From an uncultured Bacilli bacterium (GTDB lineage Bacteria > Bacillota_I > Bacilli_A > RF39 > UBA660), in contig CANQEJ010000007.1 of the NCBI GenBank assembly GCA_947594925.1, forward strand, positions 1-35,058: a stretch of 35,058 bases of DNA, read 5' to 3'. Below are positions 1-35,058 of the stretch, in pieces. The position numbers and the translations under genes were made by a program. The notes under the pieces are model-generated. The model worked only from the letters and a program-made list of their open reading frames with translations. It was not told the origin of the DNA and made no database searches. The number at the start of each line of letters is the position of its first letter. Positions within the stretch are counted from its first letter, which is position 1.

Positions 1-50
1 TCTTAACACCACTCACCTCGCCGTGCTCTGTAGTATGCCCAATAACAGTT
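1..50 (-). ncRNA. possible 5' end of a structured RNA or leader, cut by the window edge
   Basis: Bases 1-40 have 22 G/C of 40 (55%), far above the surrounding A+T-rich DNA, and no reading frame is evident. Read leftwards, a TATAAT box at 60-55 sits just upstream, so a transcript would begin near 50. In very A+T-rich genomes such islands are usually structured RNA. The leftward strand reads CAGAG and later GTGGTGTTAAGA, loosely like the stem I region of a T-box leader. This is a weak resemblance and the element is incomplete, so the family is unassigned. Confidence 0.25.
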
Positions 51-54
51 TACT

Positions 55-60
55 ATTATA
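55..60 (-). promoter_or_regulatory. candidate leftward -10 box (TATAAT)
   Basis: The minus strand reads TTG followed directly by a perfect TATAAT. No convincing -35 box is found 16-18 bases upstream. It would drive the GC-rich leftward transcript that leaves the window. Confidence 0.3.
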
Positions 61-108
61 CAAGATAAAGTTAAAAAATTTAATAAATTTTTTTCAATTC
101 AATTTGTG

Positions 109-128
109 CCTTTCAGAGGACTGAAAGG
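109..128 (+). promoter_or_regulatory. perfect 8-bp stem-loop in the leader of the ABC ATPase gene
   Basis: CCTTTCAG (109-116) pairs perfectly with CTGAAAGG (121-128) around an AGGA loop. No T run follows, so it is not a terminator. It sits 26 bases before the ATG at 155 and partly duplicates the purine-rich motif of the ribosome site (GAAAGGA at 135-141). It could be a leader structure controlling the first gene, but no known riboswitch was recognised. Confidence 0.3.
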
Positions 129-154
129 ACGATAGAAAGGAATGTTAGTTAACT

Positions 155-916
155 ATGGAAAAAAATAATATGATTGAAGTTAAAAATGTTTCAATGCGCT
201 TTAATTTAGGAATTGAAAAGAATTTTTCTTTAAAACAATTTTTTGTTGATTTCTTTAGTTTTAAGAAAAAGAAGAAAAAGAAAAAAGAAGAATTTTGGGC
301 TTTGAAAAATTTAGATTTTGATGTTAAAGCTGGGGAAGTAGTCGGCTTTGTGGGAAGTAATGGAGCAGGAAAGTCAACTTTATTAAAAATTGTAGCTGGT
401 GTTATGAAACCGACAAAAGGAAAAGTTCAAGCATATGGTAATATTTGTCCTATGATTGAATTAGGAGCTGGTTTTGACCCGGATTTAACAGCCCGTGAAA
501 ATATTTATTTAAATGGAGCAGTTATGGGCTATAGTGAGGAATTACTTGACCGTAAATTTCAAGAGATTGTTGATTTTTCGGAACTTCATGATTTTTTAGA
601 TGTTCCAGTCAAGAACTTTTCTTCTGGTATGGTAGCAAGACTTGCTTTTAGTGTTGCAACGATTGTTGAACCAGAAATTTTAATTGTTGATGAAATTTTA
701 TCTGTTGGGGATATTGCTTTTCAAAAGAAAAGTGAAGAAAAAATGTTGAGTATGATTAAAGGGGGAACAACAGTTTTATATGTTTCGCACTCTACTGAAT
801 CTATTAAGAAGTTATGTGATAGAGTTGTTTGGATTGAACATGGTGAAGTGCAAATGATTGATAAAGCTGAGAAAGTTATAAAGAAGTATTTAGAATTTAT
901 GGGAGTTGGAGAATAA
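155..916 (+). CDS. ABC transporter ATP-binding protein, polysaccharide/teichoic acid export type (Wzt/TagH-like)
   Basis: This is a cytoplasmic nucleotide-binding subunit expected to power export of a lipid-linked polysaccharide or teichoic acid through a Wzm/TagG-type permease. Visible motifs are Walker A GSNGAGKST (67-75), the signature FSSGM (155-159) typical of the polysaccharide-export branch rather than LSGGQ, Walker B ILIVDE (175-180) and the H-loop His at 212. At 253 aa it lacks the C-terminal substrate-binding domain of long Wzt proteins. Eight lysines (37-44), coded by mixed AAA/AAG, sit before the core fold. The usual partner permease is not adjacent: the upstream bases are non-coding, so it must lie elsewhere. 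The start is ATG at 155 with AAAGGA at 136-141. The glycosyltransferase at 919 follows after 2 bases, indicating an operon. Confidence 0.9.
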   Translation: MEKNNMIEVKNVSMRFNLGIEKNFSLKQFFVDFFSFKKKKKKKKEEFWALKNLDFDVKAGEVVGFVGSNGAGKSTLLKIVAGVMKPTKGKVQAYGNICPMIELGAGFDPDLTARENIYLNGAVMGYSEELLDRKFQEIVDFSELHDFLDVPVKNFSSGMVARLAFSVATIVEPEILIVDEILSVGDIAFQKKSEEKMLSMIKGGTTVLYVSHSTESIKKLCDRVVWIEHGEVQMIDKAEKVIKKYLEFMGVGE

Positions 917-918
917 TA

Positions 919-1998
919 ATGAAGAAGCTTTTATTTATATCTAAAAATTTAGAAATAGGGGGTATGGAAAAGGCTTTAGTAATTCTATTAAATAATTTAG
1001 CAGAAAAATATGATATTACTTTAATTTTAGAAGAAAAAACTGGCCCTTTTCTAAATGATTTAAATAAAAGTATTAAAGTTTCCGAATATTCTTTAGCAAA
1101 AGATAAATTAGTATTAATTAGAAGATTAAAAAATTTAATTCATAAAACTATTTGGAAATTGAAAAACAAAAATAAATATGATTTTGCTTGTAATTATGCA
1201 ACATATTCTTTAATTGGTTCATATTTAGCAAGAGTTGCTTCTTGTAATAGTGCTTTATATGTACACTCAAATTACTATGAAGCATTTAATAAAAATGCTG
1301 ATGCTTATAAAAATTTTTTTGATAGTTTAAGTATTAATGATTTTAAAAATATTATCTTTGTTTCTAAAGAAAGTAAAAATTCTTTTGATTTGATTTATTC
1401 AAATTTAAAAGATAGAACTTGTGTTATTAACAATTTAATTGATTATGAATACATTAAGGCGAAGTCTTTGGAAAAAGTAAATCTTCCTTTTAAGAAAGAT
1501 AAAATTAATTTATTATTTGTGGGTCGTTTGGATAATGATTCTAAAAATTTTAGAAGGATGTTAAAAAGTATGCATTTAGCTATCAAAAAAAATCCTCAGT
1601 TAAATTTGTATATAATTGGGGATGGTAAAGACAAGAAGTTATGCGAAGATTTAACTTGTCAATATAATTTGCAAAATAATGTATTTATGCTAGGAGCTAT
1701 TAAAGACCCTTATCAATATTTTTATAGCTCTGATGCTATTTTGCTAACTTCTAATTATGAGGGATTTCCAGTAGTTTTAGTGGAAGCTTTAGTTCTAAAT
1801 GTACCAATTATTTCTACAATAAGTGTTAGTGATACAGAAATTGATTTACAAGATTATATTCTTAAAATTCCTTTTGATGAAAAAGAAATTGCTAAAACTT
1901 TAGCTAATTATAAGAAGAAAAAGGTAAATTATAATCTTGACTTTGCAAAAATAAATCAAAAAAGAATAGAAAAATTAATAAAAATAATTGAAAAGTAA
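919..1998 (+). CDS. GT4-type glycosyltransferase
   Basis: This 359-aa protein is a GT-B fold glycosyltransferase of the GT4 group, which moves a sugar from a nucleotide donor to a growing polymer on the cytoplasmic face. The N-terminal domain opens with a beta strand and the glycine motif GGMEKA (14-19), as in capsule and teichuronic acid enzymes. The C-terminal domain has LLFVGRL (about 198-204), IIGDGK (about 233) and the donor-binding YEGFPVVLVEAL (about 281-292) with the E-x7-E pair. ATG at 919 follows the ATPase stop by 2 bases with GGAG upstream, so the two are translationally linked. The sugar and acceptor cannot be predicted. Confidence 0.88.
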   Translation: MKKLLFISKNLEIGGMEKALVILLNNLAEKYDITLILEEKTGPFLNDLNKSIKVSEYSLAKDKLVLIRRLKNLIHKTIWKLKNKNKYDFACNYATYSLIGSYLARVASCNSALYVHSNYYEAFNKNADAYKNFFDSLSINDFKNIIFVSKESKNSFDLIYSNLKDRTCVINNLIDYEYIKAKSLEKVNLPFKKDKINLLFVGRLDNDSKNFRRMLKSMHLAIKKNPQLNLYIIGDGKDKKLCEDLTCQYNLQNNVFMLGAIKDPYQYFYSSDAILLTSNYEGFPVVLVEALVLNVPIISTISVSDTEIDLQDYILKIPFDEKEIAKTLANYKKKKVNYNLDFAKINQKRIEKLIKIIEK

Positions 1999-2031
1999 TA
2001 ATGCAGTAGATGGTAAAGCTATTGCATTATT
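1997..2031 (+). terminator. 13-bp hairpin after the first glycosyltransferase, weak terminator or attenuator
   Basis: AATAATGCAGTAG (1997-2009) pairs with CTATTGCATTATT (2019-2031) with one G-U pair and a 9-base loop. The left arm overlaps the stop codon. Only a short T run follows, so it may reduce rather than stop read-through into the next gene or protect the mRNA end. Confidence 0.4.
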
Positions 2032-2069
2032 TGCAAACTGAAAAAATTAATGTTTAGAGGTGAAAGATT

Positions 2070-2810
2070 ATGGAAAAGTATATTCACTATTGTTGGTTTG
2101 GTGGCAAACCTTTAAGTAGATTGGCTAAGAAATGTATTAAGAGTTGGCAAAAATATTTGCCAGATTATGAAATAAAAAGATGGGATGAAAGTAATTGTGA
2201 TATTAATGAGTGTCCCTTTGTAAAAGAAGCTTATGAAAATAAAAAATGGGCTTTTGTAGCTGATTATTTTCGTACGAAAGCTTTAAATGAATATGGTGGT
2301 ATATATTTTGATACCGATATGAAAGTGACAAAAAATATTGATAAATTTTTAAAAAATGAAACTTTTTTAGGGGTTGAATACGGCGGAGCTATTGCTGTTG
2401 GAGTGTGGTACGAAAAACATCCTCAATCTTATTTAACGACTAAATTATTACAAGTCTATCAAAACTATGAAGGATTTTCCATAGATAAAATTAGGAAGTA
2501 TAGCATTCCTAAATTAATTACGGAATTATTAATTCCTTGTGGGTATAATAAAGATGTTACAGAAATTCAAAAACTTAATAAAGATATTGTTATATATCCT
2601 CGTGAATATTTTTACCCTTTATCTGATGACCATAAAAATAATGAATTTACAAGTAATACTTGTATGATACATTATTACGATGCTTCCTGGATACCTAAAA
2701 GTGAGTACATTAGGTTTAAAGTTGAACGTACTTTTGGTAAGAAATTTGGCGGTGGTATTTTAGACTTTTTGGTGAAAATTAAGAAAAAGATTTTTAAAAA
2801 AACCCCTTAA
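2070..2810 (+). CDS. GT32-type glycosyltransferase (DXD sugar-binding domain)
   Basis: This 246-aa protein is a GT-A fold transferase of the Gly_transf_sug (DXD) group, common in capsule loci. Its signature parts are the N-terminal IHYCWFGGKPLS (5-16), the region WAFVADYFRTKALNEYGGIYFDTD with the metal/nucleotide-binding DTD at 81-83, and a conserved C-terminal IHYYDASW near 200-207. The length is that of a single domain, with a basic tail. ATG 2070 is set by AGAGGTG at 2056-2062. The N-terminal half is strongly similar to that of the protein at 5312, including 49 identical bases in a row (2142-2190 and 5384-5432), so the two are paralogues. The donor sugar is unknown. Confidence 0.88.
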   Translation: MEKYIHYCWFGGKPLSRLAKKCIKSWQKYLPDYEIKRWDESNCDINECPFVKEAYENKKWAFVADYFRTKALNEYGGIYFDTDMKVTKNIDKFLKNETFLGVEYGGAIAVGVWYEKHPQSYLTTKLLQVYQNYEGFSIDKIRKYSIPKLITELLIPCGYNKDVTEIQKLNKDIVIYPREYFYPLSDDHKNNEFTSNTCMIHYYDASWIPKSEYIRFKVERTFGKKFGGGILDFLVKIKKKIFKKTP

Positions 2811-2852
2811 TAACAAAATATTTGATACAATTAGTATGAGAGAAGTGATGAC

Positions 2853-5231
2853 ATGAAATTTAATTTTAAACAACTACCTAATGAATATAACAATAATTAT
2901 AAAATCGAAGATGATTTTATTCCGGTTATTTCTATTATTACCCCTTTCTATAATTCTAAAGACTACATTAGAGAAACAGCTAATAGTGTTTTATCGCAAA
3001 GTTTTCCCTGGTTTGAATGGCTTATTATAGATGATGGTAGCACCGATACAGAAAGTTTACAAGTATTAAAAGAAATCGAAAAATTAGATAAACGTATTAG
3101 AGTTTTTCATAAAGAAAATACCGGGCTTGCGAGCACTAGAGATTTTGGCTGCCAGAAAGCCAATAAAGTATCTAAATATTTTTTGTTTTTAGATGATGAT
3201 GATTTAATTGAAAAAAATTATGTGGAATGTACTTTCTCTGCGTTAGAAACTAATCCTGATGCAGCTTTTGCATATACAAACATTATAGGTTTTGGAGAGC
3301 AAGAATATTTATGGTCTCCAAAATTTGATATTAAAAAGCAATTGAATTCTAATCAATTAGTGGCCACAGCTCTAGTTAGAAAAAGTGCATATGAAGCAGT
3401 TGGAGGATACGCTTTAAAAGAAAAAGGAATTAATGAAGATTGGATTTTTTGGACCAAATTATTTGCTAAATCTTATATTCCTGTCAGATTAGATTATTTT
3501 GGCTTTTGGTATCGTCGTAAAAAAAATGGTGAATTAAAGAGATCCTTAAATAACACTAAAAAGACGCAAGAGTTACTAAAACCTTATGTATCCAAAGTAG
3601 ATTTAAATTTAAAAGCTATTGAATATCCAATAGCTGATTATGAATGGAACGATGTAAATAGACCTTCAAAAATTTTTGAGGAAATTACCCCTCTTAAAAG
3701 CTCTAAAAAAAATATAATTTTTATATTACCTCATATTGTTATGGGTGGAGCCGATAAATTTTGTATTGACTTTCTAAAAGGGTTAGATTCTAAATATAGT
3801 GTAACTTTAATCTTAACAAATATTAGTGAAAATGGTTGGCTCCAAGAAATAAAGCCATATGTTGATAATTATTATATTTTGCCATCTTTTTTAGAAAGAA
3901 AATATTGGCATGAATTTATTGAATACTTGATAAATAAAAATAATTCAAAATTAATTTTTAATACTAATAGTATTTATGGTTATATGGTATTGCCTTATTT
4001 AAAAAATAAATTCCCTAATATTAAAATTATAGATTATGTTCACATGGAAGAATGGTATAACCGTAATGGCGGGTATTCTCGAGATTCAAGTGCTGTCAGC
4101 TCAGTTATTGATATGACTATGACCTGTAACAAAAATAGCGAGCGAATTTTAAAAGAATACTTTGGTCGTCAAGATAATCTTAAAACTGTATATATTGGTG
4201 TTGATGAAGAATATTTTAATAATGATTTAAATTCGCAAGAAATTAAAGCTAAATACAATATACCGGAGGATAAAAAAATAATTTCATATATTGCTCGCAT
4301 ATCTTATCAAAAAAGACCATATTTATTATTAGAAATAATAAAACAATATGTTAAGAAACGTCAAGATACAATCTTTTTGATATGTGGTGATGGAGAATTA
4401 CTTGAAGATGTCAAGGAAAAAGCTAAACAAGAAAAAATTTTAGATTATATTCGCTTTTTAGGAAGTATCAAAGAACCAAAAGAAATCTACGCTATAAGTG
4501 ATGCCACTTTAAATTGTTCCATTAAAGAAGGACTTGCTTTAACTACTTATGAATCTCTATCTATGGGAGTGCCTGTTATATCAAGTGATGTTGGTGGGCA
4601 AAGAGAAATAATTGATGATAAGGTAGGAGCTGTTATTCCTACTAAACAAGAAGAACAAGATATATATGATTTAGAATATGATCCTGAAGAAATATCAGCT
4701 TTTGTTACAAATTTAAATCGCGTAATAGATGAGGATAATTATAAACTAAATTGTCGAAAGCGAATTTTAAAAGGATTTACTATAAAACAAATGAATCAAA
4801 ACATGAATGATATCATTTCCACAGTTTTAACGAAAAAGACTACTAAATCATTTGCTAATTTGGATATAGCTCTAGAATTATTAAATCAATATTTATTAGA
4901 AGATTCAGAGACGTATGAATGGTTAACTTCGATATCCAAAAATGAACTTGTTGAACCAAATATTTATAACAAAAAACAAGAAAAAGTGATTGAAGTATTA
5001 AAAAAAATTCATGTATGGGATATTTATTTAAAATTTGATTCTAAAGTTTTAAATATAAAGAAAAAATTAGTTAAGTTACATATTTTAAAGGAAGCAGAAG
5101 CTTTTGGCAATATTTTTAAAGGAATAGGGTATATACTAATTGGTATTATTATATTTATTGTGTATATAATTGTATTTATAGTAGTTGTTATTAAAAGAAT
5201 AGTTAATATTATAAAAAAAATATCTTCGTAA
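2853..5231 (+). CDS. bifunctional glycosyltransferase, GT2 domain fused to GT4 domain
   Basis: This 792-aa protein holds two transferases. The first (about 25-260) is GT2: ISIITPFYNSKDYIRETANS, the nucleotide-binding LIIDDGSTD and the metal-binding FLFLDDDD. The second (about 285-650) is GT4: an N-terminal strand with MGGADKF, ISYIARISYQKRP (about 475) and the E-x7-E motif in KEGLALTTYESLSMG. A hydrophobic stretch near 755-780 followed by basic residues looks like a C-terminal membrane anchor, which is unusual for these soluble enzymes. Such fusions can add two successive sugars to one acceptor. ATG 2853 has GAGAAGTGATG upstream. A terminator overlaps its stop, so it ends a transcription segment. 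Confidence 0.87.
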   Translation: MKFNFKQLPNEYNNNYKIEDDFIPVISIITPFYNSKDYIRETANSVLSQSFPWFEWLIIDDGSTDTESLQVLKEIEKLDKRIRVFHKENTGLASTRDFGCQKANKVSKYFLFLDDDDLIEKNYVECTFSALETNPDAAFAYTNIIGFGEQEYLWSPKFDIKKQLNSNQLVATALVRKSAYEAVGGYALKEKGINEDWIFWTKLFAKSYIPVRLDYFGFWYRRKKNGELKRSLNNTKKTQELLKPYVSKVDLNLKAIEYPIADYEWNDVNRPSKIFEEITPLKSSKKNIIFILPHIVMGGADKFCIDFLKGLDSKYSVTLILTNISENGWLQEIKPYVDNYYILPSFLERKYWHEFIEYLINKNNSKLIFNTNSIYGYMVLPYLKNKFPNIKIIDYVHMEEWYNRNGGYSRDSSAVSSVIDMTMTCNKNSERILKEYFGRQDNLKTVYIGVDEEYFNNDLNSQEIKAKYNIPEDKKIISYIARISYQKRPYLLLEIIKQYVKKRQDTIFLICGDGELLEDVKEKAKQEKILDYIRFLGSIKEPKEIYAISDATLNCSIKEGLALTTYESLSMGVPVISSDVGGQREIIDDKVGAVIPTKQEEQDIYDLEYDPEEISAFVTNLNRVIDEDNYKLNCRKRILKGFTIKQMNQNMNDIISTVLTKKTTKSFANLDIALELLNQYLLEDSETYEWLTSISKNELVEPNIYNKKQEKVIEVLKKIHVWDIYLKFDSKVLNIKKKLVKLHILKEAEAFGNIFKGIGYILIGIIIFIVYIIVFIVVVIKRIVNIIKKISS

Positions 5232-5253
5232 AATATCTAGAAGATATTTTTTT
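5230..5253 (+). terminator. intrinsic terminator after the GT2-GT4 fusion gene
   Basis: AAAATATCT (5230-5238) pairs with AGATATTTT (5242-5250) around a 3-base loop, and the T run continues to 5253. The left arm overlaps the stop codon. Confidence 0.7.
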
Positions 5254-5311
5254 GTGTATTAATAGACTTTTTCTATTAAATTTAGTACAATTTTAAAGGG
5301 AGAAGATACGT

Positions 5312-7117
5312 ATGCAAAAATACATTCATTACTGTTGGTTTGGTGGAAAACCACTTTCAAAATTAACTTTAAAATGTCTTAAAAGTTGGCAAAAATATTT
5401 GCCAGATTATGAAATAAAAAGATGGGATGAAACCAATTGTGATATTAACGAATGCTCTTTTGTAAAAGAAGCATATGAAAATAAAAAATGGGCTTTTGTT
5501 GCCGATTATTTTCGAACTAAAGCTTTATATCAATATGGAGGAATATATTTTGATACGGACATGGAAGTAATTAAAGACATTACTCCGTTACTCAATGATG
5601 ATACTTTTTTAGGACTAGAAGACAGTGGGTTTGTTGCCGTAGGTGTATGGTACGAAAAAAAAGCTAAAGCAATTTTGCCTGGAAAACTTTTAAAAAAATA
5701 CCAATCTTTTTCTCACTTTGATTTAGCAAATATTAATAAATTAAGTATTCCTATTCAATTAACAGAAATATTAAAAGAATATAAAGTAGAAGAAAATAGT
5801 TCAATAATTCAACGATTAGATAATGATATTATAATTTACCCTCGCGACTATTTTTATCCTTTAAGTATGGATAGGAGCAATAATATTTTTACTGATAATA
5901 CATATATGGTTCATTACTACGATGCTACCTGGATTTCTAAAAAACAAAAATTAGAACTATTTTTAGTTAGACACTTAGGTAAAAGTAAAACAATAAAATT
6001 AGAAACACTATATCAAAAAACAAAATATAGTTTCATAAAAGTAGTTAAATTTGTCTTATTCCCTTTAGTATTATATCGTAAGAAAAAGAAACAACGCTCT
6101 TTATTAACAACTGAATATTATGAAAGAATAAGATGTACATTAAAAACTTTAGATTGTATGCAGAATAAAAATTATATAACAATATTTAATAGCAGTTGGA
6201 TAGGTGTTTCTAATGCCACAATTGAACTATTTGAAAACTTAGTTGATTGTGGAGAGATTTATTTAGCTACTGACATTAAAAAACTTGGAGATAAAATTTT
6301 AGATATAAAAGTCCCACAAGTTATATTTAGTTCATTTGCTATAGGTTGGAAAGATTTAGCCAAATATTTAAAAAAGCGCAATCCTTCAATTAAAATTAAA
6401 ACATTCTGGCATGGTAGTCATTCACAGATATTAGATAGTTATGGGTGGGATCGAAATTTGGAAATTATCGATTTACATAGAAAAAAAATAATTGATGTGA
6501 TGGGAACTTGTAAACAAAGTTTGATGCAATTTTATGTTAAGCAAGGATTTAATGCTGCTTTTTTGACAAATAAAGTGGAAGTAAATATTAAGCCAACAAA
6601 AAAAAGAACAAATAGCAAAATTATAGTTGGGTTGTATGCTGCTAATTGTAATGATTGGCGCAAGAATATGTATACGCAAATAGCAGCAGTTTCACTTATT
6701 GATAAGGCAGTTATTGATATGGTTCCTTTAAATGATGATGCTATTTCATTTGCTAACAAATTGGGGGTAGAAATACAGGGAGTTAAAACGCCGCTTAGTC
6801 GTATAGACTTAATAAAACGAATGGCTAAGGTTGATATTGTTTCTTATGTTACGTTATCAGAATGTTCTCCTATGTTACCTTTAGAAAGTATGGAAATGGG
6901 TGTTCCTTGCTTAAGTGGCAATAATCACCATTACTTTAAAGAAAATGAGCTTGAAAAATATATAATAGTAAATGAAGAAGATAATCCTCTAGTTATTAAA
7001 GAGAAAATTGTTAAATGTCTTAAAGATAAAGAAAAGATAATGGATTTATATTTCGAATTTAGTAAAGAAAATATTAAAAACAGCAATAATGATGTTCAAA
7101 ATTTTTTGAAAATGTGA
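5312..7117 (+). CDS. two-domain glycosyltransferase: GT32 module plus GT-B-like module
   Basis: This 601-aa protein joins a GT32 domain (1 to about 225) to a second transferase-like domain (about 270-600). The GT32 part has IHYCWFGGKPLSKL, GGIYFDTD with DTD at 81-83 and HYYDATW. It is a close paralogue of the 246-aa protein at 2070. The second part resembles a GT-B C-terminal half, with IIVGLYAAN and LSECSPMLPLESMEMGVPCLSGNN, the last containing an E-x7-E-like pattern. Its end (GVPCL, then KDKEKIMDLY) recurs in the N-terminal domain of the next protein at 7127, so modules have been reshuffled. ATG 5312 follows GGGAG near 5298-5302. A possible -10 TACAAT lies at 5286-5291, but it would leave a very short leader. 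Confidence 0.85.
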   Translation: MQKYIHYCWFGGKPLSKLTLKCLKSWQKYLPDYEIKRWDETNCDINECSFVKEAYENKKWAFVADYFRTKALYQYGGIYFDTDMEVIKDITPLLNDDTFLGLEDSGFVAVGVWYEKKAKAILPGKLLKKYQSFSHFDLANINKLSIPIQLTEILKEYKVEENSSIIQRLDNDIIIYPRDYFYPLSMDRSNNIFTDNTYMVHYYDATWISKKQKLELFLVRHLGKSKTIKLETLYQKTKYSFIKVVKFVLFPLVLYRKKKKQRSLLTTEYYERIRCTLKTLDCMQNKNYITIFNSSWIGVSNATIELFENLVDCGEIYLATDIKKLGDKILDIKVPQVIFSSFAIGWKDLAKYLKKRNPSIKIKTFWHGSHSQILDSYGWDRNLEIIDLHRKKIIDVMGTCKQSLMQFYVKQGFNAAFLTNKVEVNIKPTKKRTNSKIIVGLYAANCNDWRKNMYTQIAAVSLIDKAVIDMVPLNDDAISFANKLGVEIQGVKTPLSRIDLIKRMAKVDIVSYVTLSECSPMLPLESMEMGVPCLSGNNHHYFKENELEKYIIVNEEDNPLVIKEKIVKCLKDKEKIMDLYFEFSKENIKNSNNDVQNFLKM

Positions 7118-7126
7118 GGTGGAAAA

Positions 7127-9142
7127 ATGATTGAAAAAGATTTAAATTACATCTATAATTTAGATTATTTAATATGCATACCTCAGCCATATTCCCATTT
7201 AATCCAAGGCTTTGCAGCGACTTTTCAAAATGTTGTCTTAATAGAAGACACCTATGAGGATATTACTTTTTTTAAAACTTTTTTGAAGAAAAATAATATA
7301 AAACGCCTTATATTTATTAATTATAATAATATTTATGATGAAATAAAAGGCGATATTCCCAACGAGATATTAGTGGACTTTATATTTCCAGAATCTCTAA
7401 GTGGATTAAGTGATATTAATAATTTAAATAATTTTAATCAAATTATAACAGCTTATCAGAATAACAAAATTACACAAATTAACTTATTAGATGAAAATTT
7501 ATATAATGTTTTAAAAAATAAAAAATATAAAGTTAATTTAATTAAATTAAGATCAAATCTTAAGGTTAAGACTTCTAGAAAGTATAATATAGTAGGTTTA
7601 CTTAATAGCCAAATAGATCCTAAAGATAGTTTTTATAATGAATTGACAGCTCTATCTTTAATTGATTATGAAGTTAAAATTTTAAATCCTAATAAAATTA
7701 CGAAAAACTTTTGTAAGAAATTTAATATTAAATGGCAAAAAGTTAAAACATATGAAGAACTTATTAGTAATAATTTAGTTAATTTAGATATAAATTTTAC
7801 GACTGCTAATATTTTGCCTTTTTTAGATAGTATGAACAATGGAGTTCCTTGTTTATTAGGTAATACTCTTCTTTTAGATAAATATCCGAAGCTAAAAGAA
7901 TATCTAGTTTTAACTAGCGATGATGATTGTAATGAGATAGCATATAAAATAAAAAGTGCAGTAGAAAATAAAGAAAAAATACTAGATTTATATAAAGATT
8001 TTAAGACTGATTATGAACAATCAGTAGAGCAATTAAAATATAAGCTTATAAAAAAGGAAAAAAAAGTAGTTAAAGATAATTATAAATATTTGCTTAGTAT
8101 CATAGTTCCTATCTACAATGTCGAAAAGTATATCGAAAAAACTTTGCAAGCAATTTTAAATGCCTTAATTGATGATGTGGAAATAATTTTGATTAATGAT
8201 GGTTCTACTGATAACAGTGGTAATATTGCTAAAGCTTTTGTTACAGAGCATCATAATATAAAATATATAAGTCAAGAAAATCATGGACTTGGTTATGTCC
8301 GAAATGTTGGATTAAAAGAGGCTCAAGGAAAATATATAGCATCAATAGACTCTGATGATACAATTAATTGTAACTTCTTTAAAGAAGCGGTGCCTTACTT
8401 AAAACATGATATTGATATAGTAATATATGATTGGTTATCTGTGGTACCTGGTAAGGAAACCTTTCCGACTCCTGCTTTGGACAAAATGTTAAATATAGAA
8501 AATAATTATAAGAGTATTTTATATGCTACAATTATGCCTTCTGCTTGTAATAAAATTATTAAAAAAAGTATATATGAAGAATTGGATTTAAAATTTGCAG
8601 AATTAAAATATGAAGATTTAAGTGCGAATCCTCTAGTTTTACTTCAAGCAAAAAAAATTAAATATATTAATAAACCATACTACGAGTATATGATTCGCCC
8701 CAATTCTATCATGCGAAATAGTGCTAAAAATATTGATTATGATATGATAAAAGTAATTAATATTTTGGAAAATAGTTTAAAGAATCATGAAGATTTAAGG
8801 GCCAAAATAAATATACGAGAATTTAAAACTTATGTTTTGTGGTGGCGCATTGAGGAACTTATAATTAATAAAATTTATGATTTAGAGATTCAAGAAATAA
8901 AAGATTATGTAAAATTTATGAATGATAATATTTATTCTACTTTGAAAGATATTTATGAAAATAATGATTTTGTAAATCAGGTTATTTCTAAGTTTGATGA
9001 GGAAACAAGAACTTATATTACGAAAAGGAACAAAGCTATATTAGATAATAAATTGGATAAATTTATTATAGAAAATAGAAAAAACCATAAAATAATAACA
9101 GCTGCTATGATTCTATATAACATAGATAACAGAGGAGTATAA
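7127..9142 (+). CDS. two-domain glycosyltransferase: degenerate GT-B-like module plus GT2 module
   Basis: In this 671-aa protein, residues 1 to about 305 form a divergent GT-B-like domain. It lacks a clear E-x7-E donor motif, reading TTANILPFLDSMNNGVPCL where the protein at 5312 has LSECSPMLPLESMEMGVPCL. It may therefore bind an acceptor rather than catalyse. Residues about 318-560 are a standard GT2 domain: LLSIIVPIYNVEKYIEKTL, LINDGSTDN (about 354) and the metal-binding IDSDD (about 405). A helical C-terminal tail follows. The GT-B/GT2 order is the reverse of that in the protein at 2853. ATG 7127 has GAGGTGG 5 bases upstream and lies 9 bases after the previous stop, so both are in one operon. 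Confidence 0.83.
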   Translation: MIEKDLNYIYNLDYLICIPQPYSHLIQGFAATFQNVVLIEDTYEDITFFKTFLKKNNIKRLIFINYNNIYDEIKGDIPNEILVDFIFPESLSGLSDINNLNNFNQIITAYQNNKITQINLLDENLYNVLKNKKYKVNLIKLRSNLKVKTSRKYNIVGLLNSQIDPKDSFYNELTALSLIDYEVKILNPNKITKNFCKKFNIKWQKVKTYEELISNNLVNLDINFTTANILPFLDSMNNGVPCLLGNTLLLDKYPKLKEYLVLTSDDDCNEIAYKIKSAVENKEKILDLYKDFKTDYEQSVEQLKYKLIKKEKKVVKDNYKYLLSIIVPIYNVEKYIEKTLQAILNALIDDVEIILINDGSTDNSGNIAKAFVTEHHNIKYISQENHGLGYVRNVGLKEAQGKYIASIDSDDTINCNFFKEAVPYLKHDIDIVIYDWLSVVPGKETFPTPALDKMLNIENNYKSILYATIMPSACNKIIKKSIYEELDLKFAELKYEDLSANPLVLLQAKKIKYINKPYYEYMIRPNSIMRNSAKNIDYDMIKVINILENSLKNHEDLRAKINIREFKTYVLWWRIEELIINKIYDLEIQEIKDYVKFMNDNIYSTLKDIYENNDFVNQVISKFDEETRTYITKRNKAILDNKLDKFIIENRKNHKIITAAMILYNIDNRGV

Positions 9143-9144
9143 TT

Positions 9145-10587
9145 ATGAAATTTTTAAAAGCAAATTTAAAAAAATATAAATATCATTATTTAATAATTTT
9201 TCTGATTTTACTGACTTTATTTGGCGTTTTTTCTTTAAATCGGTATGCAATAGACACTTATTTTTTCGAATCATTCGGCATGAAATATAATGCTATTAAT
9301 CCTTACTTTCACGATGGTAGATTATTTATGACTGGCTTTTTGTATCTAATGGATTTCTTTAAATTTTCTTATGCAACAGAAAAAATCTTATCATGGGTTT
9401 TAGCTCTTGGATCTTTATTTTTATCAGCAATTATTATGTTTAATTTATTAAATAAAAATAGCAAAAATAAAATGATAAATATTCTACTTAGTGTATGCTT
9501 AGTCGCTAATCCATTTATTATAGAATTTTTTATGTTCCCTGAGTATAGTGGAATTATGTGTTTAAGTGTATTATTCATTTTTATAAGTATAGCCTCAATA
9601 ATTAATTTTTGGGAAAATAAAAGTAAATCTCTAATATTGATAGCTATAATAGCTGCTATATTTTCAGTATTATGTTATCAAGGTGCGCTATCAATGTTGT
9701 TTATCATCCCACTAATTTTTGCTTTTAAAGATTGTGATAACTTTAAAAATTTTGTTCAAAGAGTTATTATAACCGGAGTTATTTTTATAATTGCCGCGGG
9801 GACAATTGCTATAATCACTAAATTATTGGGAGCAACCAGGTTAGCAAATCATATTAATTTGTTAGGATCAATAAAAAGTTTGATAAAGGGAATAAGGCTA
9901 TTACTGACTTCTACATATAAAATTTTACCCTCTTATATGTTAATCGGAGCATTTTGTATTTCATTAGTTTTCTGTTTAATTGGTGTTAAAAAGAAATTTA
10001 ATTTTATTATATTCCTAATATTAGCCATGATTTCTTTGCTTGCTGTGCCTGCTTTACCTCATTTATTTACTTCTTATATTTGGATGGTTCCTAGAAGTAA
10101 TATTGGTTACGGAATTCTTGGAGTATTTCCAATATTGTTTTATCTGCTCTATGGCCAAGATAAAAAATATATAAATTATATTTTTATTGGAATAATGAGT
10201 ATTTTATTGATATTTCAATGGCATAGTGGTTTAAGTTTTGCTCAAAGTCAGATAGAAAATAACGAATTAAATACTCAGGAAGCTCAAAATATAAATAAAT
10301 ATATTCAAGATAATAAAGAATATAATGTGTATAAACTTAAAACATATAGTGATAAAAATCCTACTTATACATATTATTCTTTAAAAACAGCCGGTGATAT
10401 GAATGTCAGAGCTTTTGGGTATGAATGGGCATATAGAGCAGCCTTAAATACTAAATCATCAATATCATTTGAAGAGGGAGATACAAATAAAGAGTATGAA
10501 AAATACTGCTCCCATAAAAACTGGGATAGCTTTGATACAGAACAGCTAAAAATAATAAATGATACAATTTATATTTGTATTTACTAA
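9145..10587 (+). CDS. GtrII-like polytopic membrane glucosyltransferase
   Basis: This 480-aa integral membrane protein has about ten hydrophobic segments and a hydrophilic C-terminal domain from about residue 370. The opening, an N-terminal membrane helix then SLNRYAIDTY and later DGRLFMTGFLY, is typical of the GtrII-like glucosyltransferase domain family. Members transfer a sugar from a polyprenyl-phosphate carrier onto a surface polymer outside the membrane. It follows the preceding gene by 2 bases, and its AGAGGAG (9131-9137) lies within that gene's end, so they are co-transcribed. The GtrB- and GtrA-like genes further on could supply the lipid-linked donor. A 5'-deleted relative lies at 11103-11585 with the same C-terminal pattern (NPTY, AGDMN, RAFGY, YRAALNT, INDT-ICIY). 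Confidence 0.82.
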   Translation: MKFLKANLKKYKYHYLIIFLILLTLFGVFSLNRYAIDTYFFESFGMKYNAINPYFHDGRLFMTGFLYLMDFFKFSYATEKILSWVLALGSLFLSAIIMFNLLNKNSKNKMINILLSVCLVANPFIIEFFMFPEYSGIMCLSVLFIFISIASIINFWENKSKSLILIAIIAAIFSVLCYQGALSMLFIIPLIFAFKDCDNFKNFVQRVIITGVIFIIAAGTIAIITKLLGATRLANHINLLGSIKSLIKGIRLLLTSTYKILPSYMLIGAFCISLVFCLIGVKKKFNFIIFLILAMISLLAVPALPHLFTSYIWMVPRSNIGYGILGVFPILFYLLYGQDKKYINYIFIGIMSILLIFQWHSGLSFAQSQIENNELNTQEAQNINKYIQDNKEYNVYKLKTYSDKNPTYTYYSLKTAGDMNVRAFGYEWAYRAALNTKSSISFEEGDTNKEYEKYCSHKNWDSFDTEQLKIINDTIYICIY

Positions 10588-10620
10588 AAAGTAATTAGAA
10601 TTAGATCTTAATTACTTTTT
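10586..10620. terminator. bidirectional intrinsic terminator
   Basis: AAAAAGTAATTA (10586-10597) pairs perfectly with TAATTACTTTTT (10609-10620). The 12-bp stem has A and T runs on either side, so it can end the GtrII-like gene rightwards and the YfhO-like remnant leftwards. Confidence 0.75.
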
Positions 10621-11110
10621 TTAATATCTAGAATGAACCATATTACACCACTCAATGATAAAAGTAAGCTAATATAGAAAGTTGGCGGTGTGTAGTAAAA
10701 CTCTATAGTATGATTTCCCTGGGCTATATTTAATCCTATTAAATTATTAGCTATATTTAATTTATCTGTTTTTTTGCCGTCTACTTTAATTTTCCAACCT
10801 TTATCATTAATTAATGATGTTAATAATATTTGCGGCTCTTTGACGGATATAGCGGTTTTAATATAATTAGTTTTGTTACTTAGTATTTTTAATTGATTTT
10901 CCGAGATTTTTTGGTATATATTTTCAAAAATTTCATGATGATATTTGTAAGCTAATAACGTATACTTATCTTTACTTTCTATTTTAATATTACTAATATT
11001 TTTAGGAATATAAACAATATTATAATTATTTATTTCGGAGTTAGATACTATTGGATTATTATCGATATATAATTTTAGGTTTGCTGTATCATTATTTTTA
11101 AATTTATAAA
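10608..11110 (-). pseudogene. 5'-truncated YfhO-like membrane protein (C-terminal part only)
   Basis: The minus strand keeps an open frame of about 168 codons with no start codon. It encodes a C-terminal part of a YfhO-type bacterial membrane protein: an extracytoplasmic domain with KGWKIKVDGKK and IAQGNHTIEFYYTPP, then one membrane helix and a short basic tail ending in SN. YfhO proteins are normally very large polytopic proteins linked to glycosylation of lipoteichoic acid and related polymers, so nearly all of the N-terminal membrane part is missing. In frame, a TGA lies just upstream of the junction near 11110. Beyond that point the sequence matches a rightward GtrII-like remnant instead. 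It is therefore a deletion relic, with no ribosome site or start visible. Confidence 0.78.
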
Positions 11111-11585
11111 TGATATATCATTAGTATTTTATGTAATATACAATAAAGAAAATAAAGTTGTAAATGGAATATTTCTAAGTTGTATGGTTGTTTTATTATT
11201 TTCTCAAACTATTTGTGCAATAAATTATGTAAAAGGTGCAATTTCCAATGATACTTTAAATTACTTTGAATCTAAAAAAGTTTTACAAGAAATTGAAAAA
11301 TATGAAAATGATAATAATATATCTATAAATAAAATTGCGGTTTATTATGATGCAAATCCTACTTATGTATATGATAATGTGAAATCAGCTGGTGATATGA
11401 ACCCTCGAGCTTTTGGATACATATGGTCTTATAGGGCAGCTTTAAATACAAGAATAAAACGAACACTTAATGATGGAGCTTCTGCTAAATCTATGGAAGA
11501 TTACTGCAAATCTAAGGATTGGCAATCTTTCAATGATGAACAAATAAAATTTGTAAATGATACTTTGCATATTTGTATATATTAA
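11103..11585 (+). pseudogene. 5'-truncated GtrII-like protein (C-terminal part only)
   Basis: The frame is open from about 11079, matches GtrII-like sequence from about 11103 and ends at 11585. An internal ATG at 11184 would give 133 aa but has no good ribosome site. The encoded tail has two hydrophobic stretches, then a hydrophilic domain sharing NPTYVY, SAGDMNPRAFGY, YRAALNT and NDTLHICIY with the end of the intact protein at 9145. All of the N-terminal membrane domain with the expected catalytic loops is missing. It probably arose when one deletion removed the 5' ends of this gene and of the divergent YfhO-like gene. It may be inert or serve as a donor of an alternative C-terminal sequence. 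Confidence 0.72.
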
Positions 11586-11602
11586 AGTTATTGCTAATAG
11601 TT
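11586..11602. terminator. weak hairpin between convergent genes
   Basis: AGTTATT (11586-11592) can pair with AATAGTT (11596-11602), including two G-U pairs, around a GCT loop. A T-rich stretch follows on the plus strand. It lies exactly between two convergent 3' ends and is marginal by sequence. Confidence 0.3.
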
Positions 11603-13129
11603 TTATTTTTGCTTTTTAGATATGATAATTCTTGACTTTATATAAATTTGTTCTGATAATTGTGCTATTCCAATACTTGCTAATGGGATTAATATTATTA
11701 CATACGGTAGTGTATATCGTGCTTTCATCTCCCATAGTGTATGAAACATAAAACCTCCTAAAAATATTAAATATAATAACATGATTTCACTACTTGTTTT
11801 TCTTCTCATGAATATTAAATTAATTAGTGCACCACCATATATTAGCAATAACAAACTTTTTAAATATATATTAGTGTAATAATATATTTTACTATTAAAA
11901 ATTTTATTGAGCTCTGATCCTTTGTTAGTATTGTTAACATTATACCAAATGCTTTGAAAAAAAGGATTAATCCATCCCGAAACAGTTTTTCGAGAATAAA
12001 AATTTAAAGTATATAATGGATGGTTAATAAAATAATTGAATCTTTGTTTTATTAAAGATTTATACTTTTGATTAGCTCCTATTGGATTCATCCAAGCATA
12101 ATCCATAGTATTTCCGTACCAACCCGCTTCTCGTACGCTTTCAGACATTCCCATGTATATATATGAACTTGTTGGTAATGCTTGAGTAGATTTAATATCT
12201 AAAACTTTGGCTCCAATTGATTTTATTAAAGTATTGGGTAGTAAAGCAATTGATAAGTATGAAAATAGTATAAAGAAATTAACTAGATACCTTTTTTGCT
12301 TTTTAAATATAATTAATAATAGATATATTCCAGCTGCAATTATAAAAATCAAATAATTTGTTTTAATAATGTACGCTAATGAAAGCAAGAGCCCTGAAAA
12401 GAGCAGAAATCTATAATTACTATTTTTCTTATATTTAATAATAAAATATATAGAATACACAGCTAAAGATAAACCTATGTAATCACCGTAAACATATGTG
12501 CTTAATAATATTAGAGGGATAAAAGTTAATATTAAGGTAAAATAGATAAAAGAGACAGAAATTTTTTTAACTTTAATTTTGAATTCCTGTAATATTAAAT
12601 ATAATCCATAAATGGTGAAAATATTAGCTATAATATTACAAAATTGTATTAACTGATAGTTAGTAGTAGAAAATAATTTATAAATAATAGTAAATGTTAA
12701 AATCATTCCCATTTGATGTGGCGTTTTTGCTATATAGTCATTATGATATAATGACTTTAAACCATGATTAATTATAGAAATAGCGGAATTATTAACAACC
12801 ATTGAATCATCTGTTGGAGTAATATTAGCGTAGTTTATCCATTTGATGCTTATAAATAAATATAAAATTAATAAAAAAATAATTAAATATTTTTTCTTTA
12901 TTTTAATATTAGTTTTTGATATAAAAGTAAAGCAAAAAATTAAAAGAATAATAGTAATTGCAATACTTAAAATTTCTTGTAAACTTACATATTGATTTAA
13001 CACTTTTTCAAATTCATTTATTACTGATGATTTATATATAATGGAGAAAATGAATAATAACAATAGCACGAATGCTGACAGTATTAGTATAGTATTTTTT
13101 ATAATATTATTAAATTTCATCTTTTTCAT
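11603..13129 (-). CDS. polytopic GT-C-type membrane glycosyltransferase (GT39/PMT-like)
   Basis: This 508-aa integral membrane protein has roughly eleven hydrophobic segments. The first large loop contains ITPTDDSMVVNNSAISIINHG, where the adjacent acidic pair fits the catalytic loop of GT-C enzymes. The later HNDYIAKTPHQMG and the extracytoplasmic region with MGMSESVREAGWYGN resemble membrane glycosyltransferases of the GT39/ArnT-like clan in Firmicutes. It would use a polyprenyl-phosphate sugar and act outside the membrane. It is the only leftward gene in the polysaccharide region and stands alone. ATG is at 13129-13127 with AAAGGAG upstream, and an extended -10 (TGGTACAAT) lies at 13158-13150. 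Assignment beyond a GT-C-like fold is uncertain. Confidence 0.7.
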   Translation of the reverse strand: MKKMKFNNIIKNTILILSAFVLLLLFIFSIIYKSSVINEFEKVLNQYVSLQEILSIAITIILLIFCFTFISKTNIKIKKKYLIIFLLILYLFISIKWINYANITPTDDSMVVNNSAISIINHGLKSLYHNDYIAKTPHQMGMILTFTIIYKLFSTTNYQLIQFCNIIANIFTIYGLYLILQEFKIKVKKISVSFIYFTLILTFIPLILLSTYVYGDYIGLSLAVYSIYFIIKYKKNSNYRFLLFSGLLLSLAYIIKTNYLIFIIAAGIYLLLIIFKKQKRYLVNFFILFSYLSIALLPNTLIKSIGAKVLDIKSTQALPTSSYIYMGMSESVREAGWYGNTMDYAWMNPIGANQKYKSLIKQRFNYFINHPLYTLNFYSRKTVSGWINPFFQSIWYNVNNTNKGSELNKIFNSKIYYYTNIYLKSLLLLIYGGALINLIFMRRKTSSEIMLLYLIFLGGFMFHTLWEMKARYTLPYVIILIPLASIGIAQLSEQIYIKSRIIISKKQK

Positions 13130-13149
13130 GATAGTACTCCTTTATTTTT

Positions 13150-13158
13150 ATTGTACCA
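13150..13158 (-). promoter_or_regulatory. extended -10 promoter of the leftward GT-C gene
   Basis: The minus strand reads TGGTACAAT, an extended -10 element, 20 bases upstream of the ATG. The -35 region (AAAGAC at 13178-13173) is poor, as expected for extended -10 promoters. The same TGGTA pattern precedes several other genes here. Confidence 0.5.
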
Positions 13159-13315
13159 AATTTCTGTCGAAAAGTCTTTATTATAAAATTCCTACAAAAT
13201 AAAAAGGGTTCGATTATTATAAATCTCGTTAAAAAATAAATAAATTATGTATTATAGATTACTTTCTAATAGAAACAAAAAAACATTAAAATTTATTCTA
13301 TAAATCATAATACAA

Positions 13316-13344
13316 TTTACTTATTTTCTTTAATAAGATATAAT
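13316..13344 (+). promoter_or_regulatory. sigma-A type promoter of the first DPM1-like gene
   Basis: TTTACT (13316-13321) and a perfect TATAAT (13339-13344) are separated by 17 bases. Transcription would start near 13351, giving a leader of about 20 bases that contains GAGGT before the ATG at 13371. Confidence 0.65.
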
Positions 13345-13370
13345 TTTTATAAGTGGTTAGTGAGGTAAAC

Positions 13371-14327
13371 ATGAAAACAAAAAAAGAATTAATATCAGTT
13401 ATCGTATCTTGTTACAATGAAGAAGAAAGTATACCTTTGTTTTATCAAGAAATAATTAAAGTGGCTAAAAAAATGGCCAATGTTGATTTTGAATTTTTAT
13501 TTATAAATGACGGTTCTAGAGATAAAACATTAGAAATTTTAAGAAATTTATCTAAAAAAGATAAACGAGTTAGATATATCTCTTTTTCTCGAAATTTTGG
13601 TAAAGAAGCTGCAATGTTTGCTGGCTTAGAACACTCAAAAGGTGATTATGTAACTTTAATGGATGCTGATTTACAAGATCCTCCATCTTTGCTTCCTGAA
13701 ATGTTTAAAATTATTAAAGAGGAAGGATATGATTCAGTAGGAACGAGAAGAGTTACTAGGAAAGGCGAGCCGCCAATCAGAAGTTTTTTTGCCAGAATGT
13801 TTTATAAGTTAATTAATAAAATGAGTAAAGTTGAGATGGTTGATGGGGCTAGAGATTACCGTTTAATGAGTAGACAAGTAGTTGATTCCATTATCTCCTT
13901 ACAAGAATATAATCGTTATTCCAAAGGTTTATTTAGCTTTGTTGGTTATGAAACAAAATGGCTAGAATATGAAAATGTTGAACGAGTAGCAGGAGAAACG
14001 AAATGGTCTTTTTGGAAATTATTTAAATATGCCATAGAAGGTATTGTGGCTTTTACAACTGTGCCTTTAACTATTGCCACCTTCATGGGAATATTACTTT
14101 TCTTAGTGGCTATTATATTTATTTTTGTAATATTATTTAAAACGCTTGTTTTTGGTGACCCTGTTTCCGGTTGGCCTTCTTTGGCTTGTATAATATTATT
14201 TTGTTCTGGTATTCAGCTATTATGCCTTGGAATAATTGGCGAATACTTATCTAAAACATATTTAGAAACAAAAAAAAGACCTATTTATATAATTAAAGAA
14301 ACAGAAGATAACATCTTACATAAATAG
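13371..14327 (+). CDS. DPM1/GtrB-like polyprenyl-phosphate glycosyltransferase
   Basis: This 318-aa family 2 transferase loads a sugar from a nucleotide donor onto polyprenyl phosphate at the inner membrane face. It carries ISVIVSCYNEEESIPLFY, FLFINDGSRDKT, FSRNFGKEAAMFAGLEHS, the metal-binding MDADLQDPP and DYRLMSRQVV. Two C-terminal membrane helices lie at about 230-255 and 270-295, the layout of bactoprenol glucosyl transferases (GtrB, YkcC, Csb-like). I chose ATG 13371 because GAGGT lies 4-8 bases upstream. The GTG at 13353, in the same frame, would sit at the predicted transcription start with no ribosome site. It likely feeds the GT-C proteins nearby with lipid-linked sugar. Confidence 0.88.
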   Translation: MKTKKELISVIVSCYNEEESIPLFYQEIIKVAKKMANVDFEFLFINDGSRDKTLEILRNLSKKDKRVRYISFSRNFGKEAAMFAGLEHSKGDYVTLMDADLQDPPSLLPEMFKIIKEEGYDSVGTRRVTRKGEPPIRSFFARMFYKLINKMSKVEMVDGARDYRLMSRQVVDSIISLQEYNRYSKGLFSFVGYETKWLEYENVERVAGETKWSFWKLFKYAIEGIVAFTTVPLTIATFMGILLFLVAIIFIFVILFKTLVFGDPVSGWPSLACIILFCSGIQLLCLGIIGEYLSKTYLETKKRPIYIIKETEDNILHK

Positions 14328-14367
14328 CAATAAATGTTCCTTTTTTGTTAGATGTATATAAAATTGA

Positions 14368-14397
14368 TAGACAGTAATAGTGAGGAAAATATATAAT
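14368..14397 (+). promoter_or_regulatory. promoter with inverted repeat around the -10 box
   Basis: TAGACA (14368-14373) and TATAAT (14392-14397) are 18 bases apart. An inverted repeat GGAAAA (14384-14389) and TTTTCC (14401-14406) brackets the -10 box and could be an operator. The ribosome site AAGGAG (14407-14412) follows immediately. Confidence 0.5.
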
Positions 14398-14418
14398 TTG
14401 TTTTCCAAGGAGTAGTTT

Positions 14419-15364
14419 ATGAAAAAAAGTAATGACAAAACAATAGCAGTTTTAATTCCCTGCTATAACGAAAGTGCAACAGTAGAAAAAGTTGTAAAAG
14501 ATTGGAAAAAAGCATTACCAAGTGCTGATAGCTGATATATATGTCTATGATAATAATTCTAAAGATAATACCGATAAGATAGCAGCTAAAGCTGGTGCTA
14601 TTGTAAGATATGAATATAAACAAGGAAAAGGAAATGTTATTCGTAGCATGTTCCGTGATATTGATGCTGATTGTTATATTATGGTTGACGGTGATGATAC
14701 GTATCCTGTTGAAAATGGAAAAGAAATGTGTGATTTAATCTTGGATGGTAAAGCTGATATGGTAATCGGCGATAGATTATCATCAACCTACTTTACTGAA
14801 AATAAAAGACCTTTTCATAACTTTGGAAATAAGATTGTAAGATTTTTAATTAATAAATTATTTAAAAATGATGTTAAAGATATTATGACAGGTTATCGTG
14901 CTTTTAGTTATGAATTTGTTAAAAGTTTTCCAGTATTATCTAAAGGATTTGAAATTGAAACAGAAATGACTATTCATGCTGTTGATAAAAACTTCAAATT
15001 AGTAGAAATCCCTGTTACTTATCGTGATAGACCTGAAGGTAGTGAATCTAAACTTAATACTTATAGTGATGGACTTAAAGTATTAAAAACTATAGCCACT
15101 TTATTTAAAGAGTATAAACCTAGCTTATTTTTCTCATTAATAAGTTTTATTCTTCTCGTGATGTCTTTAGTTTTAGGTATCCCAGTATTTATTGATTATT
15201 TTAAAACTGGTCTTGTATTAAGATTTCCAACTTTAATTGTTTCTAGTATGATTTTAGTATTAGCTATTTTGTTATGGGTAGCTGGTATAATATTAGAAAT
15301 AATCAATAAAAAACATAAACAATTATATGAATTGTATTTAAATATGATTAAAAGAAGTAAATAA
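14419..15364 (+). pseudogene. DPM1-like glycosyltransferase, frameshifted by a 7-bp tandem duplication
   Basis: Translation from ATG 14419 (AAGGAG at 14407-14412) gives the start of a GT2 enzyme, with IAVLIPCYNESATVEKVV and ALPSAD, then meets TGA about 37 codons in. The rest of the enzyme is open in another frame to 15364: DIYVYDNNSKDN, YKQGKGNVIR, the metal-binding MVDGDDTYP, DIMTGYRAFS and two C-terminal membrane helices. The break falls on GCTGATA repeated twice (14524-14537). Removing one copy restores a 312-aa protein reading PSADIYVYDN. With two copies, only an N-terminally cut product could be made, from GTG 14522, lacking the first strand of the nucleotide-binding fold. It may be a recent loss, a reversible switch or an assembly error. 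Confidence 0.88.
14524..14537 (+). repeat. 7-bp tandem duplication GCTGATA x2
   Basis: Two exact copies of GCTGATA lie end to end inside the DPM1-like gene. A single copy keeps the frame open, so this unit is the cause of the frameshift. Seven is not a multiple of three, so gain or loss of a copy toggles the frame. Confidence 0.9.
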
Positions 15365-15396
15365 TTTGATTAGTTATTTTGTTAGCAGGTGGTATG

Positions 15397-17619
15397 ATGG
15401 TTGCATTATTTGTAATACTTTTTCTATTAAAATTAGTGGTAGATTTAAATTTTTTAAAATTACAAGTTAATAAAAAATTTATCCTATATAATATTTATAC
15501 TCTTATTTTAGGAAGTATTATAATTTTTGCATGTACTAATTTTAGTTCTCGAGTATCTTTTTCTCTTTTAGATAAAGGGTTAGTTTTAATTATTTATTTG
15601 CTTTTAATGCTGGTAATTTGTAATTATAGAGATATAAAGAAACTAAAAAATAAAAGTATTTTTAATAAATATTTATTTGTTATAATCTTTGCTTTAGTAA
15701 TTAGTGGAATTTTGGAAATAACTATTTGTAATTTTAAATTTTTTACATCTATTAATTATCATCCTGTAATATATAAACAGGATAAATTAAAAGAAGGGCA
15801 ATGTTTTAAAAATTGTTATGAAATAGATAATATAAATAAAGAAGTAAAAAACGTTTATATTGATGTTAGTCCTTTAGATAATTTTAGTATCAATATTAAA
15901 GCAACTGATGCTGGTAATGCGTTATATTTTTCTTTACCGTCTCGAGAGATAAATCCTAAAATTATTATAGCTCGATATATTAATTTAAATTTAAGTGGTA
16001 AAAGTAAGAAGTTATATTTTGAATTAGATAATGCCAATATGGAAATTAAAGAGGTAATTTTAAATGCTAAAGTACCATTATGTTTTAATAGTGCCAGATG
16101 TTTAATAATAACTTTTATTATATTCTTTATATATCTATTTAAAAGTAATTCTTATTTATTCAAACGAAAATTACTGGCATCATCTTCGAAGAAAACCATT
16201 ATTTTATTATTAATAGCCTTTAATATTGCTATCTTTGCTATAATGTTAAATCGAAATTTACATACCTTTTATAACGACTATGATTACTATAATCAAATAA
16301 CAGAGAGTATTAAAAACAAAAAAGTAACTATTGAAGATGAAAATAATTCCGAAAAGATATTAAGTAAAATGACTAATCCATATGATAGTCATTTAAGAGA
16401 GAAAACCATAGGCAATAAAACTCATTACTTATGGGATGCGGCATTTTATAAAGGTAAATATTATGTTTATTTTGGTGTAGTTCCTGCTATCTTGTTTTAT
16501 TTGCCGGTTAATCTTTTATTGCATATTAATTTAAATACAGCTTTCTTAATTTTTCTTTGTACAGCTGCTACTATCTGTTTAATGACCCTTTTACTTTATA
16601 AATTAATTAAATATAAGTATAAAAATTGTTCAATTGGGATGTTTATTTTATTAGATTTACTATTAGTTTATTGTACTGGTTTAGAACATATGGTGAAAGT
16701 TCCTGAGATATATTGCGTTCCTATTATTAGTGGTTTAATGTTTACTTTTTTAGGTTTAAATATAATGAGTTCGATACTCACATCTAAACGGTTTCTTAAA
16801 ACGAAAATGGTTTTTGGCTCTTTAAGTTTAGCCTTAGTAGCTGGTTGTCGCCCGCAATTATTATTAGGTTCATTTTTACTAATTCCGCTACTATTTACTT
16901 TTTATAAGCAAAATAAAGAAAATCTTACGAAAAAAGATTATGTAAAATATCTTCTTTGTTTGCTTATTCCGTATCTAGTGGTAGCTATTTTATTAATGTA
17001 TTATAATTATATAAGATTTGCTTCCCCATTTGATTTTGGTGCTAATTATAATTTAACAATTAATGATATGACAGTAAGAGGTTTTAAATTAGGAAGAATA
17101 CCTTTAGGAATTTTTGTTTATTTATTTAATCCTATAACATTTCAAAATATTTTTCCTTATTTGACTGAAAGTAATTTAGTTACCAATTATATGGGTATTA
17201 CCGTTTACGAAACAGTTTATGGTGGTCTTTTAACAACAACTTTAATTTATTTTATTAGTTTATTTTTACCAAAGTTTAAAAAGATTATAAATAGTAAAAC
17301 GCTTTATCCTAGTTGTGTCATTATGTTAATATCGGCTTTTATTATTATGATAGCTGATATTGAGATGGCTGGTATTTTAGCAAGATATTTAACAGATTTT
17401 ACTTGGTTATTTGGTCTAGTTACTGTTATTATATTATTAGCAATTGAAAATAAAGAATTTAAATATAAAGATTATTTTCATAAAGTAGTTGTTATTTTAA
17501 TTATTATTGCTTTGATATATCAATTCTTTTATCTTTTCTGCAGTAGTTATAATTATTTTAAGGATAATAATTTAGGTTTTTGGTTATATTTTAAATATTT
17601 AATTGAATTTTGGTTGTAG
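15397..17619 (+). CDS. large polytopic membrane protein, probable GT-C-type glycosyltransferase
   Basis: This protein of about 740 aa starts with four hydrophobic helices. A soluble extracytoplasmic domain follows (about 120-230, rich in beta-type sequence such as VKNVYIDVSPLDNFSINIKA), then a block of about ten further helices. Near residue 325 lies HYLWDAAFYKGKYYVYFGVVPAILFY, a stretch seen in large uncharacterised clostridial membrane proteins resembling GT39 enzymes. I infer a role in outside sugar transfer to the polymer, with the substrate unknown. The start is uncertain: AGGTGG at 15387-15392 best fits ATG 15397, with ATG 15394 next, while a TTG at 15379 has no ribosome site. It lies 32 bases after the frameshifted DPM1-like gene. 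Confidence 0.65.
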   Translation: MVALFVILFLLKLVVDLNFLKLQVNKKFILYNIYTLILGSIIIFACTNFSSRVSFSLLDKGLVLIIYLLLMLVICNYRDIKKLKNKSIFNKYLFVIIFALVISGILEITICNFKFFTSINYHPVIYKQDKLKEGQCFKNCYEIDNINKEVKNVYIDVSPLDNFSINIKATDAGNALYFSLPSREINPKIIIARYINLNLSGKSKKLYFELDNANMEIKEVILNAKVPLCFNSARCLIITFIIFFIYLFKSNSYLFKRKLLASSSKKTIILLLIAFNIAIFAIMLNRNLHTFYNDYDYYNQITESIKNKKVTIEDENNSEKILSKMTNPYDSHLREKTIGNKTHYLWDAAFYKGKYYVYFGVVPAILFYLPVNLLLHINLNTAFLIFLCTAATICLMTLLLYKLIKYKYKNCSIGMFILLDLLLVYCTGLEHMVKVPEIYCVPIISGLMFTFLGLNIMSSILTSKRFLKTKMVFGSLSLALVAGCRPQLLLGSFLLIPLLFTFYKQNKENLTKKDYVKYLLCLLIPYLVVAILLMYYNYIRFASPFDFGANYNLTINDMTVRGFKLGRIPLGIFVYLFNPITFQNIFPYLTESNLVTNYMGITVYETVYGGLLTTTLIYFISLFLPKFKKIINSKTLYPSCVIMLISAFIIMIADIEMAGILARYLTDFTWLFGLVTVIILLAIENKEFKYKDYFHKVVVILIIIALIYQFFYLFCSSYNYFKDNNLGFWLYFKYLIEFWL

Positions 17620-17628
17620 GTGATTATT

Positions 17629-18984
17629 TTGAAAAAGACGTTAAAAAGTTTATTAATTTATATGCTACCTTTAGTTTTAGTATTTACGATTGTGCTTCTT
17701 GCTTTTTGGCCAGGAATTATGTCTCCAGATGCAATGGTACAATGGCATCAAGTACAAACAGGAGTTATTGATAATTGGCATCCTGCTTATGTAACTTTGT
17801 TTATGTCTTTCTTAGCTCGTATCTGGAATAGTCCTACGCTAATTATTATAGTGCAGTATTTAATAATGTCTATAATATTTGCTTATACTTTAACTAGATT
17901 AGAAAAGTATTATAGAATAAAAAGAAAATATTTATTATTAGTAGCTATCTTATTTGCTTTATTTCCTTTAAATTTTAATTTTGCAGTTAATATGCTTAAA
18001 GATACTTTATATGCTTTTTGGTTACTTCTTCTAGGAGCATTTACTTTAGATATTATTAATGATAAAGATTGGTTAAAGAAATGGTATCATGTTTTACTAT
18101 TTATTATTACAGGTCTTTTAGTTTGTCTTTATCGTCATAATGGGATTCTTGTAATGCTTCTATATGCTCTTATTTTTATTATTATCTTTCATAAGAAGAA
18201 AATTGTTTATTTGATAGGAGCTTTTTGGATATGTTCTTATTTAGTATTAACAACTGTTGGCTTTAAGGTATTAAATATTCAAGAAAATAACTATGCTAAT
18301 AAATATGGTCCGGTTACGCATATATTTGCGAAAATGTTAAATGATGATATAAAGTTTTCTTCAAAAGAATTAGCTACTTTAAATAAATTTGCGGATGTGG
18401 ATAGTTTAAAAGAAACTTATAATTTATATAATATGGATTATAGTATTGGTACCCAAAAAATGGATTACTTAAAAAATCATGGAAAAGAATATCTAATTTT
18501 TGCTCTACAAACTTTTAAAAAGCATCCTATGGAAGTAGTTAGTTATTATTTACATACAACATCATATTTTTATAGCCCAATTCCTTTTAAAAATTCTATC
18601 GTAGCGGGATTGTTTAATCAAACAGAGTTATATATTTATGAAGATACTTATCCTAATCTTCAAGAAAGCTCTAAAATACCTTGGTTAAATAATATTTTAA
18701 AAAAGATTACTACTTTATGCCAATTAAGTATATGTAATATTGTTTTAATGCGTCCTTTTATGTATATTTTAACAAGTTTAATTGCTCTAATTTATTTAGT
18801 TAAGAAATATAAACAAAAGCTTTTATTTCTAATAATTGCACCATCTTTATTAAATATTTTGAGTTTAGCTCCTGCTATGCCAGTAGCGTCGGTAAGATAC
18901 ATTTATATTACTATTTTAACTTTCTTTATCGTAGTACCATGGGCTTTGTTTAAATTTTTAGAAGAGTTAAAAGTTAAGCATTAA
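17629..18984 (+). CDS. DUF6020-like polytopic membrane protein
   Basis: This protein of about 451 aa has around ten membrane helices. The first outside loop contains FWPGIMSPDAMVQWHQ and then NWHPAYVTLF, the PG-x2-SPD and WHP pattern of the DUF6020 family, which resembles GT-C glycosyltransferases. The acidic D in SPD is a likely catalytic or ligand residue by analogy. A large extracytoplasmic loop lies near residues 220-320. Start choice: AGGTGA (17618-17623) overlaps the previous stop and best serves TTG 17629. The GTG at 17620 lies inside that site. It overlaps the end of the preceding gene's signal region, so both are one transcript. The biochemical role is unproven. Confidence 0.72.
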   Translation: MKKTLKSLLIYMLPLVLVFTIVLLAFWPGIMSPDAMVQWHQVQTGVIDNWHPAYVTLFMSFLARIWNSPTLIIIVQYLIMSIIFAYTLTRLEKYYRIKRKYLLLVAILFALFPLNFNFAVNMLKDTLYAFWLLLLGAFTLDIINDKDWLKKWYHVLLFIITGLLVCLYRHNGILVMLLYALIFIIIFHKKKIVYLIGAFWICSYLVLTTVGFKVLNIQENNYANKYGPVTHIFAKMLNDDIKFSSKELATLNKFADVDSLKETYNLYNMDYSIGTQKMDYLKNHGKEYLIFALQTFKKHPMEVVSYYLHTTSYFYSPIPFKNSIVAGLFNQTELYIYEDTYPNLQESSKIPWLNNILKKITTLCQLSICNIVLMRPFMYILTSLIALIYLVKKYKQKLLFLIIAPSLLNILSLAPAMPVASVRYIYITILTFFIVVPWALFKFLEELKVKH

Positions 18985-18997
18985 TCAAATATACAAA

Positions 18998-19026
18998 TTG
19001 TTTATATCTTAAAATAATGGTATCAT
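18998..19026 (+). promoter_or_regulatory. extended -10 promoter of the TuaH-like gene
   Basis: TTGTTT (18998-19003) lies 17 bases from TATCAT (19021-19026), which is preceded by TGG, giving an extended -10. The leader would be about 12 bases with AGAGG right at the start. Confidence 0.5.
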
Positions 19027-19044
19027 TATATAGAGGTTTGGTAT

Positions 19045-20337
19045 ATGAAAGATAAAATTACAAAATTAATAAATGTCTTAAAAAAAGATGGCTTTATTGG
19101 TGGTAGTAAAAAAATGGTTAAATACTTTTCTGCCAATTATTTAAGTAAGTTAAATTTTTTAGGAGCCTGGGAAATTAAAAAAAACAAAGATAAATACTTA
19201 AAAGAACTAAAAACTATTTTAAAGGGAAAATACGATAGAGTTATAGTATGGCGTAATAATTTTGGTTGGGATGTGCCTTTATATCAAAGACCTCAACATA
19301 TGGCCGCCGCTTTTGCTTCTTTAAATACATTAGTTTTGTATGAAGTAACAACTTTTACTGATAAAGTAAAAACAATTGTTAAACAAAAAGAAAACTTATA
19401 TTTAGTAAATTTTAATAATAAAGAATATAGTAAATTAATATTTTCTGAATTAGAAAAAATAAATAAACCTAAATATTTAGAAATATATTCTACAGAGTGG
19501 TTAATGAGTGCTAATGATTTAAAAGAATATATTAAAAAAGGATATAAAATTATTTATGAGTATATTGATGAATTAACTGCTGATATTGCGGGGACAAAAG
19601 AAATTCCTCAAAATATTTTAGATAAATTTGAATTTGCTATTAATGATAAGGAAAATGTTTATATTGTAGCAACAGCAGATAAGCTTTATAATGATATTTT
19701 AGAAAAAAGAGGTCAAACTAAATTAATTTTTTCAACTAATGGGGTGGATTACGATTTTTATCAAAATTTTGGTGAATATAAGTTGGAAAAAGAATATTTA
19801 GATATTATTAATAATGGAAAAATTAATATTGGTTATTATGGAGCTTTAGCTAAGTGGTTTGATTATGATTTAGTACGTTTTATAGCTAAGAGTGGCAAAT
19901 ATAATGTAATTTTATTTGGGGTTAAGTACGATGATTCTTTTGATAATTCGCAATTAGCTAGTTGTGAAAATGTTTATTATTTAGGGGTAAAAGAGTATAA
20001 GATTTTAAAATATTATGCTAAAGAAATAGACATATTAACAATACCTTTTTTAATAAATGATATTACAAAATCCACATCACCTTTAAAGTTATTTGAATAT
20101 ATGGCTTTACATAAACCAATTGTAACAACCAAAATGCCTGAGTGCTTAAAGTATAAATCTGTAATAACTGCTAAAAATAAAGAAGAATTTTTAAAAAAAT
20201 TAGAAATGGCTTATGAAAATCGTGATGATAAAAAATATATAAAATTATTAGATAAAGAAGCCAAAGAAAATTCTTGGACGGAAAAATCTAAAGTGTTAAT
20301 TGATTATTTGAAAAGTGAAGAAAGTGAATTATTATGA
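19045..20337 (+). CDS. TuaH-like GT-B glycosyltransferase
   Basis: This 430-aa cytoplasmic transferase resembles teichuronic acid protein TuaH and related enzymes. It shows DRVIVWRNNFGWDVPLYQRPQHMAAAF with QRPQHM at 81-86, the central YEYIDELTADI, the donor-side INIGYYGALAKWFDYDLV and the C-terminal KSTSPLKLFEYMALHKPIV. These features define the TuaH branch, where QRPQH is near the acceptor site and KLFEYMA replaces the usual E-x7-E. ATG 19045 has AGAGG upstream. The stop overlaps the next ATG by 4 bases, so the GtrA-like gene is translationally coupled and probably works with it. Confidence 0.82.
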   Translation: MKDKITKLINVLKKDGFIGGSKKMVKYFSANYLSKLNFLGAWEIKKNKDKYLKELKTILKGKYDRVIVWRNNFGWDVPLYQRPQHMAAAFASLNTLVLYEVTTFTDKVKTIVKQKENLYLVNFNNKEYSKLIFSELEKINKPKYLEIYSTEWLMSANDLKEYIKKGYKIIYEYIDELTADIAGTKEIPQNILDKFEFAINDKENVYIVATADKLYNDILEKRGQTKLIFSTNGVDYDFYQNFGEYKLEKEYLDIINNGKINIGYYGALAKWFDYDLVRFIAKSGKYNVILFGVKYDDSFDNSQLASCENVYYLGVKEYKILKYYAKEIDILTIPFLINDITKSTSPLKLFEYMALHKPIVTTKMPECLKYKSVITAKNKEEFLKKLEMAYENRDDKKYIKLLDKEAKENSWTEKSKVLIDYLKSEESELL

Positions 20338-20759
20338 TTGAGAAATTAAAAAAATTGTATAAAAAATATGAAGAGATTGTTAATTATTTAATTGTGGGGG
20401 TTCTAACGACAATTGTTAGTTTAGCTTTATATTATCTTTTAGTTTTGACTATTTTAAACCCTGATAATGCTATTGAGTTACAAATTGCTAATATTTTATC
20501 TTGGTGTGGGGCGGTCGTTTTTGCCTTTATTACTAATCGGAAATATGTCTTTAAAAGTAAGAATAAAAATGTAAAAAAAGAAGCTATAACTTTTGTTTCT
20601 TCACGAATTTTAACATTACTTATGGATATGGGAATTATGTTTTTAACTGTAACAGTTTTTAAAATGAACGATAAAATAGCCAAATTAATAAGCCAGGTAG
20701 TTATTACTATTGCTAATTATATTTTTAGTAAATTATTTGTATTTAAAAAAGAACATTAA
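20334..20759 (+). CDS. GtrA-like membrane protein
   Basis: This 141-aa protein has four predicted membrane helices and the GtrA family layout: EIVNYLIVGVLTTIVSLALYY at the start, NILSWCGAVVFAFITNRKYVFK in the middle and ANYIFSKLFVFK at the end. GtrA proteins are thought to help move polyprenyl-phosphate sugars across the membrane or assist a partner transferase. This fits the DPM1/GtrB-like and GT-C genes upstream, giving the three parts of a Gtr-type glycosylation system within the locus. The start overlaps the preceding stop by 4 bases (ATGA). A terminator follows directly, so this ends the surface polymer region. Confidence 0.9.
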   Translation: MIEKLKKLYKKYEEIVNYLIVGVLTTIVSLALYYLLVLTILNPDNAIELQIANILSWCGAVVFAFITNRKYVFKSKNKNVKKEAITFVSSRILTLLMDMGIMFLTVTVFKMNDKIAKLISQVVITIANYIFSKLFVFKKEH

Positions 20760-20772
20760 AAAATGTTTTTTT
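20752..20772 (+). terminator. intrinsic terminator after the GtrA-like gene
   Basis: AACATT (20752-20757) pairs with AATGTT (20762-20767) around AAAA, followed by T to 20772. The left arm overlaps the last codons. Confidence 0.65.
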
Positions 20773-20897
20773 GTGCCTAAATTGCAAAAAAATAAAAAAA
20801 TTTGTAATAAAAAAAAGGAAATCAGAGATTTATCTATAATATATCTAATGTAAGGAATAATATTCTTACAAATCTAAAAAAGAAAAGGAGGTGAAAA

Positions 20898-21767
20898 ATG
20901 ATAGAAGAAAAAAATCCTTTTGTACCATTAACATCAGATGGAATATTTAAAGCTCTGTTTAGAAATGAAAGATATTTAAAAGACTTTCTAGAAGATGTCT
21001 TAAAAGAGAAAATAGAAGGTTTAACCTACTTGGATACCTATTTAGAAAAAGAAGATAAGGATACTAAAGAAAGTTTTTTAGATGTCTTAGTAAAATATGC
21101 TGATGGAAATTATGTTATAGTAGAAATGCAAAAATACAAAAAAGGCAGTATGATAACAAGGATGTTTTATTATTTAGGAAAATTAGCTTATAAAACTTTA
21201 AAAGATGGTGAAGATTATAATTCCATAAAGAAATTTATTGGAATTGGTGTATTAGATTATAATGATACAAATTTTGAAAAATTGCATAATATATGTAGAC
21301 TATATGATGTAGATGCAAAAAAAGAAGTAACAGATATGTTAGAAATCCATATGATAAATTTGCAAAGTAAAAAGAAAAATGATAAATTAAAATGGATAAA
21401 ATTATTTAAAGAAGAGAAAGAGTGGAATATGAGTAAGTATAGTGATGAAGAATTGAAAGCTGCTGTAAAGGAATTAAAAAGATTAAGTGGGGATCCAGAA
21501 ATATCAGCAGTAATGGATAAAGAGTTCAAGGAAAAGTTGGATATAAAGCTAATGAAAACAGAGTTTACAGAAGAAGGGCGAGCTGAAGGTCTAGCTGAAG
21601 GTCTAGCTAAAGGTAAAACTGAAGGAAAAAAAGAGAAAGAAAAGGAAGATGCAATAGCTTTTCATAAAAACGGTGCTTCTGATGAGCTTATTTGCAAATC
21701 ATTAAATATTACTCAAGAGAAACTAGAACATATCTTAAAAGAGAACGACGAAAACGAAAGTGAGTAG
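20898..21767 (+). CDS. Rpn family PD-(D/E)XK nuclease (recombination-promoting nuclease / putative transposase)
   Basis: This 289-aa protein belongs to the PD-(D/E)XK-type Rpn/YhgA-like group. It begins PFVPLTSDGIFKALFRNE, as these proteins do, and the nuclease core is visible as FLDVLVKYADGNYVIVEMQKYKK (D and E-x-Q) near 74-97, then RMFYYLGKLAYK. The C-terminus has short AEGL repeats, a charged helix and a small helix-turn-helix-like tail (FHKNGASDELICKSLNIT). Rpn proteins cut DNA and in E. coli are toxic and linked to phage defence. ATG 20898 has a perfect AAGGAGGTG site. An internal TTG at 21537, in frame with AAGGA 4 bases before it, could give a separate 77-aa C-terminal protein. No terminal inverted repeats were seen, so it is not an IS. 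Confidence 0.85.
   Translation: MIEEKNPFVPLTSDGIFKALFRNERYLKDFLEDVLKEKIEGLTYLDTYLEKEDKDTKESFLDVLVKYADGNYVIVEMQKYKKGSMITRMFYYLGKLAYKTLKDGEDYNSIKKFIGIGVLDYNDTNFEKLHNICRLYDVDAKKEVTDMLEIHMINLQSKKKNDKLKWIKLFKEEKEWNMSKYSDEELKAAVKELKRLSGDPEISAVMDKEFKEKLDIKLMKTEFTEEGRAEGLAEGLAKGKTEGKKEKEKEDAIAFHKNGASDELICKSLNITQEKLEHILKENDENESE
21582..21614 (+). repeat. 12-bp in-frame tandem repeat in the rpn gene
   Basis: GCTGAAGGTCTA occurs twice in a row (21582-21593, 21594-21605), followed by a partial third copy GCTAAAGGT. It codes for AEGL repeats and its length keeps the frame, so copy number could change linker length only. Confidence 0.8.
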
Positions 21768-21813
21768 TTGTTCTTTTTTTGTTTTGCAATATGTTAAAAA
21801 GGAGAGAAAATAA

Positions 21814-22083
21814 ATGAATAAAAAACAAAAGGAAAAAGAAGAAATCCAAAGATTGTGGGAAATGTTAGCATATGATAAAGAAGCGGAACAGAAATGGCTG
21901 TATGAGACTGAGCTGCAAAGAAGAGAATATGTTGGTGCTAAAAGAACTAAAGAAGCAGATGCCGTATCTTTCCATGAAAACGGTGCTTCTGATGAACTTA
22001 TTTGTAAATCTCTTAATATGACAGAAGAAGAGCTACACGATATTCTAAGAAAAGCAAAGGACAATGAAAGCGAAAGCGAGTAG
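21814..22083 (+). CDS. small stand-alone protein with the Rpn C-terminal domain
   Basis: This 89-aa protein starts at ATG 21814 with a strong AAGGAGAG site. Its first half is a charged helix (KQKEKEEIQRLWEML). Its second half repeats the C-terminal domain of the upstream Rpn protein: FHENGASDELICKSLNMTEEEL against FHKNGASDELICKSLNITQEKL. The DNA match continues to the stop and just beyond (GAGTAGTTGTTCTT). It contains no nuclease core. In E. coli, rpn genes make small C-terminal proteins from internal starts that block the toxic full-length protein. By analogy this could be a separate antitoxin copy. Alternatively it is the tail of a deleted second rpn gene that still has a good ribosome site. 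Confidence 0.75.
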   Translation: MNKKQKEKEEIQRLWEMLAYDKEAEQKWLYETELQRREYVGAKRTKEADAVSFHENGASDELICKSLNMTEEELHDILRKAKDNESESE

Positions 22084-22100
22084 TTGTTCTTAATGTATAT

Positions 22101-22135
22101 AAAAAGTAACGATTAAAATTAGTCGTTACTTTTTT
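22101..22135. terminator. bidirectional intrinsic terminator
   Basis: AAAAAGTAACGA (22101-22112) pairs perfectly with TCGTTACTTTTT (22123-22134), with A and T runs on either side. It ends the small Rpn-tail gene rightwards and the deacetylase gene leftwards. Confidence 0.8.
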
Positions 22136-23456
22136 AGAAAAGGCCTTTAAAAGTATTAAGGTTATAATTTCGATAAACATAAATTCTTCGTAAAGAATAA
22201 GTGTTTAAATTAAGGGGATTTTCTTTTCCTTTAATTGTACTTAAACCATATTTATAATATTTTTGGGCAATTGCTACGACACGTTCGTCAAAGCTTCCCG
22301 TTGGATAAGCAATAACATCTATTTTTTTACCAGTCATTTCTTGTAGTGTTTTTTGACTATCTTTAAGTTCAGTTTCAATTTGATTTTCGTCTAAAGTAGC
22401 TAAAGCTTTATGACTAACAGTATGACTTCCAACTTCTATTAAAGGGGATTGGGACATTTCTTTTAAATCTTGTTCGTTCATATAAACATCGCCACCAATC
22501 CAACCACTTATCATATAAATATTAGCTTTAATATTATATTTTTTTAAAATTGGAAAGGCATTAGTGTAGACATCTTTATAACCATCATCAAAAGTAATTA
22601 TTATTGGTTTAGAAACGTTGCTTGCTGTCTTTATTTCACTAGCAAAAATTGGTGTGTAACCGTTATCATGAAGATATTGCATTTGGGCATCGAAGTCAGC
22701 TACTTTGACAAATAAGTTTGTTTGACCCCAAGGTTCATCTAAAATGCCGTGATAACAAAGAATAGGAACACCTCTATCTTTAATTTCAATTTTTGTATTT
22801 TCTAGTGTAATATTTAAATTTAAATTATATTTGGTGCTAAAGTCTTTTAATTTATTTTGAATATCTTCATTTTTACATAGATAAATACCATCTTTAACCG
22901 AATAATCTTGACTATTTCTAAAGTAGGTAAGTTCTTCTTTTAAAGTATTCAAATTATTTAAATATTCTTGGCGTTTTTGTTTTTCTTGTTCTAAATTTTT
23001 AATAAATTTATGTTTTTTATAAATACTTAAAATAGTTTTATTCACATCATTAGATTGAGAATTATTAGATATCTGGGCACTAGCAATTTCTTCTAAACTA
23101 TTTAAAGGATATTTTTCTTCTTCAAGATTAATAGTATTTATAATTTCTTCAATATTAGCGTTATTTAAATCTTTAACGAGATTATTTTTACTAAAAGAGG
23201 CAAAATCAATACTATTATTTTTATTACTTTCTAAAATAACTTCATTAAATAATTTTTCTGTTTTATTTGTAGGATTTTCTTTAATCTCATTTTTTAGATA
23301 AAAACCATATTCTTTTTTAGTATTGGCAATAATTTGGGCTGTTTTTTTCTCTTCTTTTAGTTTTTTATTTTCTTTATATGCTTTATAAGCTAGACTACCA
23401 CCAATTAAACTTAAAGAAAGAATTAAACCTACAATTATGAACACTTTCTTTTTCAT
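22134..23456 (-). CDS. membrane-anchored polysaccharide deacetylase (CE4, NodB domain)
   Basis: This 440-aa protein is anchored by an N-terminal helix (about 4-25, MKKKVFIIVGLILSLSLIGG) with the rest outside the cell. A long, charged, mostly helical stalk (about 27-190) leads to a NodB homology domain (about 230-440). The domain motifs are PILCYHGI, the metal-binding TFDDGY (about 288-293) and SHTVSH (about 343-348), then YPTGSFDERV and a final RRIYVYR. CE4 enzymes remove acetyl groups from peptidoglycan or from surface N-acetyl polysaccharides. The neighbouring polymer locus makes either target plausible. ATG at 23456-23454 has GAAGGTG upstream, and a perfect TTGACA lies at 23528-23523. Confidence 0.9.
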   Translation of the reverse strand: MKKKVFIIVGLILSLSLIGGSLAYKAYKENKKLKEEKKTAQIIANTKKEYGFYLKNEIKENPTNKTEKLFNEVILESNKNNSIDFASFSKNNLVKDLNNANIEEIINTINLEEEKYPLNSLEEIASAQISNNSQSNDVNKTILSIYKKHKFIKNLEQEKQKRQEYLNNLNTLKEELTYFRNSQDYSVKDGIYLCKNEDIQNKLKDFSTKYNLNLNITLENTKIEIKDRGVPILCYHGILDEPWGQTNLFVKVADFDAQMQYLHDNGYTPIFASEIKTASNVSKPIIITFDDGYKDVYTNAFPILKKYNIKANIYMISGWIGGDVYMNEQDLKEMSQSPLIEVGSHTVSHKALATLDENQIETELKDSQKTLQEMTGKKIDVIAYPTGSFDERVVAIAQKYYKYGLSTIKGKENPLNLNTYSLRRIYVYRNYNLNTFKGLF

Positions 23457-23499
23457 TTCACACCTTCGCTTTTATTCTAACACAACAACTAAATAAAAT

Positions 23500-23528
23500 A
23501 TATCAAAAATAAATAATTTTTTTGTCAA
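23500..23528 (-). promoter_or_regulatory. candidate promoter of the deacetylase gene
   Basis: On the minus strand TTGACA (23528-23523) is a perfect -35 box. The -10 is less clear: TGATAT lies at 17 bases spacing (23505-23500), within a long A/T run. Confidence 0.4.
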
Positions 23529-23598
23529 AATAAGCCTCAATTTTTCTTATTAAAGATGTAAAACTGTAGTAAAAAAATTTTAATAATCTTTAAATTTA

Positions 23599-23607
23599 TG
23601 GTATATT
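23599..23607 (+). promoter_or_regulatory. extended -10 promoter of the 140-aa gene
   Basis: TGGTATATT forms an extended -10 about 27 bases before the ATG at 23634, with AGGAAGG as the ribosome site. No good -35 box is present. Confidence 0.4.
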
Positions 23608-23633
23608 TAAGATGAATATAGGAAGGTATTTTT

Positions 23634-24056
23634 ATGAACGGACAAGAATTTAATGAAAATGATTTAGAACATGTTATGGCTGGTAATTCTTATGGTATGG
23701 CTCAAAATGAAGCTTTAAATCATGCTGGGATGTATCGTGTAACTAGTATTGAAAAATTAAATAAACAAGATGATTTAACAGCAGCATTTGATACAAGACA
23801 AACAAATATGGAAGAATTAGAATATTTACGCGCTAATACCCGTCTTGGGCCGATTGCGGCGTTGAAGTTAGCTAATGCTAAGAGTATAAATATGAATTTA
23901 GCAACCGAACTTGAATATGAACTACGGACTAGAGCTTGGGAAAGAATTTGGGAAAAGACATGGAAACAATATGGTGATGGGCAAAGCTTATCAGAATTTG
24001 CTTATGATTCATTAAGACAACAATTAGATAATAATTATGGTGCTCCCCGTAGATAA
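23634..24056 (+). CDS. uncharacterised 140-aa protein with a double-glycine-leader-like N-terminus
   Basis: I do not recognise this protein. Residues 1-17 (MNGQEFNENDLEHVMAG) resemble the leader of peptides processed by bacteriocin-type exporters, where E-L-x-x-V/I-x-G/A-G precedes cleavage. The remainder is hydrophilic and helical, with WERIWEKTWKQYGDG near 105-119 and no membrane segment, cysteine or obvious enzyme motif. It has its own ribosome site (AGGAAGG), extended -10 and terminator, so it is a single-gene unit. No PCAT-type exporter or modifying enzyme lies nearby, so the leader idea is tentative. It could equally be a small cytoplasmic protein whose start happens to match. Confidence 0.7.
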   Translation: MNGQEFNENDLEHVMAGNSYGMAQNEALNHAGMYRVTSIEKLNKQDDLTAAFDTRQTNMEELEYLRANTRLGPIAALKLANAKSINMNLATELEYELRTRAWERIWEKTWKQYGDGQSLSEFAYDSLRQQLDNNYGAPRR

Positions 24057-24075
24057 CAGTTAAATACTGTTTTTT
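24055..24075 (+). terminator. intrinsic terminator after the 140-aa gene
   Basis: AACAGT (24055-24060) pairs with ACTGTT (24066-24071), followed by T to 24075. The left arm overlaps the stop codon. Confidence 0.65.
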
Positions 24076-24116
24076 CTTTTCTTTAAATAAACCGTTTATA
24101 AATTGAGGTGATAAAA

Positions 24117-26243
24117 TTGGATCAAAGTGTCATAAATAATTTAGTTAAGACTTTAAATTTAAAAGAGGGGCAGATTAAGGCTGTATTAAATTTATTAGAA
24201 GAGGGAGCAACTATTCCTTTTATAGCACGTTATCGGAAAGAGAAAACTGGTAATTTAAATGAAGATGAAATAAGAGAAATAGAGCAAACTTATGAATATC
24301 AAAGTAATTTACTGAAAAGAAAAGAAGATGTTATACGTCTTATTGATGAAAAAGGAATGTTAACGGAAGATTTAAAAAAACAAATATTAGAGTGTTTAAA
24401 ATTAACCGAAGTAGAAGACTTATATCGTCCTTATAAAGAAAAGAAAAAGACTAAAGCTAGCGAAGCAATTAAAATGGGATTGGAACCTTTAGCTAAGATG
24501 ATTATGGCTTTTCCTACTAAGGGAACAATTGCTGATTTAACTAAGAATTTCGATATAGAAGAAAGCGTTGCAATTGAAAATGCTTCCTATATTATTAGTG
24601 AGTGGATAAGTGATAATGCTTATTATCGTAAATGGATTCGTAGTTATATTTGGAATAATGGCTATGTTGTAAGTCAAAAGAAAAAAGATGCTCAAGATGA
24701 GAAGAAACTTTATGAAATGTATTATGATTTTAAAGAGAAAATAAAATATATTAAACATTATCGCTTGCTTGCTATTAATAGAGCAGAAGATGAAAAAGTG
24801 GTAAGTGTAACTTTAGATTATGATAAAGAAAGAATTGTTAGTTTTTTAGAAGAAAAAATTATTAAAAATCCTAGTTCTTTTGTGGTAAATATTGTTAAGG
24901 AAGCTATAAAAGATAGTTTAAAAAGATTAATTCTTCCTTCAATTACAAGGGAGATTAGAAGTGAACTTACTTTAGAAAGTGAGAAAAAAGCTATTGTTAC
25001 TTTTAAAACAAATTTAGAACATTTACTTTTAACAAGGCCAATTAAAGGTAGTCGAGTTTTAGGATTTGACCCTGCTTTTAGAACTGGTTGTAAGCTAGCT
25101 GTTATGGATGAAGCCGGAAATGTGTTAGATATTAAAGTTATATATCCTACTTTACCCCATAATGATTTTGAAGGTTCGAAAAAAGTTTTACGAGAATTAA
25201 TAGATAAATATCATATCAATTTAATTGCTATAGGTAATGGCACTGCTTCTAGAGAAAGTGAACAATTTGTGGCGGAGGCTATTAAAGGGTTAGATGTTAA
25301 ATATACAATTGTTAGTGAAGCAGGAGCAAGTGTTTATTCTGCTTCTAAATTAGCTGCTAGTGAATTTCCAGATTTAACAGTAGAAAAAAGAAGTGCGATA
25401 AGTATTGGTAGAAGAGTACAAGACCCACTTTCTGAATTAGTAAAAATTGACCCTAAATCGATTGGGGTCGGAGAATATCAACATGATGTTAATCAAAAAG
25501 AATTAAGTGAATCACTTGATTTTACGGTGTCAAAGGTAGTTAATGAAGTCGGAGTTAATATTAATACCGCCTCTAGAAGTATTTTAAAGTTTGTTTCGGG
25601 TTTAACTAAAACAGCTATTGATAACATTTTAAAATTCAAAGAAAATAAGCCTTTTAAAAACCGTGAGGAGATAAAAAAATTAAAGGGAATTAGTCCAAAA
25701 GTATATGAGCAAGCCATTGGTTTTCTGCGGATTGTTGATGGCGATAATATGTTAGATAAAACCGGAATTCATCCTGAAAGTTATGAACTTACTAACAAGT
25801 TATTAACAACTTTAAATTTAGATATTAAAGATATTAACACTAATTCTTTTAAGGAAACTTTAAGAAAGGTTAATGTTTCTAATTTAGCTTTAGAGTTAAA
25901 AACCGATGAATATACTTTAAATGACATACTTTCGGAACTTTTAAATCCCGGCTTGGACCCTCGTGATAACTTGGAGGCACCAGTTTTAAAAAGTGATATT
26001 TTACATATCGAAGATTTGAAAAAGGGGATGGAATTACAAGGAACGGTTCGTAATGTTGCATCTTTTGGAGCATTTATTGATATTGGTTTACATGATGACG
26101 GTTTAGTCCATATATCAAAAATGAGTAAAGAATTTGTTTCTAATCCTTTGGATGTTGTAAATGTCGGTGATGTTGTGACTTGTTATGTTGATGATATTGA
26201 TTTAGCGAAAGAAAAAGTATCATTAAGTTTAATTAAAAATTGA
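24117..26243 (+). CDS. tex: Tex family nucleic-acid-binding protein
   Basis: This 708-aa cytoplasmic RNA-binding protein of the Tex/YhgF family is related to eukaryotic Spt6 and implicated in transcription and RNA turnover. The domain order is complete. A helical N-terminal region contains GATIPFIARYRKEKTG. A YqgF/RNase H-like domain (about 325-450) has GFDPAFRTGCKLAV and IAIGNGTASRESE. A helix-hairpin-helix pair (about 490-560) has VGVNINTASRSIL and LKGISPKVYEQA. A C-terminal S1 domain (about 640-708) has GMELQGTVRNVASFGAFIDIG. TTG 24117 is the likely start because GAGGTG (24105-24110) is 6 bases upstream. The GTG at 24108 is part of that site. Confidence 0.95.
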   Translation: MDQSVINNLVKTLNLKEGQIKAVLNLLEEGATIPFIARYRKEKTGNLNEDEIREIEQTYEYQSNLLKRKEDVIRLIDEKGMLTEDLKKQILECLKLTEVEDLYRPYKEKKKTKASEAIKMGLEPLAKMIMAFPTKGTIADLTKNFDIEESVAIENASYIISEWISDNAYYRKWIRSYIWNNGYVVSQKKKDAQDEKKLYEMYYDFKEKIKYIKHYRLLAINRAEDEKVVSVTLDYDKERIVSFLEEKIIKNPSSFVVNIVKEAIKDSLKRLILPSITREIRSELTLESEKKAIVTFKTNLEHLLLTRPIKGSRVLGFDPAFRTGCKLAVMDEAGNVLDIKVIYPTLPHNDFEGSKKVLRELIDKYHINLIAIGNGTASRESEQFVAEAIKGLDVKYTIVSEAGASVYSASKLAASEFPDLTVEKRSAISIGRRVQDPLSELVKIDPKSIGVGEYQHDVNQKELSESLDFTVSKVVNEVGVNINTASRSILKFVSGLTKTAIDNILKFKENKPFKNREEIKKLKGISPKVYEQAIGFLRIVDGDNMLDKTGIHPESYELTNKLLTTLNLDIKDINTNSFKETLRKVNVSNLALELKTDEYTLNDILSELLNPGLDPRDNLEAPVLKSDILHIEDLKKGMELQGTVRNVASFGAFIDIGLHDDGLVHISKMSKEFVSNPLDVVNVGDVVTCYVDDIDLAKEKVSLSLIKN

Positions 26244-26268
26244 GTTGTTATTTTGTAACAGCTTTTTT
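26243..26268 (+). terminator. intrinsic terminator after tex
   Basis: AGTTGTTA (26243-26250) pairs with TAACAGCT (26256-26263) with one G-U pair, followed by a run of T to 26268. Confidence 0.65.
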
Positions 26269-26269
26269 C

Positions 26270-26297
26270 TTGACAAAAATTTTCCAAAATTAGTCAA
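26270..26297 (+). promoter_or_regulatory. dyad symmetry element TTGAC...GTCAA, candidate operator
   Basis: The 28-base stretch has outer arms TTGAC and GTCAA and inner arms AATTTT and AAAATT around CC. It ends 6 bases upstream of the -35 box of the first T7SS-locus gene. A related dyad occupies the same place before the second gene (27177-27194). Confidence 0.4.
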
Positions 26298-26303
26298 AAA
26301 AGC

Positions 26304-26334
26304 TTGCAATTTCCATTACGGGGGGGGGTATACT
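26304..26334 (+). promoter_or_regulatory. promoter with a G9 tract in the spacer, candidate phase-variable promoter
   Basis: TTGCAA (26304-26309) and TATACT (26329-26334) flank a 19-base spacer that contains nine consecutive G (26320-26328) directly before the -10. Nineteen is longer than the 16-18 usual for sigma-A promoters. Loss of one or two G would give 18 or 17. Slippage in such tracts changes promoter strength, as known for porA of Neisseria meningitidis. A G9 run is striking in this A+T-rich DNA. The ATG of the gene is at 26372 with AAGGAGG. Confidence 0.72.
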
Positions 26335-26371
26335 ATTATTGAAGGGTAGTAATGCCTAAGAAGGAGGGAAA

Positions 26372-27139
26372 ATGAAAGAAGCTTTTGATGGAGGAAATCA
26401 AGTAGATAGAAGTGCGGTTGAAGATGATATCATCGATGCTGAATCTATATTAGCTACTTTATTTGATCAAGATTTTACAGAAGTTGCTTCCGGAATAAAA
26501 AAGTTAAATGATACATGGTTGCCAACTTCGCTAGATAGTATTTTAGGAGGAATATATAATTCTTACTATAAGGCTTTAAATTCTTTAGCAAGCGCTTTAG
26601 GTGATAATATCCCAAAACAGGAATTAGCTCTTATTGGAGCAGCCAATTCTTCTAATAATATTGAGGGAACACCACCAATTGATACGAGTATCGTAACTAC
26701 TAATAGAACTTGGGAAAATACTATAGCTATCGATACTAATCCAAATGGAACAGCCGGATTTAGTGACCCAGCATCAGTATTAGAAGCAATTAAATCTCTT
26801 GATTATAATATAGATAGTTTAGGAAATAGGTTAAATCAATTAATTAATGTTTATCAACGAATTTGGTCTGAAAACGCTTTAGTAAGAGCGGAAGCAAATG
26901 CCGCAGCAGAAGCGGTAAGAGCGGCGAGTAGGGAATTTAACAATAATTTTAAAACTGGTCAAGATAATGTGACAATGGCAGCAACGCAATCTATGGAAAG
27001 ATTTACGGATGATGTTGATAAAATTAAATTATACGTAGAAAAGTTTATTGAAGCTTCAAGTGGTATATCACTAGATGTAGTATCAGCGAGTGAATCTGCA
27101 ACAGAGGCAATTAATGAATTCGTAAGTGGCATGTATTAA
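26372..27139 (+). CDS. EAFDG-family protein 1, candidate type VIIb secretion substrate
   Basis: I do not recognise this 255-aa protein from a named family. It begins MKEAFDGGNQVDRSA and ends VSGMY. The next gene encodes a protein of 248 aa beginning MREAFDGNNLDRAA and ending DQGLY, so the two are distant paralogues. Most of the chain is predicted helical, with a Gly/Pro/Thr-rich centre (about 90-130) and a second helical part sharing I-x2-Y-x2-IWS with its paralogue. It has no signal peptide, membrane segment or cysteine. The helical build and position next to essC suggest a T7SS substrate or partner. It is more than twice the length of a WXG100 protein and lacks a clear WXG turn and C-terminal YxxxD/E. 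AAGGAGG sets ATG 26372, and the promoter carries a G9 tract. Confidence 0.7.
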   Translation: MKEAFDGGNQVDRSAVEDDIIDAESILATLFDQDFTEVASGIKKLNDTWLPTSLDSILGGIYNSYYKALNSLASALGDNIPKQELALIGAANSSNNIEGTPPIDTSIVTTNRTWENTIAIDTNPNGTAGFSDPASVLEAIKSLDYNIDSLGNRLNQLINVYQRIWSENALVRAEANAAAEAVRAASREFNNNFKTGQDNVTMAATQSMERFTDDVDKIKLYVEKFIEASSGISLDVVSASESATEAINEFVSGMY

Positions 27140-27176
27140 AATTTTAAAAAAATAATAGTTTAATTTTCGAAAAAAA

Positions 27177-27194
27177 TTGACAACAAAATGTCAA
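27177..27194 (+). promoter_or_regulatory. perfect inverted repeat TTGACA-N6-TGTCAA, candidate operator
   Basis: The two 6-base arms are exact reverse complements. The element lies 16 bases upstream of the -35 box of the second EAFDG gene and parallels the TTGAC...GTCAA dyad before the first, so one regulator could bind both. Confidence 0.45.
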
Positions 27195-27210
27195 TCTTTT
27201 CGGCGTGTTG

Positions 27211-27240
27211 TTGCACAAATAAATAAATTGGGTTTATACT
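27211..27240 (+). promoter_or_regulatory. promoter of the second EAFDG gene
   Basis: TTGCAC (27211-27216) and TATACT (27235-27240) are 18 bases apart. The boxes closely match those of the first EAFDG gene, but the spacer has only GGG instead of nine G. The leader contains a 6-bp hairpin, ATAGCA (27251-27256) with TGCTAT (27262-27267). Confidence 0.6.
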
Positions 27241-27286
27241 TTTACTGTAAATAGCAGAGTTTGCTATAGGAAAGGTAGGAGAAAAA

Positions 27287-28033
27287 ATGAGAGAAGCTTT
27301 TGATGGTAATAATCTTGATAGAGCTGCTGCAGCAAATTACTTAAATGCTGCCGATGCAGGCCTTGCAGGAGTAAAATCAGCTTTAACTAATATTTGTGAA
27401 CAAGTTCAATTAATTAATGAAGGTTTCCCTGGAAAAGATGAAAGTGCTGTAATTTGTACAATTTGTAGAACTTTCTGGGAAGCAATGGCCGAAAAGTGGA
27501 GTGGAATATTTTCCCATATTTACAATATTAATATGGAAATGAAAGCTCAAATTATGACAGGAGCAACTACAGGAGATGTGCCAGGATTTAGCATAAATCT
27601 ACAAAATTTCACAAACAATTGGCATCCTGTAACTAGTGAATCTGATGGTATTAAAGATTTCGCTGCAACATCTTCAGCAATTGATACTTTCGTATCTTTA
27701 ATTGCTAATCATACAGCATCTGTTGATGATGTTATTACTCAATACAAAAATATTTGGTCATTAGCATCTGGTTCTAATTATGAACAATTAGCAACAAACG
27801 CTAATCATGCTGCTAATAATTTAAGAAATGGTACTTCAGCACTTGCTTATAATATGAGCCAATGGGGTACTCAATTAGCTCAAGATATTCATGATAGCGA
27901 AATATTAACTGGTCAAGTAAGTCAAGAAGCTCAAGAATTAATTAGTAAAATTACTGATTTATTTGCTTTAGATGATGACGGTATGTTAGCTGATTTCGGT
28001 GTTATTGGCGAAATGGACCAAGGGCTATATTAA
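27287..28033 (+). CDS. EAFDG-family protein 2, candidate type VIIb secretion substrate
   Basis: This 248-aa protein, likewise unnamed, shares the N-terminal M-[K/R]-EAFDG-x-N and DR-x-A signature and the C-terminal G-[M/L]-Y end with the gene at 26372. The sequence is mostly helical and alanine-rich, with KWSGIF near residue 71 giving a possible W-x-G turn. A linker around 95-120 (Gly, Pro, Asn) leads to a second helical part containing ITQYKNIWS. It contains two cysteines (in VICTICRTF) and no signal peptide. It has its own promoter and a strong terminator, so its expression is separate from that of its paralogue and from essC. By position it is a likely T7SS substrate or export partner. That is an inference, since no family match is certain. 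Confidence 0.7.
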   Translation: MREAFDGNNLDRAAAANYLNAADAGLAGVKSALTNICEQVQLINEGFPGKDESAVICTICRTFWEAMAEKWSGIFSHIYNINMEMKAQIMTGATTGDVPGFSINLQNFTNNWHPVTSESDGIKDFAATSSAIDTFVSLIANHTASVDDVITQYKNIWSLASGSNYEQLATNANHAANNLRNGTSALAYNMSQWGTQLAQDIHDSEILTGQVSQEAQELISKITDLFALDDDGMLADFGVIGEMDQGLY

Positions 28034-28053
28034 TAGCTAATTAAGAAATTCAT

Positions 28054-28086
28054 AAACTTGAAGGTGTTAAAACTTTCAAGTTTTTT
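28054..28086 (+). terminator. intrinsic terminator after the second EAFDG gene
   Basis: AAACTTGAA (28054-28062) pairs perfectly with TTCAAGTTT (28075-28083), followed by T to 28086. Confidence 0.75.
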
Positions 28087-28124
28087 GTTTTCTTTTATTA
28101 AATATAGTATAAATTTTATTTTTA

Positions 28125-28133
28125 TGGTACAAT
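28125..28133 (+). promoter_or_regulatory. extended -10 promoter of essC
   Basis: TGGTACAAT forms an extended -10 about 36 bases upstream of the essC start. It is identical to the element before the leftward GT-C gene (13158-13150). The -35 region is weak. Confidence 0.45.
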
Positions 28134-28168
28134 TAGATAGATAGTAAGGGATTGCGAGTTGGTGTGCT

Positions 28169-31100
28169 TTGATAATATACATTATAAATAATTTGTCTTT
28201 AAAAACATTTTTATTGCCAATTCAAGTTAAAGGTAGTTATACAATTACTGATGAAGATAATAATAAAAGAGTAAATAATTTAGTTAATATTGAACAATTA
28301 AATGACTCTTGGCAAATGGTTAGTAATGATGAATATAGTTTAATAGTTAATGGTAGTCAAGTTAATTCTACTATTTTACAAAAAGATACATTTTATTTTT
28401 TAAAAAGCAATTTAACCAATGAAATAGTAACCCTTTTTACTTCTGGAATTTATGATAATGAAACAAAATATGGAGTATATGGTAATCAAGATATTATAGT
28501 AGGTCGAGATGGAAATTGTCATATTGCCTATAATAATTCTTTAATTGCGATGCAACAAGCTAAAATATCTTATGTTAATAATATGTGGACTGTAGAAAAT
28601 TTAGATGCAACTAAACCAATCTATATAAATGGTAATCCTATTTTTCAAAATACTGCTGTCTATCATGGTTCTATATTATTTATTATGGGATTAAAAATTA
28701 TATTTTTAGGAAATACTCTTATTATTAATAATCCGGCGGGAAGTGTTAATGTTGCCTTAGCAGCAGTAGAAACCCAAGGTTATAATTTAAGTGATGAAGT
28801 ATTGCCGGATGATAATCCTAATATGATTTTATATAATAAAAATGATTATTTTTCGCGTGCACCAAGATTTAGAAATACAATTGAAAAAGTTAAAATTGTT
28901 TTAGATAATCCGCCTAGTAAAATTAAAGAAGATACAACTCCTCTTATTCTAACTGTAGGTCCTATGTCTACAATGGGGATGATGGCTTTAGTTTCTATTT
29001 ATTCCGGAGTTAATAATGCTATTACAAATGGCAGAGGTATAACATCAGCGTTACCTTCTATTGTTATGGGTGTTGCGATGCTTTGTAGTATGGTTGTCTG
29101 GCCTTTAGTTACGAAAAAATATAGCAATAAAATGGCTGAAAAAGGGGAATTTAAACGCAGGGATTTATATGAGAAGTATATTCAACAAAAACGCCAAGAA
29201 ATAACCTCAATTATTACTAAACAAAGATTATCTTTATTAGAAGATTATATGTCTTTAGAAGAGTGCGTAACCATTATTAAAAATAATCGTACTAAGTTAT
29301 GGGAACGTAAAATAGAAGAAGATGACTTTTTAAAAGTTCGTTTAGGTCTAGGAGTAGTTCCTTTACAAGTTGATATTCAGTATCCTACAGAAAAATTTAC
29401 CGTTGAAGATGATATCTTAAAAGAAATAATAAGAAACTTTGTAGATGAGGCACGAGATATTTCGGGTGCTCCAGTTACGATTTCTTTTCTAGAAAAAAGA
29501 ATATCTGGTATAGTTGGTAATGATAATTTAACTTCTTCATTTTTATTAGGAATTATCTTACAATTAATTACTTATTATTCTAGTGATATTTTAAAAATTG
29601 TAGTTTTAACTAATGAGCAAAAAGCTTTTAAATGGGAACCTTTAAAAACTTTAGTTCATAACTGGAGTAATGATAATAGTATTAGATTTTTTGGAACAAA
29701 TTCGGATGAAATCAAACAAATTATGTCCTATTTAGATAAAGAATATAGTACGAGAATTGAAGAAAGTGGTAATGCTACAGGCGATGTTTATGTGCATTAT
29801 CCTACTTATTATCTAATCTTAACCGATGATTATAAACAAGTATCGGAATCTAGTTTTATTAAAAAAATCTTAAAAGCTAATATTAATTATGGATTTAGTT
29901 TAATTATAACTAATGAAAAACTATCTAATTTACCAAATGAGTGTGTAAGTTTTATCAATATCAATCAAGAATCTTCTGGTCTTATTGAAAATGAATTAGT
30001 TTCTTCTAAACAAAAAGAGTTTATCGCGGAATTTCCAACGGCGATAAATATGCAAGAGTGTTGTTCTTTACTTGCTAATATTCCTATTAATATTGAGACA
30101 AAATCTAAAGGATTACCTGATAGTTATGAATTTTTGGAAATGTATAATGTCGGTAAAGTGGAACAGTTAAACTCTGTTAACCGTTGGAAAACTAATGACC
30201 CGACTATTTCTTTAGCAACACCAATTGGGATGGATGAAAATGGGGATATTTTTAAGATTGACCTTCATGAGAAATTTCATGGACCACATGGTTTAGTAGC
30301 GGGAACAACTGGTTCTGGTAAGAGTGAGTGGATTATTACCTTTATTTTATCAATGGCTGTAAATTATAGTCCCAATGAAGTTTCATTTGTTTTAATCGAT
30401 TATAAAGGTGGAGGTTTAGCTTTAGCTTTTGAAAATAAAGATATTGGTATTAAACTTCCGCATATTGCCGGAACTATTACTAACTTGGATACTGGAGAAC
30501 TTAATCGTTCTTTAATATCTATTCAATCTGAACTTAAAAGACGTCAAAGAGAATTTAATAAAGCGCGTGAAATATCAGGAGAAAGTACAATTGATATTTA
30601 TAAGTACCAAAGACTTTACCGAGCTGGAGTAGTTAAAAATCCTATTTCCCATTTATTTATAATAAGTGATGAATTTGCTGAGTTAAAATCTCAACAACCA
30701 GAATTTATGGACCAACTAGTTAGTACTGCTCGTATTGGGCGTAGTTTAGGAGTTCACCTAATTTTAGCGACCCAAAAACCATCTGGTGTTGTAAATGACC
30801 AAATTTGGAGTAATAGTAGATTTAAAGTATGTTTAAAAGTTCAAGATAAAGCCGATTCTGTCGATATGATTAGAACGGATGAAGCCGCTAGTATTAAACA
30901 ACCAGGACGTTTCTATCTTTTAGTAGGTTATAATGACTATTTTGCTTTAGGTCAATCTGCTTATAGTAGTATGCCTTATATCCCTTCTGAAACAGCGAAA
31001 AGAAAAATAGATACTTCGATACAATTTGTTAATAATACTGGCTATATAATTAAACAAGTGGATGATGTTAAGATTATTGAAAATGCCGCAAGTCAAGGAG

Positions 31101-32722
31101 AAGTATTACTAAATGTTGTAAAATATTTAACAACCGTTGCTACTCAAGAAAATATTAGAGTAAATCAATTATGGTTAGATAATATACCAAGTATTATTTA
31201 TTTAAGTGAATTATTGCAAAAATATAGTTATCAAAAAGAAGCTTATGTAATTAATCCAATCATCGGTGAATATGATAATCCTGCTAATCAAAGTCAACAT
31301 TTATTAACTTTACCTTTAACTAACAATGGTAATGCTATTATATTTGGGATGACTGGGTCAGGTAAAGAAGATTTATTAGTAAGCTTAGTTTATTTCTTGA
31401 TAACTACTTATACAACAGAAGAATTAAATTTATATTTATTAGATTGTGGTTCGGAAACTTTAAAAATCTTTGATCAAGCTCCTCAAGTAGGTGATGTCAT
31501 TGTTTCTAGTGAAGTTGAAAAAGTAGCTAATTTATTTAGGATGTTATTTGATATATTAGATGAGAGGAAAAAAGCTTTCTCTTCCTTTGGAGGAAGTATT
31601 AATGTATATAACAAATATAATGAAAAGAAATATCATAATGTAGTAGTTATTATTAATAATTTTGAGAATTTCTTAGAGTTATTTAGTCCTTTAGAAGAGG
31701 TATTTATCAAATTAACTAGAGAGGCTACTAAATATGGTATATTGTTTATTATTACAGCTGCTGCTTCTAACTCTGTAAGGTTAAAAATTCGTCAAAATTT
31801 CACGCAAAATATTGCCCTACAATTAACTGACCAATTTGATTATATTAATATTTTAGGAAATACGAATAAGATGGTTCCTTCAAGTATTAAAGGACGTGGT
31901 CTAGTTAAGATTGATAATGTTTATGAATTTCAATCAGCTAGTATTTGTCCTGAAGAAAATTTGATGGACTTTATAAAAAGTACAATTACGGATTTAGAAC
32001 AAAAGAATTTAACTAAAGCGAAAAGAGTACCAATTTTACCAGAAGTGGTTAATGTTGAGTATTTAAAAACAAATAGTATTACTTTAGATAATCTTCCTTT
32101 AGGAGTTTATAAAAATGATTTAAAAATTGCCTCTTATAATTTTAAAGATGCTTATATGAGTATTATTACAACAACTAATGTTATGAATTTAAAACATTTT
32201 GTTAATGGTTTTAGTAAATTGCTTGCTTTAATTCCTAATCTAGATGTTAAAATATTTGATTATGTTAAAGTAACAGCTAATGGGGCTTATGTTAGTGAAA
32301 CAGAGGATGCCTTTGGTAATATTATCAATGCTTTAACCTTTGGAACGGCAGGACAATTACTAATGATTATCGGCATTAATGAATTACTTTCTACATTAAG
32401 TTCAGAAGAGAAGAAAGAATTTGACCGTGCAATTTTAACTGCTAGAAATAATCATAATACTAATATAGTTATCATTGAATCATTTGATAATTTGAAAAAA
32501 TATCAATTTGATGAGTGGTATAAAAATATTAATAGTAAAAATGGTATTTGGATAGGTAATAATATTATTGACCAAAGTGTCTTAAAAGTTGGTAAGATTA
32601 CAAAGAATTTATATGATAATATAGGTAATGATTTTGGTTATATTGTTACAGATGGTATTCCAGTATTGTTTAAAGTAGTTACAGAAAATGAAGAAAATGC
32701 TGTAGAGGAATTAGAATTTTAG
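28169..32722 (+). CDS. essC: EssC, FtsK/SpoIIIE-type ATPase of the type VIIb secretion system
   Basis: This 1517-aa protein has the usual EssC length and layout. Two FHA-like N-terminal domains (about 1-95 and 96-195; IIVGRDGNCHIAYN is typical) precede two membrane helices (about 255-315), then a linker and three FtsK-like modules. Module 1 is intact: Walker A AGTTGSGKSEW (about 711-721), KGGGLA and Walker B LFIISDEFAEL (about 829). Module 2 has GMTGSGKED (about 1062), with E in place of S/T, and IINNFE in place of an acidic Walker B. Module 3 has lost its P-loop (TTTNVMNLKHF). It drives export of T7SS substrates at the membrane. The start is TTG 28169, with GTTGGTG upstream, since neither nearby GTG is in frame. 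EsaB follows after 9 bases, so they form an operon. Confidence 0.93.
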   Translation: MIIYIINNLSLKTFLLPIQVKGSYTITDEDNNKRVNNLVNIEQLNDSWQMVSNDEYSLIVNGSQVNSTILQKDTFYFLKSNLTNEIVTLFTSGIYDNETKYGVYGNQDIIVGRDGNCHIAYNNSLIAMQQAKISYVNNMWTVENLDATKPIYINGNPIFQNTAVYHGSILFIMGLKIIFLGNTLIINNPAGSVNVALAAVETQGYNLSDEVLPDDNPNMILYNKNDYFSRAPRFRNTIEKVKIVLDNPPSKIKEDTTPLILTVGPMSTMGMMALVSIYSGVNNAITNGRGITSALPSIVMGVAMLCSMVVWPLVTKKYSNKMAEKGEFKRRDLYEKYIQQKRQEITSIITKQRLSLLEDYMSLEECVTIIKNNRTKLWERKIEEDDFLKVRLGLGVVPLQVDIQYPTEKFTVEDDILKEIIRNFVDEARDISGAPVTISFLEKRISGIVGNDNLTSSFLLGIILQLITYYSSDILKIVVLTNEQKAFKWEPLKTLVHNWSNDNSIRFFGTNSDEIKQIMSYLDKEYSTRIEESGNATGDVYVHYPTYYLILTDDYKQVSESSFIKKILKANINYGFSLIITNEKLSNLPNECVSFININQESSGLIENELVSSKQKEFIAEFPTAINMQECCSLLANIPINIETKSKGLPDSYEFLEMYNVGKVEQLNSVNRWKTNDPTISLATPIGMDENGDIFKIDLHEKFHGPHGLVAGTTGSGKSEWIITFILSMAVNYSPNEVSFVLIDYKGGGLALAFENKDIGIKLPHIAGTITNLDTGELNRSLISIQSELKRRQREFNKAREISGESTIDIYKYQRLYRAGVVKNPISHLFIISDEFAELKSQQPEFMDQLVSTARIGRSLGVHLILATQKPSGVVNDQIWSNSRFKVCLKVQDKADSVDMIRTDEAASIKQPGRFYLLVGYNDYFALGQSAYSSMPYIPSETAKRKIDTSIQFVNNTGYIIKQVDDVKIIENAASQGEVLLNVVKYLTTVATQENIRVNQLWLDNIPSIIYLSELLQKYSYQKEAYVINPIIGEYDNPANQSQHLLTLPLTNNGNAIIFGMTGSGKEDLLVSLVYFLITTYTTEELNLYLLDCGSETLKIFDQAPQVGDVIVSSEVEKVANLFRMLFDILDERKKAFSSFGGSINVYNKYNEKKYHNVVVIINNFENFLELFSPLEEVFIKLTREATKYGILFIITAAASNSVRLKIRQNFTQNIALQLTDQFDYINILGNTNKMVPSSIKGRGLVKIDNVYEFQSASICPEENLMDFIKSTITDLEQKNLTKAKRVPILPEVVNVEYLKTNSITLDNLPLGVYKNDLKIASYNFKDAYMSIITTTNVMNLKHFVNGFSKLLALIPNLDVKIFDYVKVTANGAYVSETEDAFGNIINALTFGTAGQLLMIIGINELLSTLSSEEKKEFDRAILTARNNHNTNIVIIESFDNLKKYQFDEWYKNINSKNGIWIGNNIIDQSVLKVGKITKNLYDNIGNDFGYIVTDGIPVLFKVVTENEENAVEELEF

Positions 32723-32731
32723 GTGATATAG

Positions 32732-32989
32732 ATGAATAATAATAAAATATTAGTTACCGTATTTGTTCCAATGTTGGAAACAGAGTATGATGTATTTATT
32801 CCTATTAATAAAAAAATTCGTAATGTTACAAGGCTACTAAATGAAGCAGTAGTAGATTTATCAAATGGTTGTTTTCCTTTAAAAGATGATATTATGCTTT
32901 ATAATCGTAATGATGGAACAATATTAGAGCCGTTAAAAAATGTTAAAGATGCCGGTTTAGTTAATGGTTCTCAAGTAATATTAATTTAA
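32732..32989 (+). CDS. esaB: EsaB/YukD-like ubiquitin-fold protein of the type VIIb secretion system
   Basis: This 85-aa protein has the ubiquitin-like fold pattern of YukD/EsaB: a first strand KILVTVFVPM, a helix with VTRLLNEAVVDLS, and the end DAGLVNGSQVILI that matches the family's final strand. EsaB is a small cytoplasmic component or regulator of T7SSb. It starts 9 bases after essC with AGGTGATATAG upstream, and its terminator follows at once. Other T7SSb parts (EsaA, EssA, EssB) are absent on either side, so essC and esaB are the only core components seen. Confidence 0.85.
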   Translation: MNNNKILVTVFVPMLETEYDVFIPINKKIRNVTRLLNEAVVDLSNGCFPLKDDIMLYNRNDGTILEPLKNVKDAGLVNGSQVILI

Positions 32990-32990
32990 G

Positions 32991-33016
32991 AAAGTCTAAA
33001 TTTTTAGACTTTTTTT
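32991..33016 (+). terminator. intrinsic terminator after esaB
   Basis: AAAGTCTA (32991-32998) pairs with TAGACTTT (33005-33012), followed by T to 33016. It closes the essC-esaB operon. Confidence 0.78.
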
Positions 33017-33066
33017 CTAATAAAGAATATTCCTTATTTAAAAGGTGAAAATAATTAGTAAGGAAT

Positions 33067-33095
33067 TTGATTATTAAGCATAATTATTATACAAT
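33067..33095 (+). promoter_or_regulatory. sigma-A type promoter of asnB
   Basis: TTGATT (33067-33072) and TACAAT (33090-33095) have an ideal 17-base spacer. Transcription would start near 33102, shortly before the ribosome site GCAGG and the ATG at 33119. Confidence 0.7.
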
Positions 33096-33118
33096 TATAG
33101 AAGAAAGCAGGTAATATT

Positions 33119-34942
33119 ATGTGCGGTATAGCTGGTTTTGTAAGCAAAAGAAAAGATAAAGATAAAATAGTAAAAGCTATGGGTGATAGAATTATTCATC
33201 GTGGACCTGATGGGGAAGGATACTATACTGATGAAAATGTGGCTTTGGGACATCGTCGTTTATCTATTATTGATTTAGAGTTAGGTGCTCAACCCATGTT
33301 TAATGAAGATAAAAGTATTATTACAATATTTAATGGCGAAATATATAATTATATTGAACTTAGAGCCGAGTTAAAAAAGATGGGGCATAAGTTTACAACA
33401 AATTCTGATACGGAAGTGTTAGTCCATGGGTTTGAAGAGTGGCATGAGGATTTACCAACAAAATTACGTGGGATGTTTGCTTTTGTAATTTGGGATAAAA
33501 ATGAACAAAAATTATTTGGAGCAAGAGACCATTTTGGAATTAAACCTTTATACTATACGCAGATTGCTGATAACTTTCTTTTTGCTTCTGAAATTAAATC
33601 ATTTTTGGAATATCCTGAATTTAAAAAGGAGTTAAATACGGAAATTCTAGGACCATATTTATCTTTTAACTACACACCAACGGAGGAAACTTTCTTTAAA
33701 AATGTCTTTAGACTTAATCCGGGTTATAGTTTTACTTATCAAGATGGAAAGCTTTCTTTAAATCGTTATTTCAAATTAACTTTTAAAGAAAAGGAAAGAG
33801 ATTTTGCTGATATTGTTGAAGATGTTGCTAACGTTATGGAAGATAGTGTGCAAAAACATATGTTAAGTGATGTTGAGGTTGGGTCTTTTTTATCAAGTGG
33901 AATTGATTCATCTTATATTGTTTCTTTAGCAAAACCAGATAATACTTATACAATTGGTTATGATATTCCTAAATATAATGAGGCGGAGTATGCTAAAGAT
34001 TTAACAGATAAGTTAGGAATAAAAAATAAGAGCAAAAAGATTAAGAAAGATGAGTATTTAAAGGTTATTCCTAAAATTATGTATCATATGGACGAACCTT
34101 TAGCAGACCCTTCTGCAGTAGCTTTATATTTTGTGTCTAAATTAGCTAGTCAAGATGTTAAGGTCGTTTTATCAGGAGAAGGTGCTGATGAGTTATTTGG
34201 TGGCTATAATACGTATCGAGAGAGTGTAGATTATAGTTTCTATAATAAAATTCCTTTTGCTATTAGAAAAATTATTTCAAAGATTTGCAGTATTTTTCCG
34301 GAACATCGTGGTATTAATTTTTTAGTTCGTCGTGGTCAAACGTTAGAAGAATCTTATATTGGGGTGAATAAAGTTTTTACCGAAAAGGAAGCTAAGAAGA
34401 TATTAAAAGTTCCGGTAACAATTAAAAATAAAGATTTAACTAAAAAATATTTTGAGGAACAAAAGGGTAAAGACGAGATTATTAAAAGACAAGCGATAGA
34501 TATTAATTTTTGGTTAATTAAAGATATTTTTGCTAAAGCAGATAGGATGACAATGGCTAATTCAATTGAGGGCAGAGTGCCTTTTACGGATGTGGAAGTT
34601 TTTAAAGTTGCTAGTAGTTTACCAAAAAGTGCTAAAGTTACGAAAGAAAATACTAAAGTGGCCTTAAGAGAGGCAGCCCACAGAGTTATTCCAAATGATT
34701 CTTATAAGAAGAAAAAATTAGGTTTTCCTGTACCATTACGTGAGTGGATGCGAGAAGATGATTTCTATCAAGATATCAAAGAAAAGTTTAATTCAGATAT
34801 TGCTATTAAATTGTTTGATACAGATAAAATTATGAAGTTACTAGATGACCATTACAATAAAAAATGCGACAATTATAAAAAGGTATGGACTATTTATTGT
34901 TTTATAGTATGGTATCAAGTATTTTTTGAAAAAGTTAGCTAA
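33119..34942 (+). CDS. asnB: glutamine-hydrolysing asparagine synthase
   Basis: This 607-aa cytoplasmic enzyme makes asparagine from aspartate, ATP and glutamine. The N-terminal glutamine amidotransferase domain (1 to about 190) begins MCGIAGF with the catalytic Cys2 and has RGPDGEG, HRRLSIIDL and FNGEIYNY. The C-terminal synthetase domain (about 225-600) has the pyrophosphate-binding SSGIDSSYI (about 260), MYHMDEPLADPSA, LSGEGADELFGGY and the later GFPVPLREWM. The length is normal for the bacterial family and no key residue is missing. It stands alone, with its own promoter and terminator. A role in an amidated surface polymer is possible from the neighbours but not shown. Confidence 0.96.
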   Translation: MCGIAGFVSKRKDKDKIVKAMGDRIIHRGPDGEGYYTDENVALGHRRLSIIDLELGAQPMFNEDKSIITIFNGEIYNYIELRAELKKMGHKFTTNSDTEVLVHGFEEWHEDLPTKLRGMFAFVIWDKNEQKLFGARDHFGIKPLYYTQIADNFLFASEIKSFLEYPEFKKELNTEILGPYLSFNYTPTEETFFKNVFRLNPGYSFTYQDGKLSLNRYFKLTFKEKERDFADIVEDVANVMEDSVQKHMLSDVEVGSFLSSGIDSSYIVSLAKPDNTYTIGYDIPKYNEAEYAKDLTDKLGIKNKSKKIKKDEYLKVIPKIMYHMDEPLADPSAVALYFVSKLASQDVKVVLSGEGADELFGGYNTYRESVDYSFYNKIPFAIRKIISKICSIFPEHRGINFLVRRGQTLEESYIGVNKVFTEKEAKKILKVPVTIKNKDLTKKYFEEQKGKDEIIKRQAIDINFWLIKDIFAKADRMTMANSIEGRVPFTDVEVFKVASSLPKSAKVTKENTKVALREAAHRVIPNDSYKKKKLGFPVPLREWMREDDFYQDIKEKFNSDIAIKLFDTDKIMKLLDDHYNKKCDNYKKVWTIYCFIVWYQVFFEKVS

Positions 34943-34957
34943 AAGTGCTAATTTTTC
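34931..34957 (+). terminator. intrinsic terminator after asnB
   Basis: AAAGTTAGC (34931-34939) pairs with GCTAATTTT (34947-34955) with one G-U pair, leading into a T-rich stretch. The left arm overlaps the stop region. Confidence 0.6.
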
Positions 34958-34996
34958 TTTATATTAATGGAAAAAGATAAGTTTTTGGTACTATAA

Positions 34997-35046
34997 AAGT
35001 GTAATAATTAATTACAGAAATGTAGTTGAATATTACACTTCTTTTT
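34997..35046. terminator. long hairpin with GAAA loop, probable (bidirectional) terminator
   Basis: AAGTGTAATA (34997-35006) pairs with TATTACACTT (35031-35040). Inside it TTAATTACA (35008-35016) pairs with TGTAGTTGA (35021-35029) around GAAA, with only an A-A mismatch between the two helices. CTTTTT follows at 35041-35046, and TTTTAT follows on the other strand. It could terminate asnB read-through and a convergent gene beyond the window. Confidence 0.55.
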
Positions 35047-35058
35047 ATTATGATTGAA

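Follow-up and report, generated by a model that had tools for sequence, protein, structure and literature searches.

A poly-G promoter spacer at a type VII secretion locus of an uncultured gut Bacilli bacterium, and a wider class of candidate phase-variable promoters

Switches that depend on a poly-G tract in a promoter spacer are textbook cases, known from a few pathogens and usually serving one or a few genes in each. In Neisseria meningitidis, the tract of porA lies between the -35 and -10 boxes, and changes of a single G alter both the spacing and transcription (PMC3899988, PMC7864442). Treponema pallidum has poly-G tracts in the promoters of several genes for surface proteins (tp0126, tprL and tprE/G/J), of which that of tp0126 is situated between the boxes and gives best activity with 17 bp, while that of tprL is found with 7-11 G in vivo (PMC7864442). 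In the Vlp system of Mycoplasma hyorhinis (poly-A) and the Vmm system of M. mycoides, each member of a surface multigene family has its own promoter homopolymer or repeat, the Vmm repeat being in the spacer (PMC10502178). Type VII (ESX-1) output of Mycobacterium tuberculosis is altered by indels in the espA promoter and in a 7G tract of espR (PMC11898584), and in Bifidobacterium breve slippage in G tracts switches pili, surface structures of a gut commensal (PMC9187656).

The promoter considered here, in a 35,058-nt stretch of DNA (the window) from an uncultured Bacilli bacterium, resembles each of these in part. It shares with porA a poly-G tract in the spacer, but porA is one locus in a Gram-negative pathogen, whereas about 45 loci are concerned here, in a small gut Bacilli genome, and genes linked to a type VII secretion system (T7SS) are among them. 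The Treponema genes are alike in having poly-G in the promoters of several surface-protein genes, with the tp0126 tract between the boxes as here; they are fewer, belong to another phylum and include no T7SS targets. A multigene surface family in which each member has its own promoter repeat recalls Vlp and Vmm, although those systems use poly-A or a dinucleotide repeat before lipoprotein genes, and the present one poly-G before proteins with SipW-like or pilin-like leaders. As with espR and espA, indels in a G homopolymer may bear on type VII output, but the espR tract is in the 5'UTR and acts post-transcriptionally on a regulator, unlike a promoter spacer directly in front of T7SS-locus genes. 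B. breve offers G-tract slippage, a gut commensal and surface structures, but its tracts are in coding sequence, spacer tracts being only mentioned in that work (PMC9187656). New features are the scale, in a genome that is small, the T7SS targets, and the occurrence in a lineage of uncultured gut bacteria; the kind of device is already known. A literature search found no paper joining RF39 with phase variation and, among the papers listed, none on poly-G promoters of such genomes.

The best reading is phase variation through spacer length, by strand slippage as at porA and tp0126, on a genome-wide scale. We are fairly confident that the G9 tract at the T7SS locus is a slipped-strand contingency element, one of a set of about 45 promoters in its genome and of a poly-G spacer class present across the family, and very probably gain and loss of G in this class turn the genes behind it, for the surface and for secretion, on and off. 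The tract would change length by slipped-strand mispairing, which would change the length of the spacer and so the output of the promoter. Behind most members of the class would lie genes for secreted or surface proteins, and behind some of them type VII secretion genes. A population would consist of cells differing in their sets of surface proteins and T7SS partners, around an EssC machine that is probably unchanged. We infer slippage at the T7SS tract itself, the effect on transcription, the direction and reversibility of that effect, and secretion of the 255-aa product.

The promoter at the T7SS locus and the gene behind it

The initial annotation described a TTGCAA and a TATACT box 19 bp apart with nine G between them, and a downstream promoter with nearly the same boxes, an 18-bp spacer and only GGG; direct reading of the sequence bears out both (Table 1). 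The tract is the only run of at least seven G in the whole window. A run as long appeared in 3 of 100 dinucleotide shuffles, and taken alone the tract is only moderately improbable, and suggestive only. A consensus promoter scan around the T7SS locus found promoters not to be in excess.

Table 1. Features of the poly-G promoter and its neighbourhood (positions in the window)
Feature	Position	Strand	Basis or remark
-35 box TTGCAA	26304-26309	+	Read in sequence; also in family-2 promoters and in G163 and G189 (same family), with 19-bp geometry
Promoter spacer, 19 bp (tttccattac plus nine G)	26310-26328	+	Sequence; modal length among 189 poly-G promoters
G9 homopolymer flush with -10 box, proposed slippage site	26320-26328	+	One of the genome's 49 tract instances
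-10 box TATACT	26329-26334	+	Sequence
Shine-Dalgarno AAGGAGG	26361-26367	+	Sequence; ATG 26372 at normal distance
255-aa all-helical protein, proposed switch target, candidate T7SS substrate or partner	26372-27139	+	Position and predicted shape
Promoter of 248-aa gene: TTGCAC 27211-27216, 18-bp spacer, GGG 27230-27232, TATACT 27235-27240	27211-27240	+	Sequence; no long tract
248-aa remote paralogue of 255-aa protein	27287-28033	+	Sequence comparison
Predicted intrinsic terminator between 248-aa gene and EssC	28054-28083	+	Consensus scan only
EssC, type VIIb secretion ATPase	28169-32722	+	TIGR03928, 954 bits (cut-off 778); FtsK/SpoIIIE and FHA domains
YukD/EsaB-like 85-aa protein	32732-32989	+	PF08817 matched only weakly (E 0.08, short of the cut-off); adjoins EssC

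The identity of EssC is certain. The gene behind the G9 promoter had been called a candidate type VIIb substrate: EssC does lie nearby, but the product is an all-helical protein without a family match (Pfam and NCBIfam, including PF06013 for WXG100 and PF04740 for LXG). Its structure model consists of two helical hairpins (pLDDT 71), with which a PDB structure search found nothing at E <= 0.001. That it is a T7SS substrate or partner is accordingly a guess, based on position and shape. The adjacent 248-aa protein, whose promoter had been described as paralogous, is indeed related, if remotely (19% over 166 aa, E 8e-4), and the two begin alike with M-(K/R)-EAFDG. A search of the genome contigs with the 255-aa protein revealed no relatives; a congeneric species (G008; L101) has a remote homologue on its T7SS contig, the only orthologue found, and this gene is without a tract. 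Given the predicted terminator, a switch at the G9 promoter would act on the 255-aa gene and perhaps on the 248-aa one as well, but probably not on EssC. A transposase-like gene of the Rpn/PD-(D/E)XK family (PF12784) is located near the T7SS locus, at 20898-21767 of the window.

Poly-G promoters across the genome and the family

When the genome containing the window (1.04 Mb, 58 contigs) was searched for G7, the 115 overlapping matches resolved into 49 tract instances, all of which were read. In 46 of them the tract occupies a -35/-10 spacer, or the downstream half of a promoter is alone visible, which argues that the position of the T7SS tract is not due to chance. Family-1 promoters, TTTACAACAAACC-Gn-TATAATGGACTTAGATGTAAAGATAGGAAGG, account for 41 instances (38 distinct loci), and family-2 promoters, TTGCAAATTACACTAC-G9-TATAAT, for two; the latter have the geometry of the T7SS promoter (TTGCAA, 10 nt ending in AC, G9, -10 box). 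There is one instance each of the T7SS promoter itself, the promoter of an Esx-like pair, and a downstream half only. The Esx-like pair, genes for 102-aa and 120-aa proteins on contig C22 that are unlinked to the T7SS locus, is preceded by TTTACA-aatgtcc-G8-TACTAT. The three tracts outside promoters comprise one within a reading frame and two at Shine-Dalgarno positions. These last, a G7 and a G9 (C3:40830, L007; C49:2995, L061), are found before genes that by eye are radical-SAM-like and CoA-activase-like, and translation may possibly be tuned there by the length of the tract.

Wherever the contig includes the gene, the family-1 and family-2 promoters drive paralogous proteins, of 510-580 aa where complete, that have a hydrophobic leader like MKERKRKITIITVIGIMLILAITTFTYAIWSRT and end with PVINLNSDVTVTGSGT..DPYVVQ. 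No match was found for them in Pfam and NCBIfam. From the leader we infer that they are secreted or anchored surface proteins; an earlier reading of this main paralogue family as lipoproteins was dropped, the leaders being SipW- or pilin-like and the libraries giving no match. About 38 such loci occur on contigs C1-C53 of this genome (G000; L003-L065), for example L181:562-2139, L182:611-2320 and L184:3724-5475, with near-identical poly-G promoter and leader, and many of the contig breaks fall within these repeats. One paralogue on C13 (C13:23670; L183:17701-19480) has a G10 in its coding sequence, the frame being broken as assembled (open reading frames 17701-18195 and 18110-19480), a seeming equivalent, at the level of translation, of the switch in promoters. 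By eye, a MutL-like mismatch repair protein is encoded at L183:2353-4092, so phase variation here need not depend on loss of mismatch repair.

Beyond this genome, the GTDB family (291 genomes) was searched for at least seven G abutting TATA(A/C)T, which occur 366 times (summed) in 55 genomes; the reversed pattern gave two matches. A stricter pattern, TTGACA-(spacer with G7)-TATAAT, occurs in 40 of the 291, representing 31 genera, and its reverse in none; the version with C7 was absent from all of 282 genomes. At the level of the class, 23 of 395 genomes, from several other families, have the same pattern (control, 0). Numbers of poly-G/-10 matches in G189 (76), G163 (34) and G091 (29) about equal or exceed those in the genome of the window, and the promoters sampled from G189 and G163 have TTGCAA as the -35 box, as in the T7SS promoter. 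An Illumina dark-cycle artefact was rejected as the source of the tracts, since many assemblies have them within contigs and between unique flanks. The initial idea of a slippage-prone poly-G spacer is thus strongly supported at its core, and these genome-wide and clade-wide sets make it far more general than a single locus.

In most genera the tract abuts the -10 box, in others it adjoins the -35 box (e.g. TTGACA-C-G9-TTGTTA-TATAAT), a variability of place that fits an effect on spacing better than a fixed motif. Genes sampled downstream of such promoters elsewhere in the family encode pseudopilins (GFTLVELLAVI), proteins with SipW-like leaders, and lipoproteins; among other genera, L072, L073, L078, L091 and L095 have poly-G promoters before pseudopilin-like genes (KKGFTLVELLAVIVILAVI). 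We lean towards the view that all this constitutes a combinatorial switch of the whole lineage, in which dozens of poly-G spacer promoters per genome, with the tract placed independently and at a point of the spacer that varies by genus, would control paralogous surface proteins, pseudopilins, lipoproteins, T7SS genes and, for some species, an entire T7SSb operon.

Tract length, promoter state and alternative explanations

Tract lengths in the sampled promoters range from 7 to 16. Among 28 family-1 promoters, the 38 nt 3' of the tract differ at only 0.0047 substitutions per site, and the tracts are G7 (three), G8 (11) or G9 (14); in 16 of 24 groups of promoters from the same genome with identical spacer flanks, the number of G is the sole difference. 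Alternatively, promoter strength might be set by the G tract as a fixed element, whether a site to which something binds or one of DNA shape (a regulator site, a G-quadruplex or an A-form spacer), and changes in its length would bring no useful switching. Such an element would suit the invariable presence of G, and never C, on the non-template strand in the searches run, the prevalence of one length in one genome (G9 in 12 of the 13 promoters listed for G006), and the equal lengths (G10/G10) in the one pair of close orthologues examined. That this pair, whose products are 77% identical, retains a tract in both species nevertheless speaks for the switch. A fixed element is at odds with the range of lengths, with the differences among identically flanked copies, with the shifting place of the tract within the spacer between genera, and with the frame-breaking G10 in the coding sequence of a member of the same protein family, and we regard it as unlikely.

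The state of the assembly also bears on variation. Contig ends overlap by exactly 77 nt, the signature of a de Bruijn graph with k = 77. Thirteen contigs end exactly after G8 (12) or G9 (one), and in eight a stretch of exactly 69 nt separates the contig start from a tract (69 + 8 = 77), three pairs overlapping by exactly 77 nt; the 69-nt flanks of the forked tracts are otherwise all different, and so specific to their loci. A fork after G8 means that, past this point, some reads of the locus have T (eight G) and others a further G (nine or more), which suggests that about 18 family-1 loci carry mixed tract lengths, though stutter in PCR or sequencing could also produce a fork. Stutter is usually a minor class of k-mers, of the kind that assemblers discard. 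Assemblers also merge simple bubbles where the sequence is unique, so the uninterrupted passage of contig C7 through the T7SS-promoter tract at G9 has no bearing on mixed lengths there. If the tracts were real, but their differences in length and the forks were products of PCR or sequencing slippage, of which in vitro examples on G tracts are documented (PMC9187656), the location of 46 of the 49 tracts in promoter spacers and the zero counts in both controls would be left without a cause, and a minor class of reads would have had to survive assembly at some 18 loci; this seems very unlikely. It can scarcely be credited that chance alone brought tract and boxes together at 26304-26334, outside the poly-G class, and that the gene has another start, even with a -35 box that matches the consensus at 4/6 positions only, an overlapping 18-bp alternative at 26310-26339 (TTTCCA/TATTAT) and a tract length reached in 3% of shuffles, because that alternative keeps the tract inside its spacer, the two family-2 promoters of the same genome have the same geometry, and T7SS promoters of other species also contain a tract.

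If length variation of the slipped-strand kind is accepted, which state is active? Loss of one or two G from the T7SS promoter would give spacers of 18 or 17 bp, as had been pointed out, but in the clade 19 bp is the commonest state of such promoters. In the 189 poly-G promoters listed, the spacer is of 19 bp in 67 and of 18-20 bp in 132, and their spacers centre on 17-20 bp. The ordinary TTGACA/TATAAT pairs of the window's genome peak at 17 bp (19 of 25 at 16-18), so poly-G promoters are about 2 bp longer. From this comparison the T7SS promoter at G9, like most copies, is probably weak or OFF as assembled, and G7 (17 bp) would be its strongest state; a poly-G helix could possibly shift the optimum for the spacer. 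Counted from TTTACA, the spacers of family 1 are short rather than long (13-16 bp), and would likewise fit a mostly OFF state, a reading that depends on the -35 box chosen.

Should the promoters work as proposed, cells of one strain would differ in their surfaces and in their T7SS partners, and interaction with the host and competition with other bacteria would in these species be traits of a mixed population. Poly-G promoters would also explain why such genomes assemble poorly, and they provide a simple sequence signature that can be checked in existing reads.

T7SS genes as recurrent targets

To switch a T7SS gene had been thought an unusual use of a poly-G promoter, a description weakened by the finding of T7SS genes as targets in other species. 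In L105, whose EssC is 52% identical, an Esx-like pair directly 5' of the EssC gene is preceded by TTGACA-aaatc-G9-tga-TATGAT (17 bp), the leading genes of this pair and of the C22 pair being homologous. The hairpin model of the Esx-like pair has CFP10-ESAT6 as its best PDB match, though not a significant one (E 0.63), and no Pfam family reaches the cut-off. L129 has an operon of a YukD-like gene, two WXG100 genes (47.8 and 45.9 bits; cut-off 27.3), a gene for a large helical protein and, last, EssC, transcribed from a candidate promoter with a 17-bp spacer (L129:1958; TTGACC-c-G9-tatgtga-TATTAT). The related operon of L124 (L124:1803) has an interrupted tract, ggggagggggg (GGGGAGGGGGG), and an 18-bp spacer, as if the tract of a common promoter had been stabilised in one of the two species.

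Of the 79 loci at which the surroundings of EssC were examined, most have no tract close to it, so that the link between T7SS and tract is recurrent and not general: T7SS genes are a repeated but optional target of poly-G promoters. Extensive use of such promoters is not universal either, since GGGGGGG-N(0-8)-TATAAT is absent from the genomes of L105, L124 and L129. Shorter runs, G6 and G4, are present in T7SS-locus spacers of L106, both of 17 bp. At L106:2179-12882 there is a tandem of two EssC genes; behind each lies a gene for an 84-aa YukD-like protein, and the two proteins have their first 50 residues in common.
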